A stretch of DNA of 64,000 nucleotides from contig CAMZOI010000002.1 of assembly GCA_947331495.1 (NCBI GenBank), positions 124,001-188,000 on the forward strand, written 5' to 3'. Below, one piece after another: positions 1 through 64,000 of this stretch. Both the position numbers and the translations under genes were made by a program. Numbering within the stretch: position 1 is the first letter of the stretch; each line of letters starts with the position of its first letter. The stretch comes from Erythrobacteraceae bacterium Alg239-R51 (lineage in GTDB: Bacteria; Pseudomonadota; Alphaproteobacteria; Sphingomonadales; Sphingomonadaceae). The notes under the pieces were generated by a model. It ran no database searches and had not been told where the DNA came from. It saw only the letters and a program-made list of their open reading frames with translations.

Positions 1-826
1 ACAGTACGAAGGTGATGACGATGACCGGCACCAGCCGTCTTTCGGCGCTGGTCCATTGCGTGTGCGTCTCGATCGCGTCGCGCGCGGCAGCCGTGCCGAA
101 GGGATGAGCGGCCACGTTCTGAACGCGCGCCACAAGAAAGGCCGCCAACGGCACGCCTACCACCACCACGGGTAATCCGTAATAGGCCCATTGGGCAAAG
201 GTGATCCGCGTGCCGGTGAGCGTATCGAGCAGGCCGACGGCGATTGCGTTGGTGGGCGATCCCACCAGCGTGCCGAGACCACCAATGCTGGCGGCGAAGG
301 CGATGCCCATCGGCAGGGCGCCGGCCAGCCCTTCGAACTCGTCGTCGCCGGACCCGCCTCCGCGCAGGACCGCGAGCGCCATCGGCATCATGATGAGCGC
401 GGTAGAAGTGTTCGATATCAGCATCGAAAGGATCGCCGCGGTGACCATGAATGCGAGCAGCACGCCGGCCTGTCCGCCGCGCTTGCCGACAAGCCGCAGC
501 AGGGCCAGCGCCAGCCGCCGGTGCAGACCCGTTCGCTCGATCGCCAGCGCTATGAATGCGCCGCCCAGAATGAGGAACAGGATCGGCGAGTAATAGGCGC
601 TGGCGGTCTCGCGAGCATCCATCACCCCGGCAAAGGGCAGGACAAGAAACGGCATCAATGCCGTGGCGGTGAGGGGCAGGGTCTCGGTCATCCACCAAGC
701 CGCCATCAGCACGACGAGGCCGGCGACGACGAAGGCTTCGCGGCTCATGCCTGCAGGAACGGGAAGGAAAATCGCCAGCAGCAGCGCCGCGGCTCCGACC
801 AGCAGGCCGATGGCTCGTGCGTTCAT
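1..826 (-). CDS. SLC13/DASS-family anion symporter, C-terminus cut by window edge
   Basis: Reading the minus strand from an ATG at 826 gives an uninterrupted hydrophobic protein of 275 codons that runs off the window start. An AGGGAGGGT ribosome site lies just upstream of the ATG. Two motifs characteristic of divalent anion:sodium symporters are visible: SNTSTALIMMP (about residues 115-125) and GSPTNAIAVG (about 165-175), which in this family form the sodium and carboxylate site. These inner-membrane proteins import dicarboxylates, citrate, sulfate or phosphate; the substrate cannot be told from the sequence. It is transcribed in the same direction as infC but lies beyond the infC terminator. 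Confidence 0.85.
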   Translation of the reverse strand, partial: MNARAIGLLVGAAALLLAIFLPVPAGMSREAFVVAGLVVLMAAWWMTETLPLTATALMPFLVLPFAGVMDARETASAYYSPILFLILGGAFIALAIERTGLHRRLALALLRLVGKRGGQAGVLLAFMVTAAILSMLISNTSTALIMMPMALAVLRGGGSGDDEFEGLAGALPMGIAFAASIGGLGTLVGSPTNAIAVGLLDTLTGTRITFAQWAYYGLPVVVVGVPLAAFLVARVQNVAAHPFGTAAARDAIETHTQWTSAERRLVPVIVITFVL

Positions 827-876
827 GTACCCTCCCTCGCTCGGGCGTGCGTTACAAAGACACGCACCAAAACGCA

Positions 877-902
877 AAAGGGCGACCGATCCGGCCGCCC
901 TT
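877..902 (-). terminator. Rho-independent terminator of infC
   Basis: On the minus strand, arms AAGGGCG and CGCCCTT (902-896 and 884-878) flank an 11-nt loop and run into a short T-rich tail (TTTTGCGTTTT). It lies about 25 nt after the infC stop codon, as expected for an intrinsic terminator. Confidence 0.7.
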
Positions 903-926
903 GTCCGATTTTGCCGAGGTCACCGG

Positions 927-1469
927 TTACTTCGGTGCCAGCACCATCACCATCTGCCGTCCTTCCAGACGCGGGAAGGCTTCGACCTTGGCGATTTCCT
1001 CCACATCGTCGCGGACGCGATTCAACAGGTCCATGCCGAGTTGCTGGTGCGCCATTTCGCGCCCGCGGAAGCGAAGGGTGCATTTCACCTTGTCGCCGTT
1101 CTCGATGAACTTGTTCACATTGCGCATTTTCACATCGTAATCGTGATCGTCGATGTTGGGACGCATCTTAATTTCCTTGATGTCCTGCGTCTTCTGCGTC
1201 TTGCGCTGAAGATTGGCCTTCTTCTGCGCTTCGAAGCGATATTTGCCGACATCGAGATACTTGCACACCGGCGGGTCCGCATTGGGGGACACTTCGACGA
1301 GGTTGAGGCCGAGCTCGTTGGCCTGCTCGGTCGCTTCGCGGGTGAGCATAACCCCCAGGTTTTCGCCTTCGTGATCGATCACGCGGACCTTGGGGACATT
1401 GATCATGTTATCGTAGCGCGGGCCGCTTTTCACGGGCATTTGCATGCTGCGCCGGGGTGGACGGGCTAT
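927..1469 (-). CDS. infC: Translation initiation factor IF-3, non-AUG (ATA) start
   Basis: IF-3 binds the 30S subunit, prevents premature 50S joining and proofreads the start codon. The protein shows the N-domain ([18 protein letters not shown]), the linker and the C-domain ending in [10 protein letters not shown]. An ATG at 1445 would give 172 aa, but eight codons upstream an in-frame ATA (1469-1467) sits 8 nt after a good AGGAG (1482-1478), and the added residues (ARPPRRS) resemble the basic N-terminus usual in this family. infC genes commonly use AUU/AUA/AUC starts so that IF-3 represses its own synthesis, so I take the ATA start, giving about 180 aa. The usual downstream partners rpmI and rplT are absent; a terminator follows. 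Confidence 0.93.
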
Positions 1470-1544
1470 GGGGCTTTCTCCTTGATTCTGCCGTTGTTGA
1501 AGGGGCTATGTAGGGAGAAATGCGCGCTTTCGCTAGGGAGAAAC

Positions 1545-2267
1545 TCAGGCCGCGCTCGACCAGAGGTTGAATCGCGCCAGTCTGCCCTTCGCCGGGACCA
1601 CCGCATCGATCCGGTCGGCGGGTTGCAACGCCTTCAGGATCGCGGGATCGGCCGCATTCATGCCGCCGGTAAAGGCCCCGAAGGCGGGCAGGATCATCCG
1701 CCCCGACGGCTTGCCATCCGGCCCGTCATTCGCGCTGACGACCGCGCAGGGTCGGCGGATATGACGACGATGGACCGTCAGCTGCAGACGCGGGTGGTAA
1801 TGGCCGGAAAGTTCGGGGCGCGTTTCGCCCGGCCTGGCCCGATGGCGAAGCACGGTGCCCCCGATTTCCATTTCCTCGACCAGTGTTCCGCCGCAGCGGG
1901 CCTCCATGTCGGGATCGTGATTGCCGGTGATCCAGATCCAGTCGACCGCCTTGGTCAATGCTTCCAGCATTCCGCAGGCATGGGGTTCCAGCCGGGTCGA
2001 CCCGGCCGAGTCGTGGAAATTGTCACCCAGTGTGATGACGCGGCGCGCACCGGTTTCGCGAATGGCGAGCGCCACGCGCTCGAGCGTTTCGCGGCTGTCA
2101 TAGGGCGGGATCAACTGTCCGTGGCGGGCGAAGAAGCTGCCTTTCTCCAGGTGCAGATCGGCAACCAGCAGAGCGCGTTCGCGCGGCCAGTAGAGTGCGC
2201 GGCCTTCTGTCAGAAGCCATTCCTCGCCGCAAAATTCGAACGAGGTTGGGAACGAAAGGGGAACCAT
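1545..2267 (-). CDS. pdeM: PdeM-type metallophosphoesterase
   Basis: This 240-aa calcineurin-like phosphoesterase carries the metal-binding motif series ADLHLEKG (about residue 37), GDNFHD (about 81), GNHDP (about 115) and GHYHPR (about 155). Length and motifs match the ligase-associated PdeM family, predicted phosphodiesterases or nucleases that in many bacteria travel with an Lhr-type helicase and an ATP-dependent DNA ligase. No such partners are visible here. It is divergent from hemF with a short intergenic gap. The biochemical substrate is not established from sequence. Confidence 0.85.
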   Translation of the reverse strand: MVPLSFPTSFEFCGEEWLLTEGRALYWPRERALLVADLHLEKGSFFARHGQLIPPYDSRETLERVALAIRETGARRVITLGDNFHDSAGSTRLEPHACGMLEALTKAVDWIWITGNHDPDMEARCGGTLVEEMEIGGTVLRHRARPGETRPELSGHYHPRLQLTVHRRHIRRPCAVVSANDGPDGKPSGRMILPAFGAFTGGMNAADPAILKALQPADRIDAVVPAKGRLARFNLWSSAA

Positions 2268-2312
2268 GGGCCGCTATTGCCGCAGGGGATTGTCGATGGC
2301 AAGGCCCGTTGC

Positions 2313-3170
2313 ATGACTGACTGGACCGAGCAGACGCAAACCGCCCGCCTCTGGTTCGAACAGCTGCGCGACGATATCTGCAAGGAATTCGAACAGATCG
2401 AGCGCGAAGCCGGATCGGACGCGGCATTCGACTATGCGCAGTGGGAGCGCGAAGAAGAGGGGAGCGAGGATCCCGGCGGCGGGACCCGCGGCCTGATGAA
2501 AGGCAAGGTGTTCGAAAAGGTCGGCGTGAACGTATCGACCGTGCGCGGAAGTTTCGCGCCCGAATTCGCCGCCACGATCAACGGGGCGAGTGCCGAGGAG
2601 CCAGACTTCACCGCCACCGGCATCAGCCTGGTGGCGCACATGGCCAATCCGCATGTTCCCGCGGTTCACATGAACACCCGCTTCCTGACGACCCAGGCGG
2701 CCTGGTTCGGGGGCGGGGCGGATCTCAACCCGCCGATCCCCTACGAACAGGATACCGAGGAATTCCATGCCTGCTTTCGCGCTGCCTGCGCGGCGCACAA
2801 CCCGACCTATTATGAGCGGTTCAGGAAATGGGCGGACGATTATTTCTACATTCCCCACCGCGGCGTGCATCGCGGGGTCGGCGGGATTTTCTACGACCAC
2901 CTCGAATGTGCCGATGCGGCCGCGTTCGATCGCCACCTCGCCTTCACCCAGGATGTCGGCACCGCGTTCCTCGACATCTTTCCCAGGCTGGTCCGGCGGC
3001 GCATGGAAAGCGACTTTACCGAGGCGGACAAGCAGCAACAGCTCGAATGGCGGGGCCGTTATGCCGAGTTCAACCTCGTCTATGATCGCGGCACGCTGTT
3101 CGGTCTGAAAACCGGCGGCAATATCGATGCTATCCTGATGAGCCTGCCGCCGCACGCGGTCTGGCGTTAA
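2313..3170 (+). CDS. hemF: Oxygen-dependent coproporphyrinogen III oxidase
   Basis: HemF oxidatively decarboxylates coproporphyrinogen III to protoporphyrinogen IX in heme synthesis using O2. The 285-aa protein has family hallmarks: GTRGLMKGKVFEKVGVNVS, HMNTRFL, WFGGGADLNPP, FYIPHRGVHRGVGGIFYD, and a C-terminus with YDRGTLFGLKTGGN. The reading frame is open far upstream, but the family N-terminus begins at the ATG at 2313 (MTDWTEQTQ), so the long upstream extension is a shadow of pdeM. An aerobic lifestyle is implied. Confidence 0.95.
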   Translation: MTDWTEQTQTARLWFEQLRDDICKEFEQIEREAGSDAAFDYAQWEREEEGSEDPGGGTRGLMKGKVFEKVGVNVSTVRGSFAPEFAATINGASAEEPDFTATGISLVAHMANPHVPAVHMNTRFLTTQAAWFGGGADLNPPIPYEQDTEEFHACFRAACAAHNPTYYERFRKWADDYFYIPHRGVHRGVGGIFYDHLECADAAAFDRHLAFTQDVGTAFLDIFPRLVRRRMESDFTEADKQQQLEWRGRYAEFNLVYDRGTLFGLKTGGNIDAILMSLPPHAVWR

Positions 3171-3222
3171 GGCCCGCTTCACGCTCTTTTCGGTTCAAGC
3201 AATTACATCAATTGGAGATTTT

Positions 3223-5124
3223 ATGCGCCGTTTTGCCGCGACCCTTGCACTTCTGCTTGCTACCAGCGCCTGTACGACCATGGAGCAGGGACCGACCGTC
3301 ACTTCAGCACAGCAGGCGATGGTCTCGCCCATCCTGACCTCGCCCGAAGCGCAGGACGATCTGACCTATGCGCAGCCCGAAGTGGCGCGAGTGACGCATG
3401 TCGAGCTCGACCTCGATCTCGATTTCGATGCCAAGCGCGTCGGCGGAACGGCGACCCTCGACATTCTTGCCGAGCCCGGAGCGGATCAGATCGTGCTCGA
3501 CAGCAACGGTCTGGAAATCGCCCGCGTGACGGATATTGCCGGCAACGAACTGCCGTTCACGATTGGGGCAATGGTCGAGGACGGCGGCAAGGGCGCACCA
3601 CTGACCATCGCCCTCAACGGGGCGCGCACGATCCGCATCCAGTATTTGGCTCCGACCGATGCCACCGCGCTCCAATGGCTGAGCCCGGAACAGACCGCGG
3701 GCGGCGAATATCCCTACCTGTTCAGCCAGGGGCAGGCGATCCTCAACCGCACCTGGATCCCGACGCAGGACAGCCCCGGCATCCGCCAGACCTGGGAAGC
3801 ACGGATCACGGCGCCCAAGCCGCTCGACGTGGTGATGAGCGGTGTTCGGCAGGGCGAACCGGAAGACCTTGGCAATGGCCGCCGCGCCTTTCGCTTCATC
3901 ATGGACAAGCCTGTTCCGCCCTATCTCATCGCGATCGCGGCGGGCGATATCGATTTCCGCGCGATCGGTCCGCGCAGCGGCGTCTGGGCCGAACCGTCCG
4001 TGCTCGACGAGGCATGGCGCGAGGTCGGCGACACCGAAGAGATGATCGAGGCCGCCGAAGAACTGTACGGCGAATATCGCTGGGGCCGCTACGACATGAT
4101 CGTGCTCCCGCCCGCCTTTCCCTATGGCGGCATGGAAAACCCTGTGATGACGTTCCTGACGCCCACCTTCATTGCCGGCGACCGGTCGAATAACGGGCTG
4201 ATCGCGCATGAACTTGCCCATAGCTGGTCGGGCAATCTCGTCACCAATGCGGTATGGGGCGACAGCTGGCTGAACGAGGGCGTCACCACCTATTTCGAGA
4301 ACCGGATCGTCGAAGCGGTCTATGGCGAAAAGCGTGCCGAACAGGAAGCTGCGCTGATGTTCGCCAACATCCAGGAAACGCTGGCCGAAGTGGGCCGGGA
4401 TGCGCCGGGTACCGCGCTCAGCACCGATGGCGGATACGAGCTTGGCAGCGCCATCGCCTATGACAAGGGCGCGTTCTTCCTGATGACGGTGGAAAGCATC
4501 GTCGGTCGCGAACGGTTCGATGCCTGGCTGCGCCAATGGTTCGACAACCATGCCTTCCAGCCCGCGACGAGCGAGATGTTCTACGAGGACATGATGGCCA
4601 ACCTGGTGCGCAACGAGGCCGAGGCCCAACGGCTCAGCTTGCGCGAATGGATCTTCGAGCCGGGCCTTCCGGCAAATGTCGCGCGGCCCGATCCGGCAGC
4701 GTTTGCCGAGGTCGACGCAGCGGTGAATACCTACGCACGGACCGGGGCCATACCGTCAGCCTATGAGGGCTGGACCAGCGCCGAGCGCCAGCGCTTCCTC
4801 GACAACATCCCGAAGGACCGCAGTGCCGCGCAGCTTGCTGCGCTGGACGAGGGGCTGGGCCTGTCGGAGACCGGCAATAACGAGGAGCTGTTCCTGTGGC
4901 TCGAACTCGCGCTGGCCAACCGGTACCAGCCTGCCGTCGCGCAGGCCGAGACCTTCCTTGGCGAAGTCGGCCGCGCCAAGTTCGTGCGCCCGCTGTTCCA
5001 GACGCTGTGGAACGAGGGCGCATGGGGCCAGCCGATCGCGCGGCGCATCTACGCCGATACGCGCGATACCTATCACGCGGTGACACGCAGCGGGGTGGAC
5101 CGGGTCCTGGGAATCGAAGGCTAG
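3223..5124 (+). CDS. M1-family zinc metallopeptidase, predicted lipoprotein
   Basis: This 633-aa protein of the M1 (leukotriene A4 hydrolase/aminopeptidase) family has the zinc site HELAHSW at residues 329-333 with the third ligand Glu at 352 (WLNEG), and the exopeptidase motif GGMEN upstream. The N-terminus is a lipoprotein signal ending in TSAC (Cys about 17), so it is probably anchored in the cell envelope and trims peptides in the periplasm. A GGAG ribosome site precedes the ATG. It ends one base before the convergent fumC stop. Confidence 0.93.
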   Translation: MRRFAATLALLLATSACTTMEQGPTVTSAQQAMVSPILTSPEAQDDLTYAQPEVARVTHVELDLDLDFDAKRVGGTATLDILAEPGADQIVLDSNGLEIARVTDIAGNELPFTIGAMVEDGGKGAPLTIALNGARTIRIQYLAPTDATALQWLSPEQTAGGEYPYLFSQGQAILNRTWIPTQDSPGIRQTWEARITAPKPLDVVMSGVRQGEPEDLGNGRRAFRFIMDKPVPPYLIAIAAGDIDFRAIGPRSGVWAEPSVLDEAWREVGDTEEMIEAAEELYGEYRWGRYDMIVLPPAFPYGGMENPVMTFLTPTFIAGDRSNNGLIAHELAHSWSGNLVTNAVWGDSWLNEGVTTYFENRIVEAVYGEKRAEQEAALMFANIQETLAEVGRDAPGTALSTDGGYELGSAIAYDKGAFFLMTVESIVGRERFDAWLRQWFDNHAFQPATSEMFYEDMMANLVRNEAEAQRLSLREWIFEPGLPANVARPDPAAFAEVDAAVNTYARTGAIPSAYEGWTSAERQRFLDNIPKDRSAAQLAALDEGLGLSETGNNEELFLWLELALANRYQPAVAQAETFLGEVGRAKFVRPLFQTLWNEGAWGQPIARRIYADTRDTYHAVTRSGVDRVLGIEG

Positions 5125-5125
5125 A

Positions 5126-6511
<1,386 letters not shown>

Positions 6512-6597
6512 GAACTGTCTCGCCTCTTGCACGGGAACCGCCGAGGTAGGAATCCGGGCCGCGCCTTGCCACCCGGGACAGGAATTTCTTGCTGTTC

Positions 6598-8718
6598 ATG
6601 GCTCCAAAGCGCACCTATTTCGATACCATGCTGCGCCAGTACGAACTCGTAGAGCGGGTCAAGGAATACGACCCCGATGCCGACGAGGCGATGTTGAACC
6701 GTGCCTATGTCTATACGGTGCAGAAGCACGGCACCCAGACGCGGGCGAGCGGCGATCCCTATTTCAGCCACCCGGTGGAGGTTGCCGGGTTGATGACCGA
6801 CCTGAAGCTCGATCAGGAAACCATCGCCACCGCGCTGCTGCACGACACGGTCGAGGATACGCTGGCAACGATCGACGATATCGAGACGAATTTCGGCACG
6901 GAAGTCGCCCGGCTGGTCGATGGCGTTACCAAGCTGTCCAAGATCGAGCAGATGCCGGAAAACGAGCGCGCGGCGGAAAACCTGCGCAAGTTCCTGCTGG
7001 CGATGAGCGAGGACATCCGCGTGCTCTTGGTCAAGCTGGGCGACCGGCTGCACAATATGCGCACGCTGCACTTCATCAAGAGCGAGGAAAAGCGCCAACG
7101 CATCGCGCGCGAGACGATGGATATCTACGCCCCGCTGGCCGAACGCGTCGGCATGTACGAATACATGCGCGAAATGCAGCTGCTGGCGTTCGAACAGCTT
7201 GAGCCGGAAGGCTATCGCACGATCGCCAGGCGGCTCGACCAGATCCGCAGCGAGGATGGCGGGCAGGTCGACGCCATCGCGCTCGACATGAAGCACGCGC
7301 TGGCCCAGGCCGGTTTGCAGGTCGAGGTGTCCGGGCGCGAGAAGCACCCCTATTCGATCTGGCGCAAGATGGCCGAACGCCACGTGTCGTTCGAACAGGT
7401 CACAGATATCATGGCCTTTAGAGTGGTCTGCGAGGACGTGGCCGATTGCTACCGCGCGCTGGGCCTGCTGCATACGACGTGGCAGTTCCTGCCGGGCAAG
7501 TTCAAGGATTACATCTCGACGCCCAAGACCAATGGCTATCGCAGTCTGCATACCTCGCTGATCTACGGCAAGTCGATGCGGGTCGAGGTGCAGATCCGCA
7601 CGCGCGAAATGCACCGCACCAACGAATTCGGCCTGGCCGCGCACTGGGCTTACAAGCAGGGTGAGCGGCCCGACGGGCAGGTGGGCTGGCTGCGCGACCT
7701 GATCGAGATCGTCGATGCCAGCCACGATCCCGAGGAACTTCTCGAGCACACCAGGCTGGCGATCTACCAGGATCGTATTTTCGCCTTCACCCCCAAGGGC
7801 GCGCTGTTTCAGCTGCCCAAGGGTTCCACGCCGGTCGATTTCGCCTTCGCGGTCCATACCGATCTGGGCGCGCAGACGGTCGGCGCGAAGATCAACGGGC
7901 GGCACATGCCGTTGCGCACCCAGCTCAACAATGGCGACGTGGTCGAGATCATCAAGAGCGACCAGGCCGATCCGCAATTGAGCTGGCTCGGCTTCGTCGT
8001 CACCGGCAAGGCGCGGGCCTCGATCCGCCGCGCGGTGCGGCTGAAGGAACGCGCCGAAGTGGCCGAGATCGGCAAGAAGCTGTTCGATGAGATCGCGCTG
8101 CGCGTCCCGGCCAAGATCGGCAAGAAGGCGCTGCGCGAAGCGGTCAGGCGGCTGGACATGGAAGAAGACCAGGACCTGTTCTTTGCCATCGGTGCGGCCA
8201 AGATCGAGGACCGCGAGGTGATGGAAGCACTGGTGCCCGGCAGCACTGCCGAAATGGAAGAGGAACCCGACTGGGCGAAGAGCGGCAGGGCGCTGTCGAT
8301 CCGCGGTCTGACGCCGGGGGTCGGTTTCAAGCTGGCCGAATGCTGCCACCCCGTGCCGGGCGACCGGATCGTGGGCCTGCGCCGGCCGGGCGAGGGGGTG
8401 GAGGTGCATGGTATCGAGTGCACCCAGCTTGCCAGTGGGATTGATTCCGACTGGCTGGACCTGTCATGGAACAAGCGCTCGCGCGGGGCGGTCGGCCGGT
8501 TGCGGGTCACGCTCTACGACCGGCCCGGCACGCTGGCCGAGATGGCGGGCATTTTTGCCCAGAACCACGTCAACGTGAAAAGCCTCGAACAGACCCAGCT
8601 CGACCACCCTTTCACAACCTACGAGATTGACCTCGACGTGCAGGACCTGACGCATCTGACACGGATCACAAGCGCCTTGCGAGCAAGCGATTCGATCGCC
8701 CAGGCGGAACGGGCGTGA
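6598..8718 (+). CDS. RelA/SpoT-family (p)ppGpp synthetase/hydrolase
   Basis: This is a long bifunctional Rel/Spo protein that makes and degrades the alarmone (p)ppGpp in the stringent response. Domains in order: HD hydrolase (HDTVED at about residue 80, so the hydrolase site is intact), synthetase with the GYRSLHTS substrate loop (about 315), TGS (about 385-445) and C-terminal ACT domain. It is probably the sole long Rsh enzyme, as usual in alphaproteobacteria. The start is uncertain: TTG 6589 is better spaced from AGGA at 6580, ATG 6598 is used here, and ATG 6628 (MLRQYELVERV) matches the conserved beginning. Its stop overlaps the next gene by 4 nt. Confidence 0.95.
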   Translation: MAPKRTYFDTMLRQYELVERVKEYDPDADEAMLNRAYVYTVQKHGTQTRASGDPYFSHPVEVAGLMTDLKLDQETIATALLHDTVEDTLATIDDIETNFGTEVARLVDGVTKLSKIEQMPENERAAENLRKFLLAMSEDIRVLLVKLGDRLHNMRTLHFIKSEEKRQRIARETMDIYAPLAERVGMYEYMREMQLLAFEQLEPEGYRTIARRLDQIRSEDGGQVDAIALDMKHALAQAGLQVEVSGREKHPYSIWRKMAERHVSFEQVTDIMAFRVVCEDVADCYRALGLLHTTWQFLPGKFKDYISTPKTNGYRSLHTSLIYGKSMRVEVQIRTREMHRTNEFGLAAHWAYKQGERPDGQVGWLRDLIEIVDASHDPEELLEHTRLAIYQDRIFAFTPKGALFQLPKGSTPVDFAFAVHTDLGAQTVGAKINGRHMPLRTQLNNGDVVEIIKSDQADPQLSWLGFVVTGKARASIRRAVRLKERAEVAEIGKKLFDEIALRVPAKIGKKALREAVRRLDMEEDQDLFFAIGAAKIEDREVMEALVPGSTAEMEEEPDWAKSGRALSIRGLTPGVGFKLAECCHPVPGDRIVGLRRPGEGVEVHGIECTQLASGIDSDWLDLSWNKRSRGAVGRLRVTLYDRPGTLAEMAGIFAQNHVNVKSLEQTQLDHPFTTYEIDLDVQDLTHLTRITSALRASDSIAQAERA

Positions 8719-9080
8719 CCCGCATTCTGGGGATCGACCACGTTCAGCTGGCCATGCCGCATGGCGGCGAACCGCATGCGCGGCGGTTCTGGGTCGATGT
8801 TCTGGGGCTGGCGGAAGTCGCCAAGCCAGCGGATCTCGCGGTGAACGGCGGCTGCTGGTTCCAGGGCAAGGGAATCGCGGTGCATTGCGGGGTCGAGGAG
8901 AGTTTCCTGCCCGCCCGGCGCGCGCATCCGGCCCTGCTGGTCAGTGATCTGGACGCGCTGGTCGAACGCCTGGAGAATACGGGCATCGCATTCAAACCGG
9001 GCAAGCCGCTCGACGGGTATGTTCGCGGGGATATCGCCGACCCGTTCGGCAACCGCATCGAGCTGATGCAGCGGCTTTAG
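8715..9080 (+). CDS. VOC-superfamily (glyoxalase/dioxygenase-fold) protein
   Basis: This small 121-aa protein has the single-module vicinal-oxygen-chelate pattern: GIDHVQLAMP at the start, GGCWFQG, a central HPALLV segment and the closing DPFGNRIELM. The motif His/Glu residues that could bind a metal are present, but the substrate cannot be inferred. Its GTG start overlaps the rel stop (GTGA), indicating translational coupling. The partnership with rel is positional only. Confidence 0.82.
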   Translation: MTRILGIDHVQLAMPHGGEPHARRFWVDVLGLAEVAKPADLAVNGGCWFQGKGIAVHCGVEESFLPARRAHPALLVSDLDALVERLENTGIAFKPGKPLDGYVRGDIADPFGNRIELMQRL

Positions 9081-9710
9081 CGCAGGCACAACCGTTCGTC
9101 CGGCGGCGAGCCCGGACATAACGCCAGAGGAAATCTCGCGCTGAAATCGCGCAAAGCGCCGTAGCGCCGACAAGACGCGCTCAAGTAGCGCGAAGCGCGG
9201 TAGCGCAACAAAGATGATCACGCGGCCGGAGCGAGCCTCGCGTCGGGCGCGTGGCGTAGTCCCGGGGGCGGGATGGCAGGCACCTGTTCATCGGCGCGGT
9301 TCGAGTGGCGGCCCCGCCGGGCCTCGCGCGACAAAGCCGGAAGGCGTCGAAGCACGAAATCTCGAACCTGAACCCCGATTACACTCGGGTGCGACACTGA
9401 CAGCCGGTGCGACGGGGAGGGTTCGCCTTGAGCGTTGAGCCCCTGCCGCTGTCCGCGCGGGCGATTTACGGGTCCCGCGAGCCAACATTCGTGCTGTCTG
9501 CCGCTTCCGGAGGGAAGGAGGAGGAGTCCTTGTGGTCCGGAAGAGTTCATCCGCTCCCGACCTGGACGCCCGCGCCTGTCGCACCGGCCGCGCCGCCGGC
9601 TCCCAGGCGAAAACAGCCTAGATTCCGGCGAAGGAAGGTGAGCGCCAGCTATGCGCCTCCTCCCGATCCTCATGCTTCCGACCGATGAGGTTAGGTACGA
9701 AAGCGCGCGC
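9081..9710. other. 630-bp stretch without a convincing gene; GC-rich and hairpin-rich
   Basis: No open frame here looks like a protein family; the longest minus-strand frame (9218-9673) is Arg/Pro/Gly-rich and looks like noise. The part at 9140-9205 repeats TAGCGC several times with GCGC inverted partners. The 9490-9700 part contains several inverted repeats downstream (minus strand) of a strong promoter at 9711-9739, so a structured transcript is possible. I searched by eye for tmRNA, RNase P RNA and SRP RNA hallmarks and did not find them. Confidence 0.5.
9504..9705 (-). ncRNA. Candidate small RNA with an anti-Shine-Dalgarno hairpin loop
   Basis: On the minus strand, about 10 nt after a consensus-like promoter, the sequence folds into successive hairpins: CCTCAT/ATGAGG (9690-9668), GCGC/GCGC near 9640-9654, and a long one at 9543-9504 with outer arms CTTCCGGA/TCCGGAAG and inner arms AAGGA/TCCTT closing a loop CTCCTCC. 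CCUCC loops that can pair with ribosome-binding sites are typical of several alphaproteobacterial sRNAs. The 3' end is unknown and no family is recognised; the boundaries are only indicative. Confidence 0.35.
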
Positions 9711-9739
9711 TATATAACCGATATGGTTCATATTGTCAA
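9711..9739 (-). promoter_or_regulatory. Sigma70-like promoter, minus strand
   Basis: On the minus strand TTGACA (9739-9734) is followed by a 17-nt spacer and TATATA (9716-9711). This is a close match to the housekeeping consensus and points away from the DUF1905 remnant into a region without an obvious protein gene. Confidence 0.6.
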
Positions 9740-9761
9740 GATTGGGTGGTGGTGGATTGGC

Positions 9762-10056
9762 TCAGAGCAGATCCAATTCGACCACGATATTGTCCCCATC
9801 CGCCAGGTCTTCGCTCCGCATTACCTTGCTGCTCACCAGCAGAATCCACTCGCGTGACTTGTCCTGCGGGAAGACCGAGCTGTTCCATTTCCGTCGCGCC
9901 GACCCGTGCCAGCACCTTGACCGAGCCGAACCCGCGACCCCTGCCATATTCGAGGCGGTGCAGTCGGGCATGCGTGGCAATGGTTTCGGCATTCGCCCCG
10001 GTGATCGAGACGAGATGATATGTTCCGCGTTCGCCCGTCCAGCGGGTGAGCGGCAA
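9762..10056 (-). pseudogene. DUF1905-like gene broken by a +1 frameshift
   Basis: The frame starting near 10056 (PLTRWTGERGTYHLVSI, then GFGSVKVLARVGATE) continues only if one base is removed from the AAA at 9890-9888 (minus strand). The protein then proceeds as WNSSVFPQDK...SREWILLVSSKVMRSEDL...GDNIVVELDLL to the stop at 9762. The composite, about 98 aa, has the layout of DUF1905 proteins (G-x-V-x-V-x-A-x-I/V-G-x-x-x-W-x-x-S-x-F/L-x-P). No ATG start is visible at the 5' end; a TTG at 10056 is the only candidate. It is either a decayed gene or a sequencing error in a short homopolymer. Confidence 0.65.
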
Positions 10057-10091
10057 GGTCAGGTTCAGCCTATCGGTCAGGCGCAGTCCCC

Positions 10092-10110
10092 CTCCCTTCG
10101 GGGAAGGGAG
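10092..10110. repeat. Intergenic hairpin CTCCCTT/AAGGGAG
   Basis: Seven-base perfect arms with a 5-nt loop lie about 16 nt after the stop of the minus-strand cyclophilin gene. There is no T tail, so it looks more like a REP-type intergenic repeat or an RNA-stabilising hairpin than a full intrinsic terminator. Confidence 0.45.
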
Positions 10111-10125
10111 AAGTGCGGACGCGAA

Positions 10126-11172
10126 TCATTCCTTGGCCCGCCGCACCGGCACCGGGATGTTGCAGATATCCGCGCCGCCTGCGGGCACGATGAAGAACGG
10201 ATCGCGGCGGTTGGCGCGCGCCTCGGCGTAGCGAGCGAAGGTGGCGCCTTCGGTGGAAAGGTATTCGAACTGCGGGCGTCTTTTCTGGCCTATCGCTTCG
10301 CTACTTGAGGCCGGATCGGCTCCAGGCAGGTCGCTCGCCACGCGGATCGAGCGGATCGGCGTGCGCTTGTCGGCTTCTTGCGTAGTGTAGAAGCCCAGCG
10401 CACCCGACCCGCGCGGAAGCGAGGACAGATGTTCCATGCCTTCCACGATGCGCCCGACCAGCGCGATATTGCGGTCGAGATGGCGGGGCGCATGGCCGAT
10501 CACGGTGTAAAGCTCGGCGCCCGATCCGGTATCCGGCGACATGCCGCGCCCGACGCCGACCATGCCGTAGCAGTGGACGGGCCAGATTCGATCCCCTTCA
10601 GGCGCTGCTATTGGCCAACCGTTCACAACAAGATTCAAGCTGGCGTATTGATCCGAACCGGTCGGCCGGGTTATTTCATGGCTAGCGGGATCTTGTTCGT
10701 ATATCTCTGCTTGCTCTTCAATCGCCCCTTCTAATGCCGCGATGAATGGCGGCCACGGCATTTCAGCGGTATAATCCGCCTCATCCATCACCCGCAGCCC
10801 ATCGGGCAACGGCTTCGCCTCACCCGCAGCTTCCGGGTTGTCGTAATTGGGGTCGCCCCACTGGACGACGTAATTGTCCTGCACGCGGTTGACGGTGATG
10901 TCGTCGTACCAGCCCGCGCGGGCGAGGGTGCGGATATTCTCCACCCATCCCTGGCTGAACGGTTCGGGCATTAGCTGGATCACGACTTCGCGCGGCGAAC
11001 CGTCCGCCGCCGGCGCGAGCGTAATCACCAGCAGATCGTCTGCGGCAATCGCGACCCATTCGTCCGCACTGGCCTGCGCGACGATCTCGTTCGGGGAAGG
11101 CGCGGCTACCTGCGCGATGGAGGGGACGGCGACCGTGACCGCGGCGGCGAACGAAATCAGAGGTTTTCTCAT
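10126..11172 (-). CDS. Exported cyclophilin-type peptidyl-prolyl isomerase
   Basis: The 348-aa protein begins with a signal peptide (MRKPLISFAAAVTVAVPSIA) and then a beta-rich domain with the divergent cyclophilin core VNRVQDNYVVQWGDPN, where Arg and the Q-x-GDP element correspond to the catalytic FxRV...QGGDP motif. A second core stretch, GMVGVGR, and a late PIRSIRVA strand are also consistent. It would catalyse prolyl cis-trans isomerisation on exported proteins in the periplasm. I chose ATG 11172 because it starts the signal peptide; the open frame extends to 11283 without a better start. Confidence 0.85.
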   Translation of the reverse strand: MRKPLISFAAAVTVAVPSIAQVAAPSPNEIVAQASADEWVAIAADDLLVITLAPAADGSPREVVIQLMPEPFSQGWVENIRTLARAGWYDDITVNRVQDNYVVQWGDPNYDNPEAAGEAKPLPDGLRVMDEADYTAEMPWPPFIAALEGAIEEQAEIYEQDPASHEITRPTGSDQYASLNLVVNGWPIAAPEGDRIWPVHCYGMVGVGRGMSPDTGSGAELYTVIGHAPRHLDRNIALVGRIVEGMEHLSSLPRGSGALGFYTTQEADKRTPIRSIRVASDLPGADPASSSEAIGQKRRPQFEYLSTEGATFARYAEARANRRDPFFIVPAGGADICNIPVPVRRAKE

Positions 11173-11456
11173 CCCGGCACGCTGCCACCATTGCCCGCGA
11201 ATCAAAACCCCCTTCTGCGCGTTTTGGGGGGCGGAAGGGGGTTCGGAAACGATGTTCGCAGGGAATGCATATCCGCGCAGCATCGTTACAATCGGGATAG
11301 TACCATAGATAACGCAACAAACCAGAATACGGTTCCCGGTTCGGCTTGCGAAACTCTCGCGTCGCCGCTAGAGGCGCGCTTTCCTGTCCGCGTGGCCGCT
11401 TTGCTGCCGGGACGCACCGGAAGTCGGTGATGGCGCGATAAGCCGGACAGGAATGC

Positions 11457-11546
11457 GGAGCGGTGGCCGAGTGGTCGAAGGCGCACGCCTGGAAAGTGTG
11501 TAAAGGGGCAACTCTTTCGTGGGTTCGAATCCCACCCGCTCCGCCA
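11457..11546 (+). tRNA. tRNA-Ser (anticodon GGA)
   Basis: The 90-nt sequence folds as a class II tRNA: acceptor GGAGCGG pairs with CCGCTCC, a D arm begins TGGCCGAGTGG, the anticodon loop CTGGAAA carries GGA, a long variable arm follows, the T arm has GGTTCGAATCC, and CCA is encoded at 11544-11546. Its last 16 bases serve as the attachment site of the integrated element, so the tRNA stays intact after insertion. Confidence 0.97.
11531..11546. repeat. attL: 16-bp direct repeat within tRNA-Ser
   Basis: CCCACCCGCTCCGCCA, the 3' part of the T arm, the acceptor arm and CCA of tRNA-Ser. It is identical to the copy at 18394-18409, and the bases flanking the repeat differ (T/C here, G/T on the right), which fixes its extent. 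Confidence 0.88.
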
Positions 11547-11681
11547 CTACCCCTTTTCTGGCAATTCCATGCCATTTCATTTTATTAAAATAATTTCTAG
11601 AAATAGGGTCTTAGCGCTCTAGGGCTTGCTTTCGATTTCATCCAATTGCACAAAGTGTGATGGAGCGAATGAGGGAGTGCG

Positions 11682-12860
11682 ATGGCTGGCCTAACTGCTT
11701 TGCAGATTAAGAACGCGAAGCCGGGGCGCTATGCCGATGGCAAAGGGCTGTATCTACTAGTGGGTCCTACAGGCTCCAAAAGTTGGGTGCTAAGGGTCCA
11801 GGTCGACGGACGAAGGCGTGATTACGGCTTAGGCTCACTGGACCTCGTTAAATCGCTGGCAGAAGCCCGACAGAAGGCCGAGGATTGGCGAAAGCTTGCT
11901 AAGGAGGGTCATAACCCCTCAGCCGAAGCAAAGCGCCAGAGAGCCTCTAAAACCACCTTCGAAGATGCAGCGCAGACCTATTACGACGAGCGCAAAGCTA
12001 GCTGGAAAAACGGTAAGCATCAGGACCAGTGGATTAACACATTAAAGACCTATGCTTATCCATCGTTAGGTAAGCTGAGTGTGGACTCCATTGATGCACA
12101 TGACGTTGCGCAAGCGCTCTTGCCCATATGGGGTGACAAAGGGGAAACTGCCCGGAGAGTAAAACAGCGCATCGGAAGCGTTCTCGATTACTCGAATGCC
12201 AAGGGTTGGCGAGCATCAGAAGCACCGATGCGGGCCGTTGGAACGCTTCTAAAAGGCATTAGGCAGCCGAAGCAGAAGAATTTTGCTGCCATGCCTTACA
12301 AGCAGGTGGCATACTTTATGCCGAAGCTAAGCGAGGCAGGTGAAACCGTAGGACGGCTGGGTCTGCAATTCCTCATCCTAACTGCTGCTAGGTCAGGAGA
12401 GGTAAGGGGGGCGCTATGGTCTGAAATTGACCTGAAAAAGAAGGTTTGGACAATTCCCGCTAGCCGAATGAAGATGGACCAGGAGCATCAGGTTCCCCTT
12501 TCCGATGTAGCCCTAGCATTACTGGAAAAAGCCAAGGCTCATTCAGTCGTTAAACCGGAAGGCTTGGTGTTTCCCGGCCTAAAGCGCAAACCTCTTTCCG
12601 ACATGACATTAAGCAAGGTTCTTCGAAGCAATGGCGGCGAAGGTTTCACCGTTCATGGGTTCCGTTCTTCGTTCAAAGACTGGGCATCAGAACAGGGCTA
12701 TCCAAGCGAATGGTCCGAAGCGGCACTAGCCCACACCGTCGCCAATCGTGTCGAAGCTGCATACCGCCGAACGAAATTCCTAGAACAGCGAATCAAGCTG
12801 ATGAAAGCGTGGTCAGATTTCTGCGTTAAAGGCGCCAGATTGCTTGGCCCTAACGTCTAA
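11682..12860 (+). CDS. P4-type tyrosine integrase
   Basis: The 392-aa protein starts with the N-terminal arm-type domain of P4-like integrases (LTALQIKNAKPGRYADGKGLYL), followed by a core-binding domain and the catalytic domain with ARSGEVRGALW (first Arg), HGFRSSFKDW (His-x-x-Arg), LAHTVANRVEAAYRR (His and nucleophilic Tyr). It carries out site-specific integration and excision between the tRNA-Ser 3' end and the element. It lies about 135 bp from attL and reads inward, the usual arrangement; GGGAG precedes the ATG. Confidence 0.95.
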   Translation: MAGLTALQIKNAKPGRYADGKGLYLLVGPTGSKSWVLRVQVDGRRRDYGLGSLDLVKSLAEARQKAEDWRKLAKEGHNPSAEAKRQRASKTTFEDAAQTYYDERKASWKNGKHQDQWINTLKTYAYPSLGKLSVDSIDAHDVAQALLPIWGDKGETARRVKQRIGSVLDYSNAKGWRASEAPMRAVGTLLKGIRQPKQKNFAAMPYKQVAYFMPKLSEAGETVGRLGLQFLILTAARSGEVRGALWSEIDLKKKVWTIPASRMKMDQEHQVPLSDVALALLEKAKAHSVVKPEGLVFPGLKRKPLSDMTLSKVLRSNGGEGFTVHGFRSSFKDWASEQGYPSEWSEAALAHTVANRVEAAYRRTKFLEQRIKLMKAWSDFCVKGARLLGPNV

Positions 12861-12999
12861 ACAAATTTTTTTTGGAATCGGCAGCAAGTTCTAACTAGCG
12901 GAAAATTCGTCGTTAAATAATTAGGATGGAGTTATATCAGTCTCTTGAAATCAGATTAAACACTCTTGTAGACGCCCCCATTTTCCGCGTTATGTGAAT

Positions 13000-13023
13000 C
13001 GGCTCCTATGGAAAACGGAGCCG
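13000..13023. promoter_or_regulatory. Inverted repeat over the alpA-like start codon
   Basis: CGGCTCC (13000-13006) and GGAGCCG (13017-13023) are perfect 7-bp arms around a 10-bp centre that contains the ATG at 13008. It may be an operator for autoregulation, or an mRNA hairpin that hides the GGAG that would serve the downstream GTG at 13029. Confidence 0.45.
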
Positions 13024-13205
13024 ATAAAGTGTTTATCTCTACGAATGAATTAGCCGGGCGAACCGGACTTAGTAAGCCAACCTTGTGGCGCTACAGGAAG
13101 CGCTATACCGACTTCCCCAAACCAATCTGTATTGAAGGCAGCAGCGTTCTTCGTTGGGTTAGCGAGGAAGTAGACGCTTGGTTTCTTGCGCGTCGAGCAG
13201 GTTGA
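13008..13205 (+). CDS. AlpA-like helix-turn-helix regulator / excisionase
   Basis: This small basic protein (65 aa from ATG 13008, 58 aa from GTG 13029) has a winged-helix arrangement typical of AlpA/excisionase families: FISTNELAGRTGLSKPTLWRYR, then FPKPICI and VLRWVSEEVDAWFLAR. Such proteins activate integrase transcription or direct excision of P4-like elements. The GTG at 13029 has a GGAG 8 nt upstream and gives the usual family length, so it may be the true start. The next gene begins 6 nt after its stop. Confidence 0.8.
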   Translation: MENGADKVFISTNELAGRTGLSKPTLWRYRKRYTDFPKPICIEGSSVLRWVSEEVDAWFLARRAG

Positions 13206-13211
13206 CAAGCC

Positions 13212-13991
13212 ATGCTTCCTACGCGTCGAAAAAGGGCCTCATATCCCCGAAGGAAACGAGAGGCGATGAAAGCAAGGCGAGATACGCTAAGCCTAGAGTA
13301 TCTGCGCTACGTAAGGGACCTTGCTAAAAGCGAAATGGCCAGTCCTTCGCTACCCTTTACAGTATATAGTTCACCATACTTCCCTCTTTCATATCAATTT
13401 AAAGAGAAAATCCATAAGGATGGTAAGGTTAGCTACGAATACCATGAATCACCAATGCCAAGCTGGAATGATTTGCTTATTAAAACTAAGGTTTCTCTAT
13501 TTCAGCTAATGAGTGAAGAGTGGAATAAATCACTCTATGCTTTTCATATCAAGATACATCCTGATTTAATCAAGGATTGGTCCGATGAGAGCATAATTCA
13601 TAGAATGGGAAAAAGAGTCAGGCGTAGGCTCAATGCCTTAGGCCACCTTCCAAGCCGTCATTTCTTTGTCGTTGAAGCTCATAGCAAAGAGGGCGAGGCA
13701 GTGGCTCCCCATATCCATGGCATGGCGATGGTAGGGGATGAAAATCAAGCGCGTGCGGTAAAGGAAGCGATGAAGGAAGCTGCTGGGCAGAATAGTGGTG
13801 GCAGAAAGAGCCTTCACAAAGGAAGCAAGGGCGAATTTTGCTATCACAAAACTGGCAAATCTTATCCCGGTTACATGCTTAAGCACAAAAAGAAGGGTGC
13901 AATGATGTTTGGTAGGAAGTCTTACGTTTTTTCCCGACCAGCAAACCAAATGACCCGTAGCTTCTATGAATTCATCACTGGCCAAACGTGA
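13212..13991 (+). CDS. Putative HUH-type replication initiator
   Basis: The 259-aa basic protein has a metal-binding HUH motif, HIH at residues 167-169 within APHIHGMAM, preceded by the strand FFVVEAH, and a downstream Y-x-x-K (Y221-M-L-K224) that fits the catalytic-tyrosine motif of rolling-circle Rep proteins. An earlier strand, YAFHIKIHP (109-117), could be motif 1. Such enzymes nick one strand at an origin and stay covalently attached to the 5' end. It follows the AlpA-like gene by 6 nt, a regulator-rep layout common in small integrative elements. A second possible start is ATG 13266, which has a better ribosome site. I infer the family from motifs only. Confidence 0.6.
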   Translation: MLPTRRKRASYPRRKREAMKARRDTLSLEYLRYVRDLAKSEMASPSLPFTVYSSPYFPLSYQFKEKIHKDGKVSYEYHESPMPSWNDLLIKTKVSLFQLMSEEWNKSLYAFHIKIHPDLIKDWSDESIIHRMGKRVRRRLNALGHLPSRHFFVVEAHSKEGEAVAPHIHGMAMVGDENQARAVKEAMKEAAGQNSGGRKSLHKGSKGEFCYHKTGKSYPGYMLKHKKKGAMMFGRKSYVFSRPANQMTRSFYEFITGQT

Positions 13992-14562
13992 ACGCCTCTA
14001 GACGCTCCTAGAATGCCTCAGGAATGCACTTTCATTCCGTTTGGCTACTTTGGGTAGCCTGACAGGATAAAACGCACAGAAGGGGCCTTAAATCGCAATA
14101 CAGGGCATACTGTTTAAATAGGGTTGATTAAAGGAAAGGGTTTACTGTAGTATGGGCGAAGTCCTACCGCTAACCGGTTCAGCCCATGATATTCCTTCCA
14201 GAGCAAAGGTCCCGGAAAAACCATCCTCACACTCTAATGACCTTATTTAGGTTCAAGTATGTTTAGGTATATTTAGGTATCTTAAGCCAAAAGTGAGCGA
14301 CTACTCTTCACAGGTCTTTTTGCTAACCGTATTCGTGCTGAGTTAATAAGTTCATGGGGTTGTTGGTTGTCATTTGCCTAAGAATCCTAAAAGCTCACAG
14401 TCAGAGGGTTTCCTTCGGCTAGGAGGACGTCCGCATTAATATCTTGATAGATGTCATGTAGAAAATGGAAACGCTTAGAAAACTACTCGTTTCTACGTTA
14501 AGTAAAAATGGCGTAGTATACAGGTGGCAATCAATATACTAAAATAATGGGGGCATTAAGAA
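13992..14562. other. 571-bp AT-rich noncoding region after the rep-like gene
   Basis: No credible reading frame is present. It contains three copies of TTTAGGT (14246-14278), several short inverted repeats and a hairpin-like GGTTTCCTTCGGCTAGGAGG near 14407. Its position directly after the putative HUH gene makes it a candidate for the element's origin of replication or transfer, but no nick site can be assigned. Confidence 0.5.
14246..14278 (+). repeat. Three iteron-like TTTAGGT repeats
   Basis: TTTAGGT occurs at 14246-14252, 14262-14268 and 14272-14278; the last two are in a direct GTTTAGGTAT/ATTTAGGTAT pair. Spacing is 16 and 10 bp, about one helical turn for the last pair. Candidates are Rep or AlpA binding sites. 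Confidence 0.45.
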
Positions 14563-15159
14563 ATGAAGCGTTTTAGACTATTGTTGGTAGCCGTTTTGTT
14601 ATTCGGATACGTTTCTCCAGCGCATTCCCAAGGTTGGAATTTGGGCGTGGAGCGGGAATACACTCCGGGTAGATACGCGAAACTCTTAAGCGTTTTCGAA
14701 GGGTGGCGGTTGTGGCGATTTGAGTCGGTGTCGGGTGTCGATTGTAGGGCAGTTAAACCTGCAATTGGGAAGCCTCACCCTGTTCCCGGCGGCAATACTA
14801 CCATGATGGAAGGCGCACCCCCTTTTGTCGTGATGAATTATGACCATGAAGGAAAATTAGTCTGGGAGTTTGAGGGTGAGTTTGGAGATACAGGTTCAAT
14901 CGACTGGCGCAGGGAAAATGAGAGGTTCTACACACGTTACTTGCCGTTTCAAATTAGCGACATGGAGCGAAGGATTCTTGATGGGCAGTTTGTAGATACT
15001 CTTGCCCATCTCGATGGTGAAACGATTAGCGTTCTTATTATCACTTGGGAATATCCCTCGCCTCTTTACATCAACGAATCAAAGTTGACCGCCAAGTTTA
15101 ATTTCTTGGGACTTAGCGAAATGATAAAAGCATTAAAGGAGTGCGAAATCCGAGATTAA
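14563..15159 (+). CDS. Secreted protein of unknown function carried by the element
   Basis: The 198-aa product has a clear Sec signal peptide (basic MKRFR, then a hydrophobic stretch to about residue 20, cleavage near AHSQG). The mature part is rich in aromatic and acidic residues (WRLWRFESVSG, FVVMNYDHEGKLVWEFEG) and has two cysteines (near residues 59 and 194) that could form a disulfide. I recognise no family. It is preceded by its own noncoding region and followed by the resolvase res-like region, so it looks like an independently expressed cargo gene, possibly acting in the periplasm. Confidence 0.75.
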   Translation: MKRFRLLLVAVLLFGYVSPAHSQGWNLGVEREYTPGRYAKLLSVFEGWRLWRFESVSGVDCRAVKPAIGKPHPVPGGNTTMMEGAPPFVVMNYDHEGKLVWEFEGEFGDTGSIDWRRENERFYTRYLPFQISDMERRILDGQFVDTLAHLDGETISVLIITWEYPSPLYINESKLTAKFNFLGLSEMIKALKECEIRD

Positions 15160-15210
15160 CCTTGCTGGCGTCTTTTGTTTCCCTCTCCCGGACACCTGTT
15201 ATTGTCCATC

Positions 15211-15322
15211 GCTCAAAACTTGTAAGCTTTGAGCCAACCAATAACAGATATGAGAAAAAAGCTCAAAAGATAGTAGACTCCGTTTTGAACCTAGCTCATA
15301 AAGCAACGTATAACTTATGAGC
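15211..15322. promoter_or_regulatory. res-like site: three inverted repeats upstream of the resolvase
   Basis: Three imperfect palindromes begin with GCTCA: 15211-15234 (arms GCTCAAA/TTTGAGC), 15261-15290 (GCTCAAAA/TTTTGAAC) and 15294-15322 (GCTCATAA/TTATGAGC). Their centres are about 53 and 33 bp apart, similar to subsites I, II and III of Tn3-family res sites, and the gene starts just after the third. It would be both the recombination site and the autoregulatory operator. Confidence 0.6.
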
Positions 15323-15337
15323 GAGTCGGAGTTGAAT

Positions 15338-15916
15338 ATGAGCCGCATTGCATATTTCAGGGTGTCTACAGAATCCCAAAGCATCGAAAGCCAGCGCAAG
15401 GCGCTCGGTGGCAGCTTCGACAAAGAGTTCAAAGACGAAGGCGTATCTGGTGCGACAAGGGCCGTTGATAGGCCAGGCTTCGCTGAGCTACTATCCTATG
15501 TGCGTGAAGGCGATACAATATGCATAACGGCAATTGACCGGCTGGGCCGCGACGCACTCGACGTGCAAAGCGTTGTCCGTGACCTTCTGGCCAAAAGTGT
15601 CACCATCGATGTGCAGGGGTTAGGACCAATCGCCAAAGGTGTTGGCGAGCTTGTCGCAGCCGTGCTTGCCCAGATCGCAGATATGGAACGGCAGCGTATC
15701 AAGGAACGCTGCGATGCAGGTAGGGCGGCAGCTAGAGCTTCGCTCGCTGCAAGGGGAAGAACCCATAGGGGCAAAGCTAGCCTAGGGCGTCCTTTCGCTG
15801 CTGATGCTTCTGCTGTGGCTCAGTGGCGCAAGAACAATGCCGCGAGCATCGCCAAGACAGCGCAGGAGTTTGGATTGTCTGCTGCTACGGTAAAACGGTA
15901 TTGCGCGAGGGCTTAA
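15338..15916 (+). CDS. Serine recombinase (resolvase/invertase family)
   Basis: The 192-aa protein has the resolvase catalytic domain: YFRVST with the nucleophile Ser at position 10, then DRPGFAEL, ITAIDRLGRDALD and the Q/R-rich ADMERQRIKER helix, and a C-terminal helix-turn-helix (IAKTAQEFGLSAATVKRY). I start at ATG 15338, which has GGAG about 7 nt upstream; the in-frame ATG at 15317 lies inside the third inverted repeat. It probably resolves multimers of the element or regulates its own expression through the upstream repeats. Confidence 0.92.
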   Translation: MSRIAYFRVSTESQSIESQRKALGGSFDKEFKDEGVSGATRAVDRPGFAELLSYVREGDTICITAIDRLGRDALDVQSVVRDLLAKSVTIDVQGLGPIAKGVGELVAAVLAQIADMERQRIKERCDAGRAAARASLAARGRTHRGKASLGRPFAADASAVAQWRKNNAASIAKTAQEFGLSAATVKRYCARA

Positions 15917-15967
15917 ACCGTTCTCCGGTCAATAGATGACGCTGCATTGGGGTGAGTTTGAATTCGA

Positions 15968-17071
15968 TTATCGACCGGACTTGCGTCTATTGTCATCCCT
16001 ACAAAGCATCTGACAATTATTAGGAATAGTTTTGCCCCCCTCATGCCAAGGCGTTATGTGGTCCGCTTCCATTTGGCTGATTTCGAAACGCTCATCACAT
16101 ACCGGGCAAACGCCATTCTGTCGCTCATAGGCCTCTCGCTTCTGTTTCGGGTTGAAGGACCGAATATTTAGGTGGTTCTCTTTCCCAGTGAGAAGATACG
16201 GGAAGATTCCCTTCTTGTTGGTAACCTCCTCATCCTCCATCAAAGTGCGAACCTCCTGCTCAAGGCGTTTCGGGTCAAAGCTTTCGTTCTTGAATTGATT
16301 GTAGAGCTCTCCCCACTGGACGCCTTTCATCTCTTTTCGATAGTTGGGAAAGAGCCCTTCCACCCATTCAATTACACCACGAAAAAATTCCCAAATCTCC
16401 TCAGCTCCTTCCCAATTTTGTCGCTCTGACATGTAGCCATCGATGCTGCCCTGTTCTGAGTGCCACTTTATCGCGGTTTCAAGGTAGTCTTGCCGAATTA
16501 CAGAGCCACTGAGGTATCTGCTTCCTATGCCGTAAGCAGGACAATTGCTTTTACTGAAATACCGCTTAGCGTCGGAAACCCACGGTCCGTGGAACACAGC
16601 GTTCCGAAGCTCTTGGTTGGTTAATTCCTCCCCCGCGATATTAATAGTTTTAAACCATTCAAGCTTTTCACTGTCCGACCCACTACACAAGTAGACCATA
16701 AGCTTATAATCAAGTAGACGGCTCTGCTCATCTTTTTGAAGATTATGAAAGGCCCTCTTCTCATCGAAGCTGCCAAGTTGGACTGAGAAGTCACCCTCTA
16801 TAAACTGACATAGCGAGATAGTTCTCTGCTGCCCGTCAATTACTTCAAAGCCCCCATCATCACGAACAGACCAATACATTACATTCAAGGGGAAGCCCTT
16901 CGAAGCGGTATCAATGACAGCGTCGCGCTGACTTCCGCTATATATAAATTCACGCTGATATGGCGGTCGTATGTCTAGGGCGCCTCCATAGCCAAATACT
17001 CCCTCCTCATCATTATCTTCGTAGCCATTCGCCAGCTCTCGAACAGCGATTTCCCTGAATTCAATCCTCAT
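15968..17071 (-). CDS. DUF262 (ParB-like)-HNH nuclease, restriction partner of the methyltransferase
   Basis: This 367-aa protein joins an N-terminal DUF262 domain, with PPYQR (36-40) and DGQQR (79-83), to a C-terminal HNH nuclease with zinc cysteines CPVC (322-325) and C353/C357, the core ADHITPWHEGG (His 338) and NNCQMLCRDDNRRKS. DUF262 is the NTP-hydrolysing or sensing module of modification-dependent nucleases such as GmrS and SspE, and HNH cuts DNA. Its ATG overlaps the stop of the upstream methyltransferase gene (ATGA, 17071-17068), so the two are translationally coupled. I infer a restriction subunit replacing the classical EcoRI-type endonuclease; all catalytic residues appear present. 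Confidence 0.85.
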   Translation of the reverse strand: MRIEFREIAVRELANGYEDNDEEGVFGYGGALDIRPPYQREFIYSGSQRDAVIDTASKGFPLNVMYWSVRDDGGFEVIDGQQRTISLCQFIEGDFSVQLGSFDEKRAFHNLQKDEQSRLLDYKLMVYLCSGSDSEKLEWFKTINIAGEELTNQELRNAVFHGPWVSDAKRYFSKSNCPAYGIGSRYLSGSVIRQDYLETAIKWHSEQGSIDGYMSERQNWEGAEEIWEFFRGVIEWVEGLFPNYRKEMKGVQWGELYNQFKNESFDPKRLEQEVRTLMEDEEVTNKKGIFPYLLTGKENHLNIRSFNPKQKREAYERQNGVCPVCDERFEISQMEADHITPWHEGGKTIPNNCQMLCRDDNRRKSGR

Positions 17072-18060
17072 AGGTCTTTGTTCCTAATCACAATTCGAGC
17101 GTAAATTTCTTTCCCGTCTATCCTAAAGCGGCTCACTCTTCCGGTTAATGCTTCCACCAATGGACGGTCAATGCCAACAATTTCGAATTGGTCGGGATTG
17201 TATTTGTTCATAAATGTGATGGGCACGCCCATCATTCCAGAAAAGTCCATCGGAATGTCGTTGGTTTTGGAAACCTCTATCGCATCAAAGTTGTCATACT
17301 TAGGGTAGTGCTGAGGTTCGTATTTCTTATATAAAATCAATCTCTCATGACGTTTCTTAATATCGAGATTAGTGAACCAGCAGGTATTATTCGAAGATAC
17401 GATTTTATTTCCATCGTCATCAAGACGAGCTTCGGTGCCGTGAAGTGGATAATGCGGAGGAACAATAAAGCCAGAAAAATTGCGATTGCTATTTACGCCT
17501 ATCCAAATCTTGTTGTCCTTGATAAGTTCGAAAATATCTTTGTAAGCAATCGCATTCCATGTCCCGACAATTAGAAAGTTTTTATCATACCTAATTAATT
17601 GTTCAACATATTCTCGGAATAACGAGAACGGAGGGTTGGTAACCACGACATCGGATTGTTTGAGGAGACTGATGCATTCCTCGCTTCGAAAGTCTCCGTC
17701 TCCTTTCAGGCGCTTGATGCCGATCTCATCAGGGTCTGGAACTCGATTTCCATTTTTATCGCCTTCATATTCCAGAAAAATAGCTTGGTCCTCTTGGTGT
17801 CTGCTGAACAGCTCCATGTCCTGATTTTTATAACACGTCGTTATCAGCTTTCGCAGGCCTAGCTTTTCAAAGTTATATGAAAAATAATGGAAAAAGTTGC
17901 TAACCCTTGGGTCATCGCAGTTACAAAATACCGTTACGTCCTTGAAGTGATGTTTATAATGCCTCAGTTCCTTTTCGATATCAGAAAGCACAGTATAAAA
18001 CTCGTCACTCTTAGACTTCCGAGCTTTGCGAAGAACTGCGTTGGTTGCTTTACGAGCCAC
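17068..18060 (-). CDS. EcoRI-family adenine-specific DNA methyltransferase
   Basis: The 330-aa protein closely resembles M.EcoRI in its N-terminal half: ARKATNAVLRKARKSKSDEFY, then CNCDDPRVSNFF and FEKLGLRKLI. It has the adenine methyltransferase motif NPPF at 142-145 (VVVTNPPFSLF). It would transfer a methyl group from S-adenosylmethionine to N6 of adenine in a short target, protecting host DNA. The start is GTG at 18060 with no obvious ribosome site, possibly giving low expression. It is the first gene of a two-gene minus-strand unit with the DUF262-HNH gene, at the distal end of the element. The target sequence cannot be read from the protein. Confidence 0.9.
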   Translation of the reverse strand: MARKATNAVLRKARKSKSDEFYTVLSDIEKELRHYKHHFKDVTVFCNCDDPRVSNFFHYFSYNFEKLGLRKLITTCYKNQDMELFSRHQEDQAIFLEYEGDKNGNRVPDPDEIGIKRLKGDGDFRSEECISLLKQSDVVVTNPPFSLFREYVEQLIRYDKNFLIVGTWNAIAYKDIFELIKDNKIWIGVNSNRNFSGFIVPPHYPLHGTEARLDDDGNKIVSSNNTCWFTNLDIKKRHERLILYKKYEPQHYPKYDNFDAIEVSKTNDIPMDFSGMMGVPITFMNKYNPDQFEIVGIDRPLVEALTGRVSRFRIDGKEIYARIVIRNKDL

Positions 18061-18393
18061 TTAATCTAACCCTATACTGCTTTGTCCAAAACCGATTGGA
18101 AGTAATGGAGCGCGCCACAAAGAGGGGTATTTCATCGGTTCCCCTTCGTCTTTTTGAGGGCTGCAATCCTGCCTGTCGCGCACATTTTCACTGCCTCGAA
18201 GATTGTTGCTTCTCTCGCCAGCTCTTTTTCCCCGAAGCGTGCGGACCAGACAAGGGAGCCCTATCGAGCAATGCATCTTCGCTCCACCCTTTTTAGAACG
18301 GTAGGTTGGGTTGTGGGAGTGGATGAGGGAGCGATTACCCTTCGGCCTAGAAAAGATACACAAAATTAATAAGATACAATCTAGAGGTATATG
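18061..18393. other. 333-bp end segment of the element, no supported gene
   Basis: This should contain the promoter of the methyltransferase operon and the right-end integrase-binding sites. Frames on both strands are short. One minus-strand frame ending at 18132 (about 40 codons, containing LAREATIFEAV) lacks a start codon and may be a gene remnant. I cannot assign function to any part. Confidence 0.4.
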
Positions 18394-18409
18394 CCCACCC
18401 GCTCCGCCA
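18394..18409. repeat. attR: 16-bp direct repeat
   Basis: Second copy of CCCACCCGCTCCGCCA, identical to the tRNA-Ser 3' end at 11531-11546. Base composition returns to the GC-rich chromosomal style within a few tens of bases to the right, marking the element's end. Confidence 0.88.
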
Positions 18410-18475
18410 TTATTTTCACCAAGTCGAACCAGCCGCGCCGGATTGCTACGGCGCTGACTGGTCCAGGCGGCGGTT

Positions 18476-19897
18476 TCAGACCACCGCGTCGCGCTTGACG
18501 GTTATGACCTGCGGGTAGGTGAATTCCTTCAGTCCATCGACGCCATATTCGGCACCGAATCCGGATTGCTTGTGTCCGCCAAACGGTGCGAGCGGCGAGA
18601 TGTGCATGAATTCGTTGATCCACACCGTCCCGGTTTCCAACTGCTCGGCGATCTCCACGCCCTTGTCGGTATCCTTGGTCCAGACCGCACCGGCGAGGCC
18701 GTATTCCGAATTGTTCGCCCGTTCGATTGCTTCGTCGACATCGACGAACTTCATCAGCGGCATCACCGGACCGAATTGTTCTTCCGCCACGATACGCGCC
18801 TGCTCGGGAGGATTGTCGAGGATGGTGATCGGCACGTAATAGCCCGATCCCGACGGATCGACATCGCCGCCGACAAGAAAATTGTACCCGTTCTCCTTGG
18901 CATCCTCGATCAGTTCGCAGACCCGATCGAACTGCTTCTTGTTCTGGATCGGTCCGACGCCTGTCCCTTGCTGCGAACCGTCTCCGACCGTTACGCCTTT
19001 CGCGTATTCGGCAATCGCCTTGCTCAGATCGTCGTAAATATCCTCGTGGATGTAGATCCGCTTTGCGGCGATGCAGACCTGCCCGGCATTGGAAAAGCTG
19101 GACCAGAAGAGTTGCTCGGCCACTTTCTCGACATCGGCATCGGGCAGGACGATCGAGGCATCGTTGCCGCCCAGTTCGAGCGTGATTCGCTTGAGATCGC
19201 CGCTCGCGCCTTCCATGATCTTCTTGCCGGTCGCGGTCGATCCGGTGAAGGTGATCTTGTCGATGTCCGGGTGTTCGGTAATAAGCGGCCCCAGCGTATC
19301 CTCGCCGGTGATGATGTTGACCGTTCCTGCCGGCACCACATCCTTGATGAGTTCCGCCAGGCGCAAGGTCGTGAGCGGCGTGAAGGGCGAGGGTTTCAAC
19401 ACGATGGTGCAACCCGAGATCAGCGCCGGCACGATCTTTTGGATCGCCATCATGATCGGAAAGTTCCACGGCACGATGCCGCCGACCACGCCGACGGGTA
19501 CCCGGCGCGTGCGGCTGAGGCGCGTCTCGTCATCCTGGTTCACGACATCGTCGAGCGTCAGCGTGGATTGCGCGGCGGCGAGGCCGGCTGCGCCGTAGAT
19601 TTCCTGTTGCGCCTGGGCGTGCGGCTTGCCCTGTTCGCTGGTCAGCAGGCGAAAGAGCTCGTCGGCGTTCTCCTTGATTGTCGCGGCGATGCCCTGAACG
19701 ACTTTCTGCCGCTCTTCCTGCGAAGTCTTGCGCCAGTCCTTGAACGCGCGGCGCGCGGCCGAAACCGCCTTATCGAGCTCGTCCTTGCCGCAGGCGGGGA
19801 CCCGGCCGATGACCTGTTCGTTCGCCGGATTGACGACTTCGATCCACTGGCCGTTGTCGACCATCTTCCCGTCGATCAGGTTCTTGTAGTCGGTCAT
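18476..19897 (-). CDS. NAD(P)-dependent aldehyde dehydrogenase
   Basis: The 473-aa protein is a classical ALDH: VPWNFP and KPSPFTP in the cofactor-binding domain, FTGST, the catalytic base in LELGGND, the nucleophile in SNAGQVCIAAKR, and a C-terminal FGGHKQSGFGAEYG. It resembles succinate-semialdehyde or other broad aldehyde dehydrogenases; the substrate is uncertain. I chose ATG 19897, preceded by GAGGAGAGATATC; the open frame continuing upstream is unsupported. It is divergent from the acyl-CoA dehydrogenase pair and may act in the same degradative route. Confidence 0.92.
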   Translation of the reverse strand: MTDYKNLIDGKMVDNGQWIEVVNPANEQVIGRVPACGKDELDKAVSAARRAFKDWRKTSQEERQKVVQGIAATIKENADELFRLLTSEQGKPHAQAQQEIYGAAGLAAAQSTLTLDDVVNQDDETRLSRTRRVPVGVVGGIVPWNFPIMMAIQKIVPALISGCTIVLKPSPFTPLTTLRLAELIKDVVPAGTVNIITGEDTLGPLITEHPDIDKITFTGSTATGKKIMEGASGDLKRITLELGGNDASIVLPDADVEKVAEQLFWSSFSNAGQVCIAAKRIYIHEDIYDDLSKAIAEYAKGVTVGDGSQQGTGVGPIQNKKQFDRVCELIEDAKENGYNFLVGGDVDPSGSGYYVPITILDNPPEQARIVAEEQFGPVMPLMKFVDVDEAIERANNSEYGLAGAVWTKDTDKGVEIAEQLETGTVWINEFMHISPLAPFGGHKQSGFGAEYGVDGLKEFTYPQVITVKRDAVV

Positions 19898-20006
19898 GAT
19901 ATCTCTCCTCGCATGCTGAAAACTGTCTGCCGCCAAGTGTGCGCGGATTCGTTGCTGGATGCAACGGGTCTTGCGAAGCGGCGGGAAACCGGTGAGAGAG
20001 GCTTGG

Positions 20007-21143
20007 ATGCAGACCTTCGAGCCAGAAGCGATCGATTGGCCAGACACCGCCGGCGCGCTTCGCGATCGGGTGCGCGGCGTTCTTGCGGACCATGGCCCGC
20101 TCGATCCTGTCCTGCGCGCCAACAGCTGGACCAAGCCCGATCCCGAATTCAGCCGCCGACTGGGCGAAGCCGACTTGCTCGGCATGACCTGGCCTCGGGA
20201 ATATGGCGGGCATGAAGCCAGCCAGCTGGAACGGTATGTCGTGATCGAGGAACTGCTGGCGGCGGGCGCGCCGGTGGGCGCCCACTGGATCGCCGACCGG
20301 CAGAGCGGCCCGCTGATCCTGCGCTATGGCGACGAAGCGATGAAACGGCGCTGGGTTCCGGCCATTGCGCGCGGCGAAGCGTTTGCCTGCATCGGGTTGA
20401 GCGAGCCCAGTTCCGGCTCGGACCTTGCCTCGGTCCGGACATCGGCACGGCGCGAGGGCGAGGGGTGGGTTCTGAACGGCCAGAAGGTCTGGACCACGGG
20501 CGCCCATGTAGCGCATTTCATGATCGCGCTGGTGCGGACCGAACCGGGGTCGGAGCGCCAGCGCGGCCTGTCGCAGTTCCTTGTTCCGATGGACACACCC
20601 GGCATCAGCGTGAAACCGATCATCGATCTCACCGGTGCGCACGAATTCAACGAGGTGTTCTTCGAGAACGTCGGACTTTCGCCGGATGCGCTTCTGGGAA
20701 CGGAAGGTGACGGCTGGGCGCAGGCCACTGCGGAACTCTCGCTCGAACGGTCGGGGCCGGAGCGGTATCTGTCCTCGATGGTGCTGTTGCTCGAACTGAT
20801 ACGAGTGGCCGGCGATGACGCAGGACCGAGCGTGCGCGAACTTGCAGGACGGCTCGCAGCCGAAGCCTGGACGCTGCGACTGATGAGCGCATCGGTCGCG
20901 GCCAAGCTGGCGCGGGGGGAAGACGCTTCGCTCGAGGCGACGATCGTGAAAGACCTCGGCAATTCCTACGAGCAGGCAATTCCCGAACTTGTTCACAGAA
21001 CCGTCGCGATGGATTTGGACGGTCCGGACGTCCTGTCCATGGTGACTGCATATCTGCTCCAGGTTTCGCCCAGCTTCTCGTTGCGGGGCGGCACGCGCGA
21101 GATCATTCGCGGCATCATCGCGCGCGGGCTTGGCCTGAGATGA
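20007..21143 (+). CDS. Acyl-CoA dehydrogenase, full length
   Basis: This 378-aa flavoenzyme has all three acyl-CoA dehydrogenase domains: an N-terminal helical domain, the middle beta domain with GLSEPSSGSDLAS and WVLNGQKVWTT, and the C-terminal helical domain ending in GGTREIIRGIIARGLGL. It catalyses alpha,beta-desaturation of acyl-CoA with FAD. I start at ATG 20007 (MQTFEPEAIDW). Its stop overlaps the start of the shorter acyl-CoA dehydrogenase (ATGA), so the two probably form a heteromeric enzyme, as in steroid or branched-acid degradation pairs. Confidence 0.92.
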   Translation: MQTFEPEAIDWPDTAGALRDRVRGVLADHGPLDPVLRANSWTKPDPEFSRRLGEADLLGMTWPREYGGHEASQLERYVVIEELLAAGAPVGAHWIADRQSGPLILRYGDEAMKRRWVPAIARGEAFACIGLSEPSSGSDLASVRTSARREGEGWVLNGQKVWTTGAHVAHFMIALVRTEPGSERQRGLSQFLVPMDTPGISVKPIIDLTGAHEFNEVFFENVGLSPDALLGTEGDGWAQATAELSLERSGPERYLSSMVLLLELIRVAGDDAGPSVRELAGRLAAEAWTLRLMSASVAAKLARGEDASLEATIVKDLGNSYEQAIPELVHRTVAMDLDGPDVLSMVTAYLLQVSPSFSLRGGTREIIRGIIARGLGLR

Positions 21144-21871
21144 GCGACACCCGCCGCATGCTGGCCGAGATGGCCGATCCGCTGTTCGCCGAGCTCGGTT
21201 TCGAAGCCGACGACGCACGCGACTGGGCGCGGGTGGAAGACCTTGGACTGCCGCTGCTGCTGCTATCCGAAGAGGATGGCGGCTTCGGCGGAAACTGGCA
21301 GGATGCGCTGACCGTGTTCCGGCTGGCGGGCTACCATGCGCTTGGCCCGTCATTGCCCGAGGCGATCGTGGCGAAGGTCGCCAGCCAAGGCAGCGATGCG
21401 CATTTCCAGCTGATGGCCTTTGCCCGGACGGCGCAGATCGCCGGGGCGCTCGACGCGGCGCTGAGGTTGTCGGTCGACTATGCCAATGAGCGCCAGCAAT
21501 TCGGACGACCGCTGGGGAAATTCCAGGCGGTGCAGCAAAGCCTCGCCACCTTTGCCTGCGAAGCGGCTGCCGCGAATTGCGCGGCGGTCGGCGCGGCGCA
21601 GGCGCTTGACCGGGGCGATGCCGCTTTCGAGATCGCCGCTGCCAAGCTGCGCGCCAATCAGGCAGTCGGCGTCGGCACCAGGGTCGCGCATCAGGTGCAT
21701 GGAGCGATCGGTTTCACGCAGGAATATTCGCTCCATCACCTGACCAGGCGGTTGTGGCAATGGCGGTCCGATTTCGGCCATGACGCGTATTGGAGCGGGG
21801 TGCTCGGCAAGAGCGTGATCGAACGGGGTGCGGACAATTTCTGGCCCGATCTGGTGGCGCGGACCGATTAG
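21140..21871 (+). CDS. Compact acyl-CoA dehydrogenase-like subunit lacking the middle domain
   Basis: The 243-aa protein aligns by eye with the first about 75 residues and the last about 155 residues of acyl-CoA dehydrogenases (LSEEDGGFGG, then AQIAGALDAALRLSVDYANERQQFGRPLGKFQAVQ and VHGAIGFTQEYSLHHLTRRLW). The beta domain that holds part of the FAD site is missing between GPSLPEAIVAK and VASQGSDAHF, leaving an in-frame junction. It is coupled to the full-length paralog and likely works as its partner. It ends overlapping the convergent regulator gene by 4 nt. Confidence 0.85.
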   Translation: MSDTRRMLAEMADPLFAELGFEADDARDWARVEDLGLPLLLLSEEDGGFGGNWQDALTVFRLAGYHALGPSLPEAIVAKVASQGSDAHFQLMAFARTAQIAGALDAALRLSVDYANERQQFGRPLGKFQAVQQSLATFACEAAAANCAAVGAAQALDRGDAAFEIAAAKLRANQAVGVGTRVAHQVHGAIGFTQEYSLHHLTRRLWQWRSDFGHDAYWSGVLGKSVIERGADNFWPDLVARTD

Positions 21872-22890
21872 GCCAGCGCCAGGACGCCGGTGAGGATATT
21901 GCGTACGAGATCGACCTGTCCGCGCGCGCCGGTCTTGGCGTAGATCTTTTTCGAGTAATAGCGGGCCGTCTCCACCGTCAGGCCATGCGCGGCGGCCGCC
22001 TCGGCGATCGAGAGCCCCTGGGCCAGGGACCATGCCAGCCGCGCTTCTGCGGGCGTCAGGTCGAACAGGTCGACCAGCTGTTCGTGGCGATCGGAGCTCG
22101 ACGAACGGTCGCCGCGCAAATAGACTATCGCCACCGCCCTGCTGTCGCCGCCCAGCGCTTCCAGCCGCATGGGCGACACCAGAATATCGATCCACGGATC
22201 GCGGTTGAGATTGATAGCCCGGGGCCGGTGCCTGCGGTCGGCCGCGAAATCGCGCGCAAGAATGCTGAGCTGGCGGTCGATGGCTGGCCGCGACGGCGTC
22301 AACCGGTCGTAGGGTCCGCGCCGCAACGAAGCCGAGCGGTCGAGAAAACGCTCCGCCTGAGGATCGCAATCGACGATCCGGCACTTGTGGTCGATCGACA
22401 GCCAGCCGAAATTCATCCGTCGGAAAGCGTCCACGCTGACCGAGGCGCGCGCTTTCTCTTGCTCGAGCGCAGCCAGCACCTGCAGCGCCACGCGCAGATG
22501 CGGCGCGAGAGCGGAAAGCAGGCTCGAATGTTCGGCATCGAGCAATTGCGCATCGGCAAGCGCCAGCCACGCTTCCAGACCAAGCGCTTCGTGCAGGCGG
22601 ATAGCGCGGAAATCCCGCGAGCCGTCGGGTCGGGACAGTTCGGCGCGAGAATAGACCCTGCCATCGCGCATCGTTTCGGACAACCATTCCCGCACCCCAG
22701 CCACGTCGCCTTCGACCAGTTCGAGATCGTCGCGCGCGGTGGCGGTTCGCACCACGAGCAGCGCCCCGGCGACCGCTGCGACCTGGCGCAGGCTGCGCAG
22801 GAACGAACCCCATATCGGCTGTTCGAAGACCCCGCCGTGCAGCGGAACGAGCAGCTCTGTCTCGCCGATATTGGGAATGCGCATGCCCAC
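21868..22890 (-). CDS. LuxR-type helix-turn-helix transcriptional regulator
   Basis: The 340-aa protein ends with a canonical LuxR/FixJ DNA-binding domain ([16 protein letters not shown], then [37 protein letters not shown]). The N-terminal two-thirds may include a PAS-like segment ([23 protein letters not shown]) but no autoinducer-binding domain is recognisable. The GTG at 22890 is preceded by GGGAGGT 8 nt upstream, which itself belongs to an 18-bp palindrome; an internal ATG at 22884 is the alternative start. It may regulate the adjacent acyl-CoA dehydrogenases, itself or cysD. Confidence 0.88.
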
Positions 22891-22898
22891 ACCGTACT

Positions 22899-22916
22899 AC
22901 CTCCCATATGGGAGGT
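22899..22916. promoter_or_regulatory. 18-bp perfect palindrome between luxR-type gene and cysD
   Basis: ACCTCCCATATGGGAGGT is a perfect inverted repeat centred at 22907/22908, of lux-box size and with lux-box-like ACCT/AGGT ends. Half of it doubles as the ribosome site of the divergent regulator gene. It is a candidate operator for that regulator. Confidence 0.55.
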
Positions 22917-22949
22917 CCAGCGGTTTGCCTGACGGCTATCTGGCAAAGC

Positions 22950-23870
22950 ATGACCGACCAGACCACGCTCACCCACCTTCAGCGGCTCGAGGCCGAAAGC
23001 ATACATATCATGCGCGAGGTCGCCGCCGAAGCGGACAAGCCGGTGATGCTATATTCGATCGGCAAGGATAGTGCAGTCATGCTCCACCTCGCCCGCAAGG
23101 CGTTTTATCCTTCGCCGCCGCCGTTCCCGCTATTGCATGTCGACACGACCTGGAAGTTCCAGGAGATGTACAAGCTTCGCCAGAAGGCAGCGGACGATGC
23201 GGGCATGGAGCTCCTCGTCCACCGCAACCCGGAAGCGGAGGAAAGGGGGATCAACCCGTTCGACCACGGCCCATTGCATACCGATATGTGGAAGACGCAA
23301 GGGCTCAAGCAGGCGCTCGACAAATACGGTTTCGATGCGGCGTTTGGCGGCGCCCGACGCGACGAGGAGAAAAGCCGCGCGAAAGAGCGCATCTTTTCCT
23401 TCCGCACCGCGACCCATGGCTGGGATCCCAAGAACCAGCGACCGGAGCTGTGGAACCTCTATAATGCGCGCAAGAAGAAGGGTGAGAGCATCCGCGTCTT
23501 CCCGCTGTCCAACTGGACCGAGCTGGATATCTGGCAGTACATCATGGCTCAGAACATCGAGATCGTGCCGCTCTATTTCAGCGCCAAACGCCCGACCTAT
23601 GAATATGAAGGCGGGCTGTTCATGGCCGACGATCTCGACCGGCTCGAAAAGGTCATGGGCTATCGCCCGGAAATCACCGAACGTTCGATCCGCTTCCGTA
23701 CGCTGGGCTGCTTCCCGCTGACCGGCGCGGTGGAGAGCGAGGCGGCAAGCTTGCAGGAAGTGGTGCAGGAAATGCTGCTTACCACCACCAGCGAGCGGCA
23801 GGGAAGGGTGATCGACAAGGATGCCGGCGACGCATCGATGGAGAAGAAGAAGCAGGAAGGGTATTTCTGA
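22950..23870 (+). CDS. cysD: Sulfate adenylyltransferase subunit 2
   Basis: CysD is the catalytic ATP-pyrophosphatase subunit that forms adenosine 5'-phosphosulfate from ATP and sulfate with CysN. The 306-aa protein has the PP-loop [16 protein letters not shown], the HVDTTWKF segment and [22 protein letters not shown], all family hallmarks, and the C-terminal KKQEGYF. The ATG at 22950 is the start expected for the family ([14 protein letters not shown]); the ribosome site is weak. cysNC follows 120 bp later. Confidence 0.96.
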
Positions 23871-23957
23871 TTCGCCGGATTGCATTCCTGGCAGATGAAA
23901 GATCGACATTGGGCCCGCTCCCGCGTCCCTTGCTTCCCGCCCCGACCCGGCCGAACA

Positions 23958-23973
23958 CCCAGCATTCGCTGGG
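23958..23973. repeat. REP-like hairpin in the cysD-cysNC gap
   Basis: CCCAGC-ATTC-GCTGGG followed by ATGACGAAAG. This form (CCAGC...GCTGGGATGACG) is the style of dispersed intergenic repeats common in sphingomonads. It could stabilise or attenuate the cysD-cysNC message. Confidence 0.5.
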
Positions 23974-23990
23974 ATGACGAAAGTAGAGTT

Positions 23991-25910
23991 ATGACCGATC
24001 CCGTTTACAAGACCGATGCCCTGATTGCCGAAGACATCGAGGCCTATCTCGACCAGCACCAGAACAAGTCGATGCTGCGCTTCATCACCTGCGGCAGCGT
24101 GGACGATGGCAAATCGACCCTGATTGGACGCCTGCTCTACGATTCGAAGATGATCTTCGAGGATCAGCTCGCCGCGCTCGAGAACGACAGCAAGAAGGTC
24201 GGAACGCAGGGTCAGGAGATCGACTTCGCGCTGCTGGTCGACGGGCTGGCCGCCGAACGCGAGCAGGGCATCACCATCGATGTCGCCTATCGCTTTTTCT
24301 CGACCGAGAAGCGCAAGTTCATCGTCGCCGATTGTCCGGGCCACGAGCAGTATACGCGCAACATGGTGACCGGCGCATCGACCGCCGATGCCGCGGTCAT
24401 CCTGATCGATGCGCGCAAGGGCGTGCTTGTGCAGACACGGCGTCACAGTTTCCTGTGCCACCAACTGGGCATCACCAACCTGGTCCTGGCAGTGAACAAG
24501 ATGGATCTGATCGATTACGATCGGCAGAAGTTCGACGCGATCGTTGCCGATTACGAACAGTTTGCGAAGAGCATCGGCATCGAGAGTTTCACCGCCATCC
24601 CGATGTCGGGCCTGGCCGGCGACAACATCACTGCCCGCTCCGACAATACGCCCTGGCACGACGGTCCGATCCTGATCGATCATCTGGAATCGATCGAGGT
24701 GCGCGCCGCCGCCAGCCAGGCCCAGCCGTTCCGCATGCCGGTGCAGTGGGTCAACCGTCCCAATCTCGATTTTCGTGGTTTTTCCGGCCTGATCTCGAGC
24801 GGAACGATCAGGCCGGGCGACGAATTGCGTTCGCTACCCTCGGGCAAGACCAGCAAGGTCAGGTCTGTCGTCACCATGGATGGCGATCTGGAACAGGGTG
24901 TGGCCGGCCAGTCGGTCACCATCACACTGGACGACGAGATCGACTGTTCGCGGGGGGACGTGCTGGCCGCGGCCGACGATCCGCCCGAAGTCGCCGACCA
25001 GTTCGAGAGCACGATCGTGTGGATGGACGATGCCCCGCTGGTGGTCGGTCGCGCCTACTGGCTGAAGCTGGGGACCCAGACCGTCAGCGTTACCGTGGCC
25101 GAGCCGAAATACGAGATCGACGTCAACAATCCGAGTGGGCTGGGGTCGCATCTCGCCTCGCAGACGCTCCATCTGAACCAGATCGGCGTCGCGGAAATTA
25201 CGACCGAGAAACGCATCGTCTTCGAACCCTATTCGTACAACCGCGCGCTGGGCGGATTCATCCTGATCGACAAGATCACCAACCATACGGTCGGCGCGGG
25301 CATGCTGCATTTCAGCCTGAGGCGCTCGCAGAACGTCCATTGGCAGGCGACCGATATCGCGCGCGCGCACCATGCCGCAATGAAGAACCAGACGCCGCGC
25401 GTGCTGTGGTTCACCGGGCTGTCGGGTTCGGGTAAGTCGACCATCGCCAACGAGGTGGAAAAGAAGCTGGCCCTCATGAACCGCCACACCTTCCTGCTCG
25501 ACGGCGACAATGTACGCCACGGGCTCAACAAGGATCTGGGCTTCACCGAAGCCGACCGCATCGAGAACATCCGCCGCATTGGTGAAGTCGCCAAGCTGAT
25601 GACTGATGCCGGGCTCATCGTGCTGACCGCATTCATCAGCCCGTTTCGCGCGGACCGCCGGCTCGTCCGCGACATGATCGATGCGGGCGAGTTCATCGAG
25701 ATCTTCGTCGATACGCCGCTCGAAGTGGCAGAAGAGCGTGACGTGAAGGGGCTCTACAAGAAAGCCCGCGCCGGGCAGCTCAAGAACTTCACCGGCATCG
25801 ACAGCCCTTACGAAGAACCGGAAAATCCGGAAATTCGGGTTAACACGGTGGAGATGACGCCCGAAGCGGCGGCGGATTACATCATCGGGAAGATTCTGCC
25901 CTTGAAATGA
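23991..25910 (+). CDS. cysNC: Bifunctional sulfate adenylyltransferase subunit 1 / APS kinase
   Basis: The 639-aa fusion has an N-terminal EF-Tu-like GTPase (Cys[10 protein letters not shown] at about residue 35, [17 protein letters not shown]), beta-barrel domains, and a C-terminal APS kinase (Cys[10 protein letters not shown] at about 475, [26 protein letters not shown]). CysN couples GTP hydrolysis to APS formation with CysD; CysC phosphorylates APS to PAPS. The ATG at 23991 gives the family N-terminus. The fusion is usual in alphaproteobacteria. Its CysC activity should be read together with CysH at 54072, which looks APS-specific. Confidence 0.96.
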
Positions 25911-25919
25911 CCGTGGTGG

Positions 25920-27035
25920 TCACCCGGCTCGCTCGAACTTGCGCATCTCGCGTCGGGCCACCCGGTTCTGGCTGGTTTCGAGCCATTCCTCGATGGTCAG
26001 ACCGCCTTCGGCCAGATCGGCCAGTACCGCGCCACGCTCGCCGGCGGGCAAGGGCGGGCCGGTCGTCGAATCCACCGTTGTCTGACGCTCTATCTCGGCG
26101 TTGAGCAAGGCTCCGGCGAGAACACCGTAGGCGCTGAGGAAGAGCCACATCAGAAAGACGACGATGGCCGATAGCGATCCATAGGTGGCGTTGTAATCGC
26201 TGACATAGGCGACGTAGAGCGAGAAACCGAAGCTGATCGCGATCCACAGCAGCGTGGCTAGCAGGGCACCGGGGGCCAGCCAGCGCCAGCGCGCGGGGCT
26301 GCGGTCGGGGCCGTAGCGCATGATCAGGGCAAAACCGGTGCTGCCCAGGAGTATCGAAACGCTCCAGGCCACGATCTTGAAAAGGACTTCGAGGCTTGGC
26401 CCGATCAGGCTCTGCGCCTGAACCTGCAACCAGGCAAACAACCCGGCGCTGATGATTCCGACCATGGCGACGAAAATGCCGGCCAGCGTCAGTGCTGCGA
26501 CACGCAAGGTGCGCGGGATGATACCGCGCGTCTCGCGTTCCTCGTTGATGATGTTCAGCGCGCCGATCAGGCCATTGGCCGCGCGCATCCCGCCAAAGAT
26601 CGCGAAGAACAGCGCGACCATCAGGGCGAGGCCCGTCACACCGGAATTGGTGGTCACAACGCCGATCAGCTGCTCTTCAAGTAGCGATCGTGCATCGGCT
26701 GGAAGCACCGTGGTCAGCGCACCGATCTGGCGCTGAACCATGCTGACGTCACCGATCAGCCCGTAGATCATGACGGTCGCGGCGATCAACGGGGTGAGGG
26801 CGAGAAACGTGAAGAACGCCACCCCGGCGCCAAGCAGCGACAGATTGTGAAGACCCCACATCGCGTAGACCCGCTTGAAAATGATTTTCCAGGCAGGCAG
26901 CGGCATCGCAAAGGGTGAATTGGCGGTTGCACCCGGTGGGAGATTGGGCGATGGCGATTCCTTTGCATCTGGAATTTCGCGCGAAGGACGGTCTTGGGCG
27001 GAATCCTTGGAGGGTTCGATGTCGCTTGGGGCCAA
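25920..27035 (-). CDS. YihY/BrkB-family inner-membrane protein
   Basis: The protein has about six transmembrane segments and the BrkB/YihY pattern: NLSLLGAGVAFFTFLALTPL, ALFFAIFGGMRAANGLIGALNIINE, GSTGFALIMRYGPDR, then a last pair and a charged tail. The family was once called RNase BN, but that activity is not supported; function is unknown, perhaps transport. The start is uncertain: TTG 27035 has AAGGAAG 5 nt upstream and would overlap tamA by 17 bp, whereas ATG 26906 lies at the start of the conserved part but lacks a ribosome site. Confidence 0.85.
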   Translation of the reverse strand: MAPSDIEPSKDSAQDRPSREIPDAKESPSPNLPPGATANSPFAMPLPAWKIIFKRVYAMWGLHNLSLLGAGVAFFTFLALTPLIAATVMIYGLIGDVSMVQRQIGALTTVLPADARSLLEEQLIGVVTTNSGVTGLALMVALFFAIFGGMRAANGLIGALNIINEERETRGIIPRTLRVAALTLAGIFVAMVGIISAGLFAWLQVQAQSLIGPSLEVLFKIVAWSVSILLGSTGFALIMRYGPDRSPARWRWLAPGALLATLLWIAISFGFSLYVAYVSDYNATYGSLSAIVVFLMWLFLSAYGVLAGALLNAEIERQTTVDSTTGPPLPAGERGAVLADLAEGGLTIEEWLETSQNRVARREMRKFERAG

Positions 27036-29388
27036 GCCGGCTTCCTTTGGAATTGGATGGATGGGGTCGCTTCCACATCTAACGGTCACCGGGCATGTTG
27101 GTGCCGCCGGACGGCGTCGGCTGGCGCTCGGCACCGCTGTCTACCTCGCCCTGACAGGTTCGGCGCTGGCTGCGCAGACTATCGATCCGGACGAACAGGA
27201 CGATAGCGCCGATACCGCCGCACTGCCGGTTCCCGCGCCGCCGGTCGATGTGGTTCTTCCCGAAGTCGAAACAGTCATCACCGAGGAAGAGTTCGAGGAC
27301 GCCGTCCCCGAGCTCGACCCGGCGGACGATCCGGAACTTGAAGGCCCGCTTGAATCCATCGAGGCGTTCGAACGGCGTATTGCCGCCGAACAGGGCGAGA
27401 GCGAACTGGTCGAGGGTGCGGAGGTTCCGCTGGGCGACCCGGCGCTGGCCGATGGCGATCCGGTCGAGGCCATCGGCGATGCGCCGATCCGCGATGCCGA
27501 ACTTGCCGCGCCCCTGCCGCCGCTGGAGACCTTCGACGCCGAGCCGGTCGAATTCGCCGAGGATGCCAGCGACGACGAAGTGGTCGAAGTCGCGTACGAT
27601 GTCGAGATCGACGGCCTGGAAGCAGCGGACGAGAAAACCGAGACCGACATTGCCGGCATGTTCAACGACCTGTCGGCGCTGCGCGAAGGAGATGGCGAGG
27701 CAACCAATATCGCGCAGGTTTCCGCACGTCTGACCGAAGACAGCGCCTTGCTCAAACGGATCCTCGCGTCCGAGGGGTGGTACGAGGCCACCGTGACGAC
27801 CCGTATCGACCGTTCCGAACAAGCGAGCGGACAGCCGCTGACCGCTGTGCTCCAGGTGGCGCCAGGGCAACGGTTCGTCTTTTCCGACATCGTAATCGAC
27901 GCCGGTCCGACCGAGCCGCCCGATCTCATTCGCGAAAACCTCGCGCTCGAAGTCGGCGAACCGATCATCGCCGAACGGGTGCAGGGCGCCGAGGCAAATG
28001 TCGCGGTGCGCCTGCCCGAAAAGGGCTATCCCTTTGCCGAAATCGGTCAGCGCGACATCCTGCTCGATCAGGACACAGGCGACGGGGTCTATACCCTGCC
28101 GGTCGACACCGGGCCGCGAACGCGTTTCGGCGGGATCGAGACAACCGGCGACCTCGCCTTCGACGCCGAGCATGTCGAGGTGCTGGCCCGGTTCGAGCGC
28201 GGCGAAATCTATGACAGTCGGGAGGTCGACGATCTGCGCCAGGCGCTGGTTGCGACGGGCCTGTTCAACACCGTTTCGGTCGTGCCGCAGCGCACCGGCG
28301 AAACAGCCGGGGAAGGCACCGAGTATGCGACCATCCTGGTCGAACAGGATGCCGGGCCACCGCGCACGATCGCGGGAAGCGCCGGCTACGGGACCGGACA
28401 GGGCTTCCGCATCGAGGGCAGCTGGACCCACCGCAATCTGTTCCCGCCCGAGGGGGCACTGATCGCCAATGCCGTCGCCGGAACCCAGGAACAGGGCGCG
28501 GGGCTGACATTCAGGCGGTCCAATGCGGGTCGGCGCGACCGCACCTTCCAGCTGCGCGCCGATGTGTTGCGTTCCGACTACGACGCCTACGAGGCGTTTA
28601 CCGGACAGCTTTCGGCGCTGATAAGTTACGATTCGACGCCTATCTGGCAGAAACCGTTCACCTATTCTTACGGCGCACGCCTGATCGGCACGAACGAGCA
28701 GGACTTCAATTTCGACCTTGGCGAACTCGATCGCCGGACCTTCTTTATCGGCGGGCTGATCGGACAGGTCGGTATCGATCGCACCGATAGCCTGCTGGAC
28801 CCCACCCAGGGCTTCAAGCTGACCGCGCTGGTCGAACCCGAAGGGTCGTTGCAGGACGGGTTCACGCCCTATGTCCGTTCACGGATCGACGGGTCCGCCT
28901 ATTTCCCGGCGACGGATTCGATCGTGTTGGCCGGACGCATAAGGGTCGGCACCATCCAGGGCATCGACCGTTTCGATCTGGCCCCTTCGCGTCGTTTCTA
29001 TGCCGGTGGCGGTGGTTCGGTGCGTGGCTTCGGATTCCAGGAACTTGGCCCCAAGGTCGAGTTGCCCAACCCCGATTTCGATCCGGACGATCCGGACGAG
29101 ACAGCGGATCCGACCATCTTCCGTCCGATCGGCGGCCGCAGCCTGAACGAGGCCGCTGCCGAAATACGTTACCGGTTCGGCAATTTCGGGGTCGTCGGCT
29201 TCGTCGATGCGGGCCAAGTGTACGAAGACACGGTGCCTGATTTCTCGGATATCCGGTTCGGTGCCGGAATAGGGGGCCGCTACTACACGAATTTCGGGCC
29301 GTTGCGTCTGGACGTGGCAATGCCGCTTGACCGTCAGCCGGGCGAAAGCAAGTTTGCCATCTACGTGTCGATCGGTCAGGCGTTCTGA
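27019..29388 (+). CDS. tamA: TamA, outer-membrane assembly factor (BamA/Omp85 family)
   Basis: The 789-aa protein has a signal peptide (about residues 33-51), POTRA domains (from about 190) and a C-terminal 16-stranded Omp85 barrel with the conserved RGF-type motif GGSVRGFGFQELGP and a terminal aromatic strand ending in GQAF. With TamB it inserts proteins and helps lipid transport across the envelope. Between signal peptide and POTRA there is an unusual acidic, proline-rich linker of about 130 residues. The ATG at 27019 has GGAGGG 5 nt upstream. tamB begins at its final base. Confidence 0.92.
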   Translation: MSLGAKPASFGIGWMGSLPHLTVTGHVGAAGRRRLALGTAVYLALTGSALAAQTIDPDEQDDSADTAALPVPAPPVDVVLPEVETVITEEEFEDAVPELDPADDPELEGPLESIEAFERRIAAEQGESELVEGAEVPLGDPALADGDPVEAIGDAPIRDAELAAPLPPLETFDAEPVEFAEDASDDEVVEVAYDVEIDGLEAADEKTETDIAGMFNDLSALREGDGEATNIAQVSARLTEDSALLKRILASEGWYEATVTTRIDRSEQASGQPLTAVLQVAPGQRFVFSDIVIDAGPTEPPDLIRENLALEVGEPIIAERVQGAEANVAVRLPEKGYPFAEIGQRDILLDQDTGDGVYTLPVDTGPRTRFGGIETTGDLAFDAEHVEVLARFERGEIYDSREVDDLRQALVATGLFNTVSVVPQRTGETAGEGTEYATILVEQDAGPPRTIAGSAGYGTGQGFRIEGSWTHRNLFPPEGALIANAVAGTQEQGAGLTFRRSNAGRRDRTFQLRADVLRSDYDAYEAFTGQLSALISYDSTPIWQKPFTYSYGARLIGTNEQDFNFDLGELDRRTFFIGGLIGQVGIDRTDSLLDPTQGFKLTALVEPEGSLQDGFTPYVRSRIDGSAYFPATDSIVLAGRIRVGTIQGIDRFDLAPSRRFYAGGGGSVRGFGFQELGPKVELPNPDFDPDDPDETADPTIFRPIGGRSLNEAAAEIRYRFGNFGVVGFVDAGQVYEDTVPDFSDIRFGAGIGGRYYTNFGPLRLDVAMPLDRQPGESKFAIYVSIGQAF

Positions 29389-32300
29389 TGGCCGAAGATA
29401 CCGCGATCGATCCCGTCGACGAACAGGCCCGGGCGCAGGAAAGCCCCTCCCACCGTGGTCGCACGGTTGCAAAGTGGATCGGCATCGTCCTTGGCGCGAT
29501 CGTCGTTCTGCTCGTCGCGGCGGTGCTGCTGCTCGATACCGGGCCCGGCAGGCGTTTCGTGGTCGACCAGATCGAAGCGCTGGAATTCGAAAACGGCATG
29601 GAAATCGGCATCGGCCGGATCGATGGATCGCTCTATGGCGAGATGGTACTTCACGATTTCGCCCTGTCCGATCCCCAGGGCGAATTCCTGACCTCGCCCG
29701 AACTGCGCGTGGACTGGCGACCATTTGCCTTCATAGACAATCACGTCGACATCCGCTCGCTCACCGCCGAGCGCATGACGTTGCAGCGTCTGCCCGAATT
29801 CGCCGAAACGCCGCCGACCGACGAACCGCTCCTGCCAGACCTCGACATCGATATCGGCGAGTTGCGGGTCGACCGCTTCGTCATCGAACCGCCGGTTACG
29901 GGGGAACGTCAGGTGGCCAGTCTGGCGGGCAATGTGAATATCGCCGACCGGCGAGCTCAGGCAAGCCTCGATGCGCGGACCATCGCCGGGCCGGGCCGCG
30001 CAGGCGGTGATCGCATTGCGCTCGATCTGGATGCGGTGCCAGAAGAAAACCGGCTTGCGCTCACGCTTGATCTCGACGCGCCCGATGACGGGGTCATTGC
30101 TGCGCTAACGGGACTCGGTGAACCGTTGCGCGTTAGACTGCGCGGCGCGGGCGACTGGGCGAAATGGGACGGGCAACTGGCCGCCAATTTGGACGGTTCG
30201 GAATTTGCGCGGCTCGATGTCGGCGCACGCGACGGCACTTTCACCGTGAACGGACCGACGCGCGTTGCCCGGCTGTTCGAAGGCCCCACGGCGGCACTGC
30301 TGGGCCCGGTCCTCGACCTTGACCTGACCGCCGCGCTCGACGAGCGGCGGGTCGATCTGTCCGGCGGAGTTTCGAGCGATGCCCTGCGATTGAACACGAA
30401 TGGCGTGGTCGATCTGAGCGACAACACATTCGACGATTTGCGACTGGGCTTCGTTCTCCTCCAGCCGTCCGTTCTGGCCGAGAACCTTTCCGGTAGCGGC
30501 CTGCGCGGCCAATTGCTGCTGGATGGCGAGTTCGCAACGCCTGACGTGCAGTACTCACTAAACGCAAACCGCCTGGTTGTGAACGATATCGGGTTGCAGG
30601 ATTTCGCAGCCAGCGGTGCTGCGCAAGTGAATGCGGACCGCATTCTTATTCCGGTGGACGCCAGCGCGGCCCGGATTACTGGCCTCGACACGGTAGCCGG
30701 CGGGCTACTGGCGAACGTCCGGCTCGACGGCGATATCGCAATCGAAGGCCCGCGTATCCTTTCGGATAACATGCGCGTTCGCTCGGACCGGATCGACGCC
30801 GAAGTGATCCTGCTCGCCGACATGTCGACCGGTCTCTACACCGGCGCTATCGATGGGCGGATCGACAATTACCGGCTCGAAAGCGTCGGAATTTTCAATA
30901 TCGAAACCGATATCGATTTGCAGAGCGAGGATTCCGGCTTCGCACTTGCAGGCTCTGTCCGGGCGCGTTCGACCAGCCTGTTCAACGAGAGTGTTCGCGA
31001 CTTTCTTGGCGGCAACGCGGTTGCCTCTGCCTATGTACGTTATGGTGGCGACGGGATCGCCCGGTTCCGTAACCTACGGCTCTCCTCGCCCATGGTGCGG
31101 ATCACCGGCGGGTCCGGCAGCTACGCGCCGGACGGGACGCTTGCGTTCAACGCGGATGGTATGACCGACCAGTACGGTGCTGTAGGCGTTCGGCTGGCAG
31201 GGATGATCAGCGATCCTCGCGCATCGATTACCATCGAACGCCCCGATTTCGGGATCGGGCTGGCCAATGTGCGCGCAGACATTACCGGGGCACGCAATGG
31301 TTATCGCCTCGATGCCACCGCCGATACCGATTACGGGCCGCTGACAGCCGATGTCGTGCTGGGCACCGGAGAACAGCTTACGCTCGACATCAACAGCGCC
31401 AATCTGGCCGGGATCGATTTTGCAGGCTCGCTGCGCCAGACGCCCGCGGGACCATTTGCCGGGCGCCTGACCGCCGACGGGCAGGGCATCGGCGGCGTGG
31501 TGCGGCTCGACGCAGAAGGGCAGTATCAGGAAGCCCTGGTCAATCTGCGGGCGCGCAACACCAATCTTCCTGGTCCGATGCCGGTATCGATCGGTTCGGC
31601 GATCATCGATGCCCGTATCGTGCTTTACGATACGCCTTATGTCGTTGCCGACGCGCAGGTTGCGCAGGCCCGGTGGGGAGGTCTCGATCTGACCGCGGCG
31701 CGGGCGAAGATAGACTATCGCGATGGTCGCGGTCAGGCCAAGCTCCTCGCCGAGGGCGTCAGCGGCGTGCCGTTCCGCATCGCTGCGAATGCAAACCTCC
31801 AGCCGGACCTGTGGCGGGCTGCCCTGCGCGGGCGGGTGCGCGGTATCGAGTTTCGCACCACCAGCCCGGCGCGGATCATTCCCGGCGAGGGCACTTACGA
31901 ATTGATGCCGACTCGCATCGATTTCGGACAGGGCAATATCCGCCTTGCAGGAACCTATGGTGACGGCATCAGGCTCCAGAGCAGGCTCGAGGCGGTGGAC
32001 GTGGCGCTGATGAACGCCTTCGTGCCTGGCCTAGGTGTGGGCGGCCGGGCCAGCGGAAGCCTGGACTTCGCGCAGGCCAGTCCGACCGCGTTTCCACGCG
32101 CCGACGCTCGCCTGAAAATCGATAATTTCACGCGTACGACCGCCGTGTCGGTCAGCCAGCCTCTCGACATCAATTTCGTCGGCAAGCTGCTCGCCGACGG
32201 CGGCGAAGCCCGGGCCGTCATGCGCCGGCGCGGCAGCGTGATCGGGCGCATGGTCGCTTCCCTGCGCCCGCTTCCGCCCGGCTCAGGCAGCTGGACGACG

Positions 32301-33623
32301 CGCCTGATGGCGGCCCCGCTGTCCGGCGGGATCCGCTATAACGGGCCTGCCGACACCCTCTTCTCCTTTGCGGGCCAACCCGACCAGCGCCTGTCGGGTT
32401 CGATCGGCGTGGCAGCTGATTTCTCCGGTCGGGTGCAGGAGCCGCAGCTTTCCGGGATCGTCAGGGCGAACAGCCTGACATATGAAAACCAGACCTACGG
32501 TACGCGGCTTTCCAACATGACCGTGCGGGGCCGCTTCTCGGGCGACCGGCTCGAACTCCAGCAGCTTCAGGCTACCGCCGGAGACGGTACGGTAAGCGCT
32601 CAGGGGTTCGTCAGCCTCGCATCCGATCGCGGCTACCCGATGGATCTGGAAGTAACGCTTGACGATGCCCGTCTGGCGCGCAGCGACGCCCTGTCAGCGA
32701 CCGCGAGCGGCACTCTGCAACTGACGAAGGCGGCAGGCCAGAGTGCGCTGCTGTCGGGGCAGTTGCGCTTGCCTGAAACGCGGTACGAGATCATTACGCA
32801 GGGTGCGGCCGAAGTGCCCGAACTGACCGGCGTGCGCTTCAAGCCGCCGAAGGGTCCGCAGCGCATCACCGGTAGTGAACCGGCGGAGCCTTCGCCCGGC
32901 ATCTTCGACCTGTTGCGGCTGGACGTCTCGATCGATGCGTCCGAAGAACTTTATGTTTCCGGCATGGGTCTGGAGAGCGAATGGTCGGCCGACCTCAATC
33001 TGGCAGGGACGAGCACGGCTCCGCGCTTGTCCGGCAGCGTCGAACTTATCCGTGGTACGCTGGGCTTTGCCGGGCGGTCGTTCGAACTTACCGAAGGCCG
33101 GGTCCGGTTCACCGGAGGCGCGCAGATCGATCCGGTGATCACGCTGGTGGCGACCGAGGATATCGAGGACGTGACGGTGAGCGTGAACGTATCCGGTCGC
33201 GCAATGGACCCGCAGATCGCCTTTTCCAGCGTTCCCGGTCTGCCGCAAGACGAGATTCTCTCGCGCATCCTGTTCGGCAGTTCGATCGGCAATTTGTCGA
33301 CTTTGCAGGCGGTTCAGCTGGCCGCATCGCTCAACTCGCTGCGGGGATCCGGCGGCGGGCTCAATCCACTGGGCAAATTGCGGTCCGCAGCCGGCGTTGA
33401 CCGTTTGCGCATTCTTGGCGGCGACGAGACCGAGGGGCGCGGCACAGCGCTGGCCGTGGGGCAGTACATTACCGACGACATCTATGTGGAGTTCATCACA
33501 GACGCGCGCGGTTTCACGGCAACCCAGCTCGAGATCAGCCTGACCCCGGCCCTCTCCATCCTCAGCCAGGCCGGTGGATCGGGCAGCACAAATGTCAATG
33601 TCCGGTACCGGAAGAACTATTGA
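29388..33623 (+). CDS. tamB: TamB, translocation and assembly module subunit
   Basis: This 1411-aa AsmA-like protein has one N-terminal membrane anchor (VLGAIVVLLVAAVLLLDTG, about 31-49), a very long repetitive beta-strand region that in TamB forms a hydrophobic groove spanning the periplasm, and a C-terminal DUF490 domain (ISRILFGSSIGNLSTLQAVQLA and the terminal SGSTNVNVRYRKNY). It works with TamA in outer-membrane biogenesis and probably phospholipid transport. Start and tamA stop overlap by one base, so the pair is cotranslated. Confidence 0.94.
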   Translation: MAEDTAIDPVDEQARAQESPSHRGRTVAKWIGIVLGAIVVLLVAAVLLLDTGPGRRFVVDQIEALEFENGMEIGIGRIDGSLYGEMVLHDFALSDPQGEFLTSPELRVDWRPFAFIDNHVDIRSLTAERMTLQRLPEFAETPPTDEPLLPDLDIDIGELRVDRFVIEPPVTGERQVASLAGNVNIADRRAQASLDARTIAGPGRAGGDRIALDLDAVPEENRLALTLDLDAPDDGVIAALTGLGEPLRVRLRGAGDWAKWDGQLAANLDGSEFARLDVGARDGTFTVNGPTRVARLFEGPTAALLGPVLDLDLTAALDERRVDLSGGVSSDALRLNTNGVVDLSDNTFDDLRLGFVLLQPSVLAENLSGSGLRGQLLLDGEFATPDVQYSLNANRLVVNDIGLQDFAASGAAQVNADRILIPVDASAARITGLDTVAGGLLANVRLDGDIAIEGPRILSDNMRVRSDRIDAEVILLADMSTGLYTGAIDGRIDNYRLESVGIFNIETDIDLQSEDSGFALAGSVRARSTSLFNESVRDFLGGNAVASAYVRYGGDGIARFRNLRLSSPMVRITGGSGSYAPDGTLAFNADGMTDQYGAVGVRLAGMISDPRASITIERPDFGIGLANVRADITGARNGYRLDATADTDYGPLTADVVLGTGEQLTLDINSANLAGIDFAGSLRQTPAGPFAGRLTADGQGIGGVVRLDAEGQYQEALVNLRARNTNLPGPMPVSIGSAIIDARIVLYDTPYVVADAQVAQARWGGLDLTAARAKIDYRDGRGQAKLLAEGVSGVPFRIAANANLQPDLWRAALRGRVRGIEFRTTSPARIIPGEGTYELMPTRIDFGQGNIRLAGTYGDGIRLQSRLEAVDVALMNAFVPGLGVGGRASGSLDFAQASPTAFPRADARLKIDNFTRTTAVSVSQPLDINFVGKLLADGGEARAVMRRRGSVIGRMVASLRPLPPGSGSWTTRLMAAPLSGGIRYNGPADTLFSFAGQPDQRLSGSIGVAADFSGRVQEPQLSGIVRANSLTYENQTYGTRLSNMTVRGRFSGDRLELQQLQATAGDGTVSAQGFVSLASDRGYPMDLEVTLDDARLARSDALSATASGTLQLTKAAGQSALLSGQLRLPETRYEIITQGAAEVPELTGVRFKPPKGPQRITGSEPAEPSPGIFDLLRLDVSIDASEELYVSGMGLESEWSADLNLAGTSTAPRLSGSVELIRGTLGFAGRSFELTEGRVRFTGGAQIDPVITLVATEDIEDVTVSVNVSGRAMDPQIAFSSVPGLPQDEILSRILFGSSIGNLSTLQAVQLAASLNSLRGSGGGLNPLGKLRSAAGVDRLRILGGDETEGRGTALAVGQYITDDIYVEFITDARGFTATQLEISLTPALSILSQAGGSGSTNVNVRYRKNY

Positions 33624-33832
33624 TGAGGGGCAGCGCGCTTTTGCTCTTGTTCGCAAGCGTTGCGCTGGCATCCTGCAAGTCGGAACCGACGTTCGACGAG
33701 CGTTACGAGGCCGCGCAGAAGGAAATCCGCGAAACCGCCGAGGGCATCGACAAGGAACTCGAACAATCCCCGGACGCGTCCCAGACCACACAGGAAGGGG
33801 CCGTGCAGGACAAGCCATCACCGCGTAAGTGA
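33623..33832 (+). CDS. Small lipoprotein of unknown function
   Basis: This 69-aa protein has a lipoprotein signal with lipobox LASC (Cys 18) and a short, charged, helix-forming mature part (YEAAQKEIRETAEGIDKELE), likely a coiled coil. It begins within the tamB stop (TGATG) and so is cotranscribed with tamA-tamB; small periplasmic partners of envelope machines often look like this. No family is recognised. The 270 bp that follow contain no gene and probably hold the promoter of the glycan cluster. Confidence 0.75.
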   Translation: MRGSALLLLFASVALASCKSEPTFDERYEAAQKEIRETAEGIDKELEQSPDASQTTQEGAVQDKPSPRK

Positions 33833-34103
33833 GATTCGGGCTATGGCGGGTCTTTCGCGGGACAGAAACCGTGGTCGCTGCCGCTCTAGAAGACTACCCG
33901 GAAGCCTTAGGGCGGGAACGCAAGCCCTTCAGCCTTGCATCGGGTTGTAAGATAACGCTAACGGTCTGACCGACGCCGATACAACAAAAGGCAGCCGCCT
34001 CGTTTCGCACGGTTGTAGCGCGGCGGTGCCAGCAAGGTTTGCGCGGCAATCCGCGAACGCGAACCCGACACTCAAAGGTTTAACAAGAGTTCGATAATCT
34101 CGT

Positions 34104-35057
34104 ATGCTGTCAAAAACGTATCCGCGCATCTGCGTGACCGGCGGGGCGGGTTTCATCGGCTCTCATCTGTGCCGACGCCTTATTGCCGAAGGCGTCGAGG
34201 TCCTTTGCGTGGACAATTACTATACCGGGGCCAGATCGAACATCGTCGATCTGATCGGCAATCCGCTGTTCGAGGTCCTGCGCCATGATATCACGATGCC
34301 CTTGTTCATCGAAACGGACGCGATCTTCAATCTCGCCTGCCCCGCATCTCCGATCCATTACCAGTACGACCCGGTGCAGACGACCAGGGTTTCGGTCGAT
34401 GGTTCGATCAACGTGCTCGGCCTGGCGCGGCGGACGGGGGCCCGGGTGCTTCAGGCATCGACATCCGAGGTTTACGGCGACCCCGCCGTTCATCCACAAC
34501 CCGAAACCTATCTCGGCAATGTGAACCCGATCGGTATCCGGGCATGCTACGATGAGGGCAAGCGCTGCGCCGAAACGCTGTTTTTCGATTATCACCGCCA
34601 GTACGGCACATCGATCAAGGTGGCCCGGATTTTCAACACGTTCGGACCGCACATGCAGCCGAATGATGGGCGGGTCGTTTCCAATTTTATCGTTCAGGCG
34701 CTGCGTGGCGAGCCGATCACGCTTCATGGCGACGGGTCGCAAACGCGCAGCTTTGCCTATGTCGACGATATCGTGGATGGACTGATCCGGCTGATGCTGT
34801 CCGATGAGGGATTCACTGGCCCGGTCAATCTTGGCAACCCGACCGAAATATCGATGCGTATACTGGCAGAGACGATCGTCGATATCGTCGGCTCGTCCTC
34901 GGAACTGGTTTTCCGCCCGCTTCCCCAGGATGATCCCCGGCGTCGCTGCCCAGATATCGCTTTGGCCGAACAGGCGCTGCAATGGAAGCCCACCGTGACG
35001 GTTCGAGACGGGCTCGAGCGGACAGTCGCCTATTTTTCAAAAACGCTGGCTGCCTGA
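34104..35057 (+). CDS. UDP-glucuronate decarboxylase-like SDR enzyme (UDP-xylose synthase)
   Basis: The 317-aa extended SDR protein has the NAD motif [10 protein letters not shown], the catalytic YDEGKR (Tyr/Lys) and the family-specific [37 protein letters not shown] and [11 protein letters not shown]. These match bacterial UDP-glucuronic acid decarboxylases, which make UDP-xylose for polysaccharides. It opens the glycan cluster, consistent with pentose supply to an exopolysaccharide. The downstream glycosyltransferase starts 2 nt after its stop. Confidence 0.9.
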
Positions 35058-35059
35058 GA

Positions 35060-36055
35060 ATGTTCGACGTCATCGTTCCTGCTTTCAATGCGGCGGATAC
35101 CCTTGAGGCTTGCCTTCACGGGTTGCTGCAGGCGGACGTCGACAAAAGCCGGATCATTGTGTGCGACGACGGATCCGACGACAATACGGTGCAGATCGCG
35201 CGGTCGATGTCGGTACGGGTCATCGTATGCAATCAGCGCACGGGCGCAGCCGCGGCCAGGAACCGCGGTATTTCCGCCTCGCAGGCCGAAACAGTGGTGT
35301 TCGTAGATTCCGATGTGGTCGTTGCGCCAGACGCGATAACGCGGCTGCATGCACTCCTGGAAAGATCTCCCACGGCCTCGGCGGTTTTCGGAGCCTATGA
35401 CGATGCGCCTACCGACCCGCATATCGTCAGCCGCTACCGCAACCTGCTGCATCATTATACGCATCTAGAAGGCGCAGGTGTCGCCCACACGTTCTGGACC
35501 GGGCTCGGTGCGGTGCGGCGCGCCGCAGCCATCAGCATCGGCGGTTTCGACGAGACCCTGCAGGCGATGGAGGATGTCGATTTCGGCATGCGGCTCAGCC
35601 GCGCCGGGCATGAGATCATTCTCGAGCCTGATATTCAGGGCAAACACCTCAAGCGCTGGAAGTTCTGGTCAATGATCAGGACAGATATCCTTCACCGAGC
35701 CCTGCCGTGGTCGCGCCTGTTGTTGCGAGGTGGCACGGTAGAGGACGAACTCAACCTCAAGGTCCGTCACCGGCTTGGCGTGTTCTTTTCGTGTCTGGGT
35801 TGCGCACTCATGCTGTTTGGGCTCGCCGCGCCGGTTTTCCTCCTTCTTGGTCTTGGCTGTTTTGCTCTGTCGCTCTGGCAGAATATCGACTTCTACAAAT
35901 ATCTGGCTCGCAAGAAGGGCATTGCCTTCGCGGTGGCAACCGCGCCTTTCCAGATCATCTATTATCTATGCGCTGCGATCGGCTTGTCCCTGGCCATTGT
36001 CGAGGCCCTGTTTGTCAGACGATCGGCACGCGCTGCCGCTACCAGGAAGTTCTAA
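35060..36055 (+). CDS. Family 2 glycosyltransferase with C-terminal membrane segments
   Basis: The 331-aa protein begins with the GT-A nucleotide-binding fold (DVIVPAFNAADTLEACL, DDGSDDNT, ARNRGI, and the metal-binding FVDSDV) followed by GGFDETLQAMEDVDFGMRL. Two or three hydrophobic segments at about 240-320 anchor it in the inner membrane, so it probably transfers a sugar to a lipid-linked acceptor. Donor and acceptor are unknown. It is tightly packed between the UDP-glucuronate decarboxylase and the flavoprotein genes. Confidence 0.88.
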   Translation: MFDVIVPAFNAADTLEACLHGLLQADVDKSRIIVCDDGSDDNTVQIARSMSVRVIVCNQRTGAAAARNRGISASQAETVVFVDSDVVVAPDAITRLHALLERSPTASAVFGAYDDAPTDPHIVSRYRNLLHHYTHLEGAGVAHTFWTGLGAVRRAAAISIGGFDETLQAMEDVDFGMRLSRAGHEIILEPDIQGKHLKRWKFWSMIRTDILHRALPWSRLLLRGGTVEDELNLKVRHRLGVFFSCLGCALMLFGLAAPVFLLLGLGCFALSLWQNIDFYKYLARKKGIAFAVATAPFQIIYYLCAAIGLSLAIVEALFVRRSARAAATRKF

Positions 36056-37545
36056 TGACGCAATCCGTGCAACAATCGTCGAAAAATACGGAGAGCAGAC
36101 CCGTCGTGATCGGGGCCGGCCCTGCCGGCCTCACCGCTGCCGACGCGCTTGTCGAACGTGGCATCACCCCGATCGTGTTCGAAGCCGACAAGATCGTCGG
36201 CGGCATCGCGCGGACCGAGGAATACAAGGGCTACCATTTCGACATGGGGGGCCATCGCTTCTTTTCGAAATCGGCGCGGGTCAATGCATTGTGGCGGAAA
36301 TGGATGGGCGATGACATGCAAACCCGCGAGCGGTTATCGCGGATTTTCTACGAGGGGAAATATTTCCACTATCCCCTCAAACCGTTCAACGCGCTGCGCG
36401 GGCTCGGCCTCATCGAATCTGCGAAAGTCGGCGCAAGCTACAGTCGCTGGACGCTGTTCCCTTCGAAAAAGGAAGACACCTTCGAAGATTGGGTGACCAA
36501 CCGCTTCGGCCGGCGGCTGTTTCGCACCTTCTTCAAATCCTATACCGAAAAGGTCTGGGGTATTCCCACCGATCAGCTCGCCGCCGAGTGGGCGGCACAG
36601 CGGATCAAGAACCTCTCGCTGCGCTCGGCAATCGCCTCGGCGTTCATCAAGCCCAAGCAAACCATCACCAGTCTGATCGAACAGTTCCTCTACCCGCCGC
36701 GCGGCCCCGGGCAGATGTGGCGGACCGTCAAGTCGCGCGTCGAAGCAGGCGGCGGGTCGGTTCATCTCGAAAGTCCGATTGTAGGGATCGAACGGGATGG
36801 ATTTCGTGTCTTGGCGGTCAAAGTTCGTCGGCCGGACGGTCAAATAGTCCGTCAGCCCACCGATAGGGTGATCGCGTCCTTGCCCCTGAAGCAGGCGATC
36901 GAATGCATGGATCCCGCGCCCCCTGCCGATGTGCTCGCGGCGGCGAAGGACCTCAAATATCGCGACTTTCTCACCGTGTGCCTTATCGTCAAGCGCGAGC
37001 AGCTGTTTCCTGACAACTGGATCTACATCCACGATCCGCATGTCGAAGTCGGCAGGATCCAGAATTTCGGCAACTGGAGCCCGGACATGGTGCCCGCCAA
37101 GGGCATGTCGAGCTTGGGAATGGAATATTTCTGCAATGAAGGTGATGATTTGTGGACTTCGGCAGATGCGGACCTGATTGCCCAGGCTACCGGGGAATTG
37201 CGCAAGATCGGACTGGTCGAAAAGGGCGATGTGGTGGACGGGTGTGTGTTTCGAGTGCCCAAGTCCTATCCGGTCTATGATTCCACCTACAAGCAATCGC
37301 TAAAGACCTTGCAGGGATATCTGGACCAGTTTGAAAATTTCGTGATGATCGGTCGCAACGGCCTGCACCGCTACAACAACCAGGATCACGCGATGCTGAC
37401 CGGGCTGTTCGCGGTTGAAAACCTCTATGACGATGCCGGGCACGATATCTGGTCGGTAAACGCGGAACAGGAATATCATGAGGAAACCGATCATTCGGAA
37501 AAAACGTCTCAGTCCGCCGATGAAGGGACCCGGGACGCTGCCTAG
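36055..37545 (+). CDS. FAD-dependent oxidoreductase (UDP-galactopyranose mutase / phytoene desaturase-like)
   Basis: The 496-aa flavoprotein has an N-terminal Rossmann site (VVIGAGPAGLTAADAL), the FAD loop GGIARTEEYKGYHFDMGGHRFF, and SYTEKVWGIP. The C-terminal FAD-contact region includes GRNGLHRYNNQDHAM. Such proteins, often labelled protoporphyrinogen oxidase-like, recur in polysaccharide loci, where they may isomerise or oxidise a nucleotide sugar or lipid carrier. ATG 36055 overlaps the previous stop by one base. The exact reaction is unknown. Confidence 0.85.
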   Translation: MTQSVQQSSKNTESRPVVIGAGPAGLTAADALVERGITPIVFEADKIVGGIARTEEYKGYHFDMGGHRFFSKSARVNALWRKWMGDDMQTRERLSRIFYEGKYFHYPLKPFNALRGLGLIESAKVGASYSRWTLFPSKKEDTFEDWVTNRFGRRLFRTFFKSYTEKVWGIPTDQLAAEWAAQRIKNLSLRSAIASAFIKPKQTITSLIEQFLYPPRGPGQMWRTVKSRVEAGGGSVHLESPIVGIERDGFRVLAVKVRRPDGQIVRQPTDRVIASLPLKQAIECMDPAPPADVLAAAKDLKYRDFLTVCLIVKREQLFPDNWIYIHDPHVEVGRIQNFGNWSPDMVPAKGMSSLGMEYFCNEGDDLWTSADADLIAQATGELRKIGLVEKGDVVDGCVFRVPKSYPVYDSTYKQSLKTLQGYLDQFENFVMIGRNGLHRYNNQDHAMLTGLFAVENLYDDAGHDIWSVNAEQEYHEETDHSEKTSQSADEGTRDAA

Positions 37546-37607
37546 CCTGCATCCTGTCAAAACCAGGCAAACTGACTGAACGCGCGTTTTCGGAGACAAG
37601 TGACCTT

Positions 37608-38858
37608 ATGGACGATCTACGGGTCCTTCACGTCCTCAACTATGGATGGCCGAACGTGGACGGGTATACCGTCAGGGCGGCGGGCATGCTGGGCGCGCAA
37701 AAACAGGTGCTGGGATATGCGCCGGTCGTGGCGACCTCCCCCTACAAGGTTTTTGCCCAAGGACAGGACACAGGTTTCATCGTCGATGGCTGGGGGCCGG
37801 ACAACCAAGTCGAAGCCGGCGACGATGCCACTGGTCGGTCGCTTGCCGCGCTCGATTGGGAGCGGCCGGGGATCGGCCTTTCCCCTGTCACGCACCGGCG
37901 CTTTTCCGCCCACCTTCGCGATGTCTGCCGCCGCGAACGGATCGATATCGTACACGCCCATCATCCTCATTACGTGGGGAAGGCAGCGATGAGTGCGGCT
38001 GATGCCATGGAGGTCCCGTTCGTCTACGAAGTGCGATGCTTCAATGGCGACTACGATCTTGACCGGGGGCAAATCTACACCACACTTCGCGGTCACTGGC
38101 AGAATTACCGCGAATACAGGCTCGCTCGCCGTGCTGATGCCGTCGTAACCATCGCCGACGGTCTGGCCAAGCGCCTGACCCGTACTGGTGTCGCCCCGGA
38201 CAACGTCTTCGTGGTCCGCAACTCGGTAAATGCGGCGCTGTTCGCGCCGCGCGAGGCGCGTAAGCCCGGAGACGCGCTGAGGCTCGGCTACGCGACCACT
38301 TTCGACCGTATCGAGAATCTCGACCTGTTGATCGATGCGGCGGTCGAGGCGGCGCGGCGGTTGGAAAAGGAAGGGCGAAATCTCGAACTTGTGATTGCCG
38401 GATCGGGACGCGACTGGGACCGTATCGACACGTTGGTCAGGCAGCGCGGGGTTGGAAGTATCGTACAGCTTCTTGGGTTTGTTCCCTATAGCAGGATGAG
38501 CGAATTCTACCGGGAACTCGACCTGTTCGTGATCGCGCGTGGCCATGCCACAGTTTCGCTCGACACGACGCCTTTGAAGCCGCTCGAAGCGGCCGGCTGC
38601 GCCATACCGATCCTGTCGACGGACGTCCCGGCAATGCGGGAACTCCTGCGCGAACAGAGCGGCGCGCGATTTGCAGCACCCAAGGTCGAGAGCCTTGCGT
38701 CGGGGATCGTCGCGTTTGCGCATGATCCCTGGCAAGGCGACTACGATATCGCCGAACGCACATGGTCGCGGGAAGTCGGCAAGTATTGCGACGTCTATGC
38801 CCGGGCCTTCAATACCCATGCGCGACGATCCGCGAAATCGGGTGGGGTGAGCGCGTGA
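37608..38858 (+). CDS. Family 4 glycosyltransferase
   Basis: The 416-aa GT-B protein has the N-terminal VLHVLNYGWPNVDGYTVRA, which resembles glycosyltransferases of exosortase/exopolysaccharide loci, and the C-terminal donor-binding region LVIAGSGRDWDRID, GFVPYSRMSEFYRELDLFV and PLKPLEAAGCAIPILSTDVPAMREL (the E-x7-E region). It is cytoplasmic or membrane-associated and adds a sugar to a growing glycan. A ribosome site (CGGAGACAAG) precedes the ATG. Sugar specificity is not readable. Confidence 0.9.
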   Translation: MDDLRVLHVLNYGWPNVDGYTVRAAGMLGAQKQVLGYAPVVATSPYKVFAQGQDTGFIVDGWGPDNQVEAGDDATGRSLAALDWERPGIGLSPVTHRRFSAHLRDVCRRERIDIVHAHHPHYVGKAAMSAADAMEVPFVYEVRCFNGDYDLDRGQIYTTLRGHWQNYREYRLARRADAVVTIADGLAKRLTRTGVAPDNVFVVRNSVNAALFAPREARKPGDALRLGYATTFDRIENLDLLIDAAVEAARRLEKEGRNLELVIAGSGRDWDRIDTLVRQRGVGSIVQLLGFVPYSRMSEFYRELDLFVIARGHATVSLDTTPLKPLEAAGCAIPILSTDVPAMRELLREQSGARFAAPKVESLASGIVAFAHDPWQGDYDIAERTWSREVGKYCDVYARAFNTHARRSAKSGGVSA

Positions 38859-38877
38859 ATTGTGGTAGCGACGATTG

Positions 38878-39726
38878 ATGGCCAGCGCCGGATTTTCAGA
38901 CCAGTGGGAACGCGTGATCGACCCGCCCTTGTTCCGCACCGAAGCGCCGCCGGTGATGCCGCTGATAGATGTGCACGTAAATGCGTTGCCTCCGAAGACA
39001 ACCGGCGAAAGCGGCTTTTATCTCCAGCAAACCATGGAGCAGCATGCCGCGGCACTAAGCGCGAAGACGGTCGTCGGTCCGCCGCGCGTGTCCGACTACT
39101 TTGCGGCCAACAGCGCGATACGGATCGCTGCCAGCAAGGCCGAACGGTGGCTGGCGATGGCGCGGTTCGCGGGCACGCTCTGGCCTTTCGGGCGCCCCTG
39201 GGCGCTGAAACGGCAGATCGGTGCCATTTTCGCATCCCGTCCGGTCGAAGAGCAGATCGATTTCGACGGCATATCCGCAATCAAGCTAATGCCGTTCGCC
39301 GACGGACTGCCTTCTGGATCGCTGCTCGAGCAGATTGTCGACAGCAAGCTGCCCGTTCTGGTCCATGCAGGGGAGAAATGCCCGCCCGAATGGGTTGCCT
39401 CGAAACTGCTCAAACGGTTGGACGCGCCGCTCATATTCGCACATCTGGGAAGCTGGCCGTGTTCGGCAGACGCCCTTGAAAGTGCCGTTGCGCTTGCTCG
39501 CAGTGACGAGCGCGTATATCTGGAAACCTCGGGTGCATGGATCGGTAATTTCATCACATTCGCAGTCAAGCAGGTGCCGGACAAGGTCATGTTCGGGTCC
39601 AATTCCCCGATGTGTCCGGTCGCTGTTCAATGGGCCCACGTGGCTAGCGCGGTATGCAGCGATACGCATCTGGAAGCGGTCGCGCACGCCAATGCCGCTC
39701 GTATTTTCAATCAGAAGTTGGATTGA
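38878..39726 (+). CDS. Amidohydrolase-fold protein with degenerate metal site
   Basis: The 282-aa protein has the amidohydrolase_2 (PF04909) layout and is a paralog of the next gene, sharing HAGEKCPPEWVASK, IFAHLGSW, VYLETSGAWIGNFI and FGSNSP. However the N-terminal metal motif H-x-H is H-V-N here (LIDVHVNA), and the C-terminal metal Asp is replaced by Asn (FGSN instead of FGSD). It may be inactive and serve as a partner subunit, or act with an altered metal site. The start is ATG 38878; TTG 38875 is possible. Confidence 0.8.
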   Translation: MASAGFSDQWERVIDPPLFRTEAPPVMPLIDVHVNALPPKTTGESGFYLQQTMEQHAAALSAKTVVGPPRVSDYFAANSAIRIAASKAERWLAMARFAGTLWPFGRPWALKRQIGAIFASRPVEEQIDFDGISAIKLMPFADGLPSGSLLEQIVDSKLPVLVHAGEKCPPEWVASKLLKRLDAPLIFAHLGSWPCSADALESAVALARSDERVYLETSGAWIGNFITFAVKQVPDKVMFGSNSPMCPVAVQWAHVASAVCSDTHLEAVAHANAARIFNQKLD

Positions 39727-40568
39727 TGGATTGCTGTCAGGATCATCTCGAAGCGGAACTCGGTCCATGGGACGGGCCAGCGCTCGATCATCCACTGTTC
39801 GACGCGCATGTTCATGTCGGTATGAGCGATACCGGGCAGCTCTATTACGGCAAGCTAACCGGAGATGAATTTGTCTCGCTGGTGAAAGCAGCCGGGCTGA
39901 CCAAGGCGCTGGTCTTTCCGCCGACAATCGATTCCGGATACCGCAAGGCCAATTACGCGCTGGCGCAATGGTGCAAGGACGTGGGCCAGGGTATGCGCCC
40001 GCTGGCGCGGGTGGGTGGCAAGCATATCGGCTGGACCGAGCCTGAGTTGTGGCTGTTGCGGCGCAAGCTGCGGCGCTTGATCGGGAGCCGCGAGCTTGAC
40101 CTTTCGCCCGAGGATATCGACGACTTCGCCGGCCTCAAGATACTTCCTCACCTGGACGGTCTGCCAGCCGACGAGATCCTCGAGGCGGTGAACGCGCGCG
40201 AGATGCCCGTGCTTACCCATGGGGGCAAATTCGTACCTGCCGACTTCGTCGAAAAGGCCGTGCTGCCGCGGGTGAAGGGGCCCGTCGTCATCGCGCATCT
40301 GGGTGCTTTCCCCGACCGGGAGGAAGACTTGCGCGCGGCGGTGGATCTGGCGAAACGCAACCCGCGCGTGTATCTCGACACCAGCGGTATCTGGATAGCG
40401 GATTTCCTGCGCTACGCCATCAACGCGGTGCCCGAAAAGATCATCTTCGGCTCGGACTGCCCGCTGACCCATCCGCGCGTGGCCTGGGGACTGATCCGCG
40501 CGCTGGTAAAGCGCGACGATGTGCTCGAAGATATTGCCTGGCGCACGGCAGAAACGGTTTACGGATGA
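39726..40568 (+). CDS. Amidohydrolase family protein (PF04909)
   Basis: The 280-aa TIM-barrel hydrolase or decarboxylase retains the metal-site signatures: FDAHVHVG (H-x-H), LTHGGKF, IAHLGAF and FGSDCPL. Members hydrolyse or decarboxylate small cyclic or aromatic compounds. Inside a polysaccharide cluster the substrate could be a sugar or lactone, but this is inference. It overlaps its degenerate paralog by one base upstream and the deacetylase gene by four bases downstream. Confidence 0.85.
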   Translation: MDCCQDHLEAELGPWDGPALDHPLFDAHVHVGMSDTGQLYYGKLTGDEFVSLVKAAGLTKALVFPPTIDSGYRKANYALAQWCKDVGQGMRPLARVGGKHIGWTEPELWLLRRKLRRLIGSRELDLSPEDIDDFAGLKILPHLDGLPADEILEAVNAREMPVLTHGGKFVPADFVEKAVLPRVKGPVVIAHLGAFPDREEDLRAAVDLAKRNPRVYLDTSGIWIADFLRYAINAVPEKIIFGSDCPLTHPRVAWGLIRALVKRDDVLEDIAWRTAETVYG

Positions 40569-41506
40569 GCTATCACGACGTTCTGCCCAAGGTCGTCGCA
40601 CGGGTGCTGACCGAGCGGCATCTGTGGGGTTATCTTCCCAGGAGTATAGGCCCCGTGCCAAGGGGTCAGCCCAATCTGGCGCTCAGCTTCGACCTCGATT
40701 ACCAGGCCGATACGGACGCACTGATCCCGCTGGTCGAACTGCTTGGCCGGCATGGGGTGACCGCGACTTTCTTTTCGATTGGCGCGCTCGTGGCGCAGGA
40801 TCCCCGGCCGTACAGATTCGCTTTCGATGCCGGGCACGAAATCGGCAATCATACCCAAACCCATCCGGACAATCCGGTGCTCAATCCGGATCGTGAATTC
40901 TGGTCGCTCACGACCGAGCAAATGGCGGACGAGATAAGCCGATGCCAGACGACGATTGCGCAAGTGACAGGTGCGGCGCCGACGGGGTTCAGAACGCCGC
41001 ACTTCAAGGACCACCCGCGCATGCTCGATGCCCTGAGCGACGTGGCGGACATCAAGTACATTTCCACAGTACTGGCCAGCAAAAGCCCGAAAGCCGCCCC
41101 CTATTTTCCCGAGCGGGATGGTGATCTCGGCCGGATGAGCCTGTTCTACGCCGCCCGGGAGCCATCGCACGAGCGACCATTGATGGTGCCGCTGACCCCC
41201 TGTCCCGGACTGCGCTGGTCGCCGTTTTGTTCCTACAGTTCCATCCGGCGGCCCACCGACAAGGCAGCTGGCGCTGGGTATCACGATTTGCCGCAATGGT
41301 CCGGTTTGTGGAAGACGATGTTGAAAAGGGCCGAGGCGCAGCGTTTCGCGAGCGTCTATTTCGATCCGATGGACATCATGCGAGACGAGGAGACGTCGCG
41401 GACGTTCGAGGGCATGCTCGCTCAAGCGCTCGAACAGGGTTGGCTGATCAGCCGGCTCGATTCTATTGCCGAACGCTGGCGGCCAATGGCCGCAATAGCA
41501 GCATAG
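40565..41506 (+). CDS. Polysaccharide deacetylase (CE4/NodB family)
   Basis: The 313-aa protein has the NodB fold: motif 1 SFDLDYQAD, motif 2 GHEIGNHTQTHP with two zinc His residues, a third block GFRTPHFKDHP, and a late hydrophobic barrel strand. It would remove N- or O-acetyl groups from a glycan in the periplasm or cytoplasm; there is no signal peptide, so it may act before export. Its stop overlaps the next gene's GTG start. It is part of a run of seven genes with at most 4-base overlaps. Confidence 0.87.
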   Translation: MSYHDVLPKVVARVLTERHLWGYLPRSIGPVPRGQPNLALSFDLDYQADTDALIPLVELLGRHGVTATFFSIGALVAQDPRPYRFAFDAGHEIGNHTQTHPDNPVLNPDREFWSLTTEQMADEISRCQTTIAQVTGAAPTGFRTPHFKDHPRMLDALSDVADIKYISTVLASKSPKAAPYFPERDGDLGRMSLFYAAREPSHERPLMVPLTPCPGLRWSPFCSYSSIRRPTDKAAGAGYHDLPQWSGLWKTMLKRAEAQRFASVYFDPMDIMRDEETSRTFEGMLAQALEQGWLISRLDSIAERWRPMAAIAA

Positions 41507-42699
41507 TGTCCGTTACCCCGCGGGTGCTTCACGTTCTTGAAGCCATGCCGCCCGTCCTCTCCGGCAATACGATGAGATCGGTCAACATTCTTCGCTTCCA
41601 GGCAGACCTCGGCATCGCAACGCCCACGGCGCTGGTTTCGTCGCGGCAACACGTGCTTGGCAACGCAGCGGCACAACCGATGCGGGATGTCGAAGTCCAT
41701 ACCATCGCTCCTTCGAGACACGAGTTGCGTGCGCGAAAATGGCACCGCTGGGCGGTGAGCCGTCGGCACGCGGCCGACGCGATCGGCGAACAGGCACGGG
41801 GGGTCGATATTGTTCACGTCCACTGCGCCAGCTCGCTTGGCCTGGCCGCCGCCGATGCCGCAAGGCGGGAGCGCAAACCGCTCGTCGCGGAAATTCGTTT
41901 CGATCTTGCCGGGGCTGTGAATGCGCAGAGCCTGCGAGGCAAAGCGCGGTGGGCCGAGCCGTATTTGCGCAGCTACTTCCATCGCCATATCGCGCACGCG
42001 GATCACGTCGCGGCGGCAAGCCATAGCCTGGCGCAGCTGCTCGTTTCCGAAGGCCTCGATCCGGCCAAGATGACGGTGGTGCCTAATGGGGCGGACTGTT
42101 CCAGACCCGGCAATGGGGCTCGTGTTCGTGCAGGCCTGGCCCTGGACCCGGACGACTTCGTTGTCGGAAGCACCGCGAACATGCTTCGCTACGAGGGGCT
42201 GGATTTCCTCATCCGATCTGCGCGAACCATCCAGGCCATGCACGTCTTGCTGGTAGGCGATGGTCCGGAGCTGGAGCGCCTTCGGGCTCAGGCCATCGGG
42301 ACAGGGATTGCAGACCGCATCCATTTTGCGGGCAAGGTTCCGCATGACGATATTCCCGATTACCTCGATGCCATGGACATTTTTGTCATTCCACGCCGCG
42401 ATCTTTCCATTACCCGTTATGCCAGCCCGCTGAAAGCAGTCGAAGCCATGGCCGCCGGACTCCCGGTCATTGCAACCGATGTCGGAGATCTCGGCGCTTT
42501 GCTTCGCGATAACAGAGGTCAGTTAATTTCGCCCGATGTCCAAGGTGAACTTGATCAGACGCTGGCGGATGCGCAGCATCGTTTGCCCGTTACACGGGCG
42601 AAGGCAGTGCAGGCGAAAGACTGGTTGCTGGATAACTATCGCTGGGATCTGATGGTCAACCGTTATGAAAGCATCTATCGCAAGGTGCTGGGTTCATGA
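41506..42699 (+). CDS. Family 4 glycosyltransferase
   Basis: The 397-aa GT-B enzyme shows VLHVLEAMPPVLSGNTMRS at its start, VVPNGADCSRP (linker), HVLLVGDGPELERLR and the donor-binding SPLKAVEAMAAGLPVIATDVGDL (E-x7-E). I start at GTG 41506, which overlaps the deacetylase stop, because the conserved VTPRVLHVLEA begins there; the open frame further upstream is a shadow of the deacetylase. It elongates the glycan made by this cluster; specificity is unknown. Confidence 0.9.
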   Translation: MSVTPRVLHVLEAMPPVLSGNTMRSVNILRFQADLGIATPTALVSSRQHVLGNAAAQPMRDVEVHTIAPSRHELRARKWHRWAVSRRHAADAIGEQARGVDIVHVHCASSLGLAAADAARRERKPLVAEIRFDLAGAVNAQSLRGKARWAEPYLRSYFHRHIAHADHVAAASHSLAQLLVSEGLDPAKMTVVPNGADCSRPGNGARVRAGLALDPDDFVVGSTANMLRYEGLDFLIRSARTIQAMHVLLVGDGPELERLRAQAIGTGIADRIHFAGKVPHDDIPDYLDAMDIFVIPRRDLSITRYASPLKAVEAMAAGLPVIATDVGDLGALLRDNRGQLISPDVQGELDQTLADAQHRLPVTRAKAVQAKDWLLDNYRWDLMVNRYESIYRKVLGS

Positions 42700-43562
42700 G
42701 CCTGCGCTGGAGTGTCGTAATCCCGACTTATCGACGTCCGGAGCAGGTCGCCGGGGCACTTGCGTCCATCGCTTCGATCGATCCGCCCCGGGGTGGTCAC
42801 GAGGTCATTGTGGTGGACGATGGCGGCGGCGTGGATTTGTCCGCAACGCTGTGCGCCGACAACATGCGCCTGATAGTGCAGGAAAATACCGGACCGGCGG
42901 GTGCGAGAAACCATGGGGCCCGGAAAGCCCGCGGTGAATTCCTCGTGTTTACCGACGATGATTGCCGACCTTCGAAACACTGGCTTACGGCATTCGACGA
43001 GGCGATGGATAGCGGGCAGGTCGACCTACTTGGCGGCTCCACGCAGAACGGCCTGCCAGAAAATCCCTACAGCTCCGCCAGCCAGACCTTGGCGACCGTT
43101 TTTGAGGATTGGGAGGCCCATGACGGGATCTATCGCTTTTTCGCCAGCAACAACATCGCCTTGCAGCGCAGCAGTTTCTTGGAGATCGGGGGCTTCGACA
43201 CGAGCTTCCCGCTTGCGGCTGGTGAGGACAGGGCGTTCTGCGATAGCTGGCGGCGGTCCGGCCGAACGCTAAGGAAGGTTCCCGAGGCGAAAACATGGCA
43301 CCACCACGCGTTGACGCTGGGCAGCTTCTGGCGGCAGCACCGCAATTATGGCCGCGGGGCGGCGCTGACCTACCAGCGGCGCGCGAGTGACGAAAAGACC
43401 GTACCGGACACGCGCGGCCACCTCGCGCTCTACAAACAGCTGGCGGCTCAAGCGCTGGATGGACGACATGACAGCTCGGCCGCCCGAACCATCGCGCTGA
43501 TGGCATTGAGCCAGTTTGCCACAATTTACGGCTTCGGCCGGCAGTCCGTCAAATGGACGTGA
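42696..43562 (+). CDS. Family 2 glycosyltransferase
   Basis: This 288-aa GT-A protein has WSVVIPTYRRPEQVAGAL, VVDDGGG, GPAGARNHGARKARGEFLVFTDDDC (metal-binding Asp residues), a FGGFDTSFPLAAGED-like acceptor segment (GGFDTSFPLAAGEDRAFC) and a basic C-terminal tail. It lacks membrane segments, unlike the GT2 at 35060. It starts within the previous stop (ATGA) and ends convergently, overlapping the membrane-protein gene by 14 bp. Confidence 0.88.
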   Translation: MSLRWSVVIPTYRRPEQVAGALASIASIDPPRGGHEVIVVDDGGGVDLSATLCADNMRLIVQENTGPAGARNHGARKARGEFLVFTDDDCRPSKHWLTAFDEAMDSGQVDLLGGSTQNGLPENPYSSASQTLATVFEDWEAHDGIYRFFASNNIALQRSSFLEIGGFDTSFPLAAGEDRAFCDSWRRSGRTLRKVPEAKTWHHHALTLGSFWRQHRNYGRGAALTYQRRASDEKTVPDTRGHLALYKQLAAQALDGRHDSSAARTIALMALSQFATIYGFGRQSVKWT

Positions 43563-44985
43563 TTTTGGATCGATTTTGCCAGTCTTTCCAGGCGAAGAGA
43601 AAACCGATCAGCGGCAGCAACCAGATGACGCGCCCCTGGTAACGGTCGACGGGGGCTGACAACGCCCCGCAGATGATCGCATTGACAACCAGTCCGACGG
43701 TTATCGTCAGCGTGAATCGGGCATCGGTATCAAACTTGCGATGACGAGCGAACCGCCACGCCAGGAAGATGAGCGTTAGAATCACGATCGATGCCTGGAC
43801 GAATTCTGCCACGGTGCGCAGCATCTTGGAACGCGATTGCTCGGCCCGTTCGAGGACGAAGCGGCCGGATTCCAAACGTTCCAACCTTCTCCCGAAATCG
43901 ATCTCGGTGAGGCCGAACTGGCCCAGTTGGCTTACGCTGTGCGCAATGAACAGCCCGACGGTCTCGAGCGGATAGTCGCGCGTCGCGCGGGCGAGGATGA
44001 CCGGTTCCTCTTCGCGAATGCGGCGCAGCTCGTCCGGACTGGCCAAGGTTGTTACCTTGGTGTCCGCGTTCCAGAGAAATTCGCTGATGGTTTCGGGCAT
44101 CTCGTCATAAACATCGCAGATGGCGTAGCGGTAGACGGGGCATGTCGCTTCCAGATGCCAGCGTGCGGGACCATCCTCGAGCGAGCGAGCAAGGGGCAAG
44201 GGCACATGCTTGGCAAAGACCCCCGCCTGTCCCAGTCCGACGTAATTGAGCATGGATGTCGCAGCCAGCCCTGCGGCAAGGCCGCATCCGGCAAGACCGA
44301 CTGGCAAGAGTACTCTTTTCAGCGCTGCTTTTGACCGGACCACAGGTGCAATTGCCTTCAGGAATGCCGCGAACAGCCAGACCGAAAGAAGGATCGGGAC
44401 GTGGCTGTTATGGACCATGATGGAAAACGCACCAACCAGCACAAGAAACGCGATGGCCAGCCAACTCAAGCGATTGTGGTACCAGGCAAGAAGCGCGATG
44501 CTCGCAATCCCCGTGGCGGCAAAGATATCGGGCAAGGCGAAAGAAGCATACCAGGGCGCGCTCGTCAGGACTGCAATGGTCGCCGTGACCGCGATGAAGC
44601 CAGGCAAATGCAAGGGCCGCCCGCCCACGACACCAAGCATGATCATGATAACCCCGGCTGTCAGGGCCGCCTGTACGAATATGGCACCCAACAGCAGTTT
44701 TTCTGGGCCATGCAACGCGAAGGCGAACGCGCTGTAAGTGATCGACCTAATGCTTTTTCCCGATACGGAGTTTCGCGCCGAAACTTGCCCATCGGAGTCT
44801 GATGCGGCTGGGTCCTGGCCTGATGAGACCATGTCGGAAAGCCGGTTTTGTGCTTCTTCGAAGACCACTTGCCCGCCGGTTACATAGGCAGCCGTGTCCG
44901 GGAACATGGCGGCATGACCATGATAGATCGCCGGCCAGCTGAGCGCGAGCACGAGAAGCAGGAATTTCCACGCGGATTTATGCAT
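43549..44985 (-). CDS. Polytopic membrane protein of unknown function
   Basis: The 478-aa protein has about ten hydrophobic segments, with a periplasmic-looking loop near residues 35-60 (HGHAAMFPDTAAYVTGG, acidic DTA as in some GT-C glycosyltransferases) and another near 285-365. The arrangement resembles GT-C-fold or O-antigen-type membrane enzymes but no signature is secure. I start at ATG 44985, the first residue before the N-terminal membrane segment (MHKSAWKFLLL). It is separated from the upstream DUF1499 gene by about 105 bp and transcribed with it. Confidence 0.75.
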   Translation of the reverse strand: MHKSAWKFLLLVLALSWPAIYHGHAAMFPDTAAYVTGGQVVFEEAQNRLSDMVSSGQDPAASDSDGQVSARNSVSGKSIRSITYSAFAFALHGPEKLLLGAIFVQAALTAGVIMIMLGVVGGRPLHLPGFIAVTATIAVLTSAPWYASFALPDIFAATGIASIALLAWYHNRLSWLAIAFLVLVGAFSIMVHNSHVPILLSVWLFAAFLKAIAPVVRSKAALKRVLLPVGLAGCGLAAGLAATSMLNYVGLGQAGVFAKHVPLPLARSLEDGPARWHLEATCPVYRYAICDVYDEMPETISEFLWNADTKVTTLASPDELRRIREEEPVILARATRDYPLETVGLFIAHSVSQLGQFGLTEIDFGRRLERLESGRFVLERAEQSRSKMLRTVAEFVQASIVILTLIFLAWRFARHRKFDTDARFTLTITVGLVVNAIICGALSAPVDRYQGRVIWLLPLIGFLFAWKDWQNRSKITSI

Positions 44986-45090
44986 ATGATTCCGTGTCAG
45001 GTCGGCGACCGCCCGAATGGCGTGGCGCAAGCGGCGCGCACCAGGTTTCGGACTGCCTGCGTGCGGTGCCAGCACAGCAGGTGGCGTTCC

Positions 45091-45984
45091 TTATCGCGCC
45101 AGGCGTTCCTCGATCGCCTGCGACAATTCACGAAGTCTTTCGGCGTTGTAACCAAGATCGGACAGGCCCACGCGGCTGACGGATCGCAGATCGATCTGGC
45201 CGTCCGCGACCCGCGCGACAACATCGTCCCGGAAGCCGAAAGCGAAGGTTTCCGCAACCCCTTCCACCGTATTCGAACCGTCAACACGGCGCACGTCCTG
45301 AAGGCCGATCTCGCCCATGGCTGCGACAATTGCGTCAAACGCTTCGTCGCGATCGACATTTCCAAGAATGATCGGCTGCAAGTCGGCATATTCTTCGGCG
45401 ATGACATCTGCGTGGTTCTTGGCCTTGAGGGCCTCGTCTTCGACTCCGGCCCACATTTCCAACTGGCCAAGGGGTATGCCGTAATCGTTGACCGGGTTGG
45501 CATCGAGCTGGGTGCGCAGGGCCATTGTCTCGCGCGAGAACGCAGGCGGATCGCGCAGATCTGTCGATACGTCATAGATCGGCGGAACGGCATCGGCCTG
45601 CGCGCGCATGGTCAGCAGGCCCATGAAGAGCACGGCGGGAATAGCCATCGCCAGGGCCGCTTTCCACCATGGACCGCGCGGCGTCTTGAGAAAGGCGAAC
45701 GCGAATGCAAAGATCGCGAACAGCGCCGAAATCGCGAGCAGCCAAACCCCGGCTTCGCGGATCATGAAGCCCAGGCCAGTGCGCCAGTCTATCAGTCCGA
45801 ACTTGGGCCCGAACGCAGCCAGAGCGAACCACAGCAACACGCCAAGCGACAGCCAGAGCGACCAGTTCGGCAGTGCCGTGCGCCAGTTACGGCGAGGCTT
45901 TGCAGTTTCCGCGTGCGCATCTGGCGCGTCAGTAGACCTTGAAGCGGGCGATACCGGGGCGTTCTGGTGGTTGGTCTCGTTCAT
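45091..45984 (-). CDS. DUF1499 domain membrane protein
   Basis: The 297-aa protein has a short charged N-terminus, three membrane segments (LWLSLGVLLWFALAAFG, WLLAISALFAIFAFAFAFL, ALAMAIPAVLFMGLLTM) and a C-terminal DUF1499 domain with VPPIYDVSTDLRDPPAFS, a typical opening motif, and ...ADGQIDLRSVSRVGLSDLGYNA. DUF1499 proteins are common in proteobacteria but their role is unknown. The start lies 2 nt after the queF stop, implying cotranscription. Confidence 0.85.
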   Translation of the reverse strand: MNETNHQNAPVSPASRSTDAPDAHAETAKPRRNWRTALPNWSLWLSLGVLLWFALAAFGPKFGLIDWRTGLGFMIREAGVWLLAISALFAIFAFAFAFLKTPRGPWWKAALAMAIPAVLFMGLLTMRAQADAVPPIYDVSTDLRDPPAFSRETMALRTQLDANPVNDYGIPLGQLEMWAGVEDEALKAKNHADVIAEEYADLQPIILGNVDRDEAFDAIVAAMGEIGLQDVRRVDGSNTVEGVAETFAFGFRDDVVARVADGQIDLRSVSRVGLSDLGYNAERLRELSQAIEERLAR

Positions 45985-45986
45985 AC

Positions 45987-46445
45987 TCAGCCTCTTCCTC
46001 TATAGGCGGCAACGCCCTGATCGGGCAACCACAGCCCTTCCGGAGGAGCGCCGCTCTGCCAGAATACGTCGATCGGTATGCCGCCACGCGGATACCAGTA
46101 GCCGCCGATGCGCAGCCAGCGCGGCTGCATTTCTTCGTACAGGCGTTGACCTATGCCGACTGTCACGTCCTCGTGAAATCCGCAATGATTGCGGAAACTG
46201 CCCAGGAAAAGCTTGAGGCTCTTGCTTTCGACGATCGTTCTGCCGGGCGCGTAATCGATCACGAGATGGGCAAAGTCGGGCTGGCCCGTCACCGGGCAAA
46301 GCGAAGTGAATTCAGGAGCAGCGAAACGAACCATGTAGAGTTGGCCGTCGCGCGGGTTCTGTACGTAATCGAGCTCCGCGTCCTGCGGCGAGGCTGGCAG
46401 GGCGCTGTTCTCGCCAAGGAACTTCGGGCTGGGTGTGTCGCTCAT
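45987..46445 (-). CDS. queF: NADPH-dependent preQ0 reductase (unimodular QueF)
   Basis: QueF reduces 7-cyano-7-deazaguanine (preQ0) to preQ1 in queuosine tRNA modification. The 152-aa protein has the active-site Cys in [13 protein letters not shown] and the signature [21 protein letters not shown] including the substrate Glu, plus the barrel strand [15 protein letters not shown]. This is the short, single-domain type. The start is ATG 46445 (MSDTPSPK); ATG 46454 is possible. It is divergent from the gene at 46563. Confidence 0.95.
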
Positions 46446-46562
46446 GTCGCGCATCTGCCGGGAAAGGCGCCTGGGCGCAAGGCAGGGCTTGGAAGCCACG
46501 GCTTCAGTGCCTATTCAGCGCGCCCCGGTGCAACTGTCTGCACCCTTGCCGTGATCAGAACT

Positions 46563-47669
46563 ATGCTTTCGCGTTTCCGCTTCCTTCTTGCTGTGCCCAT
46601 GCTCCTGCTGCCGCTCCCGGCGATGGCCCAATCGGTGCAGGATTTTACGCTCGAGCCCGCGCCCACGCCCACCCCTACCGCGCGAGTGCAGGGTCCGGTC
46701 GATACCGAGAGCGGGGCAGTGCCGGTCGCACCGCGCGAGATCCGCACCGCACGGCCAACACCGCGCGTGACCGCGACACCTGCTCCGGCAGATACTCCTG
46801 CTCCCGCGCGACGCGCGACCGAACCGCCACAGCCGACTTCGGCTCCGCGTAGTGACGTTCCAGTTCCGCGTGAACGCAGATTGCCCGCCCCGGTCCCGAC
46901 CGTCCTGCCGACGCCGAGAGAACCTGATCCTGCACTGGCGGTCGACCCTCTCGGCGCGGTCCCAACGATCGTCGAAGAGTCCGAGACGATCGCACCGGTC
47001 GCGCAAACGCCGCCGGTTCCTTCGGAAAATAGTACCGAAACCAGTCTCAACTGGCCCTTGTTCGTCGGAGTAGTTGCGGTTCTCGTATTGCTGGCCGGGT
47101 TAACTTTGTTCTGGCGCCGCCGCCGGACGGGCCCATCTGCGCGAAGGATCGCCCGACCGGTCGTATCAGGAAGCACGCCACAGGCCATCCCGGCAAGGAA
47201 TGCCCTGTCGCTTCATTGCGAAGTGGTGAAGCTGACGCGAAGCGCGGTCTATGCGACGTTGAAATATCGCCTGACGTTGGTGAACCGGACCGATGGGCCG
47301 CTGGCCGACGTGCGGATCGGCATCGATCTGTCATCCGCGCATGCGGGCGCGCCGATGGAGGAGCAGGTGGCGACCGATACGACCCGCCTGGAAACGCGCC
47401 ATGTTCTGCCGCGTATCTCGCCGCGTCAGAACGTATCGGTCGATGGCGAGGTAAAACTGCCTCTCGCCGCAGCGCAGATCATCCGGCAAGGTCGTCTCCC
47501 CCTGCTCGTGCCGCTCATGCGGGTGCGCGTAGATGGCGCGGGCGAAGACGCATTGGTGAAGACCTTCGTAGTCGGGCAGGGAGGGGCACAGGGCGGCCGG
47601 GTCCAGCCCTTCCGGCTCGACGAAGCGCCGCAAAGCTACCAACCTATCGCCCAGCGCGAACTTGCCTGA
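46563..47669 (+). CDS. Pro/Thr-rich single-pass membrane protein
   Basis: The 368-aa protein has a signal peptide (MLSRFRFLLAVPMLLLPLPAMA), about 140 residues of Pro/Thr/Ala-rich disordered periplasmic region, one membrane segment (LFVGVVAVLVLLAGLTLFW, about 160-178) followed by RRRR, and a C-terminal domain of about 170 residues that may be Ig-like (LSLHCEVVKLTRSAVYATLKYRLTLVNRTDG split by turns). No family is recognised. The layout, rigid periplasmic stalk and cytoplasmic beta domain, suggests an envelope scaffold. Confidence 0.75.
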   Translation: MLSRFRFLLAVPMLLLPLPAMAQSVQDFTLEPAPTPTPTARVQGPVDTESGAVPVAPREIRTARPTPRVTATPAPADTPAPARRATEPPQPTSAPRSDVPVPRERRLPAPVPTVLPTPREPDPALAVDPLGAVPTIVEESETIAPVAQTPPVPSENSTETSLNWPLFVGVVAVLVLLAGLTLFWRRRRTGPSARRIARPVVSGSTPQAIPARNALSLHCEVVKLTRSAVYATLKYRLTLVNRTDGPLADVRIGIDLSSAHAGAPMEEQVATDTTRLETRHVLPRISPRQNVSVDGEVKLPLAAAQIIRQGRLPLLVPLMRVRVDGAGEDALVKTFVVGQGGAQGGRVQPFRLDEAPQSYQPIAQRELA

Positions 47670-47719
47670 TCGGACGGGCGCAGTCGACTTGAGCCGTGCG
47701 CCGCGCTACTTCGCTGCAT

Positions 47720-48553
47720 ATGGACAGTCTTGTTTCCACCCAGTGGCTCGCGCGCGAGCTTGATACCGACGATGTAGTGATCCTCGATGCGACGATGCAC
47801 CTGCCCGACGTGCCGCGGAAAGCACACGAGGAGTTTCTGATCAGCCACATCCCGGGGGCGCTATTTCTGGATCTGGCAAGTTTCGTCGATTTCGATGCGG
47901 ATACGCCCAAAGCCATCCCGAACGCCGAGCAGTTTGCCCAAAGAATGGGGCAATTGGGCATCAGGCCCGGCTCGCGAGTGGTGCTCTATGACGACAGTGC
48001 CATCAGGAGCGCTGCGCGAGCCCGGTACATATTTGATCATTACGGGTTCGATAAGGTCGCGATCCTCGATGGGGGCATCGCGAAATGGCGGGCTGAGCAG
48101 CGCCCCATGGAAAGTGGAGAACCGGACGTCGGCGTAACACATTTTCCCGTACCAGAAGCCCGCCGGGCACTGCGTTCGAAAGCGGACATGCTGGCTAATT
48201 GCGCATCGCAGGCAGAACAGGTCGTCGATGCGCGCGACGCGGCGCGGTTCGCAGGTTCGGCAGGAAGCGGATCTGAGGGGCACATTCCAAGCGCGACCAA
48301 TCTGCCCTTCGGGCGTCTGTTCGAAGATGATGGAACCTACAAACCGGCGCGCGCTATCCGCGACGAGTTCGAATGCGCCGGTGTCGATCTGTCGAAGCCC
48401 GTAATTGCCTGTTGCAACAGCGGCATGACCGCAGCCGTCCTGTTGTTCGGACTTAACCTTGCGGACAAGAAAGATGCCGCTCTGTACGATGGCAGCTGGA
48501 TGGAATGGGGTGCCGATCCCGCCACGCCTAAGGAAAAGGGCGTAGCCGTCTGA
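47720..48553 (+). CDS. sseA: Sulfurtransferase, 3-mercaptopyruvate sulfurtransferase type
   Basis: The 277-aa protein has two rhodanese domains. The first (VVILDATMHLP...LFLDLASFVDFD, GSRVVLYDD, VAILDGGIAKW) is the inactive-type domain; the second carries the catalytic cysteine in ACCNSGMTAAVLL. The six-residue loop CNSGMT is close to the CGSGVT loop of mercaptopyruvate sulfurtransferases rather than thiosulfate rhodaneses. It transfers sulfur from 3-mercaptopyruvate to cyanide or thiol acceptors. Start ATG 47720 is the family-like one; a GTG at 47696 is possible. Confidence 0.88.
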   Translation: MDSLVSTQWLARELDTDDVVILDATMHLPDVPRKAHEEFLISHIPGALFLDLASFVDFDADTPKAIPNAEQFAQRMGQLGIRPGSRVVLYDDSAIRSAARARYIFDHYGFDKVAILDGGIAKWRAEQRPMESGEPDVGVTHFPVPEARRALRSKADMLANCASQAEQVVDARDAARFAGSAGSGSEGHIPSATNLPFGRLFEDDGTYKPARAIRDEFECAGVDLSKPVIACCNSGMTAAVLLFGLNLADKKDAALYDGSWMEWGADPATPKEKGVAV

Positions 48554-48555
48554 TT

Positions 48556-49764
48556 ATGGGAAAAGACAAGTCAAGGCACGACGGCGCGACACGGCTGGTC
48601 ACGACGGGACGGTCGGGTGACTTCGCTCGATACGTGGTCAATCCGCCAATCTGGCGTGCCAGTACCCATCTGTACGAGGATTGTGCCGCCTTGCGAGCAG
48701 GGCCGAGTACAAACCAGGACGGTCGGTTCTTCTACGGACGGCGCGGCTCGCCGACGCAATGGTCGCTTGGCGAAGCGCTTACCGAACTGGAACCGGGCGC
48801 CGCAGGAACGGTGCTCTATCCCAGCGGCCTCGCAGCTATTGTTGGTGCGCTGATGGCCGTGGTCAAGACAGGCGACGTCCTGCTGCTGGCCGACAACGCC
48901 TACGATCCGACCCGTGCAACAGCCATGGGCGTTCTCAAAAGATTCGGGGTCGAGCACCGTTTCTTCGATCCGCTCGATCGTCATGCTTACGCGGCTGCCT
49001 TTTGCGATCGAACGACAGCCGTGATGCTGGAGAACCCCGGCAGCCTCACAATGGAAGTCTGCGATGTGCCGGCGCTCGCCACAATTGCACGCGAGAAAGG
49101 TGCCGTCAGCCTGATCGACAACACTTGGGCAACATCGCTGGGCTTCGCTGCGCTGGAGCATGGATGCGATATCGCGATTACCGCGCTGACCAAGCATGTC
49201 GGGGGTCATTCGGACCTGATGATGGGTGCGGCATCCGCAGGCGAGCGATTATATCGCAAACTTCGGCTCGGTGCGCAGCAATTGGGGCACGTCGTCTCGC
49301 CCGACGATGCGGCGCTCGCCTTGCGCGGACTGCGCACGATGGGCGTACGGCTGGAGCGCGAAACCACCTCTGCACTGGCTATTGCGCAGTGGCTTTCGCA
49401 GCGCGACGATGTTGCCCATGTGCTGTGCCCGATCCTGCCGGGTGCGCCCGGGCACGAGTTATGGCAGCGGGACTTCACCGGTGGATGCGGTCTGTTCAGC
49501 TTCGTCCTCAGGGGCCATGACGATGCGGCGCGGTGTCGCCTAGTCGATTCGCTGGAACTGTTCGGTATCGGATATAGCTGGGGCGGGTTCGAAAGCCTGG
49601 CCCTGCCGTTCGACGTGGAACCGGTCCGGGCACAGATGGCGTGGCCCAAACCGGGCTGGGAGGTTGAGGATTCTTGTGGCATTCGCCTATCGATCGGGCT
49701 CGAGGACGCAGATGACCTCATTGCTGATCTGGAACGCGGGTTTGCCGCGATGAACGAAGGATAG
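48556..49764 (+). CDS. metC: Cystathionine beta-lyase
   Basis: The 402-aa fold-type I PLP enzyme has FFYGRRGSPTQWSLGEAL, SGLAAIVGALMAVVKTGD, DNTWATSLGF, and the PLP-Lys in ITALTKHVGGHSD. The C-terminal YSWGGFESL is typical of MetC. It cleaves cystathionine to homocysteine, pyruvate and ammonia in methionine synthesis. It follows the sulfurtransferase gene by 2 nt, a sulfur-metabolism pair. Cystathionine gamma-synthase relatives are an alternative, but the YSWGG motif favours beta-lyase. Confidence 0.9.
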   Translation: MGKDKSRHDGATRLVTTGRSGDFARYVVNPPIWRASTHLYEDCAALRAGPSTNQDGRFFYGRRGSPTQWSLGEALTELEPGAAGTVLYPSGLAAIVGALMAVVKTGDVLLLADNAYDPTRATAMGVLKRFGVEHRFFDPLDRHAYAAAFCDRTTAVMLENPGSLTMEVCDVPALATIAREKGAVSLIDNTWATSLGFAALEHGCDIAITALTKHVGGHSDLMMGAASAGERLYRKLRLGAQQLGHVVSPDDAALALRGLRTMGVRLERETTSALAIAQWLSQRDDVAHVLCPILPGAPGHELWQRDFTGGCGLFSFVLRGHDDAARCRLVDSLELFGIGYSWGGFESLALPFDVEPVRAQMAWPKPGWEVEDSCGIRLSIGLEDADDLIADLERGFAAMNEG

Positions 49765-49767
49765 ACC

Positions 49768-50835
49768 GTGCAGGGGGCGCTACCCACATCAACCGAAACA
49801 CCACAGGCCGAAGAGCCGGTCGAGCAGGCCTGGAGCCTGGCGGAAGACGCGCCCGAGGAAAGCCCGGTCGCTGCGACCGAGGGCATCCGGGAAGCCGTCA
49901 GCGGCCAGAACGAGACGGTCGGCTCGGTCGTCGACACGCTTGATGCCGTAGCGCTCAGCCTGGGCGACATGCGCATCTCGCTGTTCGACGTTCTGATCGT
50001 TTCGGTGATCCTGTTCGTGATCCTGTTCGTCGCCTGGTTCGTCAGCAAGCTTACCCGCAAATTGGTGCGGCGGATGACCAAGCTGGACAACACCCAGCAA
50101 TTGCTGGTCGAAAAGCTGATTACCATCATCATCTGGGCGTCGGCGTTCTTTCTCGGGATCGATCTGCTTGGCATCGATCTCACCGCACTGGCCGTTTTCT
50201 CGGGTGCATTCGGCCTTGCCATCGGTTTTGGCCTTCAGAAGACCTTCGGCAATCTTATCGCCGGTATTATCCTGCTGATGGACCGCTCGATAAAACCTGG
50301 CGATGTGATTGCAGTAGCCGATACAACCGGCAAGGAAACCTTCGGTCAGATCCGCAAGATTGGAATCCGGGCCGTTTCGGTGACGACGCGCGACCAGCGC
50401 GAATATCTTATCCCGAACGAGAACCTGATGATCAATCAGGTCGAAAACTGGTCCTATTCCTCGAAGAACGTGCGTATGCAGGTGCCCGTCGGCGTCAGCT
50501 ACGAAGCCGACATGAACCTCGCCGAAGAACTGATGCTCGAAGCGGCAAAGAGCTGCGACCGCGTGCTAAAGGTCCCGCCACCGACTGTCTGGATGAGCGA
50601 ATATGGCGATAGCTCGGTCAACTTCACCATTCATTGCTGGATCCAGGATCCGGAAGATGGGGTTGGCAATGTGCGCAGCGCAGTCCTGAAGAAGCTGTGG
50701 TGGCTGTTGAAGGAGAACGACATCGAAATACCATTTCCTCAACGCGACCTGCATATCCGCAGCAGCGACCAGATGGACAGGTTGCTGGAGATGATGGGGG
50801 ACGACAGACGCCACGGACCAAACGCAAAAGAATAG
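49768..50835 (+). CDS. MscS-type mechanosensitive ion channel
   Basis: The 355-aa protein has an acidic Pro/Glu-rich N-terminus, membrane segments (FDVLIVSVILFVILFVAWFV and ITIIIWASAFFLGIDLLGID), then the pore-lining helix of MscS (LAVFSGAFGLAIGFGLQKTFGNLIAGIILLMD split by Gly) followed by the beta domain (IKPGDVIAV, IPNENLM) and C-terminal domain. It opens under membrane tension to release solutes on osmotic downshift. The GTG start has AAGGA upstream and follows metC by 3 nt. Confidence 0.92.
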   Translation: MQGALPTSTETPQAEEPVEQAWSLAEDAPEESPVAATEGIREAVSGQNETVGSVVDTLDAVALSLGDMRISLFDVLIVSVILFVILFVAWFVSKLTRKLVRRMTKLDNTQQLLVEKLITIIIWASAFFLGIDLLGIDLTALAVFSGAFGLAIGFGLQKTFGNLIAGIILLMDRSIKPGDVIAVADTTGKETFGQIRKIGIRAVSVTTRDQREYLIPNENLMINQVENWSYSSKNVRMQVPVGVSYEADMNLAEELMLEAAKSCDRVLKVPPPTVWMSEYGDSSVNFTIHCWIQDPEDGVGNVRSAVLKKLWWLLKENDIEIPFPQRDLHIRSSDQMDRLLEMMGDDRRHGPNAKE

Positions 50836-50881
50836 GTTCGCACCCCTACAGACCCTCTTTCAAAATTTACGCTTCCTTGCC

Positions 50882-50905
50882 GCACACGCATTTTGATTGG
50901 TGTGC
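50882..50905. promoter_or_regulatory. Inverted repeat upstream of the siroheme/sulfite reduction operon
   Basis: GCACAC (50882-50887) and GTGTGC (50900-50905) flank a 12-bp centre in the 97-bp gap before cobA. It may be an operator or the start of a leader hairpin; no known site is recognised. Confidence 0.35.
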
Positions 50906-50932
50906 AGCCTTCCGGATCCGCATCTTGGCACG

Positions 50933-51691
50933 ATGTCGAGAACCGGAACCATTCATCTCGTCGGCGCGGGGCCAGGCGATCCCGAGCAGCTGACGCTACG
51001 GGCCGCGCGGCTGATCGCAAACGCGCGGACCATTGTCCATGACGGCCTCGTCGATCCGGCCATTCTGGCGCTCGCACACCCCGAGGCGCACCTCGTTTCG
51101 GTCGCCAAACGCCGGTCGAAGCACACGATGCCTCAGGACGAAATCAACGCGCTGCTGGTGCGTACCGCTCGTTCGGGCGCGGATGTCGTGCGGCTCAAGG
51201 GTGGCGATCCCTTCGTGTTCGGTCGCGGCGGTGAAGAGGTCGAGGCAGCGCGCGCGGCCGGCGTCCCGGTCGAGGTCGTCCCCGGTATCAGCGCAGCGAA
51301 CGGCGCCGCAGCCGCGGCGCAGATCGCGCTCACACACCGCGATGCCTCCTCGATAGTCAGTTTTGTCGCTGGTCAGTGCAAGGGGCTGAAGGATCAGGAC
51401 TGGGCTGGCCTTGCCGGAAAGGGGCGCACGCTCGTCATCTACATGGGCGTGAAGACTGCGCCGCAAATTGCCGACAAGCTGATGGATGATGGCCTGTCCC
51501 CCGATATGCCCGTTGCGGTTATCGAGAACGGTGCGCGACCGGGAATGCGCGTGCTTCGCAGCCCGCTTGCAGGTTTGCCTGATCTGGTCGAGCGCGAGGT
51601 AGTTGTCAGCCCGGCATTGATCGTGATTGGCGAGGTCACGGCGCGGGAGGATGTGATCATCGCACGCCTGGCGCAGGAGGCAGCACGATGA
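50933..51691 (+). CDS. cobA: Uroporphyrinogen-III C-methyltransferase
   Basis: The 252-aa SUMT has the family signatures VGAGPGDPEQLTLRAARLI and DPFVFGRGGEEVEAARAAGV, plus GISAANGAAA. It methylates uroporphyrinogen III at C2 and C7 to precorrin-2, the precursor of siroheme. Its operon partner is the siroheme-containing reductase at 51984, so the likely product here is siroheme, with precorrin-2 oxidation and iron insertion supplied elsewhere. Start ATG 50933 begins the family N-terminus (MSRTGTIHLVGAG). Confidence 0.95.
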   Translation: MSRTGTIHLVGAGPGDPEQLTLRAARLIANARTIVHDGLVDPAILALAHPEAHLVSVAKRRSKHTMPQDEINALLVRTARSGADVVRLKGGDPFVFGRGGEEVEAARAAGVPVEVVPGISAANGAAAAAQIALTHRDASSIVSFVAGQCKGLKDQDWAGLAGKGRTLVIYMGVKTAPQIADKLMDDGLSPDMPVAVIENGARPGMRVLRSPLAGLPDLVEREVVVSPALIVIGEVTAREDVIIARLAQEAAR

Positions 51692-51984
51692 GGCTGCTCA
51701 CCGGCAATGACCTGAGGACCGGAGCCGTTACCTGGTGGACCGGGACCGACTGGTCCATCCATGTCGGGGATGCGGCGGATGTAGCCGGCAATGAGGACGA
51801 GATCGCGCGGCGCGAAGAGGCCTTGCGCCGGGTCAACGTCCCCTATGCCATCGACGCCGAAATGCACGAAGGGCATCCCCGCCCGTCGCACATCAAGGAC
51901 CGAGTGCGTGCCCTCGGGCCGACCGTTCGCCCCGACCTCACCCTCAAACCCGCCGATCCCGATATCGGCAACTGGGTAATCTGA
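51688..51984 (+). CDS. DUF2849 domain protein
   Basis: The 98-aa protein fits DUF2849 (RLLTGNDLRTGAVTWW...WS, VPYAIDAEM, GHPRPSHIKDRVRALGPTVRPDL). This family is found in alphaproteobacteria between cobA/cysG and the sulfite reductase gene; a role in sulfite reduction is inferred from this constant context but its biochemistry is unknown. It overlaps both neighbours (4 nt upstream, 1 nt downstream). Confidence 0.88.
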   Translation: MRLLTGNDLRTGAVTWWTGTDWSIHVGDAADVAGNEDEIARREEALRRVNVPYAIDAEMHEGHPRPSHIKDRVRALGPTVRPDLTLKPADPDIGNWVI

Positions 51985-53615
51985 TGTACAAATATGATTC
52001 TTACGACCAGGCCATGGTCGATGCCCGCGTGGAGGAATTCCGCGACCAAGCGCGCCGCCGCCTCGAAGGCAAATTGACCGAGGACCAGTTCAAGCCCTTG
52101 CGCCTCATGAACGGCCTGTACCTCCAGCTTCACGCCTACATGCTTCGCGTCGCCGTGCCATACGGAACGCTCGACAGCCGGCAGATGCATGCTCTGGCGG
52201 ATATCGCGGACAAGTATGACCGCGGTTACGGCCATTTCACCACGCGGCAGAACATTCAGTACAACTGGATCAAGCTGGAAGATGCAGCGGATATCCTTGC
52301 CGACCTGTCGAAGGTCGAGATGCACGCCATTCAGACCAGCGGCAATTGCATCCGCAACATCAGCAGCGATCATTTCGCAGGCGCCGCCGCGGACGAGGTG
52401 GTCGATCCGCGACCCTATGCCGAGCTGCTGCGCCAATGGTCGAGCTTCCACCCGGAGTTCAGCTATCTTCCGCGCAAGTTCAAGATCGCGGTGATTGCTT
52501 CCGAACAGGACCGTGCGGCCATGCGGTTGCATGATATCGGCATCAACATAGTGCAACGGAACGGCGAACTTGGCGCGGCCTTTTATGTCGGCGGCGGGAT
52601 GGGCCGCACACCGATGATCGCGCCGTGCATCAATGCGTTCGTGCCGCTCGACCAGTTCGTCACCTATGCCGAGGCGTGTCTGCGGGTCTACAATCGCTAC
52701 GGCCGGCGCGACAACAAGTACAAGGCGCGGATCAAAATCCTCGTCCGTGAACTGGGCGCGGAAGAATATACCCGCCAGGTCGAGGAAGAATTCGCCCTCC
52801 TGCTTGATCAGGCCATCGAGCCGCCGTTGGCAGAGCTGGAGCGGATCAAGGGTTTCTTTGCCGATCCCGATTTCGATCGGGATGCAGGCGACGATATCGA
52901 CCGTTCCGATCCCGACTTTGCGCTATGGGTCGACCGTAATACCGTGGCACACAAGCAGGCGGGCTACGTTTCCGCGGTGATCTCGCTGAAGCCCGTCGGC
53001 GGTATTCCCGGCGATGCGACCGCAGGGCAGATGCGCCTTATGGCCGACCTCGCCAAACGGCATAGTTTCGACGAGCTGCGCGTGATGCACACGCAGAACA
53101 TCGTCCTGCCGCATGTTCGCAAGGCCGACCTTCACACGTTGTGGAGCGCTCTGGATGACGCAGGCTTGGGCAGTCCCAATCTCGATACGGTCGAGGACAT
53201 CATCGCCTGTCCCGGGCTCGATTACTGCAGCCTCGCCAATGCCCGCTCGATACCGGTCGCGCAAAAGATATCGGAGCGATTCGCAAAGACCGGGAAGACC
53301 GGGACGCTGGGTCAGCTCAAGCTCAAGATTTCCGGCTGCATCAACGCCTGCGGGCATCATCATGCAGGTCATATCGGTATTCTCGGCGTCGACCGCAAAG
53401 GTGTCGAGAACTACCAGCTCTCGCTCGGCGGAAGTGAGGCGGAAGATGTCAGCCTGGCCAAGATCACCGGGCCGGGTTTCAGCGAGGATGGCATTGTCGA
53501 TGCGGTGGAAACCGTAACCGGCGTCTACGAACGCGAACGTACCGATGGCGAGCGCTTCCTCGATACCTATCGCCGTATCGGCATGGCCCCGTTCAAGGAA
53601 GCACTCTATGACTGA
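51984..53615 (+). CDS. cysI: Siroheme-dependent nitrite/sulfite reductase (assimilatory)
   Basis: The 543-aa hemoprotein has the coupled [4Fe-4S]-siroheme motifs: CPGLDYCSLANARSI (C-x5-C) and SGCINACGHHHAGHIG (C-x3-C), as well as YGHFTTRQNIQYNWI and HAIQTSGNCIRNIS. It reduces sulfite to sulfide with six electrons. The context (DUF2849, DUF934, cysH) indicates sulfite rather than nitrite. It is the largest gene in a five-gene operon in which every junction overlaps. Confidence 0.94.
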   Translation: MYKYDSYDQAMVDARVEEFRDQARRRLEGKLTEDQFKPLRLMNGLYLQLHAYMLRVAVPYGTLDSRQMHALADIADKYDRGYGHFTTRQNIQYNWIKLEDAADILADLSKVEMHAIQTSGNCIRNISSDHFAGAAADEVVDPRPYAELLRQWSSFHPEFSYLPRKFKIAVIASEQDRAAMRLHDIGINIVQRNGELGAAFYVGGGMGRTPMIAPCINAFVPLDQFVTYAEACLRVYNRYGRRDNKYKARIKILVRELGAEEYTRQVEEEFALLLDQAIEPPLAELERIKGFFADPDFDRDAGDDIDRSDPDFALWVDRNTVAHKQAGYVSAVISLKPVGGIPGDATAGQMRLMADLAKRHSFDELRVMHTQNIVLPHVRKADLHTLWSALDDAGLGSPNLDTVEDIIACPGLDYCSLANARSIPVAQKISERFAKTGKTGTLGQLKLKISGCINACGHHHAGHIGILGVDRKGVENYQLSLGGSEAEDVSLAKITGPGFSEDGIVDAVETVTGVYERERTDGERFLDTYRRIGMAPFKEALYD

Positions 53616-54075
53616 CCAGACCCCGCCTGCAGAAGGCCGCGGTCCCGACACCGGCAGGCTTATTCGCTATCGCGACGACGAGCCAGTCGATCACGGTGCC
53701 GTCACCGTCGACGCCTTTCTCGACCAGTCGAATGCTAGCGCCGTTCGCGTCGAGCCGGGCGACGATGCGCGCGAACTGATCCCTCATCTGGAGCGGTTGG
53801 CCCTGGTGGAAGTCAATTTTCCCGCCTTTGGCGACGGGCGCGGTTATTCTTCGGCGCGTATCCTGCGTGAGGCCGGATACGCGGGCGAACTCCGCGCCGT
53901 GGGTGACGTGCTCGTCGACCAGCTTGCCTATATGCGCCGCTGCGGGTTCGATGCTTTCGATCCTGACGAACACCTCGACGAGCATGATGTCGAGGCGGCA
54001 TTCGCGCGCTGGCCCGAGGTCTATCAGCCTGCCGCCGATGCGCGCACGCCGATCTGGGCGAAACGTCACGGATGA
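53608..54075 (+). CDS. DUF934 domain protein
   Basis: The 155-aa protein is a DUF934 member with VEVNFPAFGDGRGYSSARILREA(GYAGELRAVGD) and FDAFDP near the C-terminus. DUF934 genes sit between sulfite reductase and cysH in many proteobacteria and are thought to help electron transfer or assembly of the sulfite reduction pathway; direct evidence is lacking. It overlaps the reductase by 8 nt and cysH by 4 nt. Confidence 0.9.
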   Translation: MTDQTPPAEGRGPDTGRLIRYRDDEPVDHGAVTVDAFLDQSNASAVRVEPGDDARELIPHLERLALVEVNFPAFGDGRGYSSARILREAGYAGELRAVGDVLVDQLAYMRRCGFDAFDPDEHLDEHDVEAAFARWPEVYQPAADARTPIWAKRHG

Positions 54076-54827
54076 ACGAATTGCGCGCCATTGACCGGCT
54101 CGACACGGGTCCCCGCTATTGCGAGCACGATGCCGTTCGGCTGAACCGCATGTTTCGCGGGTCGGACACGGACGAATGGTTGCGCGCGGTGATCGAGGAT
54201 AATCTCGCCGGCGATCTGGCGATCGTGTCGAGCTTTGGCGCGGAAAGCGCAGCATTGCTGCACCTTGTCTCGCAGATCGATCACCGGATCCCCGTATTGT
54301 TCCTCGAGACGGGCAAGCATTTTTCCGAGACGCTGGCCTATCGCGACGAACTGACCGAGAGGTTCAGCCTTAATCGGATCGATCTATATCCCGAACTGGA
54401 AGATCTGCAATTACGCGACGAGAGCGGTCTGCGCTGGTCATACGATCCCGATGGCTGCTGCGAACTGCGCAAGGTGAAGCCGCTGGAAAAAGCGCTTATC
54501 GCATTCGATGCGAGCCTGACCGGGCGCAAGGCGTTTCAGTCGTCGACCCGGGCGAACCTCCCCCGGATCGAGATCGACACTTCCGATGCGCAGGGTCGGC
54601 TGAAGATCAATCCGTTGATCGACTGGGATGCGGATCGCATCGCGGCCTATTTCGAGGAACACGAACTGCCCCGCCATCCGCTTGTCGAGCGCGGCTATGC
54701 CTCGATCGGGTGTTCGCCCTGTACCCGGGAAACCAGGCCGGGCGAAGATCCGCGCGCCGGACGCTGGGCCGGGTGGGACAAGGTGGAATGCGGCATCCAT
54801 CAACCGGGCGAGGAGCCGTTCCTCTGA
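54072..54827 (+). CDS. cysH: Adenylyl-sulfate reductase (CysH family, Fe-S type)
   Basis: The 251-aa protein has IVSSFGAESAALLHLVSQ and the active C-terminal ECGIHQPGE with the reactive Cys. Two cysteine pairs, DGCCELRKVKPL and GCSPCTRE, form the CC-x(n)-CxxC motif that binds a [4Fe-4S] cluster in enzymes acting on APS rather than PAPS. It reduces APS to sulfite with thioredoxin or glutathione electrons. The operon ends here, followed by a strong hairpin. Confidence 0.93.
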   Translation: MNELRAIDRLDTGPRYCEHDAVRLNRMFRGSDTDEWLRAVIEDNLAGDLAIVSSFGAESAALLHLVSQIDHRIPVLFLETGKHFSETLAYRDELTERFSLNRIDLYPELEDLQLRDESGLRWSYDPDGCCELRKVKPLEKALIAFDASLTGRKAFQSSTRANLPRIEIDTSDAQGRLKINPLIDWDADRIAAYFEEHELPRHPLVERGYASIGCSPCTRETRPGEDPRAGRWAGWDKVECGIHQPGEEPFL

Positions 54828-54872
54828 AGCACGGCGGACACCGGGACTATCGTCCTCGGTGTCGCGCGTGCT
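54828..54872. terminator. Long hairpin between cysH and the convergent lipoprotein gene
   Basis: AGCACG (54828-54833) and CGTGCT (54867-54872) with a large paired interior (GGACACCG...CGGTGTC) form a strong stem-loop in the convergent gap; it may stop transcription from both sides, although a clear T tail is missing. Confidence 0.5.
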
Positions 54873-54880
54873 GGTCCAGG

Positions 54881-55306
54881 TCAGGCCTCGACCCGTTCGA
54901 CTGTCGAAGTCTCTCCGTCCGGATTGGTTGAAGTCCATACCCCGTCGGCGTCGAGCGCCTCGGTGTTGCATCGTCGCTCACCGCTCGTGTCCGCATCGAC
55001 ATAATCCGCATCGACTGTGTAGCAGTACTGGTCGGGGCTGGGCTGTTCCCAACTTCCGGTTTCGACCACTGTTCCGTCGGCATCCGTCTGGACATATGTT
55101 CCGTCGTCCCTGACGTCTTCAGTGAAGACCTCGCCTTGTGCGGTGGTAATTCTGTACAGGCCAGGGGTTGGCTGGCCGTCCGCCGCCAAAGCGGGTGCAG
55201 GCTCGACGAGAGCGGTATCGGGGGCTTCGGTAACGGGTTCGCTCTCTTCGGCTTGCGAGCAACCGGCAAGGATCGCCAAGCTGGCGACGAGCATCAGGTA
55301 TTTCAT
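54881..55306 (-). CDS. Predicted acidic lipoprotein
   Basis: The 141-aa protein has a lipoprotein signal with lipobox LAGC (Cys 16) and an acidic mature part with repeats of GxY/TGSW-type elements (PGLYRITTAQGEVF, DGTYVQTDADGTVVETGSW, DGVWTSTNPDGE). Two further cysteines (YCYTVDAD, RRCNTE) may form a disulfide. No family is assigned. A strong GGAGG site (GGAGGAAAC) precedes ATG 55306. Confidence 0.82.
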   Translation of the reverse strand: MKYLMLVASLAILAGCSQAEESEPVTEAPDTALVEPAPALAADGQPTPGLYRITTAQGEVFTEDVRDDGTYVQTDADGTVVETGSWEQPSPDQYCYTVDADYVDADTSGERRCNTEALDADGVWTSTNPDGETSTVERVEA

Positions 55307-55429
55307 GTTTCCTCCAGTCGCGACCCTGGATGAACGTGCGGATTTATTCGCTCGTGATTCGCGTCCCGTGCCGCAGCTATATGACAGATTGCCTCGGCAG
55401 GGAACGCGCTTGGACGGGAGGTCGGACAA

Positions 55430-55505
55430 TGGTGCCGGCTGGAGGATTCGAACCCCCGGCCTGATGATTACAAATCAACTGCTCTACCAACTGAGCTAAG
55501 CCGGC
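55430..55505 (-). tRNA. tRNA-Thr (anticodon TGT)
   Basis: Minus strand 55505-55430 folds as a 76-nt tRNA with encoded CCA: acceptor GCCGGC pairs with GCCGGC, D arm TTAGCTCAGTTGGTAGAGC, anticodon loop around TTTGTAA (TGT) and T arm GGTTCGAATCC. No integrated element is seen at this locus. Confidence 0.96.
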
Positions 55506-55589
55506 CCATGCGGCCCGGGCCTTTCCCGCAAAGCGAGGTAATTGTCCAGACCCTTGTGACGTTTGGCCGCGCTGACGGTCGGGCGCGGA

Positions 55590-56501
55590 TCACAGCCATC
55601 CCGCATCGCGATACCATTGGGCAGTCTGATCCAACCCGTCCTCTCCAGCGATGTACGGCCGCCAGACCGCCGGGGGAACGCCGCGGTCGGAACGGGCGAC
55701 CCAGTTCGGATGTGCCATGTAACCAACCCGGTCCGAGGTAAGCCGGGCCTTGTCGCCCCGCAACAGCCGATCCGCACGGGCGCCCGCCAGCATCAACGCT
55801 TTCGGCAAGTGCGGCGCGACAACCCGGCGGCCAACCGCCTTCCCGATCGCCTTCGCCAGTTCCTTGTGCGACCAGCCGCCTTCGCGCCCATCGTCAGGCT
55901 CGAACAATCGGCGGCGGGCCAACGCTGGCGGTGCGTCGACCAGGTCGAGCAACAGGCGCGCCAGATCAGCGACATGGATGATCGAGCTCGCCCCGCGCGG
56001 GGGAAGCGGTACGAACCCGAACTTCGCGCTACGAAACATCTCGAAATAATCGACATCGTGCGGACCGTAGACGCCGGGCGGGCGCACGATTGTCCAGTCG
56101 AGGCCGCTCGTCTCGACCAGCGCTTCGGCTTTCGCCTTGGACGCGCCATAGGCCGACAGGCCCGGTTCGCGCGCGGAAAGCGAAGATACGAAAACTACGC
56201 GCTTGATCTTCTTTTCGTTCGCGGCGGCCAACAGCCGCTCGGTTCCCGTCACATTCGCTTCTGTAAATGCCGCCGGATCGGTCGCCTTGGTCAATCCTGC
56301 AACATGGATAACAGCATCCGCCCCGTGACACAGCAACGCAAGCGCGACCGGATTGGACATATCGCCTTCCACCCACTCGACAAGGCTGCGGGCGGCCTGG
56401 GGGCGCCGGGTCAGGGCGCGGATCGGTTGTTCGCGGCGGTTCGCCTCGTCAAGTAACGCCTGTCCGACAAAGCCCGTTGCCCCGGTCAGCGCTATGCTCA
56501 T
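55590..56501 (-). CDS. NAD(P)-dependent epimerase/dehydratase (extended/atypical SDR)
   Basis: The 303-aa protein has the Rossmann motif LTGATGFVGQALL, GADAVIHVAG, and a probable active site YGASKAKAE (Tyr-x3-Lys). It is similar in layout to complex I assembly SDR-like proteins (NDUFA9-type) and to sugar epimerases; substrate unknown. Its ATG overlaps the proB stop by 4 nt, so it is the third gene of the obgE-proB unit. Confidence 0.85.
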   Translation of the reverse strand: MSIALTGATGFVGQALLDEANRREQPIRALTRRPQAARSLVEWVEGDMSNPVALALLCHGADAVIHVAGLTKATDPAAFTEANVTGTERLLAAANEKKIKRVVFVSSLSAREPGLSAYGASKAKAEALVETSGLDWTIVRPPGVYGPHDVDYFEMFRSAKFGFVPLPPRGASSIIHVADLARLLLDLVDAPPALARRRLFEPDDGREGGWSHKELAKAIGKAVGRRVVAPHLPKALMLAGARADRLLRGDKARLTSDRVGYMAHPNWVARSDRGVPPAVWRPYIAGEDGLDQTAQWYRDAGWL

Positions 56502-57616
56502 GCGCGGACCATATGGTCACGGTGGACCACCGCCGCCCGCGGTGCATAGCCAAGCTCGGCTTCCTGTTCGCTTTCGCGACGGCCGAGAATGGCGATGCAT
56601 TCAGCGGATGTATATTCGACCAGCCCCTGTCCCAGGCGCTCTCCCTTCGGGCCGGAGATCGCCACCAGATCTCCCCGGCGAAATTCACCTTCGACGTCCG
56701 TGAGGCCCGCCGCCAACACACTCGCACCATTGGCCAGAGCCGAAACGCAGCCTTCGTCCACGCTCAGAACGCCCGCAGGGGCAAGGCGTCCCGACAACCA
56801 CGCCTTACGCGCGCTTTCGTCCTGTTGGGGCAGGAAAAGTGTTCCGCGGCCTGCGTCCAGAGCGCGGGCAATCGGCCGGTCATGCGCTCCATTGACGATG
56901 GCGAGGGTGATCCCGACCCGCTCGGCAATCCGCGCCGCCTGCAGTTTTGCAAGCATCCCGCCGCTACCCAGGCCGGAACTGGACGCGCTGCTCGCCATGG
57001 CGATGACCTCGGGCGTAACGCCGTCGATGCGTTCGACCAGCTTCGCGCCATTTTCGCGGGGATCCCTGTTATACAGACCATCGACATCGGACAAAAGCAG
57101 GACCGCGTCTGCTTGGGCCGCCTGGGCGACCCGCGCCGCCAGACGATCATTGTCGCCAAAACGGATTTCCTCGGTCGCCACGCTATCGTTCTCGTTGACT
57201 ACCGGCACGACGCCTTCTTCCAGCAACCGCCCGAGCGTCGCCGCCGCGTTGAGATAGCGCCGCCGGTCCTCCAGATCTCCCAGCGTGACGAGCATCTGCG
57301 CGGCGACGATCCGATGGCGTCCGAGCGCTTCGGACCACAATCGGGCCAGATCGACCTGACCGACAGATGCCGCAGCCTGGGCATCGGCTAGGCTGGCCCG
57401 GCCACGCTTGGGAAGGCCCAGCCTCGCTGCACCAAGGCCTATCGCTCCCGAACTCACAACGATGATTTCGCTTGTCCTGCGCAGATCCACCAGTTCATCG
57501 ACCAGGCCGTTCAACCAAGCGGTGCGCGGACCCCCATCCTTGATCAGCAGTGCGGAGCCGATCTTCACGACCAGCCGCTTTGCTTGGCGCAGATCGGACA
57601 GGCTGGAGATGCTCAT
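56498..57616 (-). CDS. proB: Glutamate 5-kinase
   Basis: ProB phosphorylates glutamate as the first step of proline synthesis. The 372-aa protein has the amino-acid kinase domain (VVKIGSALL, VVSSGAIGLGAARLGLP, PVVNENDSV, FGDNDRLAARVA, LLSDVDGLY, GSGGMLAKLQAA) and a C-terminal PUA domain (GAHDRPIARALD..., then ISGPKGERLGQGLV). It starts 5 nt after the obgE stop. proA is not adjacent. Feedback inhibition by proline is known for the family. Confidence 0.95.
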   Translation of the reverse strand: MSISSLSDLRQAKRLVVKIGSALLIKDGGPRTAWLNGLVDELVDLRRTSEIIVVSSGAIGLGAARLGLPKRGRASLADAQAAASVGQVDLARLWSEALGRHRIVAAQMLVTLGDLEDRRRYLNAAATLGRLLEEGVVPVVNENDSVATEEIRFGDNDRLAARVAQAAQADAVLLLSDVDGLYNRDPRENGAKLVERIDGVTPEVIAMASSASSSGLGSGGMLAKLQAARIAERVGITLAIVNGAHDRPIARALDAGRGTLFLPQQDESARKAWLSGRLAPAGVLSVDEGCVSALANGASVLAAGLTDVEGEFRRGDLVAISGPKGERLGQGLVEYTSAECIAILGRRESEQEAELGYAPRAAVVHRDHMVRA

Positions 57617-57620
57617 CGGA

Positions 57621-58688
<1,068 letters not shown>

Positions 58689-58766
58689 CTAGCCTCTTTT
58701 CCCGAGGAAGGCGAGCGGTGCGAAGCTGCTTGTGTCTCTTGCAGCGGAGCGATAACCGCGCCCGGC

Positions 58767-59654
58767 ATGACCGAAGAAGAAAAGATGAAGCGCGACCTGA
58801 AAGATCGCAAGTTCTACCCCGCAGAGGAAGAGGCCGAGTTTTCCAAATCGCAGCCCAGCCAGACGCCGCAAACGGCACACCCGGCCTATAAGCTCGCTTT
58901 TCAGGACAAGGATTTCCTGCTGCGCCAGGAATTGCGCCCGGTGCGCTTCCAGCTGGAATTGCTCAAACCGGAGATGCTGCTCGACGAGGCCGGGGTCGGC
59001 TCGACGCTGGTCGTCTACGGGTCGGCGCGCATTCCGCCGCCCGAAGCCTGCGAAACCGCACTGGAAGGCGCGAAGGACCTTCCCGATGAGGAGCGGCGGG
59101 TGGTCGAGAACCTGGTTGCGAAAAGCAAATATTACGCCGAGGCTCAGAAGCTGGCGAAGATTGCCAGCGAGCGTTCGATCATCGAGGATGGCAAACGCCA
59201 GTTCGTGGTTTGCTCGGGCGGGGGCCCATCGATCATGGAGGCGGCCAATCGCGGGGCCAGCGAGGCCGGGGCCGAAAGCATCGGCCTGAACATTATCCTG
59301 CCGCACGAACAGGCTCCCAACAGCTACGTCACGCCGTATCTATCGCTCAACTTCCACTACTTTGCGCTCCGCAAGATGCATTTTTTGCTGCGCGCCAAGG
59401 CGGTGGCGGTGTTTCCTGGCGGGTTCGGAACCTTCGACGAGTTCTTCGAGCTGCTGACCCTGATCCAGACCGGCAAGATGAAACCCATGCCCATCCTGCT
59501 GTTCGGCAAGGAATTCTGGACCCGGGTGATCGATTTCGAAGCGATCGCGGATGAAGGCACCATTTCAAGACGCGATCTGGAACTGTTCCGGTGGTGCGAA
59601 ACCGCTGACGAGGCTTGGAGTCATATAACCGCTTTCTACGACCTCGATCGCTAG
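58767..59654 (+). CDS. LOG-family Rossmann-fold nucleosidase-like protein
   Basis: The 295-aa protein has the TIGR00730/LOG family motifs VVYGSARIPPP, VCSGGGPSIMEAANRG and PGGFGTFDEFFELLTLIQTGK. Family members hydrolyse nucleoside 5'-monophosphates to the free base and ribose 5-phosphate (cytokinin-activating or pyrimidine/purine nucleosidase). The longer N-terminal extension is typical of the bacterial YgdH-like group. Start ATG 58767. It overlaps the convergent thiD stop by 4 nt. Confidence 0.9.
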   Translation: MTEEEKMKRDLKDRKFYPAEEEAEFSKSQPSQTPQTAHPAYKLAFQDKDFLLRQELRPVRFQLELLKPEMLLDEAGVGSTLVVYGSARIPPPEACETALEGAKDLPDEERRVVENLVAKSKYYAEAQKLAKIASERSIIEDGKRQFVVCSGGGPSIMEAANRGASEAGAESIGLNIILPHEQAPNSYVTPYLSLNFHYFALRKMHFLLRAKAVAVFPGGFGTFDEFFELLTLIQTGKMKPMPILLFGKEFWTRVIDFEAIADEGTISRRDLELFRWCETADEAWSHITAFYDLDR

Positions 59655-60454
59655 GCGGGTTGCCGCACCGCGCCGTGACCCAGCGGGCCATGGCCCTTGC
59701 CGAACCCCGGCGCATTCTCGATCGCAGCGAAGGTGTAGCCTCTTGCCAGTCTGACCGCGTTGGTCATCGGTTGACCGTGCGCCAACAAGGTCGCAAGCGC
59801 CGAGGAGAGGGTACAGCCCGTCCCATGGGTATGCGGCGTGTCGAGGCGAGCATGGCCGAAGCTTGCCATCTTGCCGCTGGGCGAAACCATGCGATCGTGC
59901 ACCTCCGCTTCACTGCCATGACCACCTTTCGCCAGCACATAGACGTCGTGTTCACGTGCCAGCGCGAGCGCTGCCTCGACGATAGCGTCGGGCGACGCGG
60001 GGCGCATGCCGGTCAGCGCCTCGAGTTCGGGGATATTGGGAGTAACTATGCTGGCGACATCCATCAGTTCGCCGAACACCGCTATGGTTTCCTCGTCGGC
60101 CAGCGCTGCCCCGCTGGTGGCGACTATGACCGGGTCGAAAACAATTGTCCCGGCGAAGGTATCGAGCCGTCGAGCGATCCGGCGGGCGGTGTCGGGCGAA
60201 CCGATCATCCCGATCTTGACCGCATCGGCCCCGATATCGTTCAGGCAGGCTTCGATTTGCGCCAGAACTAGTTCGGTCGCGAGCACTTCGACTTCGCTTA
60301 CTCCGGTCGAATTCTGCGCTGTTACGGCAGTAATCGCCGTCATGGCATAGCCGCCGAGCATGGTTATCGTCTTGATGTCGGCCTGAATTCCCGCGCCGCC
60401 GGACGAATCCGAACCGGCAATCGAGAGTATGCGAGGAGGGGCCCGACCGCTCAC
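59651..60454 (-). CDS. thiD: Bifunctional hydroxymethylpyrimidine/phosphomethylpyrimidine kinase
   Basis: ThiD phosphorylates HMP to HMP-P and HMP-PP for thiamine synthesis. The 267-aa ribokinase-like protein has SIAGSDSSGGAGIQADIKTI at its start, GTIVFDPVIVATSG, and the GTGC anion hole HTHGTGCTLSSALA. The start is GTG 60454, with AGGT about 9 nt upstream. A short structured leader precedes it, but the thiamine-box (TPP riboswitch) consensus is not seen. Confidence 0.95.
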   Translation of the reverse strand: MSGRAPPRILSIAGSDSSGGAGIQADIKTITMLGGYAMTAITAVTAQNSTGVSEVEVLATELVLAQIEACLNDIGADAVKIGMIGSPDTARRIARRLDTFAGTIVFDPVIVATSGAALADEETIAVFGELMDVASIVTPNIPELEALTGMRPASPDAIVEAALALAREHDVYVLAKGGHGSEAEVHDRMVSPSGKMASFGHARLDTPHTHGTGCTLSSALATLLAHGQPMTNAVRLARGYTFAAIENAPGFGKGHGPLGHGAVRQPA

Positions 60455-60479
60455 CTGATACCTACCTTAAACAGGTTCG

Positions 60480-60496
60480 GCGCAGTTTCACTGCGC
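60480..60496 (-). promoter_or_regulatory. Leader hairpin upstream of thiD
   Basis: Perfect arms GCGCAGT/ACTGCGC with a 3-nt loop lie 26-42 nt before the thiD start, followed by a second possible stem ACCT-GTTTA-AGGT that overlaps the ribosome site. The arrangement could be an attenuating 5' leader; alternatively it is the 3' hairpin of glmM. Confidence 0.35.
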
Positions 60497-60536
60497 AGAA
60501 TGGCTCCGCGCTCGCAAGAGTGACGTTTCGCGAGCA

Positions 60537-61874
60537 TCAGGCGACTGCGCGGACCGCATCGCAGATCCGGTCGACCATTGTCTCGACCTCGTCCGCATCG
60601 TCACCTTCCGCCATCACTCGTATCACCGGTTCGGTCCCCGAAGGGCGAATGACCAGTCGGCCTCTGTCTCCAAGCTCGCCTTCTACTCCGGCGATCACTT
60701 GTTTCACTTTCTCGTGTTCAAGGGGCTTGCCGCCCGAATACCGGACGTTCTTTAGCAGCTGCGGCACTGGATCGAAGACATGCAAGACCTCGCTTGCCGG
60801 TTTACCTGACCTGACGAGACTGGCCAGAACACGCAGCGCTGCGACTGTCCCATCGCCCGTCGTCGCATGATCGAGCAGGATCATGTGGCCGGATTGTTCC
60901 CCCCCGATGTTGAAGCCGCCCTGTTTCATTCGCTCCAGCACGTAACGATCGCCGACCTTCGTCCGCTCCAGCGTCAGGCCGAGCCCGTCGAGATACCGTT
61001 CTAGCCCGAGATTACTCATGACCGTCGCCACGACCCCTCCGCCCTTGAGGTCACCGCGATCGTGCAGGCGCGTGGCGATGAGGCCCATGATCTGATCGCC
61101 GTCGACCGTCTTGCCCTTCTCGTCGATAACGATGAGCCGGTCGGCATCACCATCCAGAGCAATACCGATATCCGCCCCGTCCTCGACCACCCGGGCCCGG
61201 ATGGCGTCAAGAGCAGTCGATCCGACGTCCCGGTTGATATTGGTACCGTCGGGCTGCACGCCCATTGCAACCACCTCCGCACCCAGTTCCCAGATAGCGC
61301 TGGGCGCAACCTGATAAGCGGCCCCATTGGCGCAATCGACCACGACCTTGAGCCCATCGAACCGTATATCGCTAGCAACCGACTGCTTGACCGCGTGAAT
61401 ATAGCGACCACGGGCATCATCTATCCGTCGCGCCCGGCCGATGCGCGAAGCTTCGACAAGCAGCGGTTCCTGCTCCAGCAGACGCTCGATCGAACTTTCG
61501 GCTTCGTCGGACAGCTTGAATCCGTCGGGGCCGAACAGCTTGATCCCATTGTCCTCGAACGGATTATGGCTTGCCGAAATCATGACCCCGAGATCGGCGC
61601 GCATTTCGCGCGTCAACAAGGCGATCGCGGGGGTCGGCAGCGGGCCGGTCATGACGACGTCCATTCCCACGCTGGTGAAGCCGGCCACCAGCGCACTTTC
61701 CATCATGTATCCGGACAATCGGGTATCCTTGCCGATCACGACCCGGTGGCGGTGCCCGCCGCGAAGAAAATGGGTGCCGGCAGCCTGGCCGACCCGCATG
61801 GCGGTGGCCGCGGTCATCACACCTTCATTGGTGCGCCCGCGTATGCCGTCCGTGCCGAAGAATTTGCGTCCCAT
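60537..61874 (-). CDS. glmM: Phosphoglucosamine mutase
   Basis: GlmM interconverts glucosamine-6-P and glucosamine-1-P for UDP-GlcNAc synthesis. The 445-aa protein has the start [12 protein letters not shown], the phosphoserine loop [15 protein letters not shown], the metal-binding DGDADR, GGEQSGH and the phosphate-binding [15 protein letters not shown] 61874 is preceded by AGGAG with 8-nt spacing; the open frame extending upstream is unsupported. Confidence 0.96.
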
Positions 61875-62047
61875 GATTGCGCTCCTGCTTCCCTTGGCTA
61901 CCGCCATGGCGCGATTGCAGCACGATTGAAAGACCGGCAGTGGCCGTTCTCCGGCCAATATCGTTGATCGCTGCAACCACCGGCGTTGCCGCGCGTTAAG
62001 GAACGAATACCGAAAAGTTTTCACACCAACCCAAGAGGGACTATTCC

Positions 62048-62659
62048 ATGGCTTTCGAACTGATCGACCTGCCTTACGAGGACACTGCGCTTGAACCTGC
62101 CGTTTCGGCCAAGACGCTGTCCTATCATCACGGCAAGCACCACAAGGCCTACATCGACAAGACCAACAAGGCGGTCGACGGCGGTGACCTTGACGGCAAG
62201 CCTCTCGAAGACGTTATCGCGTCGGCTCGCAACAGCGACCAGGGCCTGTTCAACAACGCCGCCCAGAGCTGGAACCACGGTTTCTACTGGCATTCGATGG
62301 CCGGAAAGGAAACGAACGCTTCGGGCGAACTGAAGAGCATGATCGAGGACGCTTTCGGCTCGCTCGACAGCCTGAAGGAAAAACTTGCAGAGCGCGGCGC
62401 CGGACACTTCGCTAGCGGCTGGGTCTGGTTGGCGGTCAAGGACGGCAAGCTGTCGATCGAGGAAACGCATGATGGCGACACCCTGGCCGATCAGGATGGC
62501 ACCGTTCCGCTGCTCGTGATCGACCTGTGGGAACACGCCTACTACCTCGATCACCAGAACGCGCGGCCCGAATATCTCGACGCCGTGAAGGGCAAGCTCA
62601 ACTGGAGCTTCGCCAGCGAGAACCTCGCTCGTGGCACGACCTGGACCTATCCGAACTGA
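62048..62659 (+). CDS. sodB: Superoxide dismutase (Fe/Mn type, probably Fe)
   Basis: The 203-aa enzyme has the ligands His in LSYHHGKHH, His in [11 protein letters not shown], and Asp/His in [20 protein letters not shown] and the residues around the third block are typical of iron SODs, although metal choice cannot be fully decided. It dismutates superoxide in the cytoplasm. A GAGGGA site precedes ATG 62048, and a strong terminator follows. Confidence 0.95.
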
Positions 62660-62681
62660 TCATTACGATCTGCGTTTGAAT

Positions 62682-62713
62682 GGCCCGCCCCGTATCGACG
62701 GGGCGGGCCTTTT
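62682..62713 (+). terminator. Rho-independent terminator of sodB
   Basis: GGCCCGCCCCGT (62682-62693) and ACGGGGCGGGCC (62698-62709) are perfect 12-bp arms around ATCG, followed by TTTT. It lies 22 nt after the sodB stop and overlaps the end of the convergent permease gene. Confidence 0.93.
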
Positions 62714-63882
62714 CATGAAGCGGCCGGGTCGCGTTCCGCCGTCAGTATCTCGGTTGCAAACAGCGGCTCGCCGAATATGAAGCCAACCAAATTGGGCCGA
62801 CCGATATGGTCGAACAGTGCGGTCAGCATCAGTAGGATCGGAACCGACAGAAGGGCACCGAACACACCCCATATCCAGGTGAAGTAGGACAACGTGATCA
62901 GGATGACGACCGGGTTCATGGTAAAGCGAGCGCCAAGTATCGATGGGGTCACGACATTGGCTTCGACCGTATGCAGGCCGAGATACGCTGCGGCGGGAAC
63001 CAGGCCGAGAAATATCGTTTCACTGGTCCCGATGCCGAACAGGGACAACAGGACGACCATCACGATCGGTCCGATATAGGGCAGGAAGTTGAGCAGCGCG
63101 GCAAGCCCACCCCACATGACCGGGGCATCGACCCCCAGGGCCCAGGCGCCCAGCGCGACCACCACGCCTACCACCGCGTTGATCGCCCCGACCGTCAGGA
63201 TATAGGCTGCAACCCGGTCCTGCACTTCGCGCAACACGCGGGCGGCCTTGATGCTGGTGCCGAAACTGGACCGTCCGAAAAGCAGCCGCTGCCGCAGGCG
63301 CACCCGGGCTTCCACCATGAAATAGGCCATGAGCAGCGTCAGCACGGCTTCGATCACAAAGCTCGGCGTGGCGAAGGCCAGTTCTTCTATCAGGCTGGGA
63401 CTAGCCAGGACGACCTCCCGCTCGCCATCATTGTCGAACAGCTCTGCCAGCTGCTCATTGATCTGCGCGACCCAGGCGAACTGCTCGCGCAATTCGCCGA
63501 AGCGTAGCATGACCTGTTCGGTCATGGCGGGAACATCCTCGAACAAGACTGTCGCCGGCTGAAGGATGAGGGCGAGCGCCAGCAGCAGGATGGCGAAGAA
63601 GATGAGCAGCGAAACGAGCGAAGCGAGCGCGTTGGGCAACCCCCAGCCGTTCAGCTTGTCCGCAAGGGGTGACAGGATCACGGTCAGCACGAGCGCCGTT
63701 ACGACCGGCAGGAACACCACCGAGCCGATCGACAGGACGAAGGGGAGGGCCAGAAACAGCCCAAGCCCGATCAGCAGCACGAGGGAGGAAATGAGACGCA
63801 ATTCCTGTTCGGCGAACGCAAGGCGCCGAGAACGTTGCGCGGATGCGGGATCTGCGTGCGTTGAGGGATCGATTTCGCTCAT
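62713..63882 (-). CDS. AI-2E-family (PerM/YhhT-like) membrane transporter
   Basis: The 389-aa polytopic protein has the family pattern of membrane segments: LRLISSLVLLIGLGLFLALPF at the start, FLPVVTALVLTVILSPL, and the C-terminal block GGLAALLNFLPYIGPIV and ANVVTPSILGARFTMNPV. Members have been linked to autoinducer-2 export and Na+/H+ antiport; substrate here is unknown. It is divergent from the truncated gene at the window end. Confidence 0.92.
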   Translation of the reverse strand: MSEIDPSTHADPASAQRSRRLAFAEQELRLISSLVLLIGLGLFLALPFVLSIGSVVFLPVVTALVLTVILSPLADKLNGWGLPNALASLVSLLIFFAILLLALALILQPATVLFEDVPAMTEQVMLRFGELREQFAWVAQINEQLAELFDNDGEREVVLASPSLIEELAFATPSFVIEAVLTLLMAYFMVEARVRLRQRLLFGRSSFGTSIKAARVLREVQDRVAAYILTVGAINAVVGVVVALGAWALGVDAPVMWGGLAALLNFLPYIGPIVMVVLLSLFGIGTSETIFLGLVPAAAYLGLHTVEANVVTPSILGARFTMNPVVILITLSYFTWIWGVFGALLSVPILLMLTALFDHIGRPNLVGFIFGEPLFATEILTAERDPAAS

Positions 63883-63919
63883 CGAATTACATCTGCACCG
63901 GGTGCGCTAGACTAGCAAG

Positions 63920-64000
63920 ATGACGCTCGGCGAGGAACAGCCGTTGTCAGTTGCGGGCTGCGATACCTTGTCCCGCCGCGACATCATCGAGTTCTTCGAG
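63920..64000 (+). CDS. Start of an unidentified gene, cut by window edge
   Basis: An ATG at 63920, nine bases after an in-frame stop, opens a frame to the window end (27 codons: MTLGEEQPLSVAGCDTLSRR and on). It is divergent from the permease gene with a 37-bp gap. The fragment is too short to assign a family. Confidence 0.45.
   Translation, partial: MTLGEEQPLSVAGCDTLSRRDIIEFFE

Follow-up and report, generated by a model that had tools for sequence, protein, structure and literature searches.

An EcoRI-family methyltransferase and its DUF262-HNH partner: putative target-reading modules that vary in relatives beside a constant nuclease

The genome of Erythrobacteraceae bacterium Alg239-R51 contains an adenine methyltransferase gene of the EcoRI family (M) that overlaps a gene for a DUF262-HNH protein (R). 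The arrangement raises the question of which of the two proteins chooses the DNA target, and of how a nuclease of this kind would spare the DNA of its host. The window analysed here is a whole stretch of 64,000 nucleotides of that genome, and Table 1 collects its features.

The gene pair and its integrative element

M belongs to the EcoRI_methylase family PF13651 (Pfam, E 6e-135, residues 10-328), scoring 450 bits against a curated cut-off of 26.4 over profile positions 2-345 of 345. It is 55% identical to its homologue M.EcoRI and shares the TRD1 type of that enzyme, whereas its TRD2 differs. R combines GmrSD_N PF03235 (DUF262; E 2e-17) with HNH PF01844 (E 1e-12), and its C-terminus also matches HNH_5. 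Pfam searches gave no match in R to DUF1524 (E 0.001) or to the EcoRI endonuclease family, and neither M nor R matched HsdR, HsdM or HsdS in Pfam or the PADLOC profiles. A preliminary description, made from the letters of the sequence, had reported an EcoRI-family methyltransferase coupled by an ATGA overlap to a DUF262-HNH protein; both reading frames are indeed intact, and Pfam agrees. It had also placed the DUF262-HNH protein in the position of R.EcoRI, making an unconventional restriction-modification system, and the missing EcoRI endonuclease match is in keeping with that.

Table 1. Positions in the window of the gene pair, its motifs and modules, and the surrounding element
Feature	Position	Strand	Remarks
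Left attachment repeat	11531..11549	+	3' end of tRNA-Ser(GGA) plus 3 bases; 19-nt direct repeat
Tyrosine integrase of the element	11682..12860	+	PF00589, PF22022, PF13356
Two element ORFs	13212-13991, 14563-15159	+	without Pfam match at E 1
Serine resolvase/invertase-domain gene	15317-15916	+	directly adjoins R, convergent
R, DUF262 (GmrSD_N) + HNH protein	15968..17071	-	367 aa, ATG start, intact ORF
HNH nuclease domain, R residues 322-365	15977..16108	-	Pfam HNH PF01844
DGQQR, predicted NTP-binding motif, R residues 79-83	16823..16837	-	kept in 207/207 relatives
ATGA overlap, M stop / R start	17068..17071	-	4 nt, from sequence
M, EcoRI-family adenine methyltransferase	17068..18060	-	330 aa, GTG start, intact ORF
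TRD2, variable module, M residues 295-319	17104..17178	-	type differs from M.EcoRI
TRD1, variable module, M residues 189-227	17380..17496	-	M.EcoRI type, 63% identical
NPPF catalytic motif, M residues 142-145	17626..17637	-	kept in 206/207 relatives
Right attachment repeat	18394..18412	+	95% identical to left repeat

The motif residues had been called intact. This holds for DGQQR, NPPF and the HNH histidine, the last kept in 206 of 207 aligned R relatives, and fails at the fourth zinc-ligand position, which is Asp in the window. Relatives have Cys there in 89 cases, Asp in 63 and His in 51 (of 207), and since all three are common, the window zinc site still looks usable.

PADLOC matches R to REase_II PDLC03418 (1.1e-146) and M to MTase_II PDLC03297 (2.1e-131), each over nearly the full model; these type II models presumably derive from REBASE. 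The defence-database search that had been proposed therefore recovers both proteins as type II, and the pair turns out to be already catalogued. Among PDB sequences, R has HNH matches only (best 4h9d, E 0.0014), and M has no convincing match, the best being a collagen adhesin at E 0.005. The top structural match of R is BrxU, and the C-terminal third of M, past residue 233, is barely covered by fold matches.

The pair lies in a 6.9 kb element at a tRNA-Ser site, with the integrase at one end and M and R at the other. Ten genomes of the same genus all match the tRNA stretch, and seven of them have a long match to the far flank (aldehyde dehydrogenase); the element interior gave two matches only in these ten, each of at most 90 bases. 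Together with the tRNA-Ser repeats and the integrase, this comparison upholds the earlier view of the pair as cargo at the distal end of an integrative element. The other element ORFs scanned are the resolvase, the integrase and the two without Pfam match, and SspBCD genes are absent beside R. No TRD-like ORF outside M and no inverted or silent TRD copy was found within the window. A role in TRD switching for the resolvase/invertase-domain gene beside R would be conjecture.

Pairing of M with R among relatives

In genome searches R turned up in 9 of 385 members of the host's class and M in 4 of 398 members of its phylum. R is matched by 113 plasmid records, 43 of them over at least 80% of its length, and M by 77. 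Each scan covers the best 80 matches rather than a census, and many relatives are metagenome-derived. The best 80 genome loci span many phyla and are mostly metagenome-assembled; they include Bacteroidota, Acidobacteria, Campylobacterota, Actinomycetota, Saccharibacteria, Clostridia and one archaeal bin. The conserved pairing on which the preliminary description depended is present, with both genes in 77 of these 80 loci and 97 of 100 viral ones. In the three viral loci missing M, and in L098 (L numbers are our locus labels), R sits at a contig end, and in L120 M is cut at a contig end, where only pieces of it are left. The real miss is L057 (1421-5086), where R has no M and is accompanied instead by a C5-methylase and an NgoFVII-type nuclease. 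L396 (5379-6629, minus strand) holds an R-like gene with no recognisable M among the listed neighbours; its HNH Asp-His pair is replaced, and DUF262 alone is recognised. Because R lacking both M and a contig end either sat by the C5-methylase and NgoFVII-type nuclease or had lost its HNH, R is tied to M. By the counts above, the pairing is close to obligate. The first residues of the L057 C5-methylase resemble the N-terminus of R.

Among 80 viral loci found through M, R occurs at threshold in 48, an R.EcoRI homologue in 8, a weak or partial R in 4 and neither in 20. Of the 32 M loci lacking a full R, 24 were inspected gene by gene, as was L057, and no natural M-R fusion turned up among these. 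Two M genes accompany a single R in four loci (L138, L193, L307 and L324). Some relatives have genes inserted between M and R, namely Bro-N (L036, L062, L124), Fic (L080) and DUF6602 (L100). Bro-N and Fic genes also occur within hsd operons, a likeness to type I systems. On a Lactiplantibacillus plasmid, L289 (2180-4282) encodes a 700-aa fusion of an EcoRI-type adenine methylase with a C5-cytosine methylase. Elsewhere in the host genome, outside the window, L398 (2104-4340) contains a second DUF262 gene and an AAA gene, matched by PADLOC as NsnA (6e-117) and NsnB (4e-94), which we take to be Menshen.

One answer to the question of target choice is that R behaves like SspE. R would sense 6mA on host DNA whatever the surrounding sequence, its NTPase would be stimulated, and the HNH domain would then nick unmarked DNA, all without binding M. 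SspE provides a close precedent: there too a DUF262 domain with DGQQR and an HNH nuclease accompany an enzyme that marks DNA, and the GTPase of SspE needs DGQQR (PMC13251355). The M core was searched for a patch that depends on the partner, defined as columns that DUF262-linked M conserve and R.EcoRI-linked or orphan M have lost; no signal emerged. Of 103 conserved core columns, 3 are changed in the R.EcoRI-linked clade and 0-3 in each of fifteen DUF262-linked clades; the figure is 14-18 for three nested subsets within a single deep clade, and zero for 14 other orphan M. The search thus lends no support to an R-binding surface on M, as the SspE-like reading would have it. However, R stands beside PF13651 and not beside other adenine methylases (some 177 loci), and a protein that sensed 6mA alone would have no need of such a restriction. 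In the present pair the mark comes from an adenine methylase with exchangeable TRDs, in Ssp from SspBCD phosphorothioation, and the HNH of R is PF01844. We consider this reading rather unlikely.

A type IV-like role, in which R cuts modified foreign DNA and M is a neighbour of separate use, is very improbable. The DUF262 domain also occurs in GmrSD and BrxU, R has PF03235 and DGQQR in common with the GmrSD family, and BrxU is the top structural match of R. Yet GmrSD and BrxU act on modified cytosines with no paired methylase, whereas the 367-aa R lies beside M. The near-obligate pairing and the translational overlap speak against separate use, R would need to spare the 6mA of its own M, and its nuclease domain is HNH PF01844, with no DUF1524 match.

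TRD exchange and TRD2 switching beside a constant R

Alignment of M reveals two variable stretches, TRD1 and TRD2, within a conserved core. From 207 distinct pairs, 202 complete ones were used and 5 incomplete ones excluded; the TRDs of this set were cut by alignment column, and the TRD boundaries, 50% clusters and 60% cut-offs are our own choices. At 50% identity the 202 pairs form 32 TRD1 clusters and 75 TRD2 clusters, in 138 combinations. R identity correlates with that of the M core (r 0.74) and hardly with TRD1 (0.16) or TRD2 (0.12). On the R tree, TRD1 types require 78 changes (shuffled mean 88.8, lowest shuffle 80, minimum 10) and TRD2 types 73 (shuffled mean 88.3, lowest shuffle 80, minimum 17).

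R proteins that are 97-100% identical occur next to M proteins whose TRDs are unrelated. In ten comparisons R is 95% identical or more; at the 60% cut-off neither TRD is shared in seven of them, TRD2 alone in one and both in two. Counted per R lineage, a TRD has changed in six cases and none in two. The DNA of L058 and L062 is 0.978 identical in R and 0.93-0.99 in the M flanks, falling to 0.40 in TRD1 and 0.42 in TRD2; this pattern is block replacement. Five more DNA comparisons have equally low TRD1, and L118/L134 retain TRD2 at 0.93. The converse also occurs, as L170 and L257 have both TRDs in common with R just 37% identical. Since R stays unchanged while both partner TRDs change, it can hardly have a built-in specificity to match.

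These exchanges are observed in relatives, not in the window pair. Both window TRD types recur in L054 (82% and 83%), and the TRD2 type is common to L053, L054, L101 and L125. The TRDs of L058 are both M.EcoRI-like (77% and 83%), so L058 should mark GAATTC. From the module types, the window target is expected to share the part read by the TRD1 of M.EcoRI and to differ in the part read by TRD2. Target avoidance was dropped as a clue, since the target of the pair is a prediction and the 1,073 GAATTC sites counted in the 2.9 Mb genome therefore say nothing.

M genes beside R.EcoRI provide a control. On plasmids and viral contigs they have one TRD1 type and one TRD2 type, whereas DUF262-linked relatives exchange theirs. 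In seven R.EcoRI-M systems with R 57-92% identical, both TRDs are at least 77% identical in 21 of 21 comparisons; DUF262 pairs in the same R identity range share both TRDs at 60% in 52 of 9,952. The control uses 7 of 13 R.EcoRI-linked loci, with TRDs cut by pattern, and because it forms one clade it amounts to one evolutionary trial. Six loci were excluded: in L217 and L229 R is partial, in L226 it has 200 aa, right at the length limit, and in L254 M is cut; in L291 and L292 the pattern missed TRD2, which by eye is of the same type.

This control speaks against a classical type IIP system, in which R itself would read the short palindrome of M as R.EcoRI does. PADLOC files both proteins under type II, and M shares the family of M.EcoRI; near-identical R nevertheless stands beside M with unrelated TRDs, whereas R.EcoRI-linked M retains its TRDs. 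Judged on the relatives against the control, R and M do not keep one common target. The type IIP reading is rejected on TRD exchange at constant R, in the 202 pairs and the L058/L062 DNA, and we give it little credence. It is likewise highly doubtful that the TRDs are decoys escaping phage inhibitors at constant specificity, a pressure that can shape variable surface segments, because discrete modules recur across distant backgrounds, as with L170 and L257, and are fixed exactly where the partner is the sequence-reading R.EcoRI.

The approximate M-core tree places the R.EcoRI-linked M in a group of 13 plus 4 orphans (local support 83, next node 99), nested under a midpoint root inside DUF262-linked M, with one partner change when orphans are excluded. 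If that root is right, R.EcoRI replaced a DUF262-HNH partner once. The preliminary description had a DUF262 module taking the place of a classical nuclease; the tree, with R.EcoRI-linked M as one clade inside DUF262-linked M, points the other way, and replacement of DUF262-HNH by R.EcoRI appears the more likely direction. Five viral-contig M (L222, L225, L244, L253, L269) have both TRDs of M.EcoRI type and no R.EcoRI match, and perhaps serve as protection against EcoRI. Two EcoRI-family nucleases, L293 and L294, lie on plasmids of Acinetobacter and Paracoccus and adjoin genes annotated as other adenine methylases.

Some relatives also contain alternative TRD2 segments. In 8 of 207 distinct pairs (L027, L035, L036, L176, L180, L182, L185 and L257, with two copies in the first three), a silent TRD2 ORF lies inverted, on the opposite strand, just downstream of M. 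The cassettes have inverted repeats of 15-21 nt, exact, at the QFEI codons just before TRD2; the longest such repeat in the other 199 loci has a median of 9, a 99th percentile of 13 and a maximum of 16. Flipping the segment in silico gave an intact M with another TRD2 in seven of eight loci tried, a set that included L173, with no such product, and left L180 outside. L027 and L036, whose R proteins are 65% identical, have one set of three TRD2 types in common, with a different type in the expressed position, and the silent copy in L176, L182 and L257 is of M.EcoRI type. TRD exchange is known for type III systems, and both exchange and inversion for type I. Type I systems with hsdS inversion resemble these relatives in having two TRDs, domain exchange, silent TRD inversion and a constant nuclease. 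Unlike them, the present pair has no HsdS, HsdM or HsdR, joins methylase and target reading in one protein, and has no helicase domain among the matches found in R.

A second arrangement involves simple repeats within the TRD2 part, found in 8 of 237 distinct M genes. In four of the 237, all three frames behind the repeat reach the family closing motif: L032 (GAACA x7), L041 (CA x21), L059 (GAGAA x12) and L123 (G x10), of which L059 (Riemerella columbina DSM 16469) and L123 (Fibrobacter intestinalis ATCC 43854) are named cultures. Two frames reach the motif in L424 and L311, and the M frame alone does in L304 and L317. The three ends are staggered, as in L032, where they fall 22, 46 and 69 codons past the repeat. 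Without a repeat, the closing motif appears in alternative frames in 1 of 458 cases, and codon shuffles of the four loci yield it in the two other frames at once in 0, 0, 1 and 0 of 20,000. Phase-variable mod and type IIG genes likewise have simple repeats within the methylase gene; there the repeats are reported to switch expression, whereas here each of three frames has a TRD2 end.

A methylase that may guide its nuclease

We propose that M and R form a two-gene restriction-modification system, in which M marks and chooses the target and a universal, NTP-dependent R, guided by M, cuts unmodified DNA; on balance this is the probable reading. Near-obligate pairing, TRD exchange, a constant R, silent or frame-coded TRD2 alternatives and intact motifs are seen directly in the sequences. 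N6-adenine methylation, NTP use and DNA cleavage would be expected from the protein families, and action of R as a complex with M on unmodified DNA is our inference only. Stepwise, M would methylate adenine in a target that TRD1 and TRD2 read as separate modules. R would be a DUF262-HNH nuclease of general action that makes no sequence choice itself. At an unmodified target, M would most likely recruit or license R, which would commit through its DGQQR NTPase, and the HNH domain would cut or nick the unmodified DNA. Host DNA would be spared by its M mark.

Two points favour guidance by M: R keeps to one methylase core, and BREX offers a precedent for a methylase that senses unmethylated sites. 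BrxX/PglX is reported to sense such sites and to start defence (PMC11842806), although BREX is a large multi-protein complex and the present system has two genes. On the other side, DUF262 effectors are known from GmrSD, BrxU, SspE and other systems, and these three read modified DNA; the search of the M core gave no patch for R, and no M-R fusion turned up among the loci inspected. If each module reads its own part of the target, most combinations should recognise a non-palindromic site and mark a single strand of it, and R would then also have to handle freshly replicated host DNA.

At the level of the family, we tentatively suggest, at slightly less than even confidence, that EcoRI-family methylases are mainly combinatorial, switchable target readers for a universal DUF262-HNH nuclease. 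Modules would be freely mixed, TRD2 would be switched by inversion or by slippage at three-frame repeats, and targets would mostly be non-palindromic with one-strand marks; EcoRI would be an offshoot that gained a sequence-reading nuclease once and froze its modules. What appears new here, and was absent from the preliminary description, is that M TRDs are exchanged, inverted and frame-switched in relatives while R stays constant. The open-access literature yielded no biochemistry of any family member and no paper on the M-R pair, TRD exchange in it or three-frame TRD2 ends; subscription journals and REBASE lay outside the search.

If the proposal is true, one nuclease follows the methylase's reading, so that specificity could change in one step with the match between the two enzymes kept. 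Inverted cassettes and three-frame TRD2 ends would be fast routes to an altered restriction barrier, and modules with their targets could be mapped one at a time. With just two genes, the pair would also make a compact model of DUF262 nucleases controlled by a mark, and the EcoRI methylase family would stand beside type I and BREX in its logic.
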